64,000 nt of DNA from Carboxylicivirga fragile (GTDB lineage: Bacteria > Bacteroidota > Bacteroidia > Bacteroidales > Marinilabiliaceae): the NCBI GenBank assembly GCA_025499625.1, contig JAFMVD010000033.1, forward strand, positions 1 to 64,000. Reading direction: 5' to 3'. The notes below the pieces were generated by a model that saw only the letters and a list, made by a program, of their open reading frames with translations, searched no databases and was not told where the DNA came from. Shown here piece by piece: positions 1-64,000 of this stretch (positions are counted from its first letter, which is position 1; each line of letters starts with the position of its first letter). The position numbers were made by a program, and so were the translations under genes.

Positions 1-62
1 TAAAATGTTTCGCAAAATCAATTTACAACTTTGAGGGGAAACCTTTAGGGAGTACCCTCATT

Positions 63-437
63 TTAAAAAATTAGTCGGTCACTAGTGATTGTTTTTATAT
101 AATAATCAAAAACAACAAGGAAACCAACTGCATTACTTTTGCCAAGGTATTTATTCTTAATATCAATAATATCAAAAGGTTTACCAATAGAAACAAGTTG
201 ATTATAAAAATCATTTAAGTCAGTGATAATTTTTTTAAGGCGTGTGTTGTAAGTCTTAGAAGAAGGAGTTTTCGAATCGATTTGTTGATTTATCTCATTC
301 CAATCAAGCGGATCTATGCAAATTCCTGTTGACAATTCGACTCGTCTTTGATTCAATGTGACTCGGATGTACAAAGGACATGTACCGTCTTTTTTCACTT
401 TGCTCTTCTTAATTGCATAATTTGTTATTAGTCTCAT
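63..437 (-). pseudogene. truncated tyrosine recombinase (integrase), N-terminal fragment
   Basis: About 124 residues that match the N-terminal arm-binding region of Bacteroidota phage-type integrases: a start like MRLITNYAIKKSKVKKDG, then the CPLYIRV strand and the typical LSTGI(C)I phrase, followed by a helical stretch ending in FDYYIKTI. Complete members have about 400 residues with a C-terminal catalytic domain (R-H-R-Y). Here the frame runs into unrelated sequence after FDYYIKTI and stops, so the catalytic domain is absent. The ATG at 437 is preferred over a TTG nine bases upstream. The fragment lies beside two tRNA genes, the usual integration target of such elements. The rest could lie outside the window or be lost. 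It is unlikely to be functional. Confidence 0.7.
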
Positions 438-458
438 AATTAACAAGTTTTTTGATTG

Positions 459-617
459 AAAATAGGTCTCGCTAACTTCTTCAAGTTAAGATGAGAAACT
501 TTTACAACCAAGTTCAAATAATATCAATTTGAGTCAATTTGTATACTGGCAATCAGAGAGGTGCATTTTGCCGAGACCTATTTTATTTTTGAAACCATAG
601 GTCTCGTTTTAGTCTCG
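459..617. repeat. repeated AGGTCTCG boxes upstream of the integrase remnant
   Basis: The 13-mer AAAATAGGTCTCG at 459-471 recurs as a perfect inverted copy at 572-584 (CGAGACCTATTTT). A direct partial copy, ATAGGTCTCG, lies at 597-606 and GTCTCG at 612-617. Short repeats of this kind between an integrase gene and its tRNA target are typical of arm-type binding sites for tyrosine recombinases. That role is inferred from position only. Confidence 0.5.
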
Positions 618-663
618 TTTTTCTACTATTTCTTTGCTTTTTAATGAGTTTTCACAAAAATAA

Positions 664-697
664 AAAAGCGCTTAAAACATTAGTTTTAAGCGCTTTT
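664..697 (-). terminator. rho-independent terminator of the tRNA-Gly/tRNA-Leu transcript
   Basis: Perfect 15-bp stem (664-678 with 683-697) around the loop ATTA. On the minus strand it is followed by a run of T. It sits 24 bases beyond the 3' end of tRNA-Leu. Confidence 0.85.
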
Positions 698-721
698 AGA
701 TCAATTTGATATATTGATCAG

Positions 722-805
722 TACTCGAGGCGGGACTTGAACCCGCACGTCCAGATGGACACAAGATTTTAAGTCTTGCGTGTCTACCAATTCCACCACT
801 CGAGC
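722..805 (-). tRNA. tRNA-Leu (anticodon TAA)
   Basis: On the minus strand the acceptor GCTCGAG pairs with CTCGAGT (G-U at the first pair). The D-arm contains GGAATTGGTAGAC, typical of leucine tRNAs. The anticodon loop CTTAAAA gives TAA. There is a long variable arm and a T-loop GGTTCAAGTCC. 84 bases, discriminator A, CCA not encoded. It lies 5 bases after tRNA-Gly and is probably cotranscribed with it. Confidence 0.95.
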
Positions 806-810
806 ATCCT

Positions 811-885
<75 letters not shown>

Positions 886-942
886 GTTCAATACTTGCAA
901 TCATAAGCGCTTCGTGTAAGACTTATTTCCCGATTGCGGATG

Positions 943-973
943 CAAATATAGACCTATTTTTGAAATCTCCAAA
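943..973 (-). promoter_or_regulatory. Bacteroidota-type promoter of the tRNA-Gly/Leu pair
   Basis: On the minus strand TTTG (970-973) is followed after 19 bases by TATATTTG (943-950), matching the Bacteroidota consensus TTTG-N19-TAnnTTTG. It sits 58 bases upstream of tRNA-Gly. Confidence 0.7.
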
Positions 974-1015
974 AGAAAAAAATACGATTTATTGAATATT
1001 TTTTACCCAACAAAT

Positions 1016-3637
1016 CTATTTCACTCCTGTCCACCGCTTTATCTCATTTAATTTATTTAATGCTTCCACAGGAGTTAGGTTATTTACATCTATATTTAGT
1101 ATTTCATCTCGAATTTGAGTCAGCACAGGATCGTCTAATTGGAAAAAACTTAACTGCATTCCTTCACGATTATTTGAAATATCGTCAATCGGTTTTGACA
1201 AATCCCCTCTTCGATTCGAGTTTTCTAATTCTCCCAGTATATCATTGGCCCTTTTCACCACGCTTTTGGGCATACCGGCCATACGCGCCACATGAATACC
1301 AAAACTATGGTTACTGCCTCCTGGAACAAGCTTACGCAGAAAAATCACCTTATTATCGACTTCCTTTACCGAGACATTATAATTCTTACAACGCTTATGC
1401 GTTTTCTCCATTTCGTTCAGCTCATGATAATGGGTTGCAAATAGCGTTTTGGCGCTTGCCCGCTTACTGTTATGAATGTGCTCAACAATGGACCAGGCAA
1501 TGGAGATACCGTCGTAAGTACTAGTTCCACGTCCTAATTCATCGAACAACACCAAACTTCGTTTAGTTAAGTTATTCAAGATACTGGCCGCCTCGTTCAT
1601 CTCAACCATAAAGGTTGATTCGCCCAAACTAATATTATCAGAAGCCCCAACGCGTGTAAAGATTTTATCCACCACCCCTATCGATGCTGATTCAGCTGGC
1701 ACATAACAACCAATTTGCGCCATTAAAGTAATCAAGGCAGTTTGTCTTAGCAAAGCTGATTTACCTGCCATATTTGGCCCTGTTATGATGATTATTTGCT
1801 GTTTGTCATTATCCAGAAACACATCATTTGGCACATACTCTTCACCAATAGGCAATTGTTTCTCAATAACCGGATGACGACCTGCTTTTATATCAAGCTC
1901 CAAACCGTCGTGAATAACCGGCTGAACAAATTTAGAATCGATGGACAAAGTATTAAAAGCAGTCAAAACATCTATCTTGGCAAGCAAGTTGGCATTTAAT
2001 TGAATGGCCGAAATAAATTCTGAAACAGCCAATACCAGTTCATTGTACAGCTTAGTTTCTATCCCTAATATTTTTTCTTCTGCCCCAAGAATTTTCGCTT
2101 CGTAATCCTTTAATTCTTCTGTAATATATCTTTCGGCGCTTACCAAGGTTTGTTTACGAATCCATTCTTCCGGCACTTTGTCCTTGTGTGTATTTCTAAC
2201 TTCGATGTAGTAACCAAATACATTATTAAAGGCAATCTTGATGCTTGGAATATCCGTTTCTTCACCAAGACGCTGCTGCATATTGGCCAAATAATCTTTA
2301 CCCGAAAATGCTATTTTGCGCAATTCATCCAGCTCTTCAGAAACCCCTTCGCTAATAACGCCTCCTTTCGAAATCAGCACTGGCGGTTCGCTCTGTATTT
2401 CGCCATGAATACGCTCACGAATGGTAATACAAGCATTAAGTTGATCACCAATATATTTCAAATGCTCGTTATCACTTGCCAAACAACCTTCCTTAATTGG
2501 ATCAATGGCATATAAGGCCGTTTTTAATTGCAGTAATTCACGAGGTGTAATTCTGCCAGCAGCTACTTTTGCAACCAGTCGCTCCAAATCACCTATCGAA
2601 TGAAGCGCTTCCGTAATAATATCCTTCAATTCAGGTTGCTTGAAAAAATGCTCAATCACACCCAAACGATCAACAATTGGTTTTACATCTTTCAATGGCA
2701 AAGCCAACCAACGTTTCAACATGCGCGAACCCATCGGACTTATGGTTCTATCAATCACATCAATTAATGATTTCCCTCCCTCATTTAACGAACCAAACAA
2801 CTCAAGATTACGAATGGTAAACTTATCTAACCACACATATTTATCTTCGTCAATACGCCCAAGGCTAACAATGTGCTGAACTTTATGATGCTGGGTTAAA
2901 TCGAGATAATGCATAATGGCACCAGCAGCAGTAATTCCGTAGCTCAGATTATGGACACCAAAACCCTTTAAGGAATTCGTCTCAAAATGCTTGAGCAAAC
3001 GATCGTGTGCCGAATCAGGTGCAAAAGCCCAATCATCGTAGGCATATGTGTAAAATTTTGTTCCAAAAGCATCTTCAAAGATCTGGCGCTTGCCTTTTTC
3101 AAACAAAACTTCTTTTGGTTTGAAGTTGGTCAATAACTTCTCAACGTATTCGAACGAACCCTCCGAAGTTAAAAACTCACCAGTTGAAATATCCAAGAAA
3201 GCTACTCCAGCCACTTTTTTATCGAAATGAACACTCGCCAAAAAGTTATTTTCGCGATGCTCAAGTATATTATCATTAATTGCCACACCAGGTGTTACTA
3301 ACTCCGTAACTCCTCGTTTGACAATTGTTTTTGTCATTTTAGGATCTTCCAGCTGATCACAAACAGCCACTCGCTCACCCGCTCGTACCAACTTTGGCAA
3401 ATAAGTATCTAAGGCATGATGCGGAAAACCAGCCAACTCAACATACGAAGCCGCTCCATTGGCTCTACGTGTTAAAGTTATGCCTAATATCTCAGATGCC
3501 TTAATGGCGTCATCCGAGAATGTTTCATAAAAATCACCTACTCTAAATAGCAAAACAGCATCGGGATATTTTTCCTTAATGCTATAATATTGTTTCATCA
3601 ATGGTGTTTGAACAACGCCTTTTTTTGCTTTTGCCAA
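1016..3637 (-). CDS. mutS: DNA mismatch repair protein MutS
   Basis: 873 residues, the normal length for MutS. The protein recognises base mismatches and small loops in DNA and starts MutL-dependent repair. The N-terminal mismatch-binding domain carries the diagnostic FYE motif at residues 36-38 (RVGDFYETF). Connector, lever and clamp domains follow. The ATPase domain has the Walker A motif GPNMAGKS near 615 (the usual second Gly is Ala), Walker [13 protein letters not shown] near 690 and a conserved ATHYHEL. The ATG at 3637 gives the family's normal N terminus. The gene stands alone on the minus strand. Antisense reading frames across it are shadows. Confidence 0.98.
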
Positions 3638-3884
3638 TGTATATCGTTTTTAACCTTCGTTCTAACTTAATTTATTCAAAACAAACAATTTCAAAAGGGA
3701 TTATTCCAAATAGAAACCATTCAACTCAAACTCTGAAATGCAAAGATAAAAATATCAACAGGTCTTCGAAATGTTTCTTTACTTCACTTCAAATCCTATC
3801 AGAAACCATACTTTTCGTTAATCATCAATTTTTGATTTAGATCATTCTTTTGTATATTTAGACATACCTAAAAGAAAAATCTCT

Positions 3885-4055
3885 ATGAATCAGTTTTTGA
3901 AAAATTTCGGAATTATCTTAATCATTATTGGCGTTGCCGTACTGGCTTTTTACACCATTAATAGCCCTGTAAGTAATACTCCATTGGTATTTGCCGGTAT
4001 TTTAATGATTGGAGGAATCGCCGCTCACGTTATTCTTAACAAACTAATTAGTTAA
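3885..4055 (+). CDS. small two-helix membrane protein, 56 residues
   Basis: Reading frame of 56 codons from the ATG at 3885 to the TAA at 4055. The product starts MNQFLKNFGI. It has a first hydrophobic segment at about residues 9-24 and a second at about 33-53, separated by a short polar turn (INSPVSNTP). Two strongly hydrophobic helices in a frame that ends in a short charged tail are hard to explain by chance. The gene lies alone between mutS and comB, is transcribed away from mutS and converges with comB, whose stop is 11 bases away. No function is recognised. It resembles short membrane proteins that are common as hypotheticals in Bacteroidota. Confidence 0.65.
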   Translation: MNQFLKNFGIILIIIGVAVLAFYTINSPVSNTPLVFAGILMIGGIAAHVILNKLIS

Positions 4056-4065
4056 AACATTTATG

Positions 4066-4800
4066 TCACAACAGGTCATTTGTACCTGTTGTGCATTTTA
4101 TTGAATCACCTTCCCATATTGCCAAGATTGGTACCTGATCAATCTGAAAACAATAGTCTAAATCAGCTTCGTATCCTTTTTCTTTCAACACATTGTAATG
4201 GTAGCCACCAGATGCTATACTTATTAATTCTTGATGCGACACACTAGCCATTTGATGTAACATTAAAGCCGCATCGCTCAAATCGATATTATTGGAGATA
4301 GCCTTCAAACCCTCAATAATTTTACCAGCACATAAAGCATCCTCAATGGTAAACTTTCCATTGGTTCCTGAACAAACCAATACGACATCGTCTTTGCCAT
4401 TCAAATATTTTACAAGGGCAGATAAATTTGAAAAAGCCCCAATTAAAAGCTCTTTGGCAGATAAAGAATTATTTATGGCAAGTGTTCCATTACTGGTAGT
4501 CATCACCAAGGTCTTTCCCTTAATGCCATGATGCATATATGAAAGCGGTGAATTTCCGAAATCGAAGCCAGATATGAGCTCTGCATTGCGCTCACCACCC
4601 AAAATTACATTACCCCCTCGTTTCAACTTCAATGCTATTGCCTCATCAGGAGTTAATACGGGTATAATATCCGACACACCAAATTTAAAGGCAGTTAACA
4701 TCACAGATGTAGCTCGTAAAACATCAATTACCACTACCGTTTTACCTTGCACCTGTTCCTTCTCAACTTGCTGTGCCGTCAATACAACATCTATCTTCAT
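4066..4800 (-). CDS. comB: 2-phosphosulfolactate phosphatase (ComB family)
   Basis: 244 residues, close to the family length. ComB hydrolyses 2-phosphosulfolactate to sulfolactate and phosphate in the coenzyme M type pathway. Many bacteria that do not make coenzyme M also carry it, with the role there uncertain. Family phrases visible are VVVIDVLRATS near residues 22-32, GGERNAELISGFDFGNSP near 68-85, TTSNGT near 101-106 and VLVCSGTNGKFTIEDALCAG near 138-157. The gap to the MATE gene upstream is 14 bases, so they may be cotranscribed. No comA or other sulfolactate gene is visible here, so the physiological substrate is open. Confidence 0.85.
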   Translation of the reverse strand: MKIDVVLTAQQVEKEQVQGKTVVVIDVLRATSVMLTAFKFGVSDIIPVLTPDEAIALKLKRGGNVILGGERNAELISGFDFGNSPLSYMHHGIKGKTLVMTTSNGTLAINNSLSAKELLIGAFSNLSALVKYLNGKDDVVLVCSGTNGKFTIEDALCAGKIIEGLKAISNNIDLSDAALMLHQMASVSHQELISIASGGYHYNVLKEKGYEADLDYCFQIDQVPILAIWEGDSIKCTTGTNDLL

Positions 4801-4814
4801 CCTCGTAAAATATC

Positions 4815-6161
4815 TTAATTTACATTGTAATTTCTACGGTATAAAACTCTGAATCGCCAAAGTAAAAAAACGCCCGCAGAAGCCAAACCAACCAAATACC
4901 CAACCCAGATACCAAGCGGCCCCACATTAAACAAGAATGTTACAACATAACTAGACGGCACTGAAATTAACAAATAAGCTATTCCAGCTCCAATAACGGG
5001 AGCCACAACATCTTCCATTCCTCTTAATATGCCCAATGTAACCACTTGAATTCCATCAAATATCTGAAAGAGTCCGGCAATAAACATTAATCCAGCCGCA
5101 ACTTTAATAACCTCAACATCATCAATAAATAAGGAGGGCAAGAAAAAGCGTAAAAGCAAGAATAAAATACCAGTTAATGTCATAAAGACAACGACTATAT
5201 GCAAGGATGCAAAGGCCGTATTCTTTACTTCTGCAAAAAATTTCTTTCCTCGAAATATGCTCACTTTTATTGTTGTGGCTGAGGCCAAACCGGAGGACAT
5301 CATATAGGTTATACTGGCCAAACTAAGAACAATCTGATGAGCCGCTAAACTAACCGCGCTGATCCACCCCATCATGATACTGCCAATACTAAATGCAAAC
5401 ACTTCTATAACAAACTGTAGACCAATAGGCAAACCTAAACTCCACATCTTCTTAAATGCTACCCAAGAAAAAGCATCATGATTTAATCCTCGAATCGTTT
5501 TATACAGCGACAACTTTGATGTTAAATAAGCAAAGGTCACAGCCATCATAACTCTTGAAACTAAAGTGCCAATACCAGCACCAACCAAGCCTAATTCAGG
5601 CGCACCAAAATGACCGTATATAAGAATGTAGTTTAGAATAACATTTAACACATTACCGCCAATGGTTATAACCATGGCTATTTTAGTATTACTAAGGCCT
5701 TCGGTAAATTGCTTATAAGCATTAAAAAGCTGAAATGGCAAAATTGAAAGAATTAGCAAAATATAGTATGGCTGTGCTTCTGTGGCCACATTTTCCTCTT
5801 GCCCCATATAGGGCATTAAAAAATAAATAGCTCCAGCCACCAAGGTAAGCAGAACACCAATAATTGCATTCGCAAATACCCCTTGCCTGAACCAGTATGC
5901 ACACTTTTCTTTATCCCCACTACCAAAAGCCTTTCCAACCAAAGGCGTTAATGCAAACGATATTCCAACTCCGAAATAAAGCACATTAATGAAGATACTA
6001 TTGGCAAAAGAAGCTGCTGCCAAAGGAGCTGTTCCCACCTGCCCCACCATCAGTGTATCAGCTAAGTTAACTAACATCTGACCAGCTTGGGCCAAAACAA
6101 CTGGCGTAGCTAATTTAATATTAGGCCAATAATGTGCCGTATATCTATTGTGTAGGTTCAT
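4815..6161 (-). CDS. MATE-family multidrug/Na+ efflux transporter
   Basis: 448 residues with about 12 hydrophobic segments, the normal layout of NorM/DinF-like MATE exporters. These inner-membrane proteins export cationic drugs or metabolites in exchange for Na+ or H+. Typical phrases are LATPVVLAQAGQMLVNLADTLMVG-like text in the first helix region (residues 17-40), the PLAAASFANS stretch, and the second half-repeat starting near residue 240 (LGLPIGLQFVIEVFAF). It lies 47 bases downstream of the C39 exporter gene and 14 bases upstream of comB, all on the minus strand. Whether it belongs with the peptide exporter is not shown. Confidence 0.92.
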   Translation of the reverse strand: MNLHNRYTAHYWPNIKLATPVVLAQAGQMLVNLADTLMVGQVGTAPLAAASFANSIFINVLYFGVGISFALTPLVGKAFGSGDKEKCAYWFRQGVFANAIIGVLLTLVAGAIYFLMPYMGQEENVATEAQPYYILLILSILPFQLFNAYKQFTEGLSNTKIAMVITIGGNVLNVILNYILIYGHFGAPELGLVGAGIGTLVSRVMMAVTFAYLTSKLSLYKTIRGLNHDAFSWVAFKKMWSLGLPIGLQFVIEVFAFSIGSIMMGWISAVSLAAHQIVLSLASITYMMSSGLASATTIKVSIFRGKKFFAEVKNTAFASLHIVVVFMTLTGILFLLLRFFLPSLFIDDVEVIKVAAGLMFIAGLFQIFDGIQVVTLGILRGMEDVVAPVIGAGIAYLLISVPSSYVVTFLFNVGPLGIWVGYLVGLASAGVFLLWRFRVLYRRNYNVN

Positions 6162-6208
6162 TTATTAAAAATTGAGCCACAAAACTACAAAGAATACAGC
6201 TATAAAAA

Positions 6209-8359
6209 TCAGCTTCGCGTATGATGTTGAATCATTTCGTAGAAACGGCCTTTCTTTTCCAAAAGTTCATCATATGTGCCTGATTCTAAAATGTTGCCTT
6301 TTGAAAAAACATATAGATCGTCAGCTATGTCGATGGTACTTAATCGGTGTGCTACCATCACAACAGTCTTACCTTGCTCGCGAAGTTTTAATATTATATC
6401 TTTTACCTGCTGCTCGGTTCTATCATCTAAAAACGAGGTAGCTTCATCAAATACGTAGATTTCAGGATCGAGATACATAACTCTTGCAATTGCCAAACGT
6501 TGCCTCTGGCCACCCGATAACTGAATAGCATTTTCGCCAAGCCAAGTATATAAGCCCTCTGGCAAAGCATCAATGATATCATGTAAGTTTAAACGATCAA
6601 TAATATCATTGAGTCGCTTCATGTTAGGCGAATAATCTCCCAAAGCAATGTTCTCAATAACATTACCCGCAAAAAGCTCAATGTTTTGAGGAACAACACC
6701 TACAACCTTTCTTAGTTGCGATAGTGGTACATAGCCCAAATCAACACTCCCAATTGTAATGCGACCAGAAGAAATAGGATATAAACCTTGTAATAAATAG
6801 CCAATGGTTGATTTTCCTGAACCGCTATCACCAAGCAATGCTGTAATACTGCCCTGTTTTATTACGAACGACAGATCCTTAAAAAGATCCTGTTCGAGTG
6901 TATACGAAAAGTCAACAGATTTAAAGGACACATCACCCTTTAGTATTAAAGCTTCGGTATTATCACCATCTGCTTCATGCTCACTCTTAAGATCCAATAT
7001 TTCGAACAAACGATCCGAAGCAATCAATGCACCTTGCACCGTTTTATTCATGCCTAATAAACGCGCAATTGGGCCAGTAAAAAAGCTCGTGATTGCGAAA
7101 AAAGACATTAATTCACCTGGGGTTAATTTATTTTCGATTACAATGCCTGCGCCGATCCACAAAACAACAATGGTTAATAATCGATTTATCGTCAACATGG
7201 AAGAACCAGATAGAATATCAATTTTACCCGAACGATAAACTTCCTCCAGAACATTCATTAAACGATCCTCAGACTGCTCGGTAAAATACTTCTCTGCTCC
7301 CATTTGCTTAATGGTTCTACTAGCTCTAAGCGATTCCACCAATTGTATTTCAAGCTCGGCGGTTTTCTCCATTTTTTTTCGCTCAACCTTTCGGTTAACT
7401 CTATTGGTAACAAGAAAAACCAAAAGGTAAACAGGAATAACCAAACTTGTAAGTATAGCTAAATGCCAATTAACAACAAACATTACAAGAAAGGCAATCA
7501 GAACAATCAACACATCAACAACAGCCTCAACGGCAACTTGATTAATGAAATTCCGAATTTTAATAGCATCATTTACCCTTGAAATTAATTCTCCCACACG
7601 CATGCTGTCGAAAAAACGCTGAGGAAGCTTCATCAAATGCTCATAATAACTTGTTATTAAAGTTGTATCAATATTCTGACCAACTCGCAATACAAACCAC
7701 GATTGCAGCATTCCAAGAACAACCTGAAATAAAACCAAGGCAACCATGATAACCCCCATTAAATTAAGAAGATTTTTGTTGTGTCCTACCAATACAAAAT
7801 CAGTAATTTTCTGGATATAAATGGCTGTAGACACTCCAATAATTGAAAACGCCAATGCTCCAAAACCAGATTGCACAAAAACATGTCGATGTGGACGAAC
7901 CAATGAATATAAGCGACGAGTAAGTCCCACTTTTTCATTACCTGCTGTAAAATTCAATGATGGAATCATAAGGATCGCTACACCTGTCCATTTTTCCTTG
8001 AAATCTGTCAAGCTAAGATGCAGCATCTTCCCCTCGGCTGGATCCATAACCTTAACAGCTCTCTTTCCAATTTTATATACAACTACAAAGTGATGTTGCC
8101 CATTTGATAGCTTTAGGTGAGCAATGGCAGGCAGCGGTATTTCAAAAAGTTCATCTGAGGTAATTTCAATTCCTTTGGCATCAAAGCCTAATTTCTCTGC
8201 TGCATGAATTAAACCATAGGCACTTGTCCCAATTCGATTAGTACCTGCTAATTGACGTATTTTCCAAACAGGTAATTTCAAACGATAATACCGGGCTATG
8301 GATGCCAAACAAGCTGCTCCACAATCCGTTTTGTCAAATTGTTGCACATTAAAACTCAT
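6209..8359 (-). CDS. peptidase-C39 ABC exporter (bacteriocin/double-glycine peptide processing and export)
   Basis: 716 residues in three parts. Residues 1-130 are a C39 cysteine peptidase with catalytic Cys13 in QFDKTDCGAACL, His90 in QHHFVVV and Asp106 in VMDPAEG. Residues 160-430 are the six-helix ABC membrane domain. Residues 480-710 are the ATPase with Walker A GDSGSGKS near 510, signature LSGGQRQR near 615 and Walker B ending DEATSFLD. The family cuts leader peptides after a Gly-Gly motif and pumps the released peptide out of the cytoplasm. All catalytic residues are present. It overlaps the HlyD adaptor gene by 4 bases. A Gly-Gly leader peptide is encoded 1.7 kb upstream on the same strand (10084-10218), a likely substrate. 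Confidence 0.95.
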   Translation of the reverse strand: MSFNVQQFDKTDCGAACLASIARYYRLKLPVWKIRQLAGTNRIGTSAYGLIHAAEKLGFDAKGIEITSDELFEIPLPAIAHLKLSNGQHHFVVVYKIGKRAVKVMDPAEGKMLHLSLTDFKEKWTGVAILMIPSLNFTAGNEKVGLTRRLYSLVRPHRHVFVQSGFGALAFSIIGVSTAIYIQKITDFVLVGHNKNLLNLMGVIMVALVLFQVVLGMLQSWFVLRVGQNIDTTLITSYYEHLMKLPQRFFDSMRVGELISRVNDAIKIRNFINQVAVEAVVDVLIVLIAFLVMFVVNWHLAILTSLVIPVYLLVFLVTNRVNRKVERKKMEKTAELEIQLVESLRASRTIKQMGAEKYFTEQSEDRLMNVLEEVYRSGKIDILSGSSMLTINRLLTIVVLWIGAGIVIENKLTPGELMSFFAITSFFTGPIARLLGMNKTVQGALIASDRLFEILDLKSEHEADGDNTEALILKGDVSFKSVDFSYTLEQDLFKDLSFVIKQGSITALLGDSGSGKSTIGYLLQGLYPISSGRITIGSVDLGYVPLSQLRKVVGVVPQNIELFAGNVIENIALGDYSPNMKRLNDIIDRLNLHDIIDALPEGLYTWLGENAIQLSGGQRQRLAIARVMYLDPEIYVFDEATSFLDDRTEQQVKDIILKLREQGKTVVMVAHRLSTIDIADDLYVFSKGNILESGTYDELLEKKGRFYEMIQHHTRS

Positions 8360-9513
8360 GAAGCAGTTTTTGATTTTATTATTTTAGGATTTAGCCAATC
8401 ATCTAGATTATCAAATATTAACTGAAACAAAGTACGCCTTGTAACCACAAAACGCCCAGTCAAGCTCATACCTTTTTTTACTTTCCCCTCCAGCCCATTA
8501 CTTAATTTTAAATAAGATTCTGTCATTCTACTTCTTACAACATAAACGTAAACATCATTAACCTTAGTAACATCTTGCGCAATCTCAATGACCTCACCCA
8601 TCATTAAACCCCATTGGTTATAATTAAAGGCATCAATCTGAAATCTAACTTCCATACCTTCATTAATTAATCCAATATCTGAAGAAGGTACGTAACTCTC
8701 AACTATTAGGTCATCCTCTGGGGATAAGTATGCGATGATATCATTTTCATTTACAAAACTTCCAATTGCCACTCCATTAAAGTCAATAATATGCCCATTA
8801 TAAGGTGCGATTATGCAATGTTGCTGTTTTTCCTGCTGCAGTATTTTAAGGCGTGTAAGCACATCTTGACTCGAAACTGTATAGTTTCTTTTTTGCATTT
8901 CCCATTCTGCCTTAAGCTGTGAATCAAATGCCTTTAGCTCATCTTCCGATTCTTTTAAGTTAAAAGAATCCTCCTGCAATATAACTTCGGCCACCACCCC
9001 TTGCTCAAACAATAACTTTGTTCGATCAAAATCAACACGCAGCTTATTTATTTTACGTTGTAACTTGTTCGAATTAGCTTTAAAGTCAATATATTCCTTC
9101 TGATATAGCTTAGAACGAATTTGCTTATCTGCGCCAGGCCTTACCAGCTCCTCAATATCACGAATATATGTAGTATATAAATCTAATTGCTCTTGCTTTA
9201 TACTTAGCTCACTTTCCAAACCACTTTGATCAAAAACAAGAAGTGTATCTTTTGCATTCACATACAAGTTCTCAGAGATTCTAACTTGTAAAACCTTTGC
9301 GGTAATAGGTACAGCTATCGGACTAATTTTATTAAATGTTTTAACCAGTCCTCTACTTTGAACGGTAACATCAACTTTAATAATAGCTAAGGATATAAAT
9401 GAAACAAAGAATAAAAAAAGAAGTATCCAATACAATAAACTACCCCTGTAATGATAGTTTGAATAAGACACATGCTTACGGAAATTTAACTGCGGTATTT
9501 TAGTTTTGGGCAT
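8356..9513 (-). CDS. HlyD-family adaptor (membrane fusion protein) of the peptide exporter
   Basis: 385 residues with one N-terminal transmembrane helix at about residues 25-46, then a periplasmic part: a biotinyl-lipoyl-like half (KISPIAVPITAKVLQVRI), a coiled coil at about 90-220 rich in Glu, Lys and Leu, and a beta-barrel region (YVPSSDIGLINEGMEVRFQI). Such adaptors connect an inner-membrane exporter to an outer-membrane channel of the TolC type. The stop overlaps the start of the C39 exporter by 4 bases, which implies translational coupling. No TolC-like gene is present in the window, so the outer-membrane partner is probably encoded elsewhere. Confidence 0.93.
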   Translation of the reverse strand: MPKTKIPQLNFRKHVSYSNYHYRGSLLYWILLFLFFVSFISLAIIKVDVTVQSRGLVKTFNKISPIAVPITAKVLQVRISENLYVNAKDTLLVFDQSGLESELSIKQEQLDLYTTYIRDIEELVRPGADKQIRSKLYQKEYIDFKANSNKLQRKINKLRVDFDRTKLLFEQGVVAEVILQEDSFNLKESEDELKAFDSQLKAEWEMQKRNYTVSSQDVLTRLKILQQEKQQHCIIAPYNGHIIDFNGVAIGSFVNENDIIAYLSPEDDLIVESYVPSSDIGLINEGMEVRFQIDAFNYNQWGLMMGEVIEIAQDVTKVNDVYVYVVRSRMTESYLKLSNGLEGKVKKGMSLTGRFVVTRRTLFQLIFDNLDDWLNPKIIKSKTAS

Positions 9514-9624
9514 AGTGGTGTTTCAAAGCGCAATGAAATTACAACTTTTATATGAAACTGCCATGCGGAAGAATATTTCAAAAAGAAAGGGTGTTCTATG
9601 ATAAAAAAAATAATTGTAGATAAA

Positions 9625-9864
9625 CTAATCCTTTATCCACTTCAAACCATCTTTAAAATGGCCAAGATTGATGTATTCAAAAGAGGTTTCATCTTTAGAA
9701 TAGGTAATTTGAGCCCCTAAAGATTTCATCATATCTAAATAAAAATAAAGCATACGAACCGACATGGATAATTTACCAGCCAGTTGTATTGGAGAACCTG
9801 TGCGTTTAAATCGGATTTCTTTATCAATCCAATCGATCGTTCGATTTATTTCAGTTATAGCCAT
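9625..9864 (-). CDS. small winged-helix transcriptional regulator
   Basis: 79 residues. After a helical start (ITEINRTIDWIDKEI) comes a helix-turn-helix: SPIQLAGKLSMSVRMLYFYLDMMKSLG-like text at about residues 23-50, then a wing-like strand (ITYSKDETSFEYIN). This resembles DeoR/HTH_11-type domains, but there is no effector domain. It lies 111 bases before the HlyD gene and 219 bases after the leader-peptide gene, all on one strand, so it probably regulates the peptide/exporter locus. That is inference from position. Confidence 0.75.
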   Translation of the reverse strand: MAITEINRTIDWIDKEIRFKRTGSPIQLAGKLSMSVRMLYFYLDMMKSLGAQITYSKDETSFEYINLGHFKDGLKWIKD

Positions 9865-9895
9865 ATCACAAAATTTACCCGATTAATAAAAGTAG

Positions 9896-9955
9896 GAAAG
9901 AGAAGAAGAGGAGATTAAGAATCGGGAATCTTGGGGGCTCCTGCTTCTTCTTTTC
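9896..9955 (-). promoter_or_regulatory. long purine/pyrimidine inverted repeat between peptide gene and regulator
   Basis: An all-purine arm at 9896-9913 (GAAAGAGAAGAAGAGGAG) faces a nearly complementary, mostly pyrimidine arm at 9938-9955 (CTCCTGCTTCTTCTTTTC). The 24-base loop can pair partly with itself. On the minus transcript the hairpin follows the leader-peptide gene and precedes the winged-helix gene. It could be an attenuator that lets the peptide be made in excess over the exporter. There is no clean T-run, so plain termination is less certain. Confidence 0.5.
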
Positions 9956-10083
9956 ACTAACAGCGGTACCTACGTTAAGATACCATTTCTGAATTGAGAT
10001 ATTTTCTAGCTCGTGCCTTAGCACCTATATCTTTATATTGAATCTGACTCGTCCAAAGTCCTTTTCAATTAAATGGATACTTA

Positions 10084-10218
10084 TTAAATCTTAACCTTAT
10101 TACTTTCATCTTTAGCAATTCCATCTCCACCTACAATCTTTTTTAAAAAATCGCTTTGTTTTGCGTCAAACTTGTTAAATTGATTGCGTTTTTTAATATT
10201 GTACTTGATTGCTTTCAT
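10084..10218 (-). CDS. double-glycine leader peptide, probable substrate of the C39 exporter
   Basis: A 44-codon gene, start ATG at 10218 and stop TAA ending at 10084. The product begins MKAIKYNIKKRNQF, has a charged leader and reaches FLKKIVGG at residues 24-31. Cleavage after Gly31 would release the 13-residue peptide DGIAKDESNKVKI. Hydrophobic residues at -4 (Ile) and -7 (Leu) fit the double-glycine rule for C39 peptidases. The core has no Cys and no Thr and is hydrophilic, which argues against a lanthipeptide or pore-forming bacteriocin and suits a signal peptide or unmodified product. It lies upstream of the winged-helix, HlyD and C39 exporter genes on the same strand. Its start is 94 bases from the divergent TPR-CHAT gene. 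Gene reality is inferred from motif plus context. Confidence 0.75.
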   Translation of the reverse strand: MKAIKYNIKKRNQFNKFDAKQSDFLKKIVGGDGIAKDESNKVKI

Positions 10219-10279
10219 CACACATTGTTTTAATTAGTTTACATGGGTTAATTGCAAAAAGATAGAATCGTAACACCTT

Positions 10280-10310
10280 TTTTTAATTTATTTTTAATTT
10301 ATTTTTAAAC
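10280..10310 (+). repeat. 11-bp A/T tandem repeat directly before the TPR-CHAT gene
   Basis: Two exact copies of TTTTTAATTTA (10280-10290, 10291-10301) and a third partial copy (TTTTTAAAC) end two bases before the ATG at 10313. The period is close to one helical turn, so the DNA may be bent. It lies in the 94-base divergent region shared with the leader-peptide gene. Confidence 0.6.
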
Positions 10311-10312
10311 TC

Positions 10313-13300
10313 ATGCTTCAAATAAGGTTCATCATATTGATTATCTTGATATTAACCCTACCTAAAAACAATTCCGCACAAACAACTATCACTAACATAA
10401 TAATAATTAAGAACGAATTCAACTCCCATTCTTACGAATCAGTTATTCAAAAAGGAAACGATTATTTTATAAGTAAGAACAAAACATTACTAGAGGATGA
10501 GGAATTACACGCGCTTGCCTGTGTTTTAAAATCATTCAACTATACAGAAAGAGCTAAAGAAGCTACAGATTTTCTAACCATTATAGAACAAAAACAAAAA
10601 TCCGTTTTATTTGATAACTACATCCAACTCTATAAAGGCTCTTTTTATATCATATTAAATAAGAGAGAAGAGGCTATATCACTACTAGAAGATCTACTAA
10701 AAACAGGAGTTAAAGAATTCCTTGTAGACAGTGTTTTGACTAAAATCTACTCCAACCTTGGAACTATTCATAGTATTAATAAGGAGCACAAGAGTGCACT
10801 CGATTATTTTGAACAAGCATTCAATATTGACAAGAGATTACTTATTAAAACCGGAGATTATGAAAATTTTAATACAGGTGCAGCCAGTTACTTACAAAAA
10901 TTGGGTAATGTATACTGTCAATATGAAAAGGTAATTGAGCAATATCATGAAATCTTTGCCTACCCTTTTAATCATGACATTGAAACCCATAATTATTATC
11001 TTTTCGCCACCTACATAACTGTCTGTAGTTATATAGGCAATGATGCTGATTTTGAGAAATACACTAATCGTCTCGAAAAATTTTACTTAGAACAATCACC
11101 AAACCTAAAGAGCGATCTGGCCTTCTTATATTTTAAAAAAGGAGATTATTTATTTATTCAAAAAAAATATACCGAAGCAAACTCCTACTATAAAAAAGCT
11201 ATTTCACTTATGGTAGCAGAAGAATCCTACCATAACAAACGACCTAATTCTTTTAAATTATTGGCAATAAGCAACCTAAAACTTGGAAAAGAAAAATTGT
11301 CAATTTATTACGCCAAAGAAGCAATTAAAGAAAGTAAAATTCGTAATGGCAAACGAACCCATGAGTATTATGCAATTGCTGCACAGGTCAACGCATTTTT
11401 TAATAAACCAAGGATTGCCTTGGCTTATTTAGATTCTGCAATAATCTATAGGGATCATTTTACCAATTCTAAATACAAAAGTGATAAAAGATTTGAAGAA
11501 CAATTAGCAAAGGTAAATATACACTTAAAGAATTATTCAAAAGCACTTTATCACTTCGAAGAACTAAATGAAATTTTAAACCATGATGCCAATTATGGAC
11601 AGTTTGAGTTCTGGGAAAACAAAAATAACATTGCTCATTGCTACATTGGCATGGAGCAGTATGAAACAGCTATTTTACTTATAAAAGAATTACATGATGA
11701 AATCATTTCCCAATTTCAAAAAGATATCGAAACCAATCCTCAATCACACATCGCACGTTTATTTCGTCGAGCAAACTTAAATTTATCCAAAGCACTTTAT
11801 CTATATTATAAAAAAACACAGAAGAAAGACGATCTGGAAGAAGCATATAAACACTTATCACAAGCCAATCAATCCATTGATTATTTACGTTCTCAACTAA
11901 ATTTTGATAGTGACCAGATGGCTACAGGTGAATCATATGCCGAATACATTGAACTTGGAATGAAAATAAACAGTGACTTATATGCATTAACAAAAGACAA
12001 GACTTACTTAGAGTCAAGTTATGAATTTGTACAAAAAGGCAAATCGTACTCTCTTCTAATAGGCGTTAATGATAAACAATGGAAAATTAACGCTGGCCTA
12101 CCAGCCGAACTAATCAAAGACGAAGGTTTCTTTAAAGGTCGGGTGCAATTTTATCAAAATGAATATGAAACGGAGAAATTTAGTTCGGAACCACGAGAAG
12201 ATATTCTTAGTCACCTGGATGAACGCATGAGTTTTTATATGCAAAAGATGGATAGCATTAATGCAATTATCAAAACTAATTATCCCAGGTATTTCCAACT
12301 AAAATATGCCCCACAATACGCATCTATTGAAGACATCCAAAAACGACTTGGGGGCAACCATGTTCTATTGGACTATTACCTACTAAAAAATCAAATCCAT
12401 ACATACACTATAATACCCAATACTTTTCATCACCATATTTCCGAAGTTGACAGCAGCTTTCACCAAAACTTAAATCTTGTTATCAACGAAGTGGCTTCAC
12501 CATTTATTGCAGCAGGAAATACGATACAACGAATACAAGAATTTGCCAAGGCATCACATCAACTCTACCATGCACTTTTTGAAAATAATCCTGTGGATTT
12601 AAAAAACAAAAACCTAATAGTTGTTCCACATCAAGAGTTGGCTTATTTACCTTTTGAAACTTTACTCACCAAAGATGTGTCAGAAGCTAAACCAGATTTT
12701 AGACGTTATCCTTGGTTATTGAATGAAAACACAATCTCTTATACTTATAATGCCTCATTGCTTCCTAAGCATTCAGAAAAAGCTATTACTTTTAATAAAG
12801 TTACGTCCTTCGCGCCTAAATACACAGGAAGTACTTCGCAACCTGATTCCATTTTAATAGCCATAAGAAGCACTTTAAACAATTTTTTAATGCCATTAAA
12901 TGCAGCTCAGGAGGAAATACAAAACATTGACAAATTATTCAGGTCAGAAGTATACAATAACGAACAAGCAACAAAAGCTAATTTTTTAAATACCATTGAC
13001 GAGAACAATGTGCTTCACTTGGCAATGCACTCTCTCAATGATGAAGTGCAACCTTTAAATTCTCAACTCGTTTTTTCAGCGAACAACGACACATCGGATG
13101 TATTAAAGGCATTTGAAATATACAACTACAACATAGAGTCACCAATGGTTGTACTAAGTGCCTGTAATACCGGGCGAGGCAAGAAGAAATCTGGAGAAGG
13201 ACTTATTAGTTTGGCAAGGGCCTTTACATTTTCGGGTGTTCAAACTCAAATAATGACTTTATGGCCTGTACATGATAAATCAGGAGCCACCTTAACCGAA

Positions 13301-13543
13301 CTCTTTTATAAAAACCTCAAGAATGATAACTTCAAGGATGTGGCCATGCAAAAAGCCAAACAAGATTTTATTGCTAACTCCGATGGTATTAGATCTCATC
13401 CATACTACTGGGCAAACTACGTAGTTTCGGGCAATACCAGTCCAATAAAGCAAGGCTCACATCTCATATGGTATTTATTAGCGAGTATCGGATTAATAAG
13501 CTTAATCACTGTTCTTTTAATTAAACTAAAAAAGCGCCATTGA
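10313..13543 (+). CDS. TPR-CHAT protein (caspase-like), secreted and membrane-anchored
   Basis: 1076 residues. A signal-like hydrophobic N terminus (about residues 2-22) is followed by many TPR-type helical repeats to about 560, a coiled linker, and a C-terminal CHAT domain at about 720-1040. The caspase-type pair is intact: His906 in LHLAMHS and Cys951 in VLSACNTG. A transmembrane helix lies at about 1051-1069 and ends in LKKRH, which suggests the protease faces the periplasm and is held in the inner membrane. CHAT domains are peptidases of the caspase/separase clan. The gene diverges from the leader-peptide gene and converges with an anti-sigma-like/sigma pair, its stop being inside a shared terminator. 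Base use is AT-rich compared with housekeeping neighbours. The substrate is unknown. Confidence 0.9.
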   Translation: MLQIRFIILIILILTLPKNNSAQTTITNIIIIKNEFNSHSYESVIQKGNDYFISKNKTLLEDEELHALACVLKSFNYTERAKEATDFLTIIEQKQKSVLFDNYIQLYKGSFYIILNKREEAISLLEDLLKTGVKEFLVDSVLTKIYSNLGTIHSINKEHKSALDYFEQAFNIDKRLLIKTGDYENFNTGAASYLQKLGNVYCQYEKVIEQYHEIFAYPFNHDIETHNYYLFATYITVCSYIGNDADFEKYTNRLEKFYLEQSPNLKSDLAFLYFKKGDYLFIQKKYTEANSYYKKAISLMVAEESYHNKRPNSFKLLAISNLKLGKEKLSIYYAKEAIKESKIRNGKRTHEYYAIAAQVNAFFNKPRIALAYLDSAIIYRDHFTNSKYKSDKRFEEQLAKVNIHLKNYSKALYHFEELNEILNHDANYGQFEFWENKNNIAHCYIGMEQYETAILLIKELHDEIISQFQKDIETNPQSHIARLFRRANLNLSKALYLYYKKTQKKDDLEEAYKHLSQANQSIDYLRSQLNFDSDQMATGESYAEYIELGMKINSDLYALTKDKTYLESSYEFVQKGKSYSLLIGVNDKQWKINAGLPAELIKDEGFFKGRVQFYQNEYETEKFSSEPREDILSHLDERMSFYMQKMDSINAIIKTNYPRYFQLKYAPQYASIEDIQKRLGGNHVLLDYYLLKNQIHTYTIIPNTFHHHISEVDSSFHQNLNLVINEVASPFIAAGNTIQRIQEFAKASHQLYHALFENNPVDLKNKNLIVVPHQELAYLPFETLLTKDVSEAKPDFRRYPWLLNENTISYTYNASLLPKHSEKAITFNKVTSFAPKYTGSTSQPDSILIAIRSTLNNFLMPLNAAQEEIQNIDKLFRSEVYNNEQATKANFLNTIDENNVLHLAMHSLNDEVQPLNSQLVFSANNDTSDVLKAFEIYNYNIESPMVVLSACNTGRGKKKSGEGLISLARAFTFSGVQTQIMTLWPVHDKSGATLTELFYKNLKNDNFKDVAMQKAKQDFIANSDGIRSHPYYWANYVVSGNTSPIKQGSHLIWYLLASIGLISLITVLLIKLKKRH

Positions 13544-13562
13544 AAAGAAATTCAATGACGCT
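13533..13562. terminator. bidirectional terminator between TPR-CHAT and the anti-sigma-like gene
   Basis: A 12-bp stem (13533-13544 with 13551-13562) with one mismatch on the plus transcript and a G-U pair on the minus transcript. T-rich tracts lie on both sides. The stop codon of the CHAT gene (13541-13543) lies inside the stem. Confidence 0.75.
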
Positions 13563-13584
13563 CGACTCTTATTCTTATCTTCTA

Positions 13585-14319
13585 TTATAAATCTAATTTC
13601 TTTAGTATTTCGGATGCTTTTGCTGAATATTGGTTATTACCTTTAACAACTTCATTCAATAACACCTCTGCCTTACTCTCATCATTATCTTTCAAATAAC
13701 ACAAGGCTAAATACCAGTTAATTTGATCGGAGTAGAATATTGCATCATTATTAATGCCATTTAATATCCCTTTGGCTTTGTCAAAATCACCCATCTCCAT
13801 GTAACACAAAGCACTGAAAAAACCTGACAATTCAATATTTTCACGTTCTAGCCTTTCGAATTCACTTAATGCCAATGCCATATTACCATTCTGGTAAAAA
13901 CCAATTGCCTTATCCAATTGATTAAAATGACCTTCACCGCGAACAACCATATCCGTTCCATAAGGCTCATAATATTCGCTAAATGCGTAACTACCCGAGT
14001 ATTCTGAATTTTGGAAAAGCCCCAACAAACTAGCCAAACCCAACACCACCACAACTGAAGCCGCTGCCATCCATACTCCCGGATGTATTCGATGCCTCTT
14101 ATCTTGTTCCTCTACAAATTCTTGACTAATATCTTTTAACTGCTGCCTGAAATCCATAGTATCATCGTCGCCATTCTCAATAGCAAACAATACTTCCTGC
14201 TGAAGTCTGATATCCTCAAGCAATTGTTCGTTATTATCAACATCAGCCTTAAGCTCATCTCTCTCGTCCTTGCTTAAGTCACCGGAAAACAACTCCAATA
14301 TTTTATCGTTATAATCCAT
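13585..14319 (-). CDS. membrane TPR protein, anti-sigma-like
   Basis: 244 residues. The N-terminal 80 residues are acidic and helical (ILELFSGDLSKDERDELKADV), like the cytoplasmic part of Bacteroidota anti-sigma factors. A single transmembrane helix follows at about 82-102. The rest is TPR-like (ALSEFERLE, YLALCYLKDNDESKAE) and would lie in the periplasm. The start overlaps the end of the sigma factor gene by 11 bases, the usual order for a sigma/anti-sigma pair. Acting as an anti-sigma factor is inferred from order and topology. The nearest gene downstream is the TPR-CHAT protease on the other strand. Confidence 0.75.
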   Translation of the reverse strand: MDYNDKILELFSGDLSKDERDELKADVDNNEQLLEDIRLQQEVLFAIENGDDDTMDFRQQLKDISQEFVEEQDKRHRIHPGVWMAAASVVVVLGLASLLGLFQNSEYSGSYAFSEYYEPYGTDMVVRGEGHFNQLDKAIGFYQNGNMALALSEFERLERENIELSGFFSALCYMEMGDFDKAKGILNGINNDAIFYSDQINWYLALCYLKDNDESKAEVLLNEVVKGNNQYSAKASEILKKLDL

Positions 14320-14890
14320 ATTTCAATTCTTTAAATTGTGGATCAGCCTTTATCATCTCTATTAATTTCTTGTTACACATCGATCGGCGATTTTTCATGT
14401 ATTGAACTGAACTAAATGCCAATTCAGATGTGATATCTTCATTTGAGAAACCAATTGAAACGAGGCGTAGTACATCCTGACAAACCTTTGTAATTTTCTT
14501 AAAATATTTCAAATAAAGCAAACGTCTTTTTTCGTAAAGCTTCTTTTCTTCAATTCCATCAGCCTCAATCAATACATTGTCACCAATACCATTTAGTATT
14601 TTTTGCTCACTCTTGCGCTTGCGTAGCTCATTCAACCATAAATTTTTACATATAGAATAAAAGTAAGTGCTGAATGCGCAAGTTAATTGAGGTTTCTCTG
14701 TTTTTGAATAAATAGCAACAAAGGCCTCATGAATTATATTCATGGCCTCATCCTTATTTCCACTGTTATCAGACACAAAGCTTTGAATAGGTCCCCAAAC
14801 CATATTCATGATGTGTTTTATAATCTTTCCTTCACGATTATACACCCCTTCTAACAATTCGTTATCTGTATAACGCTCTTTCTTCATCAC
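14309..14890 (-). CDS. ECF-type RNA polymerase sigma factor
   Basis: 193 residues. Region 2 is visible in DEAMNIIHEAFVAIYSK and AFSTYFYSICKNLWLNELRKRK (about residues 46-93). Region 4 with its helix-turn-helix is in CQDVLRLVSIGFSNEDITSELAFSSVQYMKNRRSMCNKKL (about 137-178, read in two halves). This is the ECF layout used by Bacteroidota for surface and stress regulons. The next gene, overlapping by 11 bases, encodes a membrane protein that probably holds it inactive. The regulon is unknown; the neighbouring CHAT gene is a candidate target. Confidence 0.9.
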   Translation of the reverse strand: MMKKERYTDNELLEGVYNREGKIIKHIMNMVWGPIQSFVSDNSGNKDEAMNIIHEAFVAIYSKTEKPQLTCAFSTYFYSICKNLWLNELRKRKSEQKILNGIGDNVLIEADGIEEKKLYEKRRLLYLKYFKKITKVCQDVLRLVSIGFSNEDITSELAFSSVQYMKNRRSMCNKKLIEMIKADPQFKELKYGL

Positions 14891-14950
14891 TAATCGATTT
14901 TACGTCCAAAATAACAAAAAATATATGTTAAACCAAATTCTTTTACAAAT

Positions 14951-15670
14951 CTAAAAATTCAAATAAAATTCTTTCATTAGATTTTTAAAATCATCGGAAT
15001 AAGCATGTCTTCCTTTGTCTTCAACAATTATGGTCCTTTCTTGCAAAGGCTTACCCTCACCCTTACAGAACTCCAACAACACTCTGGCAATTGGCTTCTT
15101 AGGTGTAGGTTTTACGTTTAATTTTCGAATAAGGTTATAGTTATAAGGATTTATTTGTTCCAAAAACTCTAATTCAAGATCAGCAGGTATAATAACGGCC
15201 AGTCTACCATTCGGACATGACAATTTATGCGCACAAGAAATTAATTGGTTAAATGGCAAAGCATCATTATGCCTTGCTAAATTTCGATTATCATTACTTG
15301 ACTTAAGACTACTTTTAAAAAAAGGTGGATTACAAATGATTAAATCAAATTGTTTAGTGCTGCTTTTGGCATAGGCTTGCAAAGTGATATTATCAACCGA
15401 TAAGCGAGATTCCCAAGGCGATAATTTGAAATTTTCATCCGCTTGCTGAACGGCTCCAGGTTCAATATCAATGGCTGAAACTTTAGCGTTCTGATTCCTT
15501 TGTGCCAACATCAATGCAAGCAAACCAGTTCCTGTACCAACATCAAGTATCTCTTCACAATTATCGACACTGACCCATGAACCCAAAAGCACACCATCGG
15601 TACCTACTTTCATGGCAGCCTTATCTTGATTTACTAAAAATTGTTTGAACTGAAAATAACTATTCGCCAT
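14951..15670 (-). CDS. trmN6: tRNA1(Val) (adenine(37)-N6)-methyltransferase
   Basis: 239 residues, the family length. The enzyme methylates A37 in tRNA-Val using S-adenosylmethionine. The SAM-binding motif I is ILDVGTGTGLLAL at residues 41-53, and the adenine-methylase motif IV is NPPFFKSS at 114-121. The opening FQFKQF..DKAAMKVGTDGVLLGSW is the signature of the YfiC/TrmN6 group. It is separated by only 2 bases from the TIGR02757 gene upstream, in a minus-strand run of housekeeping genes. The window's three tRNA-Val genes are possible substrates. Confidence 0.92.
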   Translation of the reverse strand: MANSYFQFKQFLVNQDKAAMKVGTDGVLLGSWVSVDNCEEILDVGTGTGLLALMLAQRNQNAKVSAIDIEPGAVQQADENFKLSPWESRLSVDNITLQAYAKSSTKQFDLIICNPPFFKSSLKSSNDNRNLARHNDALPFNQLISCAHKLSCPNGRLAVIIPADLELEFLEQINPYNYNLIRKLNVKPTPKKPIARVLLEFCKGEGKPLQERTIIVEDKGRHAYSDDFKNLMKEFYLNF

Positions 15671-15672
15671 AC

Positions 15673-16437
15673 CTAAAATTTCTCATCAACACCTAAACCA
15701 AACAGGGCGAAATCATATTTCACCGGATCATTTATATCCAATTTCCGCAGAGTACGCATTACTTCATCCACAGCTTTTATATCGTTTTGCTTTCTATTTA
15801 AAATAGCAAGCTTACGAGTTACATTACCAGTATGAACATCCAATGGAAGTAACAAATCAGCTGGTGAAATACCTTTCCACAAACCAAAATCCACCCCTTT
15901 ACTATCGCAACGCACCATCCATCTCAAATACATGTTTAATCGTTTCGCAGAGGCTCCTTTCTCGATATTGGCAACATGCTTAAAAGTCCTTTTTTCGGGA
16001 TTGAAGCCCATAAAACAACTTCTAAACTGAATCAATGATTGTTTAATTCCTCCTTGAAGATAAGCTTGTGTAAATACTTTCTCTAAGCCACCATGATTGC
16101 TATATATTTCTTTCAAGGCACGAAGGAAATACAAGCAGTCAGCGGAAGAAAATGTGCGATAATAAAAACTTGCAAATCGATCCCAATCGCATTCATCAGC
16201 TTCCGTTAAAAATTGGTAGGGTTGATGCTCCAATAATTCCATTAATTTACATGCACTCTTCAATATTTGATCCCTTCGACCCCATGCAATTGTAGCGGTA
16301 AGAAAACCTGCGATTTCAATATCCTCTTTTACAGAGAAGCGATGCGGAATTTGAATCGGATCACTATCGATGAAATTTGGATTATTATACTTGTCCACCT
16401 TTTCATCAAGAAATAATTTTAATTCATCGATGTGCAT
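15673..16437 (-). CDS. TIGR02757 (DUF2400) family protein
   Basis: 254 residues, full length for this Bacteroidota/Proteobacteria family of unknown function. Features include PIQIPHRF near residues 27-34, an IAWGRRDQILKSA helix, and a C-terminal RWMVRCDSKGVDFGLW...LDVHTGNVTRKL region. This resembles the helix-hairpin-helix DNA glycosylase fold to which the family has been related, but no catalytic claim is made. It sits 3 bases after lolD and 2 bases before trmN6, which suggests one transcript. Confidence 0.88.
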   Translation of the reverse strand: MHIDELKLFLDEKVDKYNNPNFIDSDPIQIPHRFSVKEDIEIAGFLTATIAWGRRDQILKSACKLMELLEHQPYQFLTEADECDWDRFASFYYRTFSSADCLYFLRALKEIYSNHGGLEKVFTQAYLQGGIKQSLIQFRSCFMGFNPEKRTFKHVANIEKGASAKRLNMYLRWMVRCDSKGVDFGLWKGISPADLLLPLDVHTGNVTRKLAILNRKQNDIKAVDEVMRTLRKLDINDPVKYDFALFGLGVDEKF

Positions 16438-16440
16438 GGT

Positions 16441-17094
16441 CTAATTACTAATTAAACCATCTTTAATTTCAATCACACGATCACACATCTCAGCTAAGTG
16501 ATAGTCATGGGTTACCACAACAAAAGTATGATTAAACTCTGAACGCAGATCAAAAAATAATTTTTGCAATTCTTCCTGATTATGAGAATCAAGATTTCCC
16601 GAAGGCTCATCAGCGAATACAACGGCTGGTTCATTTACCAAAGCACGAGCTACGGCAACCCTTTGTTTCTCTCCACCACTTAATTCAGCCGGTTTATGCT
16701 CCAAACGATGATTGAGACTTAAAAATGAAAGTAATTCTTTCGCTTTCTTTTCAGCTTTCTTACGAGAATCGCCACGAATTAAAGAAGGTAAAATAGCATT
16801 CTCTAAGGCCGTAAATTCGGGTAATAATTGATGAAACTGAAATACGAAACCAATTTTTGTATTTCTGAATTGTGACAATTGTTTCTCATTCATCGCCAGC
16901 ACATCACTACCATCAATGCTTATCTGACCAGAGCTGGGTTTATCTAGGGTTCCTAACAACTGCAATAAGGTAGTTTTTCCTGCTCCACTTGCCCCAACAA
17001 TCGATACAACTTCACCGGCATCAATACTTAGATCAACTCCCTTAAGTACTTCCAGATTGCCATAACTCTTTCGTATATCAGTACAAGTAACCAT
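16441..17094 (-). CDS. lolD: lipoprotein-releasing ABC transporter ATPase LolD
   Basis: 217 residues, typical of LolD/MacB-type ATPases. It powers the release of outer-membrane lipoproteins from the inner membrane with LolC/E. Walker A is GASGAGKT at residues 34-41, the Q-loop lies in [17 protein letters not shown], the signature is LSGGEKQR, and Walker B is [12 protein letters not shown]. The [10 protein letters not shown] stretch favours LolD over MacB or FtsE. The permease partner is not adjacent. The gene is packed between the Ca/Na exchanger (3-base gap) and TIGR02757. Confidence 0.85.
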
Positions 17095-17097
17095 AAA

Positions 17098-18030
17098 TTA
17101 AATAAATAAGATATAAATATAAGTGACGTAGAGCAATAATAACATGACACCCTTCCAGCGCGAAATAACACCCTTTGAAAGTGGCAACAACAAAACTAGT
17201 AACAAAATGGCTATACCAACCATCCAACTATAATCGACTTTTATAAGCTCATTACTTACAGAAATTGGCTTAATAACAGATGTTAACCCTAATACAGCCC
17301 AAATATTAAAGATATTTGATCCAATAATATTACCAATAGAAATATCTGATTCCTTTTTAATAGCAGCTATTAACGAAGTTGCTAATTCAGGTACACTCGT
17401 TCCAAAAGCAACAACAGTAAGTCCAACAACTCGTTCACTAATACCAAAGTTGATAGCCAAATCTTTTGCACCTCGGATTAACCAGTCGGCACCAAAATAC
17501 AAACCAATGGTAGATAGCAAAAAGAAACCGAAAGCCTTTAATAAACTAATATCGGGCTTCTGAATTTCTTCAGTATTTTCCTTTGTTTCCTTCCGGCTTT
17601 TCCACACCGAGAATAACAAATAAGAGCTTAATAAGACAAGAAATATAACACCTTCGACAAAGGACACCTTGTTATTTATACTCGCAATATAAAGGCCCAC
17701 AGAAGCAACCATCATGACCAGCCAGTCAATCCAAACCGCTTTACGCTTCACTTTAACGGGGAAAACAATGGAAACAAGCCCAAGCACCAATGCTATATTA
17801 GCAATATTTGATCCAACCACATTTCCTATTGAAATATCAGAAGAATCACTAAAAACAGCTTTTAAGCTGACTAACAATTCGGGTGCTGAGGTACCAAAAG
17901 CAACAACGGTTACACCTATTACCAAGGTAGAAACATTAAAGTGACGTGCTAAATTAACACTTGCTTTAACCAACCAATCGCCACTAAAAAAAAGTATTAC
18001 AAAACCAGCAATCAATAATAAAAAGGACAT
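17098..18030 (-). CDS. calcium/sodium antiporter (CaCA family, YrbG-like)
   Basis: 310 residues with about 10 hydrophobic helices arranged as two inverted halves. The alpha-repeats are both visible: GTSAPELLVSLKA near residues 45-58 and GTSVPELATSLIAA near 209-222, each followed by GNVVGSNIANI or GNIIGSNIFNI. These acidic motifs bind the cation in Na+/Ca2+ exchangers. It acts in the inner membrane. The gap to lolD is 3 bases and to tatA 11 bases. Confidence 0.93.
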   Translation of the reverse strand: MSFLLLIAGFVILFFSGDWLVKASVNLARHFNVSTLVIGVTVVAFGTSAPELLVSLKAVFSDSSDISIGNVVGSNIANIALVLGLVSIVFPVKVKRKAVWIDWLVMMVASVGLYIASINNKVSFVEGVIFLVLLSSYLLFSVWKSRKETKENTEEIQKPDISLLKAFGFFLLSTIGLYFGADWLIRGAKDLAINFGISERVVGLTVVAFGTSVPELATSLIAAIKKESDISIGNIIGSNIFNIWAVLGLTSVIKPISVSNELIKVDYSWMVGIAILLLVLLLPLSKGVISRWKGVMLLLLYVTYIYILFI

Positions 18031-18041
18031 TTACGACAGTT

Positions 18042-18461
18042 TTAATCTTCAATTATATCTTCTCTTGAAATCGGACCGTCACCTTCAACTTTTTTATCAT
18101 CTGCAGCTTCAGTTTTATTTTGCTTTTTGGTACTCGTTACTTCTGGTTTAGAATCATCATGCTCTTCGCCTTCATCTAACTTATATGGATCGTAATCATC
18201 GCCCAGTTCTGTATTAACCGTTTCCTTAGCCGATTCGATTTCCTTATTCACATAACTACGCGTTTCAGCAACATCTTTCTTTATATCGCTGGTATGCTCA
18301 TTAAATTCACGCTTAATTTCATCAGAAGCCCTACGAAACTCATTCATTCCTTTACCTAATACACGAGCAATATCGGGTATACTCTTAGCTCCAAATAATA
18401 GCAATACAACTATGATTACGATAATAAATTCGCCACCTGATGGAAGAAATAATAAAGTCAT
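18042..18461 (-). CDS. tatA: Sec-independent (twin-arginine) translocase subunit TatA/TatE
   Basis: 139 residues. It has a short N-terminal transmembrane helix (EFIIVIIVVLLLFGAKSIPDIAR, residues 10-32) with the TatA hinge FGAKSIP, an amphipathic helix (GKGMNEFRRASDEIKREF), and a long acidic, disordered tail. TatA forms the protein-conducting pore for folded proteins. No tatC lies next to it, so the complex is encoded in more than one place. The tail is longer than in E. coli TatA but common in Bacteroidota. Confidence 0.93.
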   Translation of the reverse strand: MTLLFLPSGGEFIIVIIVVLLLFGAKSIPDIARVLGKGMNEFRRASDEIKREFNEHTSDIKKDVAETRSYVNKEIESAKETVNTELGDDYDPYKLDEGEEHDDSKPEVTSTKKQNKTEAADDKKVEGDGPISREDIIED

Positions 18462-18519
18462 ACTTTTTCTTTTGATTGATCAAAGATAATAAAATAGAAC
18501 GTCATCGCTAAAAAAAAGA

Positions 18520-18547
18520 AAAGCCCCAAGGCGAACCTTGGAGCTTT
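18520..18547 (-). terminator. rho-independent terminator downstream of secDF
   Basis: 12-bp stem (18520-18531 with 18536-18547) capped by TTCG on the minus transcript and followed by a run of T there. It separates secDF from tatA. Confidence 0.88.
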
Positions 18548-18565
18548 CTCTCTTAGTATATTTAC

Positions 18566-21547
18566 TTATTTCTTTTTATTACGATTTAAGAAGAAATGTG
18601 AAACTGGTGTTGCGATAAATAATGATGAGTAAGTACCAACTACAATACCAATCATTAGTGCAAATACAAATCCGCGAATTGCCTCACCTCCAAACAAGAA
18701 GATAACCAACAATACTATAAATGTTGTTAACGATGTATTTACTGTACGACTAACCGTTGAGTTAAGAGCCGCATCAACAACATCACCTTGTTCGCGCTTA
18801 GGATAAAGACCAAAATACTCACGAATACGGTCAAACACAACTACCGTATCATTTATTGAGTAACCAATAACTGTAAGTATAGCTGCTATAAATGCCTGAT
18901 CTATCTCCATTGAGAAAGGCATGATTGAATAAGTTATTGAGAAAATTCCCAATACAATCAGAACATCATGAACTAATGCTACCAAAGCACCTAGTCCAAA
19001 TTGCCAATTACGGAAACGCATGATGATGTATAGGAATATTACAACCAAACTAAAGAAGATAGCATAACCTGCTTTTTCCTTAATATCACTTGCAATGGTT
19101 GGACCAACCTTTTGCGAACTCATTCTATGGTTTGACAAGAATTGCTCTTGTGTAACTCCAGCTTTAAGGTACGATTGCAAACCTTCGTAAAGCTTACCTT
19201 CTACCAAGTTATCTGTATCCTCATTGTTTACATCAACCATGTAATTGGTAGCAATGCGAACCTGGTTTCCTTCGTTACCAAACTGCTTCACCTCTACATT
19301 AGCTTCGTCAAATGCAGCTACTAATGATTTTTGAACATCAACAGATGATACATTCTCATCAAAACGAACTACAAAAGTACGTCCTCCTGAAAAGTCGATA
19401 CCTAATTTTAACCCACGCGTTGCTAATGACCCAGCAGCAACAATAAGTAACACACCAGAAATTACGAAGAAAAGCTTTCTCTTTTCTAAGAAACGAATGT
19501 GTAGGTTCTTATATAAATTACGAGTAACGCTTGTATCAAATACTAATTTACGATCCTTACTCAACATCTGCTCTAGGATAAGACGTGTAATAAAGATAGC
19601 CGAGAAGAATGATGTAGCAATACCAATCATCAATGTTGTAGCAAAACCTTTAATTGGCCCTGTTCCGAATAAGAATAAGATTAATCCAGTTAAGAAAGTT
19701 GTTACGTTGGCATCAATAATGGCAGAATAAGCATTCTTATAACCATCCTGAATAGCTAAACGTACACCCTTACCAGATTTCAGCTCTTCCTTGATACGTT
19801 CATATATCAGTACGTTGGCATCAACCGACATACCGATTGTAAGCACAATACCGGCAATACCAGGTAATGTTAATACAGCTCCAAACGAAGCCAGAACACC
19901 CATGATGAAGAACATATTGGCAACCAAAGCAAAATCGGCAATCCAACCTGCACGGTAACCGTAGTATAATAACATATAAATAAGCACTACAATAAATGCC
20001 CAGATAAACGAACTTAAACCGCTATCAACAGCTTCTTGACCAAGAGATGGTCCAACAACAGTATCCTCAACAATACGAGCAGGAGCAGGTAATTTACCCG
20101 ACTTCAAAATATTTGCTAAATCCTGAGACTCTTGTGGTGTAAAATTTCCTGTAATCTGGCTGCTACCTCCGTCAATTTTAGTATTAACAGTTGGGTAACT
20201 CTTAACATATCCATCTAAAACAATCGCTATACTACGACCAATGTTGGCTGCTGTTAAACGCGACCAGGTTTTAGAACCTTCAGCATTCATACTCATGCTA
20301 ACCTCAAACTCACCTCGCTGGTTGGTTTGACTACGAGCAGAAGTAATAACATCACCTTCCAAAGGAGGACGGCCATCGAAAGTACTTACTTTTATAGCTA
20401 CTAACTGGAACGCTCTTTCCTTTTCATTAATCTCCTCACCGAAACGAGCAACTAAACGATCCTTTTCAACCGGCTTATCCATCCAGTAAAAACGAACATC
20501 ATTTGGAAATAAACTACGAATATTAGGATTTGCTATATAAGCGTTTACCTTAGCTGTGTCTCTTGATAATGCCATACCAACAATTGGACCTGGCTGCTGT
20601 GGGTGATTTGGCAGCAGAAATGAGAATAATGATTTAGCACCTGCATCTAAAGTATCAACAGATAAACTATCACTTTCTAATTGCCCCAACAAAGATAAGT
20701 CTTCAGCACCAGCTTCAGGCTTCTCTTCCGCTACTTCTTCCGAAGCAACAACAGCCTTTTTAGCTTCCTCTAACTCACGAACCTTAGCATCAGCTTGCAT
20801 TAAGTTCTCGAATAATTCTGAGTTTTCATAGGTTTCCCAAAACTCAAGACTTGCTGTTCCTTGCAATAGCTTACGAACACGCTGCGGATCAGTAACACCT
20901 GGTAGTTCAACCAATACACGACCAGCTTTTTCTAATTTCTGGATATTAGGTTGGGTTACACCAAAACGGTCGATACGAGTACGAAGAATATTAAATGCAT
21001 TATCAATCGCACTTGATGATTCTTCACGGATAACATCAAGAACTTCGGCATTTGTCGAGTTATAACTCACGCGCTCTTTTAGCTCAACGGTATTGAATAT
21101 GGTTGACAATTGCGCATTTGGATCTATTTTTTCGAAAGCTTCACCAAATAAAGTAATGAAGTCGCTAGATGTATTTTTTTCACCTTCTTCGGCAGCTTTA
21201 AGCGCCTTAATGAAAGTTTCGTCGGTATTGTAGTTTGATAAAGCACGCACGATATCGGCAACTTTAACCTCTAATATAAGGTTCATACCACCTTTAAGGT
21301 CAAGTCCAAAATTTATCTCACGTTCTTTACACTCTTGATAAGAATAGTCTCTTAAGCCCCATAGAAAACTGTAAACAGTTTCATTTTTCATTGAGTCAAG
21401 ATAGGTAAACTCAATATTTGAGTTACCATTGGCTATTTCTTTAGCCTCTGCTTCTACACCGCGTGTCTTAAAAGTAAAAAATAGTTGATATAAGCTGACT
21501 AAAGCCAATAAAATGGCAAAAAGTCTTATTGCTCCTTTGTTCTGCAT
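18566..21547 (-). CDS. secDF: protein translocase subunit SecDF (fused)
   Basis: 993 residues, SecD and SecF in one chain as usual for Bacteroidota. It uses the proton gradient to help SecYEG pull preproteins across the inner membrane. The N-terminal helix is at about residues 6-23. Conserved text includes INFGLDLKGGMNLILEV (D1), ILRTRIDRFGVTQPNIQ, the P1 head, GMSVDANVLIYERIKEE in the SecD membrane part, LGIDFSGGRTF at the SecF start and VIGYSINDTVVVFDRIRE in the SecF membrane part. There are about 12 transmembrane helices. It is flanked by a strong terminator downstream and a TATATTTG box upstream. Confidence 0.97.
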   Translation of the reverse strand: MQNKGAIRLFAILLALVSLYQLFFTFKTRGVEAEAKEIANGNSNIEFTYLDSMKNETVYSFLWGLRDYSYQECKEREINFGLDLKGGMNLILEVKVADIVRALSNYNTDETFIKALKAAEEGEKNTSSDFITLFGEAFEKIDPNAQLSTIFNTVELKERVSYNSTNAEVLDVIREESSSAIDNAFNILRTRIDRFGVTQPNIQKLEKAGRVLVELPGVTDPQRVRKLLQGTASLEFWETYENSELFENLMQADAKVRELEEAKKAVVASEEVAEEKPEAGAEDLSLLGQLESDSLSVDTLDAGAKSLFSFLLPNHPQQPGPIVGMALSRDTAKVNAYIANPNIRSLFPNDVRFYWMDKPVEKDRLVARFGEEINEKERAFQLVAIKVSTFDGRPPLEGDVITSARSQTNQRGEFEVSMSMNAEGSKTWSRLTAANIGRSIAIVLDGYVKSYPTVNTKIDGGSSQITGNFTPQESQDLANILKSGKLPAPARIVEDTVVGPSLGQEAVDSGLSSFIWAFIVVLIYMLLYYGYRAGWIADFALVANMFFIMGVLASFGAVLTLPGIAGIVLTIGMSVDANVLIYERIKEELKSGKGVRLAIQDGYKNAYSAIIDANVTTFLTGLILFLFGTGPIKGFATTLMIGIATSFFSAIFITRLILEQMLSKDRKLVFDTSVTRNLYKNLHIRFLEKRKLFFVISGVLLIVAAGSLATRGLKLGIDFSGGRTFVVRFDENVSSVDVQKSLVAAFDEANVEVKQFGNEGNQVRIATNYMVDVNNEDTDNLVEGKLYEGLQSYLKAGVTQEQFLSNHRMSSQKVGPTIASDIKEKAGYAIFFSLVVIFLYIIMRFRNWQFGLGALVALVHDVLIVLGIFSITYSIMPFSMEIDQAFIAAILTVIGYSINDTVVVFDRIREYFGLYPKREQGDVVDAALNSTVSRTVNTSLTTFIVLLVIFLFGGEAIRGFVFALMIGIVVGTYSSLFIATPVSHFFLNRNKKK

Positions 21548-21597
21548 TTGTTAGTAATTTTATATTATAAGTTTTGACACTTCACGTTACAATCGCG

Positions 21598-21605
21598 CAA
21601 ATATA
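21598..21605 (-). promoter_or_regulatory. -7 promoter box upstream of secDF
   Basis: TATATTTG on the minus strand, 51 bases before the secDF start, matches the Bacteroidota -7 consensus TAnnTTTG. No TTTG is found at the ideal distance upstream. Confidence 0.5.
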
Positions 21606-21736
21606 TTGATTTTTTTGATATCCTCTATTCAATTATAGGAGCTAAATTAAAGCGAACACTATCATCATGAAAATCAGACAGTATTATTCTGGTTAAATTG
21701 ATAAAATAAAGGAAACACAAAGATAGTAACGATTAA

Positions 21737-24157
21737 TTAGGACTCAATCGGTCCATTGGACGCCATTTGGTAGGTCTGATAAAAAACAGAAATAAAGGCC
21801 AAACCAAGAACAGGAAGTGCCAACAATGGGAAATAATACAAATGAATAAAACTATAATATGAGTAACTTGCAATCCATGCTTTCAAGGCAATAAAAGCAG
21901 GTATAAATGCAATTACAACTCCCACAAAAACATAAACACTAAAGGCCGATAATACTTGCAGAATAACCGACTGCCTTGGGGCGCCCAGCAGTTTTTTAAT
22001 GCCAATTGGTCTAGCTTTATACTCCATCATAAACGTAGCTAAAGCCACAATACCCATTATGGTCATGAATAAGGCTAAAATGGCAAAGACTGAAATTATT
22101 TTCACAATCCGCTTATCCTCATCATAAAGCTTATCTAAGCGCGATTTCATCATTGACCACACAAAAGGATCTCCATCCGAATGCTTGCTCCAAACATCTT
22201 CTATTTTACCTAAATCGGAGTTTGTATAATCATCATCAAGCTTCACCAAGATATAGTCAAAGCGCATTTTCTTACCTAACAACACCAAAGCTAATGGCCT
22301 TATATCTGCATAGTACGATTCGAAATGAAAATCTTTAACCACACCAACAACACTAAGTGCCCAATTCTTATTCCCCAATACCTCTATTGTTTGATTCAAT
22401 GGCTTTTTGAGCGCATACTCTTCTACGGCAGTGGAATTAATGATTATTCCTAATGAATCATTCTTCTTATCAAAGAAACGACCATTCTTAAGCGTTACAT
22501 TAAGTAATTCTAAATAATCCTCCTCTACATAATTTAAAGGCACCATAACCACTTTCTCTCCACCACCTGACTCTATCTTAAAGGTTCCATGAAAGTAATC
22601 ATCCCCAGGCATGCTGCTACAAGCACTAACCAACTCAACTCCCGACAGCTGATTTACCTCCTCCTTAAATAAATCAAACTTTTCACCAACCGCATTACCT
22701 CGCTCAATAACCATTACTTTATCATAGGCAAAGCCAGGATCGTTATTTTTCACAAATTGAATTTGCCACCACATACCAGCTACAACAATTAACAAAAACA
22801 TACTAACTGCAACCTGACAGCAAACCAATAGACCGCGAATTGTGATACCAATTTTTTTCACTTGATAATTTCCTACCATCACCTGCTCAGGCTTTAATCC
22901 GGCATAAAACATCGCAGGAAAACTACCGGATAAAATTCCGACTACAACAACAAGCAACAACACCCAGAAGAAATCTAACCAACCACTTAAAAGTGAAAAC
23001 TCAAGATTAAGGTGAAAATAACTATTTAAAAATGGCAGCAAAAGCTCTAGCAATACCAATCCAAAGAAAGTGGCTCCAAAACTATAAACAACTGCTTCAG
23101 TTAGAAATTGAAATCCTAATTGACGGCGTGTTGCACCAATCAACTGACGCACACCAACTTCTTTGAAACGCCGATGCGACTTAGCCGTTGTTAGATTTAT
23201 GAAATTAACACAGGTTGTAAGCAATATAAAAACCGCTATAAAAACAAAAAGCTTAACGTAAATAGGTTTAGAATTAACAGACAATTCGCCACTGAGGTGC
23301 GATGATAAATGAATGCTCGTAACAGCTTGCAGATAAAAATTCAATTCTATTTCATCAATGTCTATTTCCGAATTTAACATACCCGCAACTTGCTCTTGCA
23401 AGGCAAGTTCTTTATCCTGATTCAGCTTAACTTCATATTTGCCACTATCATAGCCTTCTTTCAACTTTACATAGGTATATCCATTGAGATACAACCAATC
23501 TGATTTCCAATTCTTAACATAGGCACTATCGCCCTTCTTCAACAAAATATTATCAATGGTTGAAATTGATGCCGCAAAACTAAAATTGAAATGAGTAGAC
23601 GAAGGAAGATCCTCACAAACACCTGTTATAACATAATCAATGCCGGCTCTATTTATAGTTTGCCCCATTGCTTTAACATCACCAAAATATTTTCGTGCAA
23701 CTTTTTTGGTCAGCACAATAGACTCCGGTTCAACTAAAGCTGTTTTTGAATCTCCCTCAATAAATGGAACATCAAATACCTGAAAAAAATTAAAAGGAAC
23801 AAAACGAAACTCGTCTTCATTAAATTGTTTAGCTCCATTACTAACAACATTGTTAGCTCCAGGAATCATAAAAACGACCTCTTCCACTTCATCATATTTG
23901 CTAACAAATGAAGCCAGAGGCATAGGGCTAGAGGCACTATTAATAAAATTATTGCCCAACACCCCTTTGGTTGTATACCTATATATCCGCTGACTATCTG
24001 AGAAAGATTTATCAAAATTCAATTCATATTTTACCAGCAACAACACAAACAAACTCATAGTAACACCAATAGCCAAGCCCAAAACATTTAGCAAAGAATA
24101 CATCCCCTGCTTTTTTATGTTTCGAATTGCAACTTTTATATGGTGCTTAATCATCAT
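21737..24157 (-). CDS. MacB/FtsX-type ABC transporter permease
   Basis: 806 residues, the long form with two FtsX-like membrane domains common in Bacteroidota. N-terminal text HHIKVAIRNIKKQGMYSLLN and the following GLAIGVTMSLFVLLLVKYEL helix (residues 4-47) are typical. Periplasmic MacB-core regions lie at about 50-280 and 430-650. Further helices are at about 285-305, 345-375, 400-420 and 690-790. It lies 3 bases after the ATPase gene and is divergent from an NtrC-type two-component system. Such transporters export peptides or act as mechanotransducers; the substrate is unknown. Confidence 0.9.
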   Translation of the reverse strand: MMIKHHIKVAIRNIKKQGMYSLLNVLGLAIGVTMSLFVLLLVKYELNFDKSFSDSQRIYRYTTKGVLGNNFINSASSPMPLASFVSKYDEVEEVVFMIPGANNVVSNGAKQFNEDEFRFVPFNFFQVFDVPFIEGDSKTALVEPESIVLTKKVARKYFGDVKAMGQTINRAGIDYVITGVCEDLPSSTHFNFSFAASISTIDNILLKKGDSAYVKNWKSDWLYLNGYTYVKLKEGYDSGKYEVKLNQDKELALQEQVAGMLNSEIDIDEIELNFYLQAVTSIHLSSHLSGELSVNSKPIYVKLFVFIAVFILLTTCVNFINLTTAKSHRRFKEVGVRQLIGATRRQLGFQFLTEAVVYSFGATFFGLVLLELLLPFLNSYFHLNLEFSLLSGWLDFFWVLLLVVVVGILSGSFPAMFYAGLKPEQVMVGNYQVKKIGITIRGLLVCCQVAVSMFLLIVVAGMWWQIQFVKNNDPGFAYDKVMVIERGNAVGEKFDLFKEEVNQLSGVELVSACSSMPGDDYFHGTFKIESGGGEKVVMVPLNYVEEDYLELLNVTLKNGRFFDKKNDSLGIIINSTAVEEYALKKPLNQTIEVLGNKNWALSVVGVVKDFHFESYYADIRPLALVLLGKKMRFDYILVKLDDDYTNSDLGKIEDVWSKHSDGDPFVWSMMKSRLDKLYDEDKRIVKIISVFAILALFMTIMGIVALATFMMEYKARPIGIKKLLGAPRQSVILQVLSAFSVYVFVGVVIAFIPAFIALKAWIASYSYYSFIHLYYFPLLALPVLGLAFISVFYQTYQMASNGPIES

Positions 24158-24160
24158 GTT

Positions 24161-24844
24161 TTATAAATCCCCTTTAATGCTATCAGTAATAATATGCCCA
24201 TCATACAACTGCACTACCCTCTGAGTTTTTTGCGCTTCATAAGCTGAGTGAGTAGCCATAACGATAGTCGTTCCTTTTTCATGAAGCGAATATAATACTT
24301 CCATAAAACTACTTCCCTCATTCGAATTTAAACAGCCGGTTGGTTCATCAGCCAAGATTACGCTTGGATCAATTACTACAGCCCTGGCCAAGGCAACCAA
24401 TTGTTTTTGCAAACCGGTTAAATGCTTTGGAAAAAAACCTTTAAGATGCGAGACACTCATTTGCTCAAGAATTGAATTTACTTTCATAACTCTATCCTTG
24501 CGCTTATATCCTAAATATTGAAGAGGTAATTCGATATTCTCAAAAACAGACAATTCCTCAATCAATCCAAAATCTTGAAAAACAAAACCGATACTTCCAC
24601 GTCTTAAATTTACTCTTTGACGCTCCTTTAATCTGGTAATGTCGTGTCCCATAAACAACAACTCCCCCGATGTAGGAAGCTCAATTAAGCCAAACATATT
24701 CACCAAAGTTGACTTTCCTGAACCGGATGGACCAAGTAAACCAACAAAATCGCCAGCTTCAATATCAACATTGACATTCTGTAGGATTTTGCGCTCTACT
24801 CCACCATTACGATGGACCTTGGTTAAGTTACGTGTGTGAATCAT
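24161..24844 (-). CDS. ABC transporter ATPase with atypical signature motif
   Basis: 227 residues, MacB/LolD-like. Walker A GPSGSGKST at residues 38-46, Q-loop FVFQDFGLIEELSVFEN and Walker B VILADEPTG at 162-170 are normal, and the H-loop His is in MATHS. The signature is LTGLQ (142-146) instead of LSGGQ, and the D-loop reads GCLNS instead of GNLDS. These changes could lower ATP hydrolysis. It precedes the 806-residue permease by 3 bases and faces an NtrC/kinase pair across a 362-base gap. The start at 24844 gives the expected N terminus. Confidence 0.9.
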   Translation of the reverse strand: MIHTRNLTKVHRNGGVERKILQNVNVDIEAGDFVGLLGPSGSGKSTLVNMFGLIELPTSGELLFMGHDITRLKERQRVNLRRGSIGFVFQDFGLIEELSVFENIELPLQYLGYKRKDRVMKVNSILEQMSVSHLKGFFPKHLTGLQKQLVALARAVVIDPSVILADEPTGCLNSNEGSSFMEVLYSLHEKGTTIVMATHSAYEAQKTQRVVQLYDGHIITDSIKGDL

Positions 24845-25110
24845 GATAACTAATTGTGTCCGTTTATGGGATATTAGCGTCCGCTATCGTACACTAACAT
24901 CTCCTTCATTCTTATAAATAACAACCCCATTGAGGAAGATAATCATACGCCTCCCAATCCCAAAAATAATCGTAACTAACTAATATTACGACCATTAATC
25001 AAATATTACTAATTCAATGAATAACCCAATACTACTACATTACGATTAATACTATGTCACTTTTTATGCCATTATCATTAAACCCTTATAATCAAGCTAA
25101 TTACCAAAAC

Positions 25111-25125
25111 GGCACTCTTTTTGAT
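25111..25125 (+). promoter_or_regulatory. sigma-54-like promoter upstream of the NtrC-type gene
   Basis: GGCAC-N5-TTGAT at 25111-25125 resembles the sigma-54 consensus GGCAC-N5-TTGCT, with A in place of the usual C in the -12 element. It lies 82 bases before the regulator start, which would suit autoregulation by this sigma-54 activator. Confidence 0.4.
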
Positions 25126-25130
25126 TATTC

Positions 25131-25158
25131 AAAAAACGTTCGTTAACGAACATTTTTT
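25131..25158. promoter_or_regulatory. 28-bp palindrome in the divergent regulator/transporter region
   Basis: A perfect 14-bp palindrome GTTCGTTAACGAAC (25138-25151) is flanked by A6 and T6 so that 26 of 28 positions are symmetric. It could be an operator for a dimeric regulator or a hairpin. It lies between the candidate sigma-54 promoter and the regulator ATG. The rest of the 362-base gap (24845-25206) shows no gene that I can support. Confidence 0.55.
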
Positions 25159-25206
25159 AGTTCCATTTACCTTTTAATGTGGTATATTTAAACAAAACTT
25201 TAACAC

Positions 25207-26583
25207 ATGACACAAAAATCGGGTCGAATATTAGCCATTGATGATAACGCGGATATCTTATTTGCTCTTAAACTTTTGCTGAAACCACATACTGAACATA
25301 TAGTTACCTCAACAGATCCAACAAAAATACCAGCTTTAATGGCTGACGAAACCTTTGATGTTATTCTGCTTGATATGAATTTCACCAAAGATGCCATTAG
25401 TGGGCAAGAAGGTTTTAATTGGCTAGAGAAAATATTAGAAATTGATCCAACTGCAGTAGTATTATTTATTACTGCCTATGGCGACGTTGAAAAATCAGTT
25501 AAGGCAATTAAGGCCGGAGCTACTGATTTCATATTAAAGCCTTGGCAAAACGAAAAACTTCTTGCCACGGTGTCATCAGCCATCAAGCTGCGCCAATCTC
25601 GTCAAGAAGTTAAAGAGCTAAAGACTAAACAGCGCGAGATGAACACCATTCTCGACCAGCCTTTTGCCGATTTCATTGGTGTTTCACCGGGGATGCAAAA
25701 TGTATTTACCACAATCAAAAAAGTAGCTCAAACAGATGCTAATGTACTTATACTTGGCGAAAACGGAACAGGTAAAGAATTAGTAGCACGTGCTTTACAC
25801 CGTAATTCCTTAAGAAAAGACGAAACATTTATAAGTGTTGACCTTGGAGCTCTCAGCGAATCATTATTTGAGAGCGAATTATTTGGCCACGTAAAAGGTG
25901 CCTTTACAGATGCAAAAGCTGATCGCCCAGGACGATTTGAAATGGCATCGGGCGGTACATTATTTTTAGATGAAATTGGCAACCTTTCCCTACCTCTTCA
26001 AGCCAAGCTACTAACAGTGTTAGAACGTCGAGAAGTAACACGTGTAGGGGCAAATAAGCCAATCCCAATCGACATACGTTTAATTTGTGCGACTAACATG
26101 AATTTAAAACAAATGGCGAGTGAAGATACTTACAGACAAGATTTAATTTACCGCATAAATACAGTTGAAGTAGAACTGCCACCTTTGCGAGAACGTCCAG
26201 AAGATATTCCTGTTTTAGCAGATCACTTTTTATCAATATTCTCAAAAAAATACAAGAAAAAAGTTAACAAGCTTTCTTCAAAAATCATTAAAAAACTCAC
26301 TAATTACCCATGGCCTGGTAACGTTCGTGAATTTCAGCACATCGTAGAACGCACAGTAATCATGAGTGATTCCGCCAACCTTGATGAGGCAGATTTTCAA
26401 TTATCTTCTCTCCCAAGTAATTCGGAAGGTTTTGAATTTGACACCTACCATTTAGAGGATATTGAAAAACAAATCATTGAAAAAGTATTACGTTTAAACA
26501 GAGGAAACGTATCTAAAGCAGCTGCTGATTTGGGACTCACCAGAACTTCGCTTTATCGTAGATTGGAAAAACATGGTTTATAA
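25207..26583 (+). CDS. NtrC-family sigma-54-dependent response regulator
   Basis: 458 residues. Receiver domain at 1-125 with phosphoacceptor Asp56 in VILLDMN. AAA+ domain at about 155-395 with Walker A GENGTGKE at 184-191, sigma-54 loop GAFTDA at 231-236 (a common form of GAFTGA), Walker B GGTLFLDEIGNLSL and R-finger region. A Fis-type helix-turn-helix ends the protein (VSKAAADLGLTRTSLYRRLEKHGL split over 435-458). It activates transcription from sigma-54 promoters when phosphorylated by the kinase encoded next, with which it overlaps by 11 bases. The divergent ABC transporter is the likely target. Confidence 0.95.
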   Translation: MTQKSGRILAIDDNADILFALKLLLKPHTEHIVTSTDPTKIPALMADETFDVILLDMNFTKDAISGQEGFNWLEKILEIDPTAVVLFITAYGDVEKSVKAIKAGATDFILKPWQNEKLLATVSSAIKLRQSRQEVKELKTKQREMNTILDQPFADFIGVSPGMQNVFTTIKKVAQTDANVLILGENGTGKELVARALHRNSLRKDETFISVDLGALSESLFESELFGHVKGAFTDAKADRPGRFEMASGGTLFLDEIGNLSLPLQAKLLTVLERREVTRVGANKPIPIDIRLICATNMNLKQMASEDTYRQDLIYRINTVEVELPPLRERPEDIPVLADHFLSIFSKKYKKKVNKLSSKIIKKLTNYPWPGNVREFQHIVERTVIMSDSANLDEADFQLSSLPSNSEGFEFDTYHLEDIEKQIIEKVLRLNRGNVSKAAADLGLTRTSLYRRLEKHGL

Positions 26584-27934
26584 TAAGTTTCGAATTAATT
26601 TTATCATTAGAACCTTGCTTCTGGCGGGTTCTATTTTCGCTTTTTTCTATTTATATTTCACAACAGAACTAACGATGACTTTGGTTTTGATTGGCCTGCT
26701 TATTGCCTTTCAAATTTTCGCCATGATTCATTATGTAGATCGGACCAATCGCGTATTAAACAATTTTCTTGAATCCATTCGCTATTCCGATTTTACAAGA
26801 ACTTTTCAGGTTGAAAGCTTAGACTCATCATTTGACAAACTTAAGAAGTCATTTAATGAAGTAATTAAAGATTTTCAAGAAGTAAGAGCTGAGAAGGAGG
26901 AAAACTATTACTATTTACAAACGGTTATTCAACACATTGGGATAGCACTAATTGCTTATAGCAAGGATGGAAAAGTAGAACTAATCAACAATGCCACCAA
27001 AAAGCTTTTTCAGGTTAGATCTCTTAACAACATCCAATCCTTAAAAGATTTTAGTCCTGAACTGGTTCAAAAACTATTGAGCATCAACCATGGCGAAAAC
27101 ACTCTTATTAGAGTCCAAGAGAAGGATGAGCTATTACAATTGGCCATTTATTCGACAGAGTTTAAAATTCACAATCGCACCATTCTTCTGACTTCCATAA
27201 AAAACATACAAGATGAACTGGAAGAAAAAGAAATGGAATCGTGGCAGAAACTGATTCGTGTTTTAACACACGAAATAATGAATTCAATCACACCTATTTC
27301 ATCACTCTCATCAACCATTACTCTTATATTAAAGGATCTTTCAGAAAACCTTAAAGAGAAAGACATACCTAGTGATGATCTGGAAACCATTGATGAAATT
27401 AAGGGAGCACTTGAAACAATTCATAAGCGAACTGATGGTTTAATGCACTTTGTGAACACTTATCGCAACTTAACAAAGATACCAACACCAACTTTTTCGA
27501 TATTCCCTATCAGCAGATTACTAAACAACATTAGGGGATTACATGCCGAAGATTTAAAATCGAAAAAGATTGATTGCAAGGTAATAATTGAGCCACAAAC
27601 TTTGGAATTGTCCGCCGATGAAAAGTTGATTGAGCAAGTAATTATTAACCTGGTTAAAAATGCTATTCAAGCGCTAAGCGAACAAGAGAATGCGGAAATC
27701 ATATTAAAAGCATTCCTCAACAAACGTGGACGCATCACCATTCAAGTGATTGACAATGGACAGGGAATACTACCAAATGTACTCGATAAAATATTTATCC
27801 CTTTCTTCACCACCAAACCTCAAGGATCGGGCATTGGCTTAAGTTTATCGAAACAAATATTAAGGCTGCATGGCGGAAACATCACAGCCTATTCGGAGGT
27901 AGAGAAAGAAACTAAATTTACTTTAACGTTTTAG
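26573..27934 (+). CDS. two-component sensor histidine kinase
   Basis: 453 residues. Two N-terminal transmembrane helices at about 10-30 and 33-52 with almost no periplasmic loop, so the signal may be sensed in or near the membrane. A PAS-like region lies at about 110-210. The H-box has His233 in LTHEIMNSITPI. The ATPase half shows N-box LVKNAIQAL, G1 DNGQGI, F-box FIPFFTTK and G2 GSGIGLSLSKQI. It partners the overlapping NtrC-type regulator. Its stop overlaps the rex stop by 4 bases on the opposite strand. Confidence 0.93.
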   Translation: MVYNKFRINFIIRTLLLAGSIFAFFYLYFTTELTMTLVLIGLLIAFQIFAMIHYVDRTNRVLNNFLESIRYSDFTRTFQVESLDSSFDKLKKSFNEVIKDFQEVRAEKEENYYYLQTVIQHIGIALIAYSKDGKVELINNATKKLFQVRSLNNIQSLKDFSPELVQKLLSINHGENTLIRVQEKDELLQLAIYSTEFKIHNRTILLTSIKNIQDELEEKEMESWQKLIRVLTHEIMNSITPISSLSSTITLILKDLSENLKEKDIPSDDLETIDEIKGALETIHKRTDGLMHFVNTYRNLTKIPTPTFSIFPISRLLNNIRGLHAEDLKSKKIDCKVIIEPQTLELSADEKLIEQVIINLVKNAIQALSEQENAEIILKAFLNKRGRITIQVIDNGQGILPNVLDKIFIPFFTTKPQGSGIGLSLSKQILRLHGGNITAYSEVEKETKFTLTF

Positions 27935-28575
27935 CCGTTTGACTTCAAACGGTTAAACATAACCGCCAAGTGCGCATATAGTGATGTATTTTGAACAACT
28001 ACATCTTCACTTACCTTTATACGAACTGGAGTAAAATTCCATAATGCTTTTATACCAACATCAACCAAGCGCATAGCAACATCCTGAGCTTTATCTACTG
28101 GCACAGTCAAGATACCAATTCGAACACCTTGATTCTGCATGCGACTCAATTCATCGAAATGATATATAGGAACACCTTCAATGGTTTTACCAACCACTTC
28201 AGGGTCGACATCAAACGCTGCCACAACCTTTAAACCAAATTGCTTTAAGCCATGATCGTGCAGTAAGGCTTTACCCAAACTACCAACACCAAACAGATAA
28301 GCCTCATCAATAACCGTAAAGCCCAAAAACTCCTCAAGTACATCAATCAATAGATCAACCTCATAACCAACACGCGTTTTACCAACAATTGTAGTATAAG
28401 ATAAATCTTTTGTTACTTGTGTTGGATCAACTCCCATATCACGAGCAATCAATGTTGAAGAGATATGTTTTAAACCATCTCTTTGAGCCAATTTAAGATA
28501 TGCCAAATAACATGGCATTCGACGAAGAGCTGGCTCAGGAACCAAATTGTTTTTTTTGCGATTTACTGATGGCAT
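27931..28575 (-). CDS. rex: redox-sensing transcriptional repressor Rex
   Basis: 214 residues, the family length. The N-terminal winged helix (residues 10-75) has RRMPCYLAYLKLA and STLIARDMGVDPTQVTKDLSY-like text. The Rossmann domain has FGVGSLGKALLHD near 98-110 for NAD(H). Rex leaves its operators when the NADH/NAD+ ratio rises and so derepresses fermentation and respiration genes. The gene is monocistronic. Confidence 0.96.
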   Translation of the reverse strand: MPSVNRKKNNLVPEPALRRMPCYLAYLKLAQRDGLKHISSTLIARDMGVDPTQVTKDLSYTTIVGKTRVGYEVDLLIDVLEEFLGFTVIDEAYLFGVGSLGKALLHDHGLKQFGLKVVAAFDVDPEVVGKTIEGVPIYHFDELSRMQNQGVRIGILTVPVDKAQDVAMRLVDVGIKALWNFTPVRIKVSEDVVVQNTSLYAHLAVMFNRLKSNG

Positions 28576-28602
28576 GGTGTTAATTTTCTGATTTAATTAA
28601 TA

Positions 28603-28610
28603 CAAATGTA
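28603..28610 (-). promoter_or_regulatory. -7 promoter box of rex
   Basis: TACATTTG on the minus strand, 28 bases before the rex start, matches TAnnTTTG. Confidence 0.5.
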
Positions 28611-28698
28611 AAGTAAGTTTTTGAATGAGTAAGTGACTACTGCATAAAACTTCCCTAATTTACTTTATTTAATTAAGAATCCTAGAGGGGTAAATACA

Positions 28699-28725
28699 AA
28701 AAGCTTCCAAAACATGGAAGCTTTT
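28699..28725 (-). terminator. terminator of the tRNA-Val array
   Basis: 10-bp stem AAAAGCTTCC/GGAAGCTTTT with a 7-base loop, followed on the minus strand by TTTGTATTT. It lies 8 bases after the last tRNA-Val. Confidence 0.8.
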
Positions 28726-28732
28726 ATTAAAG

Positions 28733-28807
28733 TGGGCGATGAGGGAGTCGAACCCCCGACCCCTTGGGTGTAAACCAAGTGCTCTAAACCAACTGAGCTA
28801 ATCGCCC
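28733..28807 (-). tRNA. tRNA-Val (anticodon TAC), copy 3 of the array
   Basis: 75 bases. Acceptor GGGCGAT pairs with ATCGCCC, discriminator A, no encoded CCA. The anticodon loop TTTACAC gives TAC. Identical to the two other copies upstream. Confidence 0.96.
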
Positions 28808-28868
28808 TGATTTATTATCAGGTAATAATCCAATAATAACGTATAAAACAATTTTAATAAATTGTTAG

Positions 28869-28943
28869 TGGGCGATGAGGGAGTCGAACCCCCGACCCCT
28901 TGGGTGTAAACCAAGTGCTCTAAACCAACTGAGCTAATCGCCC
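28869..28943 (-). tRNA. tRNA-Val (anticodon TAC), copy 2 of the array
   Basis: Identical in sequence to the flanking copies. The 61-base spacer to the next copy begins like the other spacer (TGATTTATTATCAGGT), showing that the unit was duplicated in tandem. Confidence 0.96.
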
Positions 28944-29006
28944 TGATTTATTATCAGGTTATATTCCAATAATTACTTTTAAAAAACAATTTCATCAAAT
29001 TGCTAG

Positions 29007-29081
29007 TGGGCGATGAGGGAGTCGAACCCCCGACCCCTTGGGTGTAAACCAAGTGCTCTAAACCAACTGAGCTAATCGCCC
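29007..29081 (-). tRNA. tRNA-Val (anticodon TAC), copy 1 of the array
   Basis: First copy in the transcript, identical to the other two. A good promoter lies 30 bases upstream. Confidence 0.96.
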
Positions 29082-29110
29082 TTTTCTAAGATTTCTCCTG
29101 AAAAGCGATG

Positions 29111-29142
29111 CAAATGTATATCTCTTTTTTATCTCCTGCAAA
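29111..29142 (-). promoter_or_regulatory. promoter of the tRNA-Val array
   Basis: On the minus strand TTTG (29139-29142) is followed after 20 bases by TACATTTG (29111-29118). It is placed just after the folC stop. Confidence 0.7.
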
Positions 29143-29144
29143 TA

Positions 29145-30449
29145 TTAATTGCAGTTTTCTAATACATCAGCCACAATAAAAGTACTACCACCGATGAATA
29201 TCAAATCATTAAAGCCAGCATTTTTTCGAGCAGCACCCAATGCTTCCAAAGGATTTAAATAAATATCGCCCATTAATCCATATTCTTTGGCCATTATAGC
29301 TAATTTATCAGGCTTCATACTTCGAGGAATCGCTGCTTTTGTAAAATAATATTTAGCTCCATCTGGTAAAAGACTCATAACAGCGGCATGGTCTTTATCG
29401 TCAACCATTCCTATCACAATGTGCAGTTGCTTATGAGGTGTTAACTTAAGCTGATCCACAATTTGCTTAACACCTTCCGCGTTATGACCTGTATCACAAA
29501 CGATCAACGGATTATTATCCAATATTTGCCAACGCCCAAGCAAACCTGTTGATCCAACAACATTATTCAAGCCTTCATACAAATGCTTTTTACTAATTGC
29601 AAAACCACCCTCATTAAGAAGATTAATGGCAGACAATACGGTTACCACATTTTTTTGCTGATAAATGCCTAACAAGTCAAGTTTCAGGTTTTCATAAACA
29701 ACTTCTCCATTCTCATATACTTGAAACACCTGACGGTTATCGATTGAATTGGTAGCATAAGGAATTTCGTAAACTTTATCAGCAAAATACAAGTTTGCAC
29801 CCTTTTCTTTGGCTATGGCCTCAAAAACCTCCTTTGATTCAGGATGCGTTTCCCCAATAACCACAGGAATTTCTGACTTAATAATTCCTGCCTTTTCACC
29901 AGCTATTGATGTTATATCTGTTCCTAAAAAGCCTGTATGATCAAGACCAATATTAGTAATAATTGATAATTCTGGCTGAATAATATTGGTCGAATCTAAG
30001 CGTCCTCCCATCCCAACTTCCACAACTGCCACATCAACTTTCTCTTCCTTGAAATATTGCAAGGCCATTGCTACTGACATCTCAAAAAATGAAGGCTCTA
30101 ATTCTTCAATAATTGATTGATGATCATTCACAAAACCTACCACAGCCTCTTCAGTGATCATTTGTCCATCAACCCTAATACGCTCTCTAAAATCCTTTAA
30201 ATGAGGCGATGTATACAAACCTACTTTATAACCGGCCTTCTGCAAAACGGAAGCTAAACAATGCGACACTGAACCTTTACCATTTGTTCCTGCTACATGA
30301 ATTGTTTTATAGCTTGTATGGGGATGCCTAAAATAACGATCAAGCTCCTGAGTTGTGAACAAATCTGCCTTATACGCAGCTTTTCCTACTCGCTGATACA
30401 TTGGCAACTGCCCAAATAAAAAATCCAAAGTTTCTTTATACCCCTTCAT
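29145..30449 (-). CDS. folC: bifunctional folylpolyglutamate synthase/dihydrofolate synthase
   Basis: 434 residues. The enzyme adds Glu to dihydropteroate and to folates, using ATP. The P-loop HVAGTNGKGS is at residues 51-60, followed by GLYTSPHLKDFRERIRVDG. VEVGMGGRLDSTN and NIGLDHTGFLG give the second nucleotide and metal site. The C-terminal ligase domain includes CDTGHNAEG. It is a Mur-ligase relative; the YTSPHL phrase separates it from murF/murC. It stands alone. Confidence 0.96.
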   Translation of the reverse strand: MKGYKETLDFLFGQLPMYQRVGKAAYKADLFTTQELDRYFRHPHTSYKTIHVAGTNGKGSVSHCLASVLQKAGYKVGLYTSPHLKDFRERIRVDGQMITEEAVVGFVNDHQSIIEELEPSFFEMSVAMALQYFKEEKVDVAVVEVGMGGRLDSTNIIQPELSIITNIGLDHTGFLGTDITSIAGEKAGIIKSEIPVVIGETHPESKEVFEAIAKEKGANLYFADKVYEIPYATNSIDNRQVFQVYENGEVVYENLKLDLLGIYQQKNVVTVLSAINLLNEGGFAISKKHLYEGLNNVVGSTGLLGRWQILDNNPLIVCDTGHNAEGVKQIVDQLKLTPHKQLHIVIGMVDDKDHAAVMSLLPDGAKYYFTKAAIPRSMKPDKLAIMAKEYGLMGDIYLNPLEALGAARKNAGFNDLIFIGGSTFIVADVLENCN

Positions 30450-30530
30450 TTCTTTCTAAAATTATCAATGACATCGGTACTTTCAAGGCTTTTTTTATGT
30501 ATCTTTAGTTAAACACATAACCTTACTAAT

Positions 30531-31850
30531 ATGGCTAAAAAGATTTTTATCCTCGACACCAATGTTCTTTTACATGACCACAAATGTATATACAACTTTC
30601 AGGAAAATGATGTTATAATTCCAATAGTTGTTCTTGAAGAACTAGATAAATTCAAAAAAGGAAATGATTTAATTAACTTTCAAGCCCGAGAATTTGCACG
30701 CGATCTTGACAAATTAGCTGGCGAAAAGTTATTTAATGAAGGTATTAAATTAGGAAGTGGGCTAGGTAAACTATTTGTAACAACAGGCAAACCAAGCCCC
30801 GAAGTAATGAAGGAATCGTTCAGTGAAAACACAGCAGATCATCGAATCCTCGCCATCACACTTCATGTAAAATCAAAATTCCCAAGACGCCAAACAACAC
30901 TAATAACGAAGGACATTAACCTTCGTCTTAAAGCAAAATCGCTAGGCCTAAATTCGGAGGATTACGAAAACGATAAGGTCAAAGACATCGATGTACTAAG
31001 CCATGGTGTTGCCATTCATGAAGACTTTGACAAGCAACTAATCGAAGCCCTTTATCAGCATCAGGGCATACCTGTTACAGAGTTTCCTTCCGATGAGGAT
31101 TTACCACCCAATCAATACTTTGTTTTAAGAAATGGTAACCAAAGCGTTCTTGCATTTAACGATGTTGCCAGCGGCTTAATAAAACGCGTAGAGAAACACA
31201 GCGCCTATGGAATAGAACCTCGCAACGCAGAACAAACCTTCTCATTGGATGCTTTGTTAAATCCGGAAATCCGCCTTGTTTCCTTATCGGGAAAGGCCGG
31301 TACCGGAAAAACATTATTGGCACTTGCCGCGGCCTTGCAACAAAATAAAATGTATAGCCAGATACTTTTGGCTCGACCAATTGTACCGCTTGCCAACAAG
31401 GACTTAGGTTTCCTACCTGGTGATGTAAACGACAAAATTGGCCCATACATGCAACCGCTATTCGATAATTTGGGAGTAATTAAAAGTCGATTTAAATCAT
31501 CGAGCAAAGAAATAAACCGTTTAGATGAAATGCTTAAAAACGAGCAATTACTCATTACGCCCTTAGCTTATATTCGTGGGCGAAGCCTTTCCGATGCTTT
31601 TTTCATTGTGGATGAAGCTCAAAACCTAACACCCCATGAAGTAAAAACAATAATTACACGTGCTGGAGAAGGCACTAAGATGATATTCACTGGCGATGTT
31701 CAACAAATTGATTCTCCATATCTGGACATGACATCTAACGGGCTTGCCTATCTGACCGATAAGATGCGAGGGCAGGATATTTTTGCACATATTAATCTGG
31801 TCAAAGGCGAAAGAAGTTATTTAGCAGAATTAGCGTCCAATTTATTATAA
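30531..31850 (+). CDS. PhoH-family ATPase with N-terminal PIN domain (PhoH2 type)
   Basis: 439 residues. An N-terminal PIN RNase domain (residues 1-150) starts with KIFILDTNVLLHD and has acidic residues in VVLEELDKFKKG and ITKDINLR. The C-terminal PhoH domain has Walker A GKAGTGKT at 254-261 and Walker B AFFIVDEAQNLTPHE near 355-370. PIN-PhoH proteins are RNA helicase/ribonucleases. The gene is divergent from folC and ends in a terminator. A phoH symbol is often used but the PIN fusion makes it a distinct subgroup. Confidence 0.93.
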   Translation: MAKKIFILDTNVLLHDHKCIYNFQENDVIIPIVVLEELDKFKKGNDLINFQAREFARDLDKLAGEKLFNEGIKLGSGLGKLFVTTGKPSPEVMKESFSENTADHRILAITLHVKSKFPRRQTTLITKDINLRLKAKSLGLNSEDYENDKVKDIDVLSHGVAIHEDFDKQLIEALYQHQGIPVTEFPSDEDLPPNQYFVLRNGNQSVLAFNDVASGLIKRVEKHSAYGIEPRNAEQTFSLDALLNPEIRLVSLSGKAGTGKTLLALAAALQQNKMYSQILLARPIVPLANKDLGFLPGDVNDKIGPYMQPLFDNLGVIKSRFKSSSKEINRLDEMLKNEQLLITPLAYIRGRSLSDAFFIVDEAQNLTPHEVKTIITRAGEGTKMIFTGDVQQIDSPYLDMTSNGLAYLTDKMRGQDIFAHINLVKGERSYLAELASNLL

Positions 31851-31860
31851 AACACTAAGC

Positions 31861-31890
31861 TCGAGCTTAGATATCCTTTTCTAAGCTCGA
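31861..31890 (+). terminator. terminator after the PhoH-PIN gene
   Basis: 10-bp stem TCGAGCTTAG/CTAAGCTCGA with a 10-base loop, followed by TTATTCCCTT. It begins 11 bases after the stop. Confidence 0.7.
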
Positions 31891-31928
31891 TTATTCCCTT
31901 CTCTCATCATATTTCAACGACTTTTTCC

Positions 31929-31936
31929 TAATTTTG
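31929..31936 (+). promoter_or_regulatory. -7 promoter box of mtaB
   Basis: TAATTTTG, 21 bases before the mtaB ATG, matches TAnnTTTG. The short leader is typical of Bacteroidota. Confidence 0.5.
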
Positions 31937-31957
31937 CAGCCTTAAATAATTTGGTGC

Positions 31958-33280
31958 ATGATTGATCAGTCGGTATTTGAAAACAAGAAAGTTGCGTTCC
32001 ACACATTTGGTTGTAAATTAAATTTTAGCGAAACATCAACGGTTGCTAGATCGATGATGGAAGCTGGATTTACGAAAGTCAACCTTTCTGAATCGGCCGA
32101 TGTCTATGTCTTTAACACCTGCTCAGTTACCGAACTAGCTGATAAAAAATGCAAACAAGTCATTAAAAAAGCCATCCGCCAAAACCCAGATGCCTTTATT
32201 GTGGTGACCGGCTGTTTTGCTCAGTTAAAACCCGAAGATGTTTCAAATATAGAAGGCGTTGACCTGGTGCTTGGTTCAAATGAAAAATTTGACATCCTTG
32301 AGTTCATGAACAGTTGTGACAAGCAAAATCAACCACAAATTCATGCTGGAGAAATAAGAACCAATAAAAACTTTCAACCATCTTATTCATTTGGCGACCG
32401 AACAAGATGTTTCTTGAAAGTTCAGGATGGTTGTGATTATTATTGCTCCTATTGCACCATTCCATTTGCGCGTGGCAGGAGCCGTAGCGACACAATTGAA
32501 AACACGCTAAAACAGGCGCAACAAGCAGCTAATGCAGGTGCTAAAGAAATTATCTTAACAGGTGTAAATATTGGCGATTTTGGTAAAGAAAACAAGGAAT
32601 CATTTCTCGACTTAATTAAAGAGTTGGATAAAATAGAAACCATCGAACGCTTCCGAATTTCATCCATCGAGCCCAATTTATTAACGGATGAAATAATTGA
32701 ATTTGTTGCCCAATCAAAGCGTTTCATGCCACATTTTCACATTCCGCTCCAATCAGGATCTGATAAGATACTAAAACTTATGAAGCGCAAATATGACACA
32801 CAACTCTTTAAATCAAAGATAAATACCATTAAGCAAATAATTCCATCTGCATTTATTGGAGTTGATGTAATAGTTGGGGTGCGCGGTGAGTCAAACAAAG
32901 ACTTTGAAACAACAAAACTCTTATTAAAAAATTTGGACATCACTCAACTACACGTCTTTACCTACTCGGAGCGCCCCAACACACAAGCTTTAAAAATTGA
33001 TGATGTCGTTCCCATTGGAGTTCGAAAAGAGAGAAGTAAAATTTTACACCAGCTATCCGACAAAAAAACAAAGGCTTTTTATAAAAAGCACATTGGGCAA
33101 GAAGCTACTATTCTTTTCGAAAAAGCCGAAAACAATGGCTATATGTCAGGCTATTCATCCAACTACATTAAAGCTGAAATTAAATACGATGAAGCATTGG
33201 TGAACAAGCTGGTAACAGTCAAATTTAAAAATCTGTCTCTCGACGATATGTGCATCACCTCAACCCCGCTAGAAATCTAA
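31958..33280 (+). CDS. mtaB: tRNA (t6A37) C2-methylthiotransferase MtaB
   Basis: 440 residues. This radical-SAM enzyme converts t6A37 to ms2t6A in tRNAs reading ANN codons. The N-terminal MTTase domain has cluster cysteines in TFGCKLN, NTCSVTE and TGCFAQ. The radical-SAM motif is at Cys159, Cys163 and Cys166 (CDYYCSYC). A C-terminal TRAM-like region ends the protein. The VFNTCSVTELADKKC pattern matches MtaB rather than MiaB or RimO. It begins a run with suhB-type, acyltransferase and glycosyltransferase genes. Confidence 0.95.
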   Translation: MIDQSVFENKKVAFHTFGCKLNFSETSTVARSMMEAGFTKVNLSESADVYVFNTCSVTELADKKCKQVIKKAIRQNPDAFIVVTGCFAQLKPEDVSNIEGVDLVLGSNEKFDILEFMNSCDKQNQPQIHAGEIRTNKNFQPSYSFGDRTRCFLKVQDGCDYYCSYCTIPFARGRSRSDTIENTLKQAQQAANAGAKEIILTGVNIGDFGKENKESFLDLIKELDKIETIERFRISSIEPNLLTDEIIEFVAQSKRFMPHFHIPLQSGSDKILKLMKRKYDTQLFKSKINTIKQIIPSAFIGVDVIVGVRGESNKDFETTKLLLKNLDITQLHVFTYSERPNTQALKIDDVVPIGVRKERSKILHQLSDKKTKAFYKKHIGQEATILFEKAENNGYMSGYSSNYIKAEIKYDEALVNKLVTVKFKNLSLDDMCITSTPLEI

Positions 33281-33282
33281 GT

Positions 33283-34074
33283 ATGAATTACGAAGAAATT
33301 TGTCAAGAAGTCTGTCGCATTGCCAAAACCACAGGAGGCTTCATCAAGCAAGAACGCGAAAAAGCTCAACTTAATATTGAAACAAAAGGGCTAAATGATT
33401 TTGTTACTCATGTAGACAAGGCTTCGGAAGAACTGATCGTAGAACAGCTACAAGCTTTATTGCCAGATGCAGGTTTTATAGTTGAAGAAGGAACTAAAAC
33501 ACAAAAAGGCGACACATATAATTGGATAGTTGATCCCATCGATGGCACTACCAATTTCATTCATGGTTTGGCACCATTTGCAATTAGTATTGCTCTGCAA
33601 GAAAAGGGTGAAACGGTTGTTGGCGTGGTGTATGAAATGGGACTCAACGAATGTTTCTATTCCTGGAAGGGAGGCAATGCCTATTTAAACAAAAGTCGAA
33701 TAAAGGTATCAAATGCAAAAACCGTTTCCGACAGCCTGATTGCTACCGGATTTCCCTACAGTAACTATTCGCGCATGGAAGCTTTTCTGAAATCGCTCAC
33801 CTACTTCATGGAAAACTCACACGGCATACGACGACTAGGCTCAGCAGCAACCGATTTAGCATACGTTGCTTGTGGCCGACTCGATTCCTTTTACGAATAC
33901 GACCTTAAACCATGGGATGTGGCAGCAGGAGCATTTCTTGTGCAACAAGCCGGTGGCCAGGTATGTGATTTCACAAAAGAAAATAATTACCTCTTCGGCA
34001 AAGAAATTGTTGCTTCAAATAATGCTACCTTTGAAGAATTTAGTACAATAGTGAATCAAATAATGACAAAATAA
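33283..34074 (+). CDS. suhB: inositol monophosphatase family protein
   Basis: 263 residues from the ATG at 33283, two bases after the mtaB stop. An upstream ATG at 33250 would add 11 residues inside mtaB and is not needed. Metal and substrate motifs are visible: FIVEEGT, VDPIDGTTNFIHG near residues 82-95, and WDVAAGAFLVQQAGG near 210-224. The family removes phosphate from inositol phosphates or related sugars. The next gene starts within its stop codon (TAATG). Confidence 0.92.
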   Translation: MNYEEICQEVCRIAKTTGGFIKQEREKAQLNIETKGLNDFVTHVDKASEELIVEQLQALLPDAGFIVEEGTKTQKGDTYNWIVDPIDGTTNFIHGLAPFAISIALQEKGETVVGVVYEMGLNECFYSWKGGNAYLNKSRIKVSNAKTVSDSLIATGFPYSNYSRMEAFLKSLTYFMENSHGIRRLGSAATDLAYVACGRLDSFYEYDLKPWDVAAGAFLVQQAGGQVCDFTKENNYLFGKEIVASNNATFEEFSTIVNQIMTK

Positions 34075-34970
34075 TGCAAGCGATCTTTAATTATATAATA
34101 ATTGGACTTCTCTGGCTAGTAAGCTTACTTCCATTAAGAGTATTATACATTTTTTCCAATTTATTCTGCCACATCATTCGATTGATAGGCTACAGAAGAA
34201 CTGTTATCAATGAAAACCTTCGCTACTCATTCCCTGATAAAAGCGCGGAGGAAATCAGGTCAATTAGACTGAAGTTTTATAGCCATTTATGCGACTTATT
34301 CTTCGAAACCATCAAAATTCAAAACATGTCGGAGAAAGAAATGCGTCGACGGGTAAAACTAAATAATTTTGAGTACGTCCATCAATGTTACGATAATGGC
34401 AAAGACATAATTGGAGTAACAGCGCATTATGGCAATTGGGAATGGTTCCCTAGCATGAAATTACACATTAAAGCAACAGGTGTAAATGTTTATCGTCCGC
34501 TTAAAAATAAGTATTTTGATAGATACATGCTCCGCCTAAGAAGCAAATGGGGCACGGTTAATTTCAATATGAGATCAACCTTTAAAGAGGTTATCAAATT
34601 AAAAAGAAAAAACGAACGTTTTTTTATAGGTTTGGTTGCGGATCAGTCCCCAGGACTACCTGAAATTCAATATTGGACCCAATTCCTTAACCAGAATACA
34701 GCCGTATTAACAGGCCCTGAAAAAATGGCAAAACTGACGAAATCGCCTGTTGTATATGTAAACATGAGAAAAATAAAAAGGGGCTATTACGAAATTGATA
34801 TTATCCCTTTAATGGAAGACAGTGCTTCCTCCGCTGAAAATGAAATAACTGATCTATACATTAAACACCTTGAGTCTGTTATTATTGACAAGCCAGAGTA
34901 TTGGCTCTGGTCGCATAAGCGATGGAAATATTCAAAACAAAGAGTAATAAAAACTGACGCTAACAATTAA
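34074..34970 (+). CDS. lysophospholipid/lipid A acyltransferase (LpxL/HtrB family)
   Basis: 298 residues with an N-terminal membrane helix (about 8-28). The acyltransferase motif is HYGNWEW near residues 116-122 (HX4E). Later FIGLVADQSPG and the RP(L) context match the lipid A late acyltransferase family. It transfers an acyl chain to lipid A or to an aminolipid precursor at the inner membrane. The start overlaps the previous stop by one base, and a glycosyltransferase follows 4 bases later, suggesting an envelope operon. Confidence 0.9.
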   Translation: MQAIFNYIIIGLLWLVSLLPLRVLYIFSNLFCHIIRLIGYRRTVINENLRYSFPDKSAEEIRSIRLKFYSHLCDLFFETIKIQNMSEKEMRRRVKLNNFEYVHQCYDNGKDIIGVTAHYGNWEWFPSMKLHIKATGVNVYRPLKNKYFDRYMLRLRSKWGTVNFNMRSTFKEVIKLKRKNERFFIGLVADQSPGLPEIQYWTQFLNQNTAVLTGPEKMAKLTKSPVVYVNMRKIKRGYYEIDIIPLMEDSASSAENEITDLYIKHLESVIIDKPEYWLWSHKRWKYSKQRVIKTDANN

Positions 34971-34974
34971 ATGC

Positions 34975-36009
34975 ATGAGCAAAACAGCTGTAGTTATACT
35001 TAACTGGAATGGGCGTCATTTATTGGAAGAATTCCTTCCTGTTGTAATACAAAATTCCAGTCATTCAGATGTTGAAATTATCGTAGCTGATAATGCTTCA
35101 AGCGACGACAGCTTGGCATTTATTAATGACGTATTCCCTTTTATCAGAACCATTACCTTAGATAAAAACTACGGTTTTGCTGGCGGCTATAACAAAGCAC
35201 TTAAAGAAATTGATGCTGATTATTTCCTCTTGCTAAATAGTGATATTGCACCTGAGAAAGGCTGGTTATTACCATTAATATCCGCAATGGACTCTGATGA
35301 AAAACTTGCAGCTTGCATGCCCAAAATCAGAGCTCAGAAACAACCCACTATGTTTGAATACGCAGGAGCATCAGGAGGATACATTGATCTCTTTGGATAC
35401 CCCTTTTGCCGTGGTCGCATTCTTAATGAAATTGAAGAAGACAAGGGACAGTACAATGAGGAGCTACCCGTTTTTTGGGCTACTGGAGCAGCACTTATGA
35501 TTCGAGCTAAACTATACCATGAAGTTGGCGGTTTAGACGAATCGTTTTTTGCTCACATGGAAGAAATTGATCTTTGCTGGCGCATCAAAAATAGGGGTTA
35601 TGATATCAAAGTGTGCCCCAAGTCTGAAGTCCTGCATGTTGGGGGTGCTACACTCGACATGCAACACCCCCGAAAAACATTTCTGAATTTCAGAAATAAT
35701 TTAGTGATGCTTGTTAAAAACCTACCATCCTGGAAATTATTCACCATATTATTTCTAAGAATGATATTGGATGGAGTTGCTGCCTTACACTTTTTAATAA
35801 AAGGCGAATTCAGACACTTTAAAGCCGTTTTTTCAGCTCACATGTCATTCTATTCACGATTACCTCAAAGCATTAAAAAAAGACGCAGTCTAAAGCCTTT
35901 GCGCACACATAATAATCACAAAGAAATCTACCCTCAAAGTATTATTTGGGCATTTTACCTAAAGAAATTAAGACGCTTCAGTGAACTTAAACACTTTCAC
36001 CTGAAATAG
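34975..36009 (+). CDS. family 2 glycosyltransferase
   Basis: 344 residues. GT-A fold: VVILNWNGRHLLEEFLP at the N terminus, VADNASSDDS near 37-46, the DXD-like YFLLLNSDIAP near 83-93, and ATGAALMIR plus HMEEIDLCWRIKNRG near 165-210. This is the rhamnosyltransferase-like group acting on cell-surface glycans. It closes the mtaB-suhB-acyltransferase run and converges with murF (6-base gap). Confidence 0.93.
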   Translation: MSKTAVVILNWNGRHLLEEFLPVVIQNSSHSDVEIIVADNASSDDSLAFINDVFPFIRTITLDKNYGFAGGYNKALKEIDADYFLLLNSDIAPEKGWLLPLISAMDSDEKLAACMPKIRAQKQPTMFEYAGASGGYIDLFGYPFCRGRILNEIEEDKGQYNEELPVFWATGAALMIRAKLYHEVGGLDESFFAHMEEIDLCWRIKNRGYDIKVCPKSEVLHVGGATLDMQHPRKTFLNFRNNLVMLVKNLPSWKLFTILFLRMILDGVAALHFLIKGEFRHFKAVFSAHMSFYSRLPQSIKKRRSLKPLRTHNNHKEIYPQSIIWAFYLKKLRRFSELKHFHLK

Positions 36010-36015
36010 CTATTT

Positions 36016-37311
36016 TTACAGATATGGAAGAATCTCTTCTAATTTATTACTTCTCGATCCTTTAATAAGAATATAGGAATCGCTTAACTTCTCGCTCTGC
36101 AAACTTAAAATCAGACTCTTATTATCTGGAAACAACCTCATATTTGGAGTTAATGCATTATCATTAAACTCTTCACCAATTAAGATTACTTTCTCATAAT
36201 TACCAGATTGAATCAAAGAAAGCAATTTCGCATGTTCAGCATTGGAATCCTCCCCCATCTCTTTCATTCCACCAATCACAATCACCTTATTCGCTTCTTC
36301 AATTTCATTAAAATTTTCTAATGCCACTTCCATACTTGATGGGTTGGCATTATAGGCATCCATAATAATTCGATTATTTTTAGTCTTAATAAATTGCGAA
36401 CGATTATTGCTTGGTGTATAATCAGCTATAGCTTTATTAATCTCATATTTCTCCACCTTAAAATAAGATCCTACAGCTATCGCAGCCAAAATATTCTCCA
36501 GATTATAACCACCAATAAGTTTCGTATCAACATTACTTAGCAAGCCCTCATCCTCAAGCTCCCAATCGAGTGAAACAAATGGATTAACTGCAGTAAGCGA
36601 TGCTTGCACAATACCATTTTTGCCATAGTAAAAACGCCGATCAACCTCTTCAGCCATCTCCATTAAATACGCATTACCTCGATTTATGAAAATTAAACCA
36701 TTCTTTGAAGCTATGTAATCATACATCTCTCCCTTGGCTTTGCGAACCCCTTCAAACGAACCAAAACCTTCAAGGTGTGCTTTACCCACATTAGTTATCA
36801 AACCATAATTTGGCTCAGCAATCTCACACAACAAGTCTATTTCATTCACATGATTGGCTCCCATTTCAACGACTCCAAGCTCCACATTTTCATCCATTGA
36901 TAACAATGTTAAAGGAACTCCGATGTGATTATTAAAATTACCAGCCGTTGCCTTAATTCTATATTTCTTAGATAATACGGCAGCCAACAGTTCTTTGGTC
37001 GTTGTTTTTCCATTGGTTCCTGTAATAGCAATGATAGGAATATTTAATTTTCGCCTATGGTGATTTGCCAAGGCTTGAAGTGTTTCGAGGGTATCATCAA
37101 CCACAAATACATTATCCATACCAACAAGTGATTGGTCACTAGCAATGGCAAATGCAGCACCCTTAGCGAGTACATCCTTCACATATTTATTACCATCAAA
37201 GCGATCTCCTTTAAGTGCCACAAACATGGAATTTTTCTCGCATTTACGACTATCTGTAGATATGCTGGAACTCTGTAAAAATGCCTTATAAATATCTTCG
37301 AGCTGACTCAT
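36016..37311 (-). CDS. murF: UDP-N-acetylmuramoyl-tripeptide-D-alanyl-D-alanine ligase
   Basis: 431 residues. MurF adds D-Ala-D-Ala to the peptidoglycan precursor in the cytoplasm. N-terminal domain with STDSRK and FVALKGDRFDGN (residues 18-41). P-loop GTNGKTTT at 98-105. Then NNHIGVPLTLL, EMGANH and the C-terminal DAYNANPSSME and VIGGMKEMG motifs. It lies downstream of gldJ, with a terminator between them, an order known from other T9SS-bearing Bacteroidota. Confidence 0.96.
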   Translation of the reverse strand: MSQLEDIYKAFLQSSSISTDSRKCEKNSMFVALKGDRFDGNKYVKDVLAKGAAFAIASDQSLVGMDNVFVVDDTLETLQALANHHRRKLNIPIIAITGTNGKTTTKELLAAVLSKKYRIKATAGNFNNHIGVPLTLLSMDENVELGVVEMGANHVNEIDLLCEIAEPNYGLITNVGKAHLEGFGSFEGVRKAKGEMYDYIASKNGLIFINRGNAYLMEMAEEVDRRFYYGKNGIVQASLTAVNPFVSLDWELEDEGLLSNVDTKLIGGYNLENILAAIAVGSYFKVEKYEINKAIADYTPSNNRSQFIKTKNNRIIMDAYNANPSSMEVALENFNEIEEANKVIVIGGMKEMGEDSNAEHAKLLSLIQSGNYEKVILIGEEFNDNALTPNMRLFPDNKSLILSLQSEKLSDSYILIKGSRSNKLEEILPYL

Positions 37312-37356
37312 TTGACTTGTTTTGGTATTAACTATAAAAAAACAAAAATAAAAAAA

Positions 37357-37381
37357 GAGGTTGACTTATAAAGTCAACCTC
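37357..37381 (-). terminator. terminator between gldJ and murF
   Basis: Perfect 11-bp stem GAGGTTGACTT/AAGTCAACCTC with loop ATA, followed by T6 on the minus strand. Confidence 0.88.
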
Positions 37382-37409
37382 TCATTATATTGAAATATTA
37401 AATTCCTTA

Positions 37410-38915
37410 CTATTTACCTTTGCCTTGCATAGGACTTCCAACGCGCGTCATTGCACATCTGAAACCTAAATCATCGCGACTTTCTCTTTCATCAAGGAAA
37501 CGACGAGCACCAGGTGCTAACCAATACGCACGGTCTCTCCAACCTCCACCTTTATAAACTCGAGATCTATCAGTAACTAAACTTCCTAAGCTACTATTTT
37601 TAGCTCCCGAATACATAGCTGATGTATTAGATTCTGAAGTTGTCCAATCTGAACCACTTTCTGAGATATTGGTAATCGCATCACCATCTTGATAGTTTCT
37701 ATTGTCAGCCGTACGGTAATTCTTACGACTCATAATATCTTTATCTTCTTCGGTTCTGTAACGAATACGTCCTAAACTATCTTTCTCTACAATATAACCT
37801 TCTTCGTCAAGTACTTTTTGTTGAAATACATTACCGCGATATGGGCTAAATTCATCCATTTCATCAAAAGACAATGAACGATAAACATCAGCAACCCACT
37901 CATTAACATTACCAGCCATACAGTATAAACCATAATCGTTGGCATAATATGAACGAACATCAACAGTTACATCACCACCATCATTTAAGTCACCGGCCAT
38001 ACCCATCATATCACCACTACCTCTTACGAAGTTGGCCATCATCTTACCGCGCTCTTTCTTATCAGCATTACGTGTAATATGACCATCCCAAGGATAGATA
38101 CGACGATTCGTCATACGCTCATCATAGGAGTTACCAATCAAACCTAAGGCAGCATATTCCCACTCAGCTTCAGTTGGTAGTCGGTACTTAGGTAATAATA
38201 GACCATCATCCCAACGAACTCTACGAGTCTCGTTATTTGGATTTAAGTCTTCCATTGGATCTTTACCGGGTATACCTTCGTACTGTCCGTATAAATAAGC
38301 CTCGGTATTAAAGTTATTTTCGTTTTGTTGATTAACGTCTAATTCTAAAATGCCTTGTTCAACCAATATCATTTCATTAACACGGTCGGTACGCCATTTA
38401 CAATAATCCTGAGCTTGAATGTGATTAACACCTACTACCGGATATTCTGAATACGCAGGGTGGCGTAAGTAATTTTCTACCAAAGGCTCATTGTAGGCCA
38501 TTGGACGGCGCCAAACAAGTGTATCAGGCAATGCCTTACGATAAACCTCAGGATAATCCATGAACACACGAGTAATCCAAAATAAATACTCACGATAATC
38601 AACATTTCTAACCTCAGTTTCATCCATATAGAATGAAGGCACAGTAACACGGCGAGGTGCATTGTTCCATTCATAAAGAACGTCTTGTTCTACACGTCCC
38701 ATAATGAAGGTACCACCCTCAACAAAAACCAATCCTGGTCCTGTTTCCTGTTCGTAACCTGCGTTGTACTCAAAACCACCATTATCAGTAGTATTGTATT
38801 CCCAACCTGTTGTTGATGATGCTGACTTGTTTCCTCCCTTACTACCACCACATGATGATAAGGACAATAAACTTATTGCAAAAACAGCCAGTAAAATTCC
38901 GGTATTAAATCTCAT
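37410..38915 (-). CDS. gldJ: gliding-motility/T9SS lipoprotein GldJ
   Basis: About 501 residues from the ATG at 38915, which gives a clean lipoprotein signal with the lipobox LSSC and Cys22; an ATG 30 bases upstream would add ten polar residues. The body is a formylglycine-enzyme/SUMF1-like domain. The text TTGWEYN, NNGGFEY-like opening, GLVFVEGGTFIMGRVEQDV, NYLRHPAYSEYPVVGVN and KWRTDRVNE matches GldJ rather than GldK. GldJ is needed for gliding and stabilises T9SS components in the periplasm/outer membrane. It is divergent from porU, as in known murF-gldJ-porU-porV clusters. Confidence 0.88.
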   Translation of the reverse strand: MRFNTGILLAVFAISLLSLSSCGGSKGGNKSASSTTGWEYNTTDNGGFEYNAGYEQETGPGLVFVEGGTFIMGRVEQDVLYEWNNAPRRVTVPSFYMDETEVRNVDYREYLFWITRVFMDYPEVYRKALPDTLVWRRPMAYNEPLVENYLRHPAYSEYPVVGVNHIQAQDYCKWRTDRVNEMILVEQGILELDVNQQNENNFNTEAYLYGQYEGIPGKDPMEDLNPNNETRRVRWDDGLLLPKYRLPTEAEWEYAALGLIGNSYDERMTNRRIYPWDGHITRNADKKERGKMMANFVRGSGDMMGMAGDLNDGGDVTVDVRSYYANDYGLYCMAGNVNEWVADVYRSLSFDEMDEFSPYRGNVFQQKVLDEEGYIVEKDSLGRIRYRTEEDKDIMSRKNYRTADNRNYQDGDAITNISESGSDWTTSESNTSAMYSGAKNSSLGSLVTDRSRVYKGGGWRDRAYWLAPGARRFLDERESRDDLGFRCAMTRVGSPMQGKGK

Positions 38916-39250
38916 AGCGTTATGGTATTGTAATCTATATTTCAATTATTTAGCTTTAATGATGCAACCATTAAACAGGAGTGCAACTGCATTCGTTATA
39001 CTGCAAAAATAAAAAAAGGTTATACGAAAGTCGCCTTTTTCATTCTATTTTTTTCTTTATTCGCAAATCCATTCAAATGTGCAATTTTTACACATTTAAA
39101 ACGTTAAAGATAAAAATTTCTTGTACTGAATGAGTTATTTTTCCGTTTTTTACAGAGAAAGATAAGTGAAGTTGCAACAATTAAACGCGAAAACACACTG
39201 ATAGTAAACTATTCACAAGTTTTGACGTTAGTTATAAACAGTAAAAAAAC
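38916..39250. other. intergenic region between divergent gldJ and porU
   Basis: 335 bases without a supported gene. On the minus strand TATTTTTG (39004-39011) is a good -7 box for gldJ, 89 bases before its start. No clear promoter is seen for porU, although the region just before its ATG is AT-rich. Confidence 0.5.
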
Positions 39251-42200
39251 ATGAGCAAATTATTATATATATTATCTTTTTTAATCCTTTCAATAAACAT
39301 TGGTGAGGCTCAAGTTCACCATATTAATGAAACCATTGATTGGAAAGCCATAAGTCAAACTAATAATTCAGAGTTTCCCGTACGTCTTGAATTTGATCAG
39401 CAATCGGGTTGGAACGGCAACACTCAATTGCCTGTCATCACTTATCAGATTCCACTAAATGATTACTCTGGCAACATCGACAGCATCAAAATTGATTTGA
39501 GAATTAATAATAGTTCTTTGTTCAACCCTTTTGAACAAGACATTATCAATTCTGCAATTAACTATTCGTTCAATAACATTACTAAATACAAGGTTCAAGA
39601 TCGCAAATCGACCTCACTTGAAATAGAATTAACGCCAATATCTTTTGATGAGAAGTTGCAACTCTTAAAAAAAATAACTCAATATTCTTTACATGTTACC
39701 ATACCTCCTAGCGAGTCTTCAAAATCGAACTTCAAAAGTAAAAAATCATCAAAAACGATAGAAAACTCAATTCTTGCTCAAGGCAAGTGGATAAAAATAT
39801 CTATTGACAAATCGGGCATTTATACAATCCCATACTCTGTTTTAAATTCCTGGGGATTTAGTGATGGAAGTAAGGTTAATGTATTTGGGAATGGCGGAAA
39901 TATGCTTCCTAAATCAAACAGCATTGAAAGGCTTGAAGATCTAACCGAGAATGCAACGCTTCACGAAAATAATGCTATCTACTTTTATGCCCAGGGTCCA
40001 ATTACATGGGAGTACAATCAATCCAACGACATGTTTCAACACCAACTTCATGACTATGTAGATGAAGCTTATTACTACCTTTCTGATGATAATGGCGTTG
40101 GCATACGTGTGGAAGCAAGTAGTGAATCTCATGACTCATTTACCCACGAGACATCCGAATTTGATAGCTATGACTATTATGAATTAGAAGCCCGCAACCT
40201 CTTACACTCGGGTCGAACTTGGTATGGCCTGGATCTATACCCGGCACAAGAGCGTGAGTATAATTTCAAATTCGATAATATTATTACAAGTAAACCTGTT
40301 AAAATACTTACGAGTGTAATAGGCCATTCGAATCAAAGTTCACATTTTGAAACGCACGCTAATGGCACACCAATCCAGAGCATCAGCATACCGCCAGTTC
40401 GTTACGAAGATTCGACTGGTAGCATAGCACATGCAGGCACCAATAAAACTGAATTCGATTCAAATGATAAAAACATCAACATAAAACTAAGTTACCATAC
40501 AATGGCCTCGGGTGCCTTTGGAAACTTAAATTTCATCACTCTTAACTCTAAAGAAAACCTTCAAAACACGGGTAATTTATTATTTCGCAACAATGATCTT
40601 ACTGGCCTAGGTAACATTTCGCGTTTTTATATAGAACAACTTTCTAACAAATCAGTTGTTTGGGACATTAGCAATCATGTCTCTCCTATTAAGTTAAAAG
40701 TAGAAACGTATTCTGACAGAAAAGGCATTACAACGGAAACATCCAACTTAAAAGAATTTGCTGTTTTTAACACTGACGCAAGCCTTCCTCAACCAACATT
40801 TGTAAAAAACATTAGTAATCAAAATCTGCGTGGCAACGCGGTACCTGAAATGCTGATAGTTTCGCACCCTATCTTTCTTGGTCAAGCAGAACGCCTTGCT
40901 GAATTACACCAACGAAAAACTGGCCTTAAAACATTAATTGTGACGCCTGAACAGGTTTATAATGAATTTTCATCTGGACAAGCTGATGTAAGCGCTATTC
41001 GTGATTTTGCACGTTTCCTTTACAACAAAGACAATGAACAATTTAAATATCTTTTATTGTTTGGTGATGGCTCCTACGACAATCGCGACTACAGTGAATC
41101 AAACTCAAATTTCATTCTAACTTATCAATCTGTTAATTCGATCAATATCTCTGCTACTTATTGCTCCGATGATTACTATGGATTCCTTGATAATGATGAA
41201 GGAGAAAATATTCTTACTAACAAACTTGACATTGGAATTGGAAGACTTCCAGTTGGTACAGTTGAAGAAGCAACTACTGTAGTTGATAAAATTGAAACAT
41301 ACTTATTCAGCAATTATCTAGGTTCATGGAAGTCAAAAATTATGTTTGTTGCAGATGATGGGGATAACAATCTCCACATGCGAGATGCTGATCGTTTAAC
41401 ACAAAAAGTTGCATCTAACTACCCACAGTTCAGCACCGAGAAAATATATTCTGACGCTTACAAAAAAAACATTACTGCATCAGGAGATAGGTATCCTGAT
41501 GTTAATGCAGCTATCCAACACAACTTTTCGGATGGGGCATTAATTTTCAATTACACAGGTCATGGAGGTGAAAAAGTATTGGCGCATGAACACATCCTAA
41601 CAATTCCTGAAATTGTTTCCATGTCCAATTTTGATCGCTTACCTATCTTTGTTACTGCAACCTGCGAGTTCAGCCGTTATGACGACAAAAACTATGAAGA
41701 TGGAACAGCTGGTGAGATTGTTTTAAAAACCCCTAATGGAGGAGGAATTGCCCTTTTCACTACAACAAGAATAGCATGGTCAAACTCTAATTATAACATC
41801 AATAATAATTTATACGATTTCATATTTGAACATGACGAAGAAGGAAACAAGTTACGCCTTGGAGATATTATTCGTCAAACTAAAAACAAATCACTAAGTT
41901 CAGTAAACAAAGTTCAATTCACTCTACTTGGCGATCCTGCTTTACAACTAGCTTATCCATCCGAAGAAATTAGAAACTTAAAGATTAACGGTGAAATAGA
42001 CTCTGAAAAACAAGATACGCTTAAAGCCTTTACTAAAAATACGGTTGAAGGAGTAATTGGTGACGGCAATCAAGTGTTTAGTGATGGGACCGTTGAAATA
42101 AGTGTATTTGACAAGCCTGTAATGGTTAAGACGCTGGGCAATGGCGGCGCAACTCCATTCGAGTATGAAGTCTATCAAAATAGAATATTCAAAGGCCAGG

Positions 42201-43027
42201 TTGATGCTCAAAACAATAGTTTTGAAACATCGTTTATCATACCCAAGGATATTCGATTCAATGTTGATTTCGGAAGGATTAGTTATTATGCATCTGATAA
42301 AAATGGTATTGAAGCATTTGGTGCTAACAATCAAATAAAAGTTGGTGGTATATCCTCAAATCCTCCAAATGACACCAAAGGGCCAGAAATAAACATGTGG
42401 TTAAATAATCCCTCATTTAGCTCAGGAGGAACAACAGGCACCAATCCTATTCTACACATTGAGTTGGAAGACGAAAGTGGGATCAATACAAGTGGTGTAG
42501 GTATTGGACATGATCTTTCATTAATAATTAATGGCGACAGATCAAAAACCATTAACTTAAATTCATTCTACATTTCTGAAAAGAACGACTACAAAAAAGG
42601 AAGTCTCAAATACCAGTTACCAAAAATGGAAGAGGGAAGGCATATAATTGAGCATAAAGCCTGGGATAACTTAAACAATTCATCAACAAAAGAAATTGTT
42701 TTCAACGTTGAAGCAAGCAGCACTTTAAACATTGAAAAAATATCATTACGTCCTAATCCGGTTAAAATTGGGAATACCTTAGAAATATATTTTGAGCATG
42801 ATGCTCCAAATTCAATGTTACGAACAACAACATCGCTGTACACATTGGATGGCAGAATCATCAGCTCCATTGACAAACAAGTGCCTTCATTTGGCAATTC
42901 GATTACTCCAATACAAATTCAACTTCCCAAGCAAATCATTAATGGTTTATATATCCTTACTTGTGATGTTACCGCTGAAGATGGACAAATTGGAAGATTA
43001 TCTGAAAAAATCCTGATTATTAAATAA
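39251..43027 (+). CDS. porU: type IX secretion system sortase PorU (C25 peptidase)
   Basis: 1258 residues. The signal peptide ends near residue 20 (GEA/QVHH). A long beta-rich N-terminal part is followed by a gingipain-type C25 domain at about 530-900 with catalytic His771 (NYTGHGGE) and Cys805 (VTATCEFSRYD). A C-terminal beta domain (about 1165-1258: LRPNPVKIGNTLEIYFEHD, then YTLDGRII) resembles the T9SS C-terminal signal fold. PorU sits at the outer membrane, removes C-terminal signals from T9SS cargo and attaches cargo to A-LPS where present. It is followed by porV. Confidence 0.95.
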   Translation: MSKLLYILSFLILSINIGEAQVHHINETIDWKAISQTNNSEFPVRLEFDQQSGWNGNTQLPVITYQIPLNDYSGNIDSIKIDLRINNSSLFNPFEQDIINSAINYSFNNITKYKVQDRKSTSLEIELTPISFDEKLQLLKKITQYSLHVTIPPSESSKSNFKSKKSSKTIENSILAQGKWIKISIDKSGIYTIPYSVLNSWGFSDGSKVNVFGNGGNMLPKSNSIERLEDLTENATLHENNAIYFYAQGPITWEYNQSNDMFQHQLHDYVDEAYYYLSDDNGVGIRVEASSESHDSFTHETSEFDSYDYYELEARNLLHSGRTWYGLDLYPAQEREYNFKFDNIITSKPVKILTSVIGHSNQSSHFETHANGTPIQSISIPPVRYEDSTGSIAHAGTNKTEFDSNDKNINIKLSYHTMASGAFGNLNFITLNSKENLQNTGNLLFRNNDLTGLGNISRFYIEQLSNKSVVWDISNHVSPIKLKVETYSDRKGITTETSNLKEFAVFNTDASLPQPTFVKNISNQNLRGNAVPEMLIVSHPIFLGQAERLAELHQRKTGLKTLIVTPEQVYNEFSSGQADVSAIRDFARFLYNKDNEQFKYLLLFGDGSYDNRDYSESNSNFILTYQSVNSINISATYCSDDYYGFLDNDEGENILTNKLDIGIGRLPVGTVEEATTVVDKIETYLFSNYLGSWKSKIMFVADDGDNNLHMRDADRLTQKVASNYPQFSTEKIYSDAYKKNITASGDRYPDVNAAIQHNFSDGALIFNYTGHGGEKVLAHEHILTIPEIVSMSNFDRLPIFVTATCEFSRYDDKNYEDGTAGEIVLKTPNGGGIALFTTTRIAWSNSNYNINNNLYDFIFEHDEEGNKLRLGDIIRQTKNKSLSSVNKVQFTLLGDPALQLAYPSEEIRNLKINGEIDSEKQDTLKAFTKNTVEGVIGDGNQVFSDGTVEISVFDKPVMVKTLGNGGATPFEYEVYQNRIFKGQVDAQNNSFETSFIIPKDIRFNVDFGRISYYASDKNGIEAFGANNQIKVGGISSNPPNDTKGPEINMWLNNPSFSSGGTTGTNPILHIELEDESGINTSGVGIGHDLSLIINGDRSKTINLNSFYISEKNDYKKGSLKYQLPKMEEGRHIIEHKAWDNLNNSSTKEIVFNVEASSTLNIEKISLRPNPVKIGNTLEIYFEHDAPNSMLRTTTSLYTLDGRIISSIDKQVPSFGNSITPIQIQLPKQIINGLYILTCDVTAEDGQIGRLSEKILIIK

Positions 43028-43229
43028 TATTTATCAATTTTTGCAGTTCCTTATATAGTTTTTATGAAAACTACGTAACTTGTAAAGTTTACATTTTATA
43101 TTATCTGGGATAATAAAATTCATCAAGTGACGTTTTAAGGAGTTTAGACAACTAAAATTATCGCTAATACAACCCAAATCTGTATTACAACAAGAACAAC
43201 TAAATTTGAAAACAAAAAAACTATTGAAT

Positions 43230-44324
43230 ATGAAGAAGAGTATAGGATTGAAAGTTGGGGCACTACTCTTAAGCTTATTTTTAAGTCAACTTTCTCTGTT
43301 GGCACAAGATGATGGACAAGTGGTTAATACGGCAGCTCCATTTTTAAATATTATGCCGGAGTCAAGAGCAGGAGGTATGGGAGATGCTGGTGTTGCAACA
43401 TCACCTGACATGAATTCTCAAGCCCTAAACCCAGCTAAATACGCGTTTATAGATAGCGACATGGGCGTATCACTTTCATTTACTCCTTGGCTCAGAAAGT
43501 TGGTGAACGACATCAACATGTATTATACCTCATTCTATTATCGAATTGATAAAATGTCAACAGTGAGTGCTTCATTACGCTATTTCTCGATGGGGAGCAT
43601 TACTTTTAATGATGAACAAGGAAATACACTTGCTACTGGTAACCCTAATGAATTTGCCTTGGATGCAGCCTACTCAAGAGCGCTGTCAAAAAAACTATCT
43701 GGTGCTGTTGCTTTCAGGTATATTCGTTCTGACATTTCTAATGGATATTCTGACGGTGGTAACATTCAAGCTGGAGATGCTTTTGCTGCTGATGTTGCAT
43801 TCTATTTTAAAACACCTGTTAAAATCGATCGCAACGATGCTGAATTTTCTGCAGGTATTAATTTGTCCAACTTAGGCTCAAAGATGAGTTACGACGGAGT
43901 CAATAAAATGTCGTTACCAACCAATCTTAAATTGGGTGTTGGTTGGTTCATGGAATTAGATAAATACAACTCCGTAAGTTTTGCTTTAGACGGAAATAGG
44001 CTTTTAACTCCCGCAATTGAAAACATTAACGAAGATGGCACAGAAGGTGAAAAGGCAAGTGAACTTAACAAAATAACCTTTTCATTAGGTGCTGAATATT
44101 GGTACGACAAGCAATTTGCCATTAGAGCTGGTTACTTCCATGAAGATGAAAGCCTTGGAAACCGCAAGTTTGCTTCAGCAGGTGCTGGTTTAAAATTTAA
44201 CATGTTTCAATTAGATGCATCGTATATTATTCCTTTGGTACAAAATAACCCTTTGGCTAATACAATGCGTTTCACCCTTTCTTTCGACCTAAGCGAAATG
44301 AGTGGAGGAAGAAAACGTCGTTAA
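43230..44324 (+). CDS. porV: type IX secretion system outer-membrane protein PorV (LptO)
   Basis: 364 residues from the ATG at 43230, which starts a canonical signal peptide (MKKSIGLKVGALLL to LAQ/DDGQ). A TTG 24 bases upstream is not needed. The mature part opens with TAAPFLNIMPESRAGGMGDAG, the phrase shared by PorV and related FadL-like barrels, and ends in an outer-membrane beta strand (RFTLSFDL). PorV carries cargo from the translocon to PorU. It follows porU by about 200 bases. Confidence 0.94.
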   Translation: MKKSIGLKVGALLLSLFLSQLSLLAQDDGQVVNTAAPFLNIMPESRAGGMGDAGVATSPDMNSQALNPAKYAFIDSDMGVSLSFTPWLRKLVNDINMYYTSFYYRIDKMSTVSASLRYFSMGSITFNDEQGNTLATGNPNEFALDAAYSRALSKKLSGAVAFRYIRSDISNGYSDGGNIQAGDAFAADVAFYFKTPVKIDRNDAEFSAGINLSNLGSKMSYDGVNKMSLPTNLKLGVGWFMELDKYNSVSFALDGNRLLTPAIENINEDGTEGEKASELNKITFSLGAEYWYDKQFAIRAGYFHEDESLGNRKFASAGAGLKFNMFQLDASYIIPLVQNNPLANTMRFTLSFDLSEMSGGRKRR

Positions 44325-44343
44325 GAAAAAACAATAATTACCA

Positions 44344-44823
44344 ATGAATATACGAGTTGGTTTTGGCTACGATGTCCATAAACTTGGAGAAGGAGAAGAG
44401 TTATGGATTGGCGGCATAAAAATAGAACATCATAAAGGAAGCATAGGACATTCAGATGGCGATGTGTTAATACACGCCATCTGTGATGCCTTACTTGGTG
44501 CAGCAAACATACGCGACATTGGCTTCCATTTTCCTGACAATGATCCAACATTGAAAGGAATCGACAGCAAGATTCTTTTAGCTAAAACCATTGCTTTACT
44601 TAGAGATAAAGGTTTTGAGGTGGGTAACATTGATTCCACCATTGCCTTGCAGCAACCCAAACTAAAAGATCTAATACCTGCAATGCAAACAACATTGGCA
44701 GAAACAATGAACATTGCCATTGAAGACATTGCCATCAAAGCTACCACAACTGAAAAATTAGGATTCGTAGGCACCGAAGCTGGAATATCTGCCTATGCAA
44801 CAGTACTCATTTCAAAAACCTAG
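44344..44823 (+). CDS. ispF: 2-C-methyl-D-erythritol 2,4-cyclodiphosphate synthase
   Basis: 159 residues, full length. It catalyses ring closure in the MEP pathway of isoprenoid synthesis. Metal ligands are Asp10, His12 (FGYDVHKL) and His44 (DVLIHAICDALLGA). The C-terminal TTTEKLGFVG loop is conserved. It starts 19 bases after porV and is followed after 5 bases by a thioredoxin-like gene. Confidence 0.97.
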   Translation: MNIRVGFGYDVHKLGEGEELWIGGIKIEHHKGSIGHSDGDVLIHAICDALLGAANIRDIGFHFPDNDPTLKGIDSKILLAKTIALLRDKGFEVGNIDSTIALQQPKLKDLIPAMQTTLAETMNIAIEDIAIKATTTEKLGFVGTEAGISAYATVLISKT

Positions 44824-44828
44824 ATAAG

Positions 44829-45140
44829 ATGAATCCAAATGAGTTAACAAACAATTCTGATGCTGTCATCCTGTATTTTTCGCACGATGCTTGTAATGTT
44901 TGCAAAGTACTACTCCCCAAGATTAAACAATTGGTGAGTGACAAATTCCCAAAAGTTGAACTAAAATTTGTCGATACTAAGAACGAACAAGAAGTAGCTG
45001 CTCAGTTCCAAATATTCACCGTGCCATCCATCCTTATCTTTTTCGAAGGAAAAGAATATCAGCGTTTCAGTCGTAACATAGGTCTTAATCAACTCGAGGA
45101 GGCTATTTCAAGACCTTACCAACTATTATTTGACCTATAA
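44829..45140 (+). CDS. thioredoxin-family protein
   Basis: 103 residues, a single thioredoxin domain without a signal peptide, so cytoplasmic. The redox pair is Cys22 and Cys25 in ACNVCKVL; the usual WCGPC is replaced by CNVC. The cis-Pro is in FTVPSILIFFEG. It probably reduces or transfers disulfides; the partner is unknown. It follows ispF closely. Confidence 0.85.
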   Translation: MNPNELTNNSDAVILYFSHDACNVCKVLLPKIKQLVSDKFPKVELKFVDTKNEQEVAAQFQIFTVPSILIFFEGKEYQRFSRNIGLNQLEEAISRPYQLLFDL

Positions 45141-45364
45141 AAATCGGACATCTCCCCTGAAAAATGGGGCGAACTATAAAACCCACGAGGCAAGTCTCGA
45201 GGAATTTATCTGATTAAAGTCGTATTGCTTTACCCTGACATTCTGCCAAAACACTTTCAAACTAACTTGCCGCATCGAAGACATTTCGCAATAAAAATAT
45301 AAACCTGTTCGAAAACAATACACGACTACTTTCAACGTTTCTTTCTAAAGAATTATTATTTGTT

Positions 45365-45372
45365 TATTTTTG
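45365..45372 (+). promoter_or_regulatory. -7 promoter box of the PorE-like gene
   Basis: TATTTTTG ends 22 bases before the ATG at 45395 and matches TAnnTTTG. The 254-base gap 45141-45394 also has a small hairpin (CGAG/CTCG) near 45186-45201 but no supported gene. Confidence 0.45.
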
Positions 45373-45394
45373 GTTCCTTAAAACGTTGAACCTG

Positions 45395-47386
45395 ATGCCC
45401 ATTTATAAAATAGCCTTTCTTAAAATAGTCTTACCCATCATTCTCTTGTCATTATTAACAATGGGATGCGGAGGGGGCAGTAAATTCAGCAATGCCAACA
45501 AGGCCTACTTAATTGGCGAATACGACAGAGCAGCCAAGCAATTCAAAAAAGCTTACAAGAAAGAAAAAAATCGTTACACCAAAGGTGAAATCGCCTTCTA
45601 TTTGGGCGAATGCTACCGCATCACCAACAAACCTAAGAAGGCAGCAGGATACTATTCGAAAAGTGTACGCTACAAATATGAGGTAATTGAGGCTGAATTA
45701 TACTATGCCGACACCCAACTTGCATCCGGCAAGTACGAAGAAGCCATTGAGGCCTACCAAAGTTATTTAGAGAAAAAAGCTCTCGACAGAAGAGCCCAAA
45801 ACGGCATTGCATCCTATGCCCTCATCTTGAATGACTCCTTAAAAACACGCTATCAGGTTGAAAAGGTAAAAGGACTCAGCAATACACGTTACAGTGATTT
45901 TTCACCCGGATATGCCAGTTCCGATTACGATCAGGTTTACTTCTCATCCATGCGAACCGAAAAAAAATCAAGAAAAAGAAATCGTGTTACAGGGCAAGGA
46001 GGATCAAACATATACGTCTCGCGCATCGATGCCAAGGGAAAATGGACAGATGCCGAACCTCTGGCCGAAACAATCAATACTACCTTTGACGAAGGAAGTG
46101 CTACCATGTCGGACGATGGCAAAGAAATGTATTTTACTCGCTGCCCCTACGACAATGAAAAGCCACTTAGCGCGGAGATATACATGGTTAGCCGATCAGG
46201 CGGAAAATGGGGAGAACCCAGCCAGATAAGTATTGGAGGCGACAGCTTGCTACTTGCACACCCGGCAATATCACCTGATGGCAACACCTTATATTTTGTA
46301 AGTGATATGCCAGGCGGTGAGGGAGGTAAGGATATTTGGAAAGCTGAGAAGGGTGGCGAAAGCGGATGGGGCGAACCGATCAATATGGGCAATCTTATTA
46401 ATACACCTGGAGACGAAATGTTTCCATATGTTCGCACAGATGGCACCTTATATTTTGCTTCAAATGCCCACGTTGGTTATGGTGGTTTAGATATATATCG
46501 AGCTGTATTCGATGAAGAAGTTGGCTACCATAGAGTCCATAACCTTGGTAAACCAATCAATAGTGAGAGTGACGATTTTGGCATCGCTTTTAAAGGAATG
46601 GAAGAAGAAGGCCTGTTTAGTTCATCACGAGGAAGTTCAAAAGGCGTCGACAACATCTATTCTTTTATTCTTCCAAAATTAGAATTTAGCATGAAGGGCG
46701 AAGTTATAAGTCAATCTGAAGAAACGCCCATAGCCGATGCCTACATACGATTGATTGGTACAGATGGAACAAACGTTAAATTAAACATCCGTAGCGATGG
46801 CACCTTTGGAGCTAAATTAGCCAAACAAACCGACTATGTGTTTATGGTGGCCAGCAAAGGCTATTTTAACCATAAACAAAAACTAAGCACCGTTGGACTA
46901 AGCGACAATAAAGAATTTGATTTTGAAATTTCGTTAATGAAAATGGAAGATGCCATTGTCTTTCAAAACATCCATTTTACGAAAAATAAATTTGAATTGA
47001 ATGACGATTCAAAACAAGAATTAGACCGCCTTGCAGCTATCCTGGATATTAACCAAAGTATTGTTTTGGAGATAGCAGCCCATGCTTCTGACGAAGGGGA
47101 TGATACCGAAGCCATTGTTTTGTCGCAGCAACGTGCCGAGCAAGTAATGGAATACCTGTTATCAAAGGGAGTTAAAACCGAACGTCTATCGGCTAGAGGA
47201 TATGGAAACTCACAACCCATAACTGTAACTAAAAGAATGGCTCGCAAAAACGACTTTCTTCAGGAAGGAACAGTGTTAAACGACAATATGATTAGGCGAA
47301 TAAGAGGCAATAGCAACAAACGTAAAGCCCATGAACTTAATCGCCGCATCGAATTCAAAGTTAAAAAAGAGGAGAAAGAATCTTAA
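45395..47386 (+). CDS. OmpA-family lipoprotein with TPR, beta-propeller and CRD domains (PorE-like)
   Basis: 663 residues from the ATG at 45395, giving a lipoprotein signal with lipobox LTMGC (Cys25). A TTG 9 bases upstream is rejected. Domains in order: TPR at about 30-145 (FKKAYKKEK, AELYYADTQLASGKYEEAI), PD40/WD40-like propeller at about 150-425 (ISPDGNTLYFVSDMPGGEGGKDIW split by loops), carboxypeptidase-regulatory-like fold at about 435-510, and OmpA peptidoglycan-binding domain at about 525-660 (ARGYGNSQP). The same order and near-equal length occur in PorE of the T9SS, but related paralogues exist. Its stop overlaps the next gene's stop by 4 bases. Confidence 0.8.
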   Translation: MPIYKIAFLKIVLPIILLSLLTMGCGGGSKFSNANKAYLIGEYDRAAKQFKKAYKKEKNRYTKGEIAFYLGECYRITNKPKKAAGYYSKSVRYKYEVIEAELYYADTQLASGKYEEAIEAYQSYLEKKALDRRAQNGIASYALILNDSLKTRYQVEKVKGLSNTRYSDFSPGYASSDYDQVYFSSMRTEKKSRKRNRVTGQGGSNIYVSRIDAKGKWTDAEPLAETINTTFDEGSATMSDDGKEMYFTRCPYDNEKPLSAEIYMVSRSGGKWGEPSQISIGGDSLLLAHPAISPDGNTLYFVSDMPGGEGGKDIWKAEKGGESGWGEPINMGNLINTPGDEMFPYVRTDGTLYFASNAHVGYGGLDIYRAVFDEEVGYHRVHNLGKPINSESDDFGIAFKGMEEEGLFSSSRGSSKGVDNIYSFILPKLEFSMKGEVISQSEETPIADAYIRLIGTDGTNVKLNIRSDGTFGAKLAKQTDYVFMVASKGYFNHKQKLSTVGLSDNKEFDFEISLMKMEDAIVFQNIHFTKNKFELNDDSKQELDRLAAILDINQSIVLEIAAHASDEGDDTEAIVLSQQRAEQVMEYLLSKGVKTERLSARGYGNSQPITVTKRMARKNDFLQEGTVLNDNMIRRIRGNSNKRKAHELNRRIEFKVKKEEKES

Positions 47387-47823
47387 AAAAGGCCTTTAAT
47401 TAATTCTACTATTGGGCTTGCCAAAAAAGAAATAAAGAACGACCACAAGACAATTCCTAAAAGTAGATACATTAAGAAACGCTTGGTTTCTTTAAGAATC
47501 ATCATACCAATTAATAAAGAAATAATGGGTCCTAGCAAGCCAGTAACCATCAAGCCTAATCCGGCTACACCATAACGATCCATCCACTTTGTGAACTTCT
47601 CTTTTTTACCAGTTAAGGTTTTATTACCATATTTATTAGTTAACCACAGCCGAAACTTATCGCCTGCAAAATAAAGTATCAGAATAAACGAGATGGACCC
47701 AAGTGCAGTAAACAGTGCGGTACTAAAAGCCGATAAACCCATGGCAATTCCAAGCGGAATACCTTTATATATTCCCATTGCCCCAGCCAAATAAACCGCT
47801 AAATACTTACTCAATTCGCCCAT
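47383..47823 (-). CDS. small multi-drug export family membrane protein
   Basis: 146 residues, four hydrophobic segments at about 8-30, 33-53, 88-112 and 115-140. The text GIPLGIAMGLSAFSTALFTALGS and RYGVAGLGLMVTGLLGPIISLL matches the PF06695 small multidrug export family. Its substrates are not well established. Convergent with the PorE-like gene; 40 bases separate it from the next gene upstream. Confidence 0.65.
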   Translation of the reverse strand: MGELSKYLAVYLAGAMGIYKGIPLGIAMGLSAFSTALFTALGSISFILILYFAGDKFRLWLTNKYGNKTLTGKKEKFTKWMDRYGVAGLGLMVTGLLGPIISLLIGMMILKETKRFLMYLLLGIVLWSFFISFLASPIVELIKGLF

Positions 47824-47863
47824 ATATTTTTAAAAAGTTTGCAATGATACAAAGAAATAAAGT

Positions 47864-48829
47864 CTATTCATTCCTTTTGGCCATCTTCTGCGCGATAAAA
47901 CTAATTACAATTAACTGCAAGGCGTGATACAACATAATTGGCAACAAAAACAAACCCTGTCCTGCCATTCCTTCGAATAATACTTTCGACATCACCGATC
48001 CATGAACCAATGATTTCTTTGATCCACAAAATAAAGCAGTTATTTTATCGGCTTGATTAAAATTAAATCGAGTTGCCAGAAGGAGAACAATAAAGTAAAT
48101 GAGAATAAACAAAACAACAACTGCAATAAACAATACACTAAGCTCCCCAATACTAACACTCTGAAAAATGCCAGCCTCAAAAGAATGCGCAAAACTCTTA
48201 TAAACAATTATTAAAATGATAGCCTTATCAAACAAAGCTAATTTTTTTGAGTGTTGTTTTGCCCAAATTCCCCAATAGCGATGAAAGAACAAACCGAATA
48301 CAACAGGCAATAATATTTTAAGAATCAAACTAAGCATCACACCTGTAAAATCAAAAGAAGCATCGCCACCTGCTAAAAACAAACCCATCCAAAGGGGCGT
48401 TACCACAATACCAATTAAGCCCGAAATACTTGCATTAAAGATGGCACCAGCCACATTTCCTTTGGCTAAAACAACCATCACCACCGACGATGATACGGTT
48501 GAAGGAAGTGCTGCCAAAAAGAACATGGCCAACCATAAGAGCTGTCCATCCTCTCCCTTAATAAATGGATAAGCCAACAATACCAAAACTGGGAAGAGTA
48601 AAAAAGTAGTGCACTGCACCAAAATATGTAAGCGATAATTACTTAAACCCTCCTTCATTTGGCGCGGACTTAATTTCAAACCATAAAAGAAGAAAATTAA
48701 AGAAATACCAATATCAGCAATTACCTCTAATGATAAAAAACCTCCCCCATTGGCCAACTCGGGAATAAACCAAGCCAGCACAATCATTAATAATAAGCCA
48801 ATAATAAAACCATCAAGCCTTTTAAGCAT
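47864..48829 (-). CDS. bile acid:sodium symporter family transporter
   Basis: 321 residues from the ATG at 48829 (MLKRLDGFIIGLLL), the normal start of the SBF-like/YfeH group. A more upstream ATG at 48904 adds 25 residues that do not fit. About 10 transmembrane helices. FFYGLKLSPRQMKEGL, PSTVSSSVVMVVLAKGN and CGSKKSLVHGSVMSKVLF are typical. It probably imports an organic anion with Na+; the substrate is unknown. Confidence 0.88.
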   Translation of the reverse strand: MLKRLDGFIIGLLLMIVLAWFIPELANGGGFLSLEVIADIGISLIFFFYGLKLSPRQMKEGLSNYRLHILVQCTTFLLFPVLVLLAYPFIKGEDGQLLWLAMFFLAALPSTVSSSVVMVVLAKGNVAGAIFNASISGLIGIVVTPLWMGLFLAGGDASFDFTGVMLSLILKILLPVVFGLFFHRYWGIWAKQHSKKLALFDKAIILIIVYKSFAHSFEAGIFQSVSIGELSVLFIAVVVLFILIYFIVLLLATRFNFNQADKITALFCGSKKSLVHGSVMSKVLFEGMAGQGLFLLPIMLYHALQLIVISFIAQKMAKRNE

Positions 48830-48947
48830 CGTAGAAATTTTCGGTAAAAATAAGCATTTCAAGCCAAGTATACACCGTAAACAAGCTAGTTCAATTAAGT
48901 TCACATTCGAACTAAAACCCGATTTATCTCACATATTAGCAGCTTCC

Positions 48948-48979
48948 TTTGACGATGCCGAAAGATTGTATTATTTTTG
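48948..48979 (+). promoter_or_regulatory. Bacteroidota-type promoter of purM
   Basis: TTTG (48948-48951), 20 bases, then TATTTTTG (48972-48979), 39 bases before the purM start. Both elements match the consensus. Confidence 0.7.
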
Positions 48980-49018
48980 CATCCCGAAATAGGGTAAAAA
49001 CCTGATAAATTATTATTT

Positions 49019-50188
49019 GTGAGTTCAGATTCGAGATACAACCAACGCGGTGTTTCAGCATCAAAAGAAGACGTACATAATGCCATCAAGAATATTGACA
49101 AAGGCGTTTTTCCTCAAGCATTCTGTAAAATTGTTCCTGATATACTAGGTGGAGATCCAGAGTATTGCAACATCATGCATGCCGATGGGGCTGGCACTAA
49201 GTCATCATTGGCCTATATGTACTGGAAAGAAACAGGTGATGTTTCTGTATGGAAAGGCATAGCTCAGGATGCTATCATCATGAATGTTGACGATCTGCTT
49301 TGTGTAGGTGCTACCGAAAACATTTTGGTTTCATCAACCATTGGGCGTAATAAGAATCTTATTCCTGGCGAAGTGCTTTCGGCCATTATTAATAGCACCG
49401 ATGAACTTCTGGCTGAATTGCGTGAGATGGGCATTAGCATCTTCCCTACTGGTGGCGAAACAGCTGACGTGGGAGATTTGGTTAAAACCATCATTGTTGA
49501 CAGTACAGTTACATGTCGCATGAAACGCGAAGATGTCATCTCAAACCACACAATTCAGGATGGTGATGTAATTGTTGGTTTATCCTCATCGGGACAGGCT
49601 ACCTACGAAACTGAATACAATGGTGGAATGGGCAGCAATGGCTTAACATCCGCTCGTCATGATGTATTTAACAAGTATTTAGCAGAAAAATACCCTGAAA
49701 GTTTTGATGGCTCAGTTCCGGCTGACTTGGTTTATTCAGGAAACTACAAATTAACTCAAGATATAAAAGGCGTTGAGTTGGATGCCGGTAAACTAGTCCT
49801 ATCGCCAACCAGAACTTACGCCCCTGTTGTGAAGAAAATATTGGACGAAATGCGTCAGGACATTCACGGCATGGTACATTGCTCGGGTGGTGCGCAAACT
49901 AAAGTACTTCATTTTGTAGAAGATGTACATGTGATAAAAGATAATTTATTTGATGTGCCTCCTTTATTCAAAATAATTCAGGAAGAATCAGGTACCGATT
50001 GGAAAGAGATGTACAAAGTCTTTAACATGGGGCACCGTTACGAAATTTACCTGTCGCCTGAAAAAGCAGATCAGATTATCGAGATTGCTAAATCATTTAA
50101 CATCGATGCACAGGTAGTTGGTCGCGTTGAAGCAAATCAAGGCAAAAAGCTAACCATCGAAAGTGAGTTTGGTACTTTTGAGTACTAG
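49019..50188 (+). CDS. purM: phosphoribosylformylglycinamidine cyclo-ligase
   Basis: 389 residues, longer than the E. coli protein (345) but usual for Bacteroidota. It forms AIR from FGAM with ATP in purine synthesis. Start GTG at 49019 (no better start nearby). The AIR-synthase text includes [15 protein letters not shown] near residues 51-65, [20 protein letters not shown] near 138-149, [12 protein letters not shown] and [10 protein letters not shown]. It begins a plus-strand series with prfA and pyrF. Confidence 0.94.
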
Positions 50189-50259
50189 AACTTATTTTAA
50201 TTACGGGATGTTACTTTATCATCCCAACATTGTTTAACAGATCATTATCGAAAATAGAT

Positions 50260-51348
50260 ATGGCTCAAGAGCATCAATTACTCGAAAAACTGGAAGGTAT
50301 CCGCATCCGCTTCATTGAAGTGAGCGAACAGATTACCGATCCTGAGGTGATTTCTGACACTAAGAAATACATCAAGTTAAATAAAGAATATAAAGAACTG
50401 GAACGCATTGAAACAGTTCGTCTGGAATTTAAAAACACCGTTGACAACATCGATTCAGCTCGTGAGATGCTGAAAGAAGAGACCGATCCTGAAATGAAGG
50501 AGATGGCTAAGATGGAGTTGGATGAATTGGAAGCCAAACTTCCTGTGATGGAAGAGGAAATTAAGTTATTACTTATACCTGCTGATCCGCAAGATGGTAA
50601 AAATGCTGTGTTGGAAATTCGTGCTGGAACAGGTGGCGATGAAGCAAGTATTTTTACAGGTGACCTTTTCCGCATGTACACCAAATTTTGTGAAAGCAAA
50701 AAGTGGAAAGTTAGCGTTACACATAGCAGCGAAGGTACATCTGGTGGATTTAAGGAAGTTGTAATGAACGTTACAGGCGATGGCGTTTATGGAATCCTTA
50801 AATACGAATCTGGTGTTCACCGTGTACAACGTGTACCACAAACCGAAACACAGGGGCGTGTGCATACTTCGGCAGCAACAGTTGCTGTATTACCCGAAGC
50901 TGAAGAATTTGACATTGAATTACGTAAAGAAGATATACGTAAGGATACCTACTGTTCGTCGGGACCTGGTGGGCAGAGTGTGAATACAACCTATTCTGCT
51001 ATTCGATTAACTCACATTCCGAGTGGAATTGTAGTGACTTGTCAGGATCAGAAATCGCAGCTTAAGAACTTGGATAAAGCCATGGTTGAATTGCGTACTA
51101 GACTTTATAATCTGGAGTATCAAAAGTATCTGGATGAGATTTCGTCGCAACGTAAAACAATGGTATCTTCAGGTGACCGTTCGGCTAAGATTCGTACCTA
51201 CAATTACCCACAAGGGCGTATGACGGATCACCGCATTGGATTTACCTTATACAATTTACCAGCGATTATGGATGGTGACATCATGCCAATCATTGATAAA
51301 CTAATTATTGAGGAAAATTCGGAGCGATTGAAATTAAGTGAAATGTAA
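50260..51348 (+). CDS. prfA: peptide chain release factor 1
   Basis: 362 residues from the ATG at 50260; a TTG 30 bases upstream is rejected. RF1 reads UAA and UAG and hydrolyses peptidyl-tRNA. The catalytic GGQ is at residues 237-239 ([10 protein letters not shown]), and the codon-recognition region upstream and [14 protein letters not shown] near 110-125 are standard. It lies between purM and pyrF. A weak hairpin (GGGATG/CATCCC, 50205-50225) precedes it. Confidence 0.97.
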
Positions 51349-51368
51349 AAATGCGAAAGCACTTTTAC

Positions 51369-51461
51369 AGCTGATAGCTATTAGCTAATGGCTGATAGCT
51401 TCAAAATAACATATACTATTAAAACCGCTGTCAGCTAAAAGCTGTTAGCCATAAGCTATTA
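51369..51461. repeat. intergenic palindromic repeat rich in AGCT/TAGC
   Basis: Direct and inverted copies of GCTGATAGC and AGCTATTAGC fill 51369-51400, and a related set lies at 51426-51461 in the opposite sense: TAGCTAATGGCTGATAGCT on the left is matched at about 15 of 19 positions by the complement of AGCTGTTAGCCATAAGCTA on the right. The arms would form a long imperfect hairpin just before pyrF. It looks like an interspersed intergenic repeat. Confidence 0.6.
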
Positions 51462-51464
51462 AGT

Positions 51465-52292
51465 ATGACTTCGCAAGAGCTTTTTGAAAACATTAAGAAG
51501 AAAAAGAGTTTTTTATGTGTTGGATTAGATACCGACATCAATAAAATTCCACGTGAACTTTTGGACACTACTGATCCTATTTTTGCTTTCAACAAGCAAA
51601 TAATCGATGCTACTCAAGAATTCACTGTTGCCTATAAACCAAACTTAGCTTTTTACGAAAGCCTTGGTGTTAATGGCTGGAACTCTTTGGAGAAAACGGT
51701 TAATTACTTAAAATATAATTACCCTGATATTTTCATTATTGCCGATGCTAAGCGTGGTGATATTGGTAATACATCTGCCATGTATGCAAAAGCATTTTTC
51801 GATCACATGGAGTTTGACTCGGTGACAGTTGCGCCGTACATGGGCGAAGATTCAGTAAAACCATTCTTGACCTACGTTGATAAATGGGTGATTCTTTTAG
51901 CACTTACTTCTAACAAAGGCGCATTTGACTTCCAATTCATGGAAGAGAATGACGAGAAGCTTTACGAAAAGGTGATTAAAACCAGTGCTACCTGGGGAAC
52001 GGAAGAGAACTTAATGTATGTGGTTGGTGCTACCAAAGCAGAAATGCTAGCTGATATTCGTAAGCATATCCCTAATCATTTCTTATTGGTTCCAGGTGTT
52101 GGGGCTCAAGGAGGAAGTCTTCAGGAGGTTGCTAAAAACGGAATGAATAGCAAATGTGGTTTATTGGTTAATTCAAGCCGTGGTATCATATATGCCAGCA
52201 ACGGAGCTGACTTTGCTGAGAAAGCCGGACAAGCGGCCAAAGAGGTTCAGGAAGAAATGGCTACACTATTAAAGGAACATGGTTTAGTATAA
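51465..52292 (+). CDS. pyrF: orotidine 5'-phosphate decarboxylase
   Basis: 275 residues, the longer PyrF type found in Bacteroidota and Mycobacterium. It makes UMP from OMP. The active-site Lys96 is in [20 protein letters not shown]-like text. CVGLDTD at residues 18-24 and [11 protein letters not shown] near the C terminus bind the phosphate side. It is followed by a clear terminator. Its upstream region is the palindromic repeat just before the ATG. Confidence 0.96.
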
Positions 52293-52315
52293 TAATACTC
52301 CACTATAAAACATTG

Positions 52316-52350
52316 AAGCGGATCTCATTATTTGGGATCCGCTTTTTTTA
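52316..52350 (+). terminator. terminator of pyrF
   Basis: 9-bp stem AAGCGGATC/GATCCGCTT with an 11-base loop, then TTTTTTA, 23 bases after the stop. Confidence 0.85.
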
Positions 52351-52353
52351 TGA

Positions 52354-52403
52354 TTACGGATGACATCTTTTAGACATTTTTTGCATAAAGATGTCATCCG
52401 TAA
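52354..52403. repeat. 17-bp perfect inverted repeat between pyrF and the DUF2851 gene
   Basis: TTACGGATGACATCTTT (52354-52370) and its exact complement AAAGATGTCATCCGTAA (52387-52403) with a 16-base loop. It is directly after the pyrF terminator and 86 bases before the next ATG. No T-run follows on either strand, so a second terminator is less likely than an operator or a small inserted repeat. Confidence 0.8.
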
Positions 52404-52488
52404 AATAAACTTACAAATATTCATTATGATCAACCTTGATTAACTACACTTTTTAAAGTAATTTGGGTTTACCCAAATCTACATTATC

Positions 52489-53766
52489 ATGCACGAAGAA
52501 TTTCTACATTTTATATGGCAGCATAAACTTTACCTGGCAGATAAACTAATTACATCAAATGGAGAAACAATTGAAGTAATCCATCCTGGCCATATTAATA
52601 CGGATGCAGGCCCGGATTTTTTCAATGCTAAAATTCGCATTAATAATACACTCTGGGCAGGAAATGTCGAAATCCACCTGAGCGAAGATGACTGGTTGAA
52701 TCACCAACATCACACGAACCCAGCCTACGACAATGTTATTCTTCACGTCGTTAACTCACTTGGTTCGGGCACAAAAAATTCAAAAGGAAATACAGTACCC
52801 GTTTGTCGAATACAATTTCAAGCGCAAATTTTAACACGCTACAATAATCTAATTCTTAATAAAGAGTGGATACCATGCCAATCCGTCATTTCTAAAGTTG
52901 ATCCCTTTATTCTTGAACAGTGGTTAGAGCGTTTACTCATTGAAAAATTGGAGGAAAAAAGTGAACTCATCAAACAACTTTTACGATCAAACAACAACGA
53001 TTGGGATCAGGTGTTTTTTATTCTATTAGCACGAAGCTTTGGCTTTAGCACCAATGGAGCACCTTTCGAAATGATGGCTCGCCAAACCCCATTAAAAACA
53101 TTATTGAAGCATGCTGATAATAGTTTTCAGTTAGAAGCAATACTATTCGGACAAGGTGGTTTTCTGAACCAGAAATTCGAAGGCAATGATTATTTCACAA
53201 AACTGAAGAAGGAATACAGTTTCCTTTCTACAAAATATAAACTTAAGTCCATACAATATCACCTGTGGAAATTTCTTCGCCTTCGCCCCTCCAATTTCCC
53301 AACAATACGAATATCCCAGTTGGCCAATCTAATCTATCAAACCAAGGGCCAATTCTCCGAGTTATTAGATATGGATGAATTAATACGCTTTGAAAAAAAA
53401 CGTATTATCGCTTCAAACTATTGGGATACACACTACACTTTTGGAAAGAGCACAAAAAAAACGGAAGCTAAAAGCCTAGGCTCATTTTCGAAAAAGCGCA
53501 TTTTATTTAATACCATCCTGCCCTATCAATTCGTTTATGCCTCCTACCATAAGCAAGATAAACTCAAAGAAAAAATCATTGAACTTTTCCACAAACTACC
53601 ATCCGAAAGAAACAGACTACTAAGCAACTGGAAAGAAATCGGCATTAACATAGAACACCAAGCGCATGCCCAATCACTTATTTTTTTGAAAAACCACTAT
53701 TGTAGTCATAAAAAGTGTTTAAATTGCCACATCGGACACAACGTTTTAAGTAAAAGTGAAGAATAA
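52489..53766 (+). CDS. DUF2851 family protein
   Basis: 425 residues, full length for this Bacteroidota family of unknown function. The opening EEFLHFIWQHKLY, HPGHINTDAGPDFFNAKIRIN and WAGNVEIHLSEDDW (residues 1-70) are its signature. The C terminus has a cysteine/histidine cluster (CSHKKCLNCHIGH) that could bind metal. It overlaps the K+ channel gene by 11 bases. No function is claimed. Confidence 0.9.
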   Translation: MHEEFLHFIWQHKLYLADKLITSNGETIEVIHPGHINTDAGPDFFNAKIRINNTLWAGNVEIHLSEDDWLNHQHHTNPAYDNVILHVVNSLGSGTKNSKGNTVPVCRIQFQAQILTRYNNLILNKEWIPCQSVISKVDPFILEQWLERLLIEKLEEKSELIKQLLRSNNNDWDQVFFILLARSFGFSTNGAPFEMMARQTPLKTLLKHADNSFQLEAILFGQGGFLNQKFEGNDYFTKLKKEYSFLSTKYKLKSIQYHLWKFLRLRPSNFPTIRISQLANLIYQTKGQFSELLDMDELIRFEKKRIIASNYWDTHYTFGKSTKKTEAKSLGSFSKKRILFNTILPYQFVYASYHKQDKLKEKIIELFHKLPSERNRLLSNWKEIGINIEHQAHAQSLIFLKNHYCSHKKCLNCHIGHNVLSKSEE

Positions 53767-54820
53767 CCAATCGCTATATCACGAAACCATTAAAGCTCTA
53801 CTCATATCGGCAGGGCTTCTAATATTGACTATTTCAGCTGGATCAGCTGGATTTACGCTCATTGAAGGCTATCGTTTATTAGATGCTATCTACATGACTG
53901 TCATCACAATGGCAACAGTTGGATTTAGCGAAGTTGTACCTTTATCGGATACAGGTAAGATATTTACCATTTTTCTTATTATTTTTAGCTTAGGAATTTT
54001 CGGTTACGTAATCACGCAAATTACGCGTGTTATTTTTGAAGGGGTATTACACCAATCATATAAAGCATACCAGTTGAGGAAGAAAATTGTAAAATTAGAG
54101 GATCATATAATTGTTTGTGGCTATGGACGAAATGGCTATCAAGCCAGTGTTGAATTGGCCGAACATAACGAGCAGTATGTAATTGTTGAAAAACGCGATC
54201 ACGTCATTACCCGTATTCTTGAAAATCCTGACAACTTATATGTACAAGGTGATGCGAGCTCAGAAGAAGTATTAGAAGCAGCCCAAATTCGTAAAGCGAA
54301 GGCTTTAATAACAGCTCTTCCGAACGATGCTGATAACATGTTTGTGGTACTGACCGCTAGCGAAATGAACCCGGCTTTAAAAATAATTAGCCGGGCAAGT
54401 GATTTTAGATCAGACACAAAACTAAAGAGAGCAGGTGCTACTAACGTTATAATGCCTGATAGAATTGGTGGCCAACGAATGGCAAAATTGGTAACCCAGC
54501 CCGATGTTGTTGAGTTTATTGAATACATACTTTTACAAAGTGCGAAGGATGTTCAACTAATGGAAATTAGCTGCAGTAAATTAGCAGTAAGTAATTATAA
54601 AAAGACAATTCGGGAACTCAAATTGCGCGAAAAATCTGGAGCTAATCTTGTTGGTATAAAAACGGCTGAAGGAGCCTATATTTTCAATCCTTCACCTGAC
54701 ATTGAAATTACACCAGCAGATAAGTTATTTGTACTAGGTGCTCCTGGACAGATAAGTAAATTCGAACATTTGTTATACGATAACGAACGTCAAGTAACAG
54801 ACATTGATAAAATAGTTTAA
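53756..54820 (+). CDS. potassium channel with TrkA-type RCK domains
   Basis: 354 residues from a GTG at 53756, overlapping the DUF2851 gene by 11 bases. Helices at about 12-34 and 65-92 frame a pore loop with TVGFSE at residues 54-59, a variant of TVGYGD. A cytoplasmic TrkA-N domain (GYGRNG at 122-127) binds NAD or nucleotide, followed by a TrkA-C domain. The layout is that of two-helix K+ channels such as MthK. Selectivity is inferred; Phe and Ser replace Tyr and Gly in the filter. Confidence 0.9.
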   Translation: MKNNQSLYHETIKALLISAGLLILTISAGSAGFTLIEGYRLLDAIYMTVITMATVGFSEVVPLSDTGKIFTIFLIIFSLGIFGYVITQITRVIFEGVLHQSYKAYQLRKKIVKLEDHIIVCGYGRNGYQASVELAEHNEQYVIVEKRDHVITRILENPDNLYVQGDASSEEVLEAAQIRKAKALITALPNDADNMFVVLTASEMNPALKIISRASDFRSDTKLKRAGATNVIMPDRIGGQRMAKLVTQPDVVEFIEYILLQSAKDVQLMEISCSKLAVSNYKKTIRELKLREKSGANLVGIKTAEGAYIFNPSPDIEITPADKLFVLGAPGQISKFEHLLYDNERQVTDIDKIV

Positions 54821-54967
54821 GCAACAATATTAAATAAATCACGTACATTTATTGATCAAATTACACAGTGTGTTTTAGACAAAAATACAAGTTTTAATAA
54901 ATTTTTGATTTTTTGGTTCGCTTTTTGCAGAACTTCAATCGGATTTAAAAACCCAAATACTTAAATT

Positions 54968-55555
54968 ATGAAAACAAAAAGATTTTTAGGAATAGGTATC
55001 GTAGCACTATCGCTTGTTGTAGCAATGGGCAGCTGTAAGTCAAAGGAAAAAGTTAGTACAAACAGTGAAGTTGGAACTATCTTGGAAAATATGCCTTGCG
55101 AAGATGAGGGCGAATCGGATAAGAATTACTTCCGCGCAAGTGGAATGGCTACAAGTTCAGACCTAAGCTTAGCTAAGGAAAAAGCTTTATTAAATGCCAA
55201 GCAACGCATTGTTACTTTGATTAACTCAAACACCAAATCGGTAACGGATCGCTATGTAAATGAGCGCGAATTTGGTGATGCCTCTGAATTTGAAGCCAAA
55301 TTTGAAAACCTAACTCGCGAAGTAGCTGATGAGACTATTTCGAACATTGTTGTTGCTTGCGAAAAGGCAAGTGTACTAGCTAATGGCAAATACCGCGGTT
55401 TCATTGCAATTGAAGTGAGCAAAGAAGAAATCATGAACGGCATTGACAACAAACTTTCGCAAAATCAAAAATTACAAGTTGACTACGATAAAAAGAAGTT
55501 TGAAGAAATATTCAATCAAGAAATGGAAAAAATGGCAGCCGAAAAAGGTTTGTAA
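54968..55555 (+). CDS. LPP20-like lipoprotein of unknown function
   Basis: 195 residues with a lipoprotein signal (Cys23 in AMGSCKSK). The mature part is helical and acidic: FRASGMATSSDLSLAKEKALLNAKQRIV and VACEKASVLANGKYRGFIAIEVSKEEI recall the LPP20/SIMPL-like fold, with two short domains. It is preceded by an AT-rich leader and followed by a terminator. It probably sits in the periplasm or at the outer membrane. No function is recognised. Confidence 0.7.
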   Translation: MKTKRFLGIGIVALSLVVAMGSCKSKEKVSTNSEVGTILENMPCEDEGESDKNYFRASGMATSSDLSLAKEKALLNAKQRIVTLINSNTKSVTDRYVNEREFGDASEFEAKFENLTREVADETISNIVVACEKASVLANGKYRGFIAIEVSKEEIMNGIDNKLSQNQKLQVDYDKKKFEEIFNQEMEKMAAEKGL

Positions 55556-55574
55556 TTCCTAAACAAAAACATTT

Positions 55575-55612
55575 GAAACCCTGGCAGATTAACTTCCGGG
55601 GTTTCTTATTTT
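55575..55612 (+). terminator. terminator after the LPP20-like gene
   Basis: 10-bp stem GAAACCCTGG/CCGGGGTTTC (one T-G pair) followed by TTATTTTTA. Confidence 0.8.
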
Positions 55613-55677
55613 TATATCAACATGTCGAGTACTACGCATTCACTTAAACCTATCTCAGAAAACTAATTAAGAAGGAC

Positions 55678-55707
55678 TTGTCAGCATAAATAATTTACTT
55701 ATCTTTG
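55678..55707 (+). promoter_or_regulatory. Bacteroidota-type promoter of rpsO
   Basis: TTG (55678-55680), 19 bases, then TATCTTTG (55700-55707), 31 bases before the rpsO start. Both elements match the consensus well. Confidence 0.75.
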
Positions 55708-55738
55708 CACCCTCAAATTATATACTAAATATAGTAAC

Positions 55739-56008
55739 ATGTATTTAACAGCTGAAAAAAAGCAAGAGATCTTCGAGAAGTACGGAAAATCGAATTCTGA
55801 TACTGGTTCTTCAGAAAGCCAGATCGCATTATTTACTTTCCGTATCTCGCATTTAACTGAACATTTAAAGTTAAATCGTAAAGATCATAGTACAGAACAC
55901 GCGCTAATTAAATTAGTAGGTAAACGTCGTAGCTTACTTGACTATTTGAAGAAAAAAGATATCGTTAGATATCGCGCGATTATTGCAGAACTTGGATTAC
56001 GTAAGTAA
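55739..56008 (+). CDS. rpsO: 30S ribosomal protein S15
   Basis: 89 residues, the normal length. S15 binds 16S rRNA early in 30S assembly. SDTGSSESQIALFT and the C-terminal LVGKRRSLLDYLKKKD are conserved. It has its own promoter and terminator and lies just before pnp, the conserved rpsO-pnp order. Confidence 0.98.
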   Translation: MYLTAEKKQEIFEKYGKSNSDTGSSESQIALFTFRISHLTEHLKLNRKDHSTEHALIKLVGKRRSLLDYLKKKDIVRYRAIIAELGLRK

Positions 56009-56028
56009 GCAATAATTTAAAAAGACTA

Positions 56029-56062
56029 AAGCAGCTTTCGAAAGAAAGTTGCTTTTTTTTTT
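56029..56062 (+). terminator. terminator of rpsO
   Basis: 11-bp stem AAGCAGCTTTC/GAAAGTTGCTT closed by a GAAA tetraloop and followed by a run of T, 20 bases after the stop. Confidence 0.92.
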
Positions 56063-56240
56063 GCGTCTTGGCACTTTCAAATATCAAAGTATCACATCCG
56101 CTTTACATCGAATTAACGAATCATTTAACCATTATCTCGCAAACACCATTCAGTAAGTTAATTTTTATGTGAGTTATAGAACCAAACTACCGCAATCCTA
56201 AAAAAGAATCCCTTTTTATTCATTATCTGAGGATATTGCA

Positions 56241-56248
56241 TATCTTTG
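56241..56248 (+). promoter_or_regulatory. -7 promoter box of pnp
   Basis: TATCTTTG, 40 bases before the pnp start, matches TAnnTTTG. pnp therefore seems to have its own promoter beyond the rpsO terminator. The rest of 56063-56240 shows no gene. Confidence 0.6.
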
Positions 56249-56288
56249 GCGGTGATATAGACGGATAAAAAAAGATAAGAAAATTATC

Positions 56289-58430
56289 ATGATTAAACCA
56301 TTAGAAAAAGTCATTGAACTAGGTGATGGCAGAACAATTACCATTGAAACTGGCAAACTAGCAAAACAAGCAGACGGCTCGGTAGTCGTTAAAATGGGTA
56401 ACACCTATTTATTGGCCGCAGTAACATCTGCCAAAGACGCCAAACCCGATGTTGATTTCATGCCCTTAACGGTAGAATACAAAGAAAAATATGCATCTGT
56501 AGGACGCTTTCCTGGAGGGTTCCAAAAACGTGAAGCGCGTCCATCAGATTATGAAATATTAGTATCACGATTAATTGACCGTGCTCTACGCCCATTATTC
56601 CCTGAAGATTATCATGCAGACACTTTTGTGACTGTAAACTTGATTTCGGCAGATGGTGAAACTTCACCTGATTGCTTAGCAGGACTTGCTGCCTCTGCAG
56701 CACTTGCTGTTTCAGATATACCGTTTCAAACACCAATTTCTGAAGTACGAGTTGCTCGCATTGATGGCGAAATGAAAGTAAACCCAAATGTTTCGGAATT
56801 AGAAACAGCAGATATGGACATTATCGTTGCTGCTACCCTTGATAACATCATGATGGTAGAAGGCGAAATGTCAGAAGTTTCTGAAGCAGACCTATTAGAA
56901 GGAATGAAAGTTGCTCACGAAGCAATTAAAGTTCAGTGTCAAGCTCAGATTGAGATGATGGAAGCGCTTGGAAAAACAGAAAAGCGCGAATATTGTCACG
57001 AGGATAATGATGAAGAATTACGTGAGAAAGTTTGGAAAGCAACTTACGACAAAGCATACATTGTAGCAAAAGCGGCAAATCCTAACAAGCACGAACGCAT
57101 TGAGGCCTTTGGTGCTGTTTGCGAAGAGTTCATCGCTGATAATTACTCTGAGGAAGATGAAGTTCCGAAGGGCTTAATTAAAAAATATTACCACGACGTT
57201 GAGAAAGAAGCTGTTCGCAGAGTCGTTTTAGATACAAAAATTCGTTTAGATGGTCGCCAGACAGACGAAATTCGTCCTATCTGGAGTGAAATCGATTACC
57301 TTCCGGGACCTCACGGTTCAGCGGTATTTACACGAGGTGAAACTCAATCACTTACGACTGTAACTCTAGGTACTAAGATGGATGAGAAATTAATCGATGA
57401 TGTAATGTTCAAAGGGTACGATCGTTTCCTATTACACTACAACTTCCCTTCTTTCTCTACCGGCGATGCACGACCTAATCGTGGCACTAGCCGTCGTGAA
57501 GTTGGTCATGGTAACTTAGCACTTCGTGCACTTAAGCGCATGATGCCTGAAGATTATGCTTACACTGTACGTATTGTATCTGACATATTGGAATCAAATG
57601 GTTCGTCATCAATGGCAACTGTTTGTGCTGGAACATTAGCACTTATGGATGCTGGTGTACCAATCAAGAAAGCTGTTTCTGGTATCGCAATGGGATTAAT
57701 TACCGATACTAAAACGGGTGAATTTGCAGTTCTTTCAGATATCCTTGGTGATGAAGATCACTTAGGTGACATGGATTTTAAAGTAACTGGAACACGAGAT
57801 GGTATTACAGCTACTCAAATGGATATTAAAGTAGATGGTCTTTCTTACGAGGTTCTTGAAAAAGCATTGATGCAAGCGAAAGCCGGTCGTATGCACATTC
57901 TTGACAAACTGGAAGAAACCATTACTGAGCCTCGCGAAGATTACAAACCACATGCTCCACGAATCATTAAGATTCAAATTCCTAAGGACATGATTGGTTC
58001 TGTTATCGGACCTGGTGGAAAAATCATTCAAGAGATTCAAGCTGCTACCGAAACAGTTATTACCATTGAAGAAGAAGGTAATGTAGGTAATGTTGCTATT
58101 TCAGCTAACAACAAAGATGCGATTGATGCTGCATTAGCTCGCGTTAAAGCAATTGTTGCGGTTCCTGAAGTAGGTACGGTATATAAAGGAAAAGTAAAAT
58201 CAATTGTTCCTTTCGGAGCATTTGTTGAAATTTTACCTGGAAAAGATGGTTTACTTCACATTTCTGAAATTGAGTGGAAACGACTTGAAAAAGTTGAAGA
58301 TGCTTTGAAAGAAGGTGAAGAAGTTGAAGTGAAATTAATTGAGGTTGACCAACGTTCTGGTAAACTTAAGTTATCACGTAAGGTATTACTTCCTCGTCCG
58401 GAACGTAAGCCTAGGAAAGACGCTGAATAA
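56289..58430 (+). CDS. pnp: polyribonucleotide nucleotidyltransferase (PNPase)
   Basis: 713 residues. PNPase degrades RNA 3' to 5' with phosphate. Two RNase PH-like domains (about 10-140 and 320-540) flank a helical linker. The second contains [20 protein letters not shown] and [20 protein letters not shown] with catalytic Asp residues. A KH domain (about 555-615, [12 protein letters not shown]) and an S1 domain (about 625-695, [19 protein letters not shown]) complete it. A strong terminator follows. Confidence 0.98.
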
Positions 58431-58450
58431 TAATTCTGCAAAATATATTA

Positions 58451-58480
58451 AAAGGCTGACTCTAGGAGTCAGCCTTTTTT
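58451..58480 (+). terminator. terminator of pnp
   Basis: 12-bp stem AAAGGCTGACTC/GAGTCAGCCTTT with loop TAG and a T-run, 20 bases after the stop. Confidence 0.93.
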
Positions 58481-58546
58481 GTTCCCTTAAAACTTTTTTT
58501 TAACTTCATCAATTCAACCTCCCTAGCATTTATACAAAATATTATA

Positions 58547-59026
58547 ATGGAACACAACGAATGCTTTAGCCTGCTTAACGAACAGTTAAAAGACATATCA
58601 AAAGTAGAAATTCGCTCCCTAAGTCTGGCTGTTTTGCCAAGGCTAATGAATGTACTTCACATTAATCAAAACCATTGCAATGAGTGTAAACGCTTCACGA
58701 AAGAGGGTGAGGTATTTGTACATGATATTAGCCCTCTATTTGGTAATGACGTGAGAGCTAAGCGAAGTTTTGAGAATTGGGTAACAACATCGCAACAGCA
58801 CCTTACAAACGTGCACCAACAGCAAACCAAGGGTAAATTATCAGCATCGTACGCAGCCATAGGCATGTTTCTGGGAATTATCATAGCAAGTGCTTACACT
58901 TGGTTAAGCGGCGGTGAGAATTATATTGGAATGGCAGGACTGGGATGGGCTGCCGGCACAATTGCAGGGTATATTACTGGTAAACTAACAGAAAATAAAC
59001 TATCTAAAAACAATAAACTCTACTAA
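58547..59026 (+). CDS. hypothetical protein with a C-terminal glycine-rich membrane hairpin
   Basis: 159 residues. The first 95 residues are soluble and contain two Cys close together (NHCNECKRF) and a WVTTSQQHLTNVHQQQ helix. Two hydrophobic segments follow at about 102-120 (YAAIGMFLGIIIASAYTWL) and 127-147 (GMAGLGWAAGTIAGYITG), both with small residues. A basic tail ends it. It could be a membrane sensor or stress protein. It stands 10 bases before the prolyl oligopeptidase gene and could be cotranscribed. Not recognised as a known family. Confidence 0.7.
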   Translation: MEHNECFSLLNEQLKDISKVEIRSLSLAVLPRLMNVLHINQNHCNECKRFTKEGEVFVHDISPLFGNDVRAKRSFENWVTTSQQHLTNVHQQQTKGKLSASYAAIGMFLGIIIASAYTWLSGGENYIGMAGLGWAAGTIAGYITGKLTENKLSKNNKLY

Positions 59027-59036
59027 AAATTGAAAG

Positions 59037-61160
59037 ATGAAACACCTGAAAATCCTTACACTTGTAGTACTCGCTACTTTATATTCGTGTGATATGAAGA
59101 AAAGCACATTCAACTATCCTGAAACTCGAAAAGGAGATGTTGTTGATGATTATTTCGGCACACAAGTTGCCGATCCATACCGTTGGTTAGAAGACGATCG
59201 TTCGGAAGAAACTGCCCAATGGGTTAAGGGACAAAACTACGTTACCTTCTCTTATCTTGAGACTGTACCTTTTCGAGACAAAATAAAGGAACGCCTAACT
59301 GAAGTGTGGAACTACCCACGTCGTTCAGCTCCCTGGAAAGCAGGTGGCAAATACTTCTTTACCAAAAATGATGGCTTGCAAAATCAAAGTGTTTATTACA
59401 TGCAGGAATCATTAGATAGTGAAGCGAAAGTATTTCTTGATCCTAACAAATTATCGGATGATGGAACCGTATCGTTAGCTAATTTCTCTGTTTCGAAAGA
59501 TGGTAAATATTTAGGTTACGGAACTTCAACTGGAGGATCTGACTGGCGTGAATTCTTTGTTAAAGATATCGAAACAGGACAAGATCTTGAAGATCACTTA
59601 AAATGGATCAAATTTTCGGGTATCACATGGTACAAAGATGGTTTCTTTTACAGTCGCTATCCAACACCCAAAGAAGGTGATGAGCTTAAAGGGCAAAACA
59701 AAGATAGCAAGGTATATTACCATAAAGTTGGCACTAAACAAGAAGACGATAAATTAATTTACGAGGACACTGAACATCCTGATTGGGGATTTGGTGTAGG
59801 TGTTACCGATGATAAAAAATACATGATCATCAGTGTAACAGAATCAACCAGTGGTAATGCGCTTTATTTTAAAGATCTTACCAAGAAGAATGCAGAAGTG
59901 GTTAAAGTGGTCACTGATTTCACGCAGGACTACTCGGTAATCGATCATTACGATGGTTACTTATGGGTTAAAACCAACGATAACGCCCCTAAATATAAAG
60001 TGGTTAAAATCGATGTCAATAATCCATCGCGTGAGAATTGGGTAGACCTTATACCAGAGGATGAAAAGAATGTATTGAGATCATTATCCGTATTAGGAGG
60101 CAAAGCCTTTGCTAACTATCAGGAAGATGCACATTCAGTCATTAAAACCTATGACCTCGATGGTAAATTCTTATATGATGTAGAAATGCCTTCGGTTGGA
60201 AGCGTTGGTGGTTTCTACGGTGAAAAAGAAGATGTTTCTACATTTTACACTTTCTCCTCATATACTTATCCTTCGGTTATTTTTAAATACGATATCGAAA
60301 ACAATAAATCAGAATTATACCATAAGACAGAAATAGATTTCGACATTGATAACTACGAAACCAAGCAAGTATTCTACGAAAGCAAAGACGGAACAAAAGT
60401 GCCGATGTTCATCGTACATAAAAAAGGCCTTGAATTGAATGGAAACAATCCAACTTGGCTTTATGGATACGGTGGCTTCAATGTTAGTTTAACTCCACGT
60501 TTTGATATCCGTCGATTAGTTTGGTTAGAAAATGGTGGTGTATTTGCTGTTGCCAACCTGCGCGGAGGTGGCGAATATGGTGAAGAATGGCACAAAGCAG
60601 GTACATTAATGAATAAGCAAAATGTATTTGATGATTTTATCTCTGCTGGCAAATACCTTGTATCGAACAAGTACACTAACCCTAAATTACTTGCTGCTCA
60701 AGGTGGATCAAATGGAGGTTTATTAGTGGGCGCAGTTATTAATCAAGCGCCTGACTTATTCCGTGTGGCCTATCCGCAAGTGGGTGTATTGGATATGTTA
60801 CGTTATCAAAAATTCACCATTGGCCGCTACTGGGCAACAGACTATGGTACAAGCGAGGATAATAAAGAAATGTTTGAATATTTATATAAGTATTCGCCAC
60901 TACACGCCATTGATGGAAAATTGAACTACCCTTCAGTGATGGTAACAACTGCTGATCACGACGATCGTGTAGTGCCTGCCCACTCATTTAAATATATTTC
61001 TGCGTTACAAGAAGCCTATACTGGTTCTCGCCCGATGATGATTCGCATTGAAACAGATGCCGGCCATGGAGCAGGAAAACCAACCTCAAAAACCATTGAA
61101 GAGTGGACTGATTTATATACCTTTGCTTTCGATCAAATGGGAATTACTCCTAAGTATTAA
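59037..61160 (+). CDS. prolyl oligopeptidase (S9A), lipoprotein
   Basis: 707 residues. It has a short lipoprotein signal with Cys18 (ATLYSC). A beta-propeller domain is at about 75-430 and the alpha/beta hydrolase at about 440-707. The catalytic Ser558 is in GGSNGGLL, Asp in ADHDDRVVP near 640, and His in DAGHGAGKP near 678. It cuts after Pro in small peptides. The lipoprotein signal puts it in the periplasm or at the outer membrane, unlike cytoplasmic members. A strong terminator follows. Confidence 0.94.
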   Translation: MKHLKILTLVVLATLYSCDMKKSTFNYPETRKGDVVDDYFGTQVADPYRWLEDDRSEETAQWVKGQNYVTFSYLETVPFRDKIKERLTEVWNYPRRSAPWKAGGKYFFTKNDGLQNQSVYYMQESLDSEAKVFLDPNKLSDDGTVSLANFSVSKDGKYLGYGTSTGGSDWREFFVKDIETGQDLEDHLKWIKFSGITWYKDGFFYSRYPTPKEGDELKGQNKDSKVYYHKVGTKQEDDKLIYEDTEHPDWGFGVGVTDDKKYMIISVTESTSGNALYFKDLTKKNAEVVKVVTDFTQDYSVIDHYDGYLWVKTNDNAPKYKVVKIDVNNPSRENWVDLIPEDEKNVLRSLSVLGGKAFANYQEDAHSVIKTYDLDGKFLYDVEMPSVGSVGGFYGEKEDVSTFYTFSSYTYPSVIFKYDIENNKSELYHKTEIDFDIDNYETKQVFYESKDGTKVPMFIVHKKGLELNGNNPTWLYGYGGFNVSLTPRFDIRRLVWLENGGVFAVANLRGGGEYGEEWHKAGTLMNKQNVFDDFISAGKYLVSNKYTNPKLLAAQGGSNGGLLVGAVINQAPDLFRVAYPQVGVLDMLRYQKFTIGRYWATDYGTSEDNKEMFEYLYKYSPLHAIDGKLNYPSVMVTTADHDDRVVPAHSFKYISALQEAYTGSRPMMIRIETDAGHGAGKPTSKTIEEWTDLYTFAFDQMGITPKY

Positions 61161-61182
61161 TTCCTACATTTAATATTTAAAA

Positions 61183-61236
61183 GATGTCTTAAAAGTGGAG
61201 TTTCACAATGGTTCTACTTTTAAGACATCCTTTTTT
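61183..61236 (+). terminator. terminator of the prolyl oligopeptidase gene
   Basis: 14-bp stem GATGTCTTAAAAGT/ACTTTTAAGACATC (61183-61196 with 61216-61229) followed by CTTTTTTAA. Confidence 0.85.
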
Positions 61237-61241
61237 AAACT

Positions 61242-61898
61242 ATGAATAAACTCAACAAAAAATACCTTGTCATCGAAGGCAACATAGGCTCGGGCAAATC
61301 AACACTTGCCAAGCAATTATCAAACGACTACAATGCTCGTTTGGTACTTGAAACATTCGCTGACAATCCTTTTTTACCAAAATTTTACGAAAACAAAGAA
61401 CGTTTTGCCTTTCCATTGGAGTTATCTTTTTTGGCCGAACGCTACAAACAGCTAAAAAAAGACTTTGACACAGGTGATTTATTTCATGACATCACCATTG
61501 CCGATTACCATTTTTTTAAATCCTTAATTTTTGCAGCTAAAACATTACCACCAGATGAATACCGCTTGTATCGTCAAATATTTGATATCATCTATGGGAT
61601 GACTCCGGTACCCGATCTATATGTATACATACATCGTCCAACTAATATTTTACTTAATCAAATTGCACTACGAGGACGTGACTATGAGCAAAGTATCGAA
61701 GCTAACTATCTGGACGACATACAAGAAGGATACTTTCGTTTCTTTAAAGAACACCCCGAACTAAAGGTATTGCTCGTTAATGTTGAAGACCTGAACTTCG
61801 AAAAAGATCCTACAATTTATCAAGCCATAATCGATCAAATTAGTAAATCATACCCTACCGGAATTACACGAATTAACCTCCGTTCAACATTAAGTTAA
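61242..61898 (+). CDS. deoxynucleoside kinase
   Basis: 218 residues. P-loop GNIGSGKST at residues 13-21. LETFADNPFLPKFYENKERFAFPLELSFLAERY-type text (35-70, in pieces) and DYHFFKSLIF mark the dNK/dGK family. It salvages deoxynucleosides with ATP. It lies just downstream of the prolyl oligopeptidase terminator. The exact base preference cannot be read from sequence alone. Confidence 0.92.
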   Translation: MNKLNKKYLVIEGNIGSGKSTLAKQLSNDYNARLVLETFADNPFLPKFYENKERFAFPLELSFLAERYKQLKKDFDTGDLFHDITIADYHFFKSLIFAAKTLPPDEYRLYRQIFDIIYGMTPVPDLYVYIHRPTNILLNQIALRGRDYEQSIEANYLDDIQEGYFRFFKEHPELKVLLVNVEDLNFEKDPTIYQAIIDQISKSYPTGITRINLRSTLS

Positions 61899-61962
61899 AA
61901 ACAATTACATTTATTTAACAGAAATTTCGTAGATTTAATACCAAACAGAGGGGTATGTATGA

Positions 61963-61993
61963 TTGTTATAAATTCAGATAATATCTATATTTG
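61963..61993 (+). promoter_or_regulatory. Bacteroidota-type promoter of the OmpA/TPR lipoprotein gene
   Basis: TTG (61963-61965), 20 bases, then TATATTTG (61986-61993). It lies 101 bases before the preferred ATG, leaving a leader of about 90 bases. Confidence 0.7.
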
Positions 61994-62094
61994 CAATAAT
62001 TATAGAACCAATCTTTTATATATTAAAAACATTCTTAAATTTGTAGAGTTCATCTATGAAATTAAGTTACAAAACAAATAATTGGGTAAACATT

Positions 62095-63819
62095 ATGAAA
62101 AAAACAAGAATCAACCTATTTGCATCTCTGGCACTTGCAGCTTTAATGGTAAGTTGTGCCGGGTTGGATAAGATGAAAAAAGACGCACCTGGTGTAAAAT
62201 ATACCGTAACTCCTGAAGTTCTGGAAACACATGCAGGTAAAGTTGATGTTGAGATTAAAGTTCAGATTCCTGAAAAGTATTTTGACAAGAAAGTATCTTT
62301 AGAAGCTACTCCTGTATTAGTTTATGAAGGAGGCGAAACTGCTTTCCCAGCTTACAAGCTACAAGGTGAAAGTTTTGAAGGAAATGACAAAGTTATTTCT
62401 TACACTAATGGTGGATCATTTACTTACAACAACTCTGTTGAGTACAATGAAAACATGAGAGTGTCTGATTTAGTTGTTCGTATCAAAGCTACCAAAGGAA
62501 GCAACACTTCAGAGTTTGATGATTTCAAAATTGCTGATGGTGTAATTGCTACTTCTTCTTTAGTTGCTGACCAAGGTGCACAAGCTGCAATTGGTGCTGA
62601 CGGATTCGAACGTATTATCCCAGAAGAAAAATTAGCTGACATCTATTTCCTTATTCAGCAAGCAAATGTTCGCGGAACTGAATTAAGAAAAGAAGAAATT
62701 GCTGTTTTGAAAGACTTTATCAAAGAAGCTCAGGCTGCTGAAAATAAAGAATTCAAAGGTGTTCAGATTTCTGCTTATGCATCTCCTGACGGACCAACTG
62801 ACTTGAATACAAAAATTGCTTCGAAACGTGAAAAAGCTGCTAAAGATTATTTAGCTCGCGAGTTGAAAAAAGCAAAAGTTGAAGGTGCTCAAGATGCTGA
62901 CTTCTTTACTTTGAAAAACACTCCTGAAGATTGGGAAGGTTTCAAAACACTTATGGAAAATTCTGACGTACAAGACAAAGAACTTATTCTACGTGTTCTT
63001 TCTATGTACAGCGATCCTGAAGTACGTGAGCGTGAAATCAAGAACATGTCAGAAACTTTCAAAGTAATTGCTGACGACATTCTTCCTAAATTACGTCGTT
63101 CTAAAATGGCTGTTAACGTTGATGTTATTGGTAAATCTGACGAAGAACTTACTTCTATCTCAAAAAGTTCTCCTAGCGACTTAAATATCGAAGAGTTACT
63201 TTATGCTGCTACTTTAACTAAAGATGCTGCTGAGCAAGAAGCTATTTATACTGCTGCTGCTGCTAAATATCCTAAATGCTGGAGAGCTCAAAACAACGTA
63301 GGTGTTGCTCTTTATGCTCAAGGAAAAGTTGCTGAAGCTAAAACTGCTTTCGAAAAAGCTAATACAATTAAGGCTGGTGTTGCTGAAGTTAATAACAACT
63401 TAGGTGTTGTTGCTCTTCGCGATGGTGACTTAGCTAAAGCAGAAGAGTTCTTCGGAGCTGCTGCTGGTGCAGGTGCTGAGCTTGATAATAACTTAGGTAT
63501 CGTTTCTATCCACAAAGGAGAGTATGACAATGCAATTCGTTACTTCGGTAACAGCACTAATTGCAACGCTGCTTTAGCTAAAATCTTAGCTGGAAAATAC
63601 GATGCTGCTTTATCTACTATCAATGCTAACACTATGGAAGTAGGTTTCAAATATTACTTGAAAGCTATCGTTGGTGCAAGAACTGGTCAGAATGACTTAA
63701 TGTTTGACGCATTACGTAAGGCAACTGAGTTAGACGGTAAATTCAAAGGTTTAGCTGTTAAAGATCTTGAATTCGCTAAATTCTTCGAAGATGCAACTTT
63801 CAAGTCTATCGTTCAATAA
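62095..63819 (+). CDS. lipoprotein with an OmpA-like and a TPR domain, probably highly expressed
   Basis: 574 residues from the ATG at 62095, giving a lipobox with Cys21 (LMVSCAG); an ATG 39 bases upstream adds a polar stretch and is rejected. A beta-rich N-terminal part (about 35-160, YTVTPEVLETHAGKVDVEI) is followed by an OmpA-like segment (about 220-350, YASPDGPTDLNTKIASKREKA split) and TPRs (about 385-500, CWRAQNNVGVALYAQGKVAEA and NNLGVVALRDGDLAKAEEFF). Codon use is strongly biased (GCT for Ala, AAA for Lys), as in abundant proteins. It probably links the outer membrane to peptidoglycan. A strong terminator follows. Confidence 0.8.
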   Translation: MKKTRINLFASLALAALMVSCAGLDKMKKDAPGVKYTVTPEVLETHAGKVDVEIKVQIPEKYFDKKVSLEATPVLVYEGGETAFPAYKLQGESFEGNDKVISYTNGGSFTYNNSVEYNENMRVSDLVVRIKATKGSNTSEFDDFKIADGVIATSSLVADQGAQAAIGADGFERIIPEEKLADIYFLIQQANVRGTELRKEEIAVLKDFIKEAQAAENKEFKGVQISAYASPDGPTDLNTKIASKREKAAKDYLARELKKAKVEGAQDADFFTLKNTPEDWEGFKTLMENSDVQDKELILRVLSMYSDPEVREREIKNMSETFKVIADDILPKLRRSKMAVNVDVIGKSDEELTSISKSSPSDLNIEELLYAATLTKDAAEQEAIYTAAAAKYPKCWRAQNNVGVALYAQGKVAEAKTAFEKANTIKAGVAEVNNNLGVVALRDGDLAKAEEFFGAAAGAGAELDNNLGIVSIHKGEYDNAIRYFGNSTNCNAALAKILAGKYDAALSTINANTMEVGFKYYLKAIVGARTGQNDLMFDALRKATELDGKFKGLAVKDLEFAKFFEDATFKSIVQ

Positions 63820-63841
63820 CAATTGATCGAAATAAAATATT

Positions 63842-63876
63842 AAAGGGAGACTCTAGCGAGTCTCCCTTTCTTTTTG
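63842..63876 (+). terminator. terminator of the OmpA/TPR lipoprotein gene
   Basis: Perfect 12-bp stem AAAGGGAGACTC/GAGTCTCCCTTT with loop TAGC followed by CTTTTT. Confidence 0.93.
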
Positions 63877-63925
63877 GCTTTAAAGAAGCTTTTATACCAT
63901 TTGAACTATGAATGTGGCCTTATTA

Positions 63926-63979
63926 TACCAATTGTATTCCAAAATGATTGATAAATCATTTTGCTAATTACAATGGTTA
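63926..63979. repeat. imperfect inverted repeat at the window end
   Basis: TACCAATTGTATT..CCAAAATGATT and AATCATTTTG..AATTACAATGGTTA face each other across a 6-base loop, with a perfect AAAATGAT/ATCATTTT core. The rest of 63877-64000 holds no supported gene. Confidence 0.45.
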
Positions 63980-64000
63980 ATGCCGATACAAAAGCACAGA

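Follow-up and report, generated by a model that had tools for sequence, protein, structure and literature searches.

The window, a 64,000-nucleotide stretch of a Carboxylicivirga fragile contig (JAFMVD010000033.1), carries on its minus strand, at positions 10084-10218, a short gene of 44 codons plus a stop, with an ATG start (MKAIKYNIKKRNQFNKFDAKQSDFLKKIVGGDGIAKDESNKVKI). The encoded peptide is predicted to consist of a 31-residue leader ending in FLKKIVGG and a 13-residue core (DGIAKDESNKVKI), with processing predicted after Gly31. Isoleucine or valine at position -4, leucine at -7 and the glycine pair itself occur in all 16 copies of the peptide, which places it among the double-glycine (GG) leader peptides. 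The window core is 31% hydrophobic, has a net charge of 0 and contains no cysteine. The preliminary description had assigned the peptide to no recognised family, and this holds: Pfam and NCBIfam returned no match at E-values up to 1, and the sole PHROGs match was phrog_12286 (E=0.24). Genes of this size tend to be overlooked by annotation, and this one probably makes a short, exported peptide.

Downstream on the same strand, in the order already described, lie genes for a small winged-helix-type (wH) protein of 79 amino acids (9625-9864, found in 15 of 15 loci), an HlyD-family adaptor (8356-9513; PF13437, 8.6e-15) and a peptidase-containing ABC exporter with a C39 domain (6209-8359; Peptidase_C39, PF03412, E=1.9e-36). 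The winged-helix label is indirect: the window protein itself has no significant Pfam match, and the label comes from a homologue at locus L062 that matches HTH_11 (PF08279, 8.9e-7). The exporter aligns with the solved exporter 4ry2 over residues 5-710, and its C39-containing part yields one match in its own genome at E<=1e-15; the same gene order, with the exporter near the peptide and on its strand, recurs in 15 of 15 loci. Also kept as a neighbour in 15 of 15 loci is a MATE-family transporter, named by reading (4815-6161, minus strand), whose role in the system is uncertain. Reading of the peptide operon revealed no gene recognisable as serving modification or immunity. Elsewhere in the window, an open reading frame at 63-446 resembles by eye the N-terminal part of a tyrosine recombinase, possibly a mobile-element remnant.

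Conservation beside C39 exporters, proposed in the preliminary description as a check on the frame, was examined by searching 60 genomes, own genome included, with the C39-containing part of the exporter. Orthologous exporters were identified in 14 relatives (62-72% identity over that part), and the loci fetched carry a peptide homologue at the equivalent place in 14 of 14 cases, 13 from the same genus and one, with two copies, from another genus (G022, which also has two wH copies). The order CHAT | peptide-wH-HlyD-exporter-MATE, CHAT being the divergent protease gene described below, is kept in all 14. A profile search of 296 genomes added one homologue (G032, E=2.6e-5), located at the edge of a contig and adjoined by genes for CHAT, TPR and sigma factor; matches at E 2.6e-5 or better were confined to these 16 genomes, and partial-profile matches in seven others (E 0.014-0.046) were left out of the counts. 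One genus, probably Carboxylicivirga, accounts for 14 of the 16 genomes, and the remaining two represent two further genera of its family. Across 16 copies, M1, K10, Q13, K16, F17, K20, L25, K26, K27, G30 and G31 are invariant, and pN/pS is 0.33 in the leader and 0.32 in the last four codons, which in most copies encode K-hydrophobic-K/Q-hydrophobic. For the mid-core codons, 18 of 26 pairs of equal length have a pN/pS of at least 0.7 (median 0.81). The gene is marked as real, as had been proposed, by purifying selection on its leader, by its fixed position in 16 genomes and by the conserved element before it (see below).

Between the peptide and wH genes two RNA hairpins were identified on the minus strand (hairpin 1, 9967-9982; hairpin 2, 9901-9951), the second covarying. 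In an alignment of 13 of the 15 loci, with L040 and L048 left out, both hairpins are conserved and together show 22 two-sided changes against a shuffled mean of 8.2 (0/500), 94% paired cells against 38-55% in slid controls, and a covariation of 0.294 versus 0.156 shuffled (0/500). Two-sided changes fall at 7 of 18 pairs of both hairpins together, a count reached by 22 of 500 shuffles, and the number of pair types shows no excess over shuffles. Rfam gave no match on 9400-10400, and a scan of 9500-10400 revealed no sigma-70-type promoter (4.1 expected in shuffles) and one terminator-like site, on the plus strand inside hairpin 2. Hairpin 2 is a possible attenuator or processing site, and the hairpins may set the peptide-to-exporter ratio.

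A separate observation concerns the wH family, in which a GG leader with a short tail forms the C-terminus of some HTH_11-like proteins (e.g. ...DELSKINGGIYTSVHFFGQVLF). Such tails occur in 18 of 41 homologue rows, two of which (L026, L028) are shorter readings of two others, and include proteins at L055 5516-5821, L057 6088-6423, L060 5625-5936, L062 9630-9980, L066 1494-1820 and L077 8501-8845, among others. The window wH protein has no GG tail, and a separate GG peptide gene is present there instead. A C39 peptidase could trim the GG-tailed proteins, or their tails could be exported.

Divergent from the peptide gene, at 10313-13543 on the plus strand, is a gene for a TPR-CHAT caspase-like protease of 1076 residues (PF12770, 8.6e-52, with TPR matches), which has hydrophobic segments at both protein ends. 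The CHAT domain follows a TPR array, as in other TPR-CHAT proteins, His906 and Cys951 are invariant in 17 CHAT rows, and the protein shows a fold match to Csx29; CHAT is the sole PF12770 match in its own genome. Beyond and convergent with it lie two minus-strand genes. The first (13585-14319) encodes a one-span TPR protein of 244 residues with a helical N-terminal part, a hydrophobic segment at 78-96 (present in 32 of 35 rows) and a C-terminal TPR. A fold search listed TPR folds only for this protein, with its N-terminal half barely covered, and its match to NF052375 is weak (E=0.033); tentatively, the protein may be anti-sigma-like. The second (14309-14890) encodes a short sigma factor with sigma region 2 (PF04542, 1.1e-6; 28.8 bits against a cut-off of 24), as expected of the ECF type, and matches TIGR02985 at 4.3e-10, below cut-off. 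No histidine kinase or cytoplasmic TPR regulator, the receptor types known from peptide pheromone systems, was detected among the six neighbour proteins scanned (6209-14890).

Phylogenetic distribution ties these genes to the peptide. Among 60 genomes, CHAT matches at E<1e-190 occur only in G000-G013, G022 and G032, sigma matches of at least 61% identity in those same 16, and the peptide in the same 16 again. In four genomes (G001, G002, G004 and G006) the sigma and TPR genes lie away from the locus, yet are kept together. G026, which is 72% complete, has a remote CHAT (28%) and a remote sigma (42%); there CHAT adjoins MATE, with no peptide or exporter seen between them. Linkage of the peptide to CHAT and sigma is well supported.

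A promoter-like element, GGTGTTACG-N12-TGCAATTAA, which resembles an ECF-type -35/-10 pair, lies at 10248-10277 on the minus strand, 29 bp before the peptide ATG, and is the sole site in the window at up to 3 mismatches. Alignment of the CHAT-peptide gap revealed GGTGTTACG-N12-TGCAATTAAC before the peptide in 15 loci, slightly altered in L039, and absent before the second peptide copy of G022. With no more than one mismatch allowed, the pattern GTGTTACG-N12-TGCWATTAA occurs in every one of the 16 genomes, out of 60 examined, that have the close sigma (1-12 sites each, the peptide site always among them and, in G012, the sole one) and in 2 of the 44 without it, at one site each; the reversed pattern, used as a control, gave single matches in 4 genomes. 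Co-occurrence of element and sigma is significant (Fisher p=1e-12, with 14 of the 16 genomes belonging to one genus). The element tracks the sigma factor, and its promoter link to the peptide is well supported.

The fetched stretches contain 79 element sites, not all independent, followed by genes that include the peptide, wH-type and LytTR-type regulators, and several families without useful Pfam names; in five other regulon proteins examined with Pfam, DUF6261 alone scored above cut-off (6.4e-8). Also preceded by the element are two families of no recognised function, an MNAQQRNK-type of about 225 residues and a 117-residue MKIRNEVLNK-type, the gene for which precedes a GTPase-like gene in four loci (names by eye); sites for these families and for LytTR-type regulators include L107 4390 and others in L115, L117, L121, L126 and L228, among further loci. 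In the genus and G022, clade-B exporter loci (L055-L058, L060, L062, L063 and L066, L063 being a 3.9-kb contig) carry a site just before a wH-type gene and HlyD in 4 of 8 cases (L055, L057, L060, L062). The wH protein after the site is GG-tailed in L055, L057 and L060, and other GG peptides were detected by pattern in those three loci and none in L062. In some genus genomes, then, the element precedes other wH-HlyD-C39 clusters, some with GG peptides that by eye are bacteriocin-like. A reading of the element as a LytTR-type direct repeat was rejected by eye, its spacing being unsuited. Binding by the wH protein is possible but less likely, since remote loci, L127, L157 and L158 among them, carry a related motif, yet have no wH match near the peptide.

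Relatives of the CHAT protein, surveyed as the best 80 of 540 together with loci fetched earlier, extend this organization to remote Bacteroidota. In all five remote loci with a nearby C39 exporter (L127, L152, L157, L158, L170) a GG peptide gene separates CHAT from the exporter, and the opposite flank of CHAT holds sigma and, in 4 of the 5, also TPR. With a strict GG pattern, a peptide was found within 700 bp upstream of 11 of 42 remote CHAT genes, compared with 9 of 274 other gene starts; of those nine matches, seven re-detect peptides already counted for CHAT, from the gene on their other side, and two fall on the L159 peptide, 638-787 bp before CHAT, leaving none at the other 265 starts. 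The 15 cores tabulated are of 12-25 residues, with D or E first in 12, a net acidic charge in 13, no cysteine in 13 and a hydrophobic fraction of 0.12-0.47. The L144 peptide shares the strand of CHAT. G042 and G049 have CHAT-peptide loci with no exporter in the stretch examined and a sigma-TPR-C39 locus elsewhere in the genome. Inspection of 12 CHAT loci by eye for non-GG peptides yielded none that was convincing.

A second sample was assembled through the TPR protein, whose profile matches 197 of 393 genomes of the order. From the best matches 40 loci were chosen by hand, one per genome, without the peptide being looked at beforehand and passing over genomes already used and some others; four were dropped as known contigs (L267, L268, L269, L271). 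Among the 36 new loci, 27 have a CHAT-TPR match (one, L305, a 478-residue fragment), and 12 of these 27 have a GG peptide near the CHAT start, a share that is not unbiased, as loci with a peptide were among those from which the TPR profile was made. Nine of the peptides are divergent and three (L292, L298, L303) lie on the same strand just before CHAT; L272 has two in tandem and L302 four, and one GG match was found away from the CHAT start (L270, 11555). At L302 the four tandem genes (3037-3958), beside CHAT and a C39 exporter, share the same core end, PTIDGDFDYWPEPEV. Several new cores show an acidic stretch followed by a hydrophobic one, often with a Pro-Pro motif (DDDLWPP, DEAWL, DDDIWL, EDILIP, DLIIPP), and two are longer, at 38 and 39 residues. 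A C39 exporter was present in 6 of 12 loci with a peptide versus 0 of 15 without (Fisher p=0.003; by genus, 4/8 vs 0/10, p=0.023), the other six peptide loci having none in the stretch examined. The 12 loci represent 8 genera and 5 families, two of which (f8, f97) also gave motif training loci; given this and the make-up of the TPR profile, the 12 are not independent draws. The plan of CHAT, a GG peptide with a mostly acidic core, sometimes C39-HlyD, and sigma-TPR thus recurs in remote Bacteroidota.

A promoter motif likewise precedes the remote peptides. Gibbs searches of 130 bp upstream of 10 of them, leaving out L154 (a near-duplicate of L152), L158a (a downstream tandem copy) and L159 (another peptide copy upstream), converged on GGGTTACC-N10-12-(-10 box) with scores of 128-134 in four runs, against a mean of 106.7 (sd 3.3, maximum 115.3) for 200 dinucleotide shuffles under equal settings. 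Applied to 12 further peptides, the 10-site matrix reached p<0.05 in 9 (combined p=7e-12); L280, L281 and L302 lay above that level. Taking the worst locus per genus, 5 of 8 reached p<0.05 (combined 2e-6), as did 4 of 6 loci in three families without a known training member, the families of L151, L170 and L173 not being given. Under this matrix no other site upstream of the window peptide outscores the genus element, although its score is at the level of shuffles (p=0.53), whereas for L050 (p=0.095) and L103 (p=0.047) the top-scoring site is a different one from the genus element; the kinship between genus and remote motifs is therefore judged by eye.

A matrix score of 14 or more was reached by none of 18 CHAT starts, by 4 of 26 sigma genes and by 8 of the 129 remaining starts, and four of the six listed among those eight are genes beside CHAT in peptide-less loci. 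Pfam identified a T9SS sorting tail in two such genes (L282, L304) and in a similar L131 protein. These T9SS-sorted CarboxypepD_reg proteins of 411-441 residues (L131 6894-8129, L282 12165-13490, L304 5565-6815) lie beside CHAT at CHAT-sigma loci that have no GG peptide, with dockerin matches in two (one weak) and a weak cohesin match in one. Given that the motif precedes the T9SS-type genes of L282 and L304 in CHAT loci lacking a peptide, the apparent role of the CHAT-sigma module is to switch on, and perhaps also to monitor, some product that is exported, the GG peptide representing one of at least two kinds. That 15 of 27 CHAT loci have no GG peptide indicates that the peptide is not essential to the module.

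From linkage and promoters we infer a signal role for the peptide. The preliminary description had read it as an exported, signal-like product, which fits its hydrophilic, cysteine-free core, the lack of family matches and an operon with no recognised modification or immunity gene; it had missed the CHAT, TPR and sigma genes and the promoter-like element. To judge by homology, the exporter's C39 domain would cleave the precursor behind Gly-Gly, and exporter and HlyD would carry the peptide out of the cytoplasm. Strong indirect evidence points to the ECF sigma factor (14309-14890) as driver of the peptide-wH-HlyD-exporter operon, with GTGTTACG-N12-TGCAATTAA as its promoter. The TPR protein (13585-14319) may hold sigma as an anti-sigma factor, as its pairing, topology and weak profile match would suggest, and by analogy with Csx29 the envelope TPR-CHAT protein (10313-13543) may cut it. 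The exported peptide would then be the ligand switching the CHAT/anti-sigma pair, on or off, in an autoregulatory loop, acting as a cell-cell or self-export signal. To this circuit, in which the peptide acts via TPR-CHAT and the anti-sigma factor on the sigma factor transcribing its own operon, we give an even chance. Its generalization, that C39-exported and mostly acidic GG peptides in several Bacteroidota families are read by envelope TPR-CHAT proteins that cut TPR anti-sigma factors and free an ECF sigma factor, which then transcribes the gene of the peptide itself (autoinduction) and in some cases also clusters of bacteriocin-like type, is put forward a little more tentatively. The presence of the element before such clusters makes peptide-controlled antagonism a plausible output.

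The same promoter evidence places the sigma factor only upstream of the peptide, and the peptide could instead be the output of an envelope-stress or competition sensor formed by CHAT, anti-sigma and sigma factors, which switches on export of a short antimicrobial or matrix effector. The motif before genes beside CHAT in several peptide-less loci, two of which, with the similar L131 gene, encode T9SS-type secreted proteins, and the element before 4 of 8 clade-B exporter loci (genus and G022) speak for such a role. Known membrane-active bacteriocins are, however, unlike these cores (hydrophobic fraction 0.12-0.47, 13 of 15 without cysteine), the operon on reading showed nothing recognisable as an immunity or modification gene, and the peptide sits at the CHAT start, on the same strand before CHAT in 3 of 12 new loci and as tandem copies with the same core end at L302; we regard an effector role as unlikely, if still worth serious consideration. 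Alternatively, the peptide could be a substrate or securin-like pseudosubstrate inhibitor of CHAT, such that failed export frees the protease and the state of secretion is sensed. This is more doubtful: no cleavage-site-like motif is common to all cores, most genus cores ending in K-hydrophobic-K/Q-hydrophobic and many others in an acidic-hydrophobic stretch, often with Pro-Pro. An ordinary class II bacteriocin-like GG peptide with CHAT and sigma as coincidental neighbours would agree with the way Bacteroidales C39 exporters and GG peptides are usually discussed, as bacteriocin or RiPP systems (accessible part of PMC10352776), and with the peptides, bacteriocin-like by eye, of clade-B relatives of the exporter. 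Recurrent CHAT/sigma linkage in remote loci, a common promoter motif and a window core that, with no net charge, no cysteine and 31% hydrophobic residues, is not of class II type, with immunity genes judged by reading, render this highly improbable. A chance open frame, for which 44 codons without a family match might argue, is rejected with near certainty, given the homologues at a fixed position in 16 genomes, purifying selection on the leader and the conserved element before the gene.

The signalling circuit assembles parts of a known kind in an arrangement that we did not find in the open-access literature: full-text searches there retrieved no GG peptide acting on an ECF sigma factor via a caspase-like protease, and parts of the CHAT-ECF link may be described in the ECF classification literature or the DdvA structure paper. 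If true, it would represent an unrecognised peptide signalling circuit in Bacteroidota, assigning a testable role, in several families, to overlooked genes some 40-70 codons long and supplying a class of candidate ligands for envelope TPR-CHAT/ECF modules, which lack a known input. It would also link the protease-to-sigma switch of the CRISPR Craspase to cell-surface signalling, as an outward-facing, peptide-gated relative. The sigma element offers a direct reporter assay.

Among known systems, ComC/CSP and ComA-type exporters of Gram-positive quorum sensing are alike in the GG leader, the hydrophobic positions -4, -7 and -15, the short hydrophilic product and a possible control of bacteriocin-like clusters, and the exporter's match to ComA (8hf4) is at 3e-107 and that to 4ry2, an 'ABC-type bacteriocin transporter', at 7.8e-148. 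The window differs in its locus, where neither a histidine kinase nor a response regulator was recognised and TPR-CHAT, an anti-sigma-like TPR protein and an ECF sigma factor are found instead, and in having no sequence family match. RRNPP/Rap TPR receptors are cytoplasmic and read re-imported peptides, whereas in the window the TPR is predicted to lie outside the cytoplasm, fused to CHAT. Bacteroidetocins and GG-Bacteroidales RiPP precursors (TIGR04149) likewise combine Bacteroidota GG leaders with C39 exporters, as described in the accessible part of PMC10352776, but their cores differ, and one of three remote peptides scanned matches TIGR04149, below cut-off (E=0.0057). In the type III-E Craspase (Csx29 TPR-CHAT, Csx30, CASP-sigma), the Csx29 protease cuts an inhibitor of an ECF sigma factor (accessible part of PMC10028731). 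The window differs in the hydrophobic, envelope-type ends of its protease, in having a TPR protein that spans the membrane as putative inhibitor and in encoding a GG peptide at the locus, and no RNA-guided effector such as Cas7-11 (gRAMP) was noticed on reading the window ORF list. DdvA, a transmembrane anti-sigma factor of Myxococcus xanthus (8rot, 8rw5), had a signal stated as unknown in 2015 (PMC4374960, accessible part); the window differs in encoding the putative anti-sigma factor apart from TPR-CHAT, as a protein of its own, and in carrying a GG peptide gene beside them.
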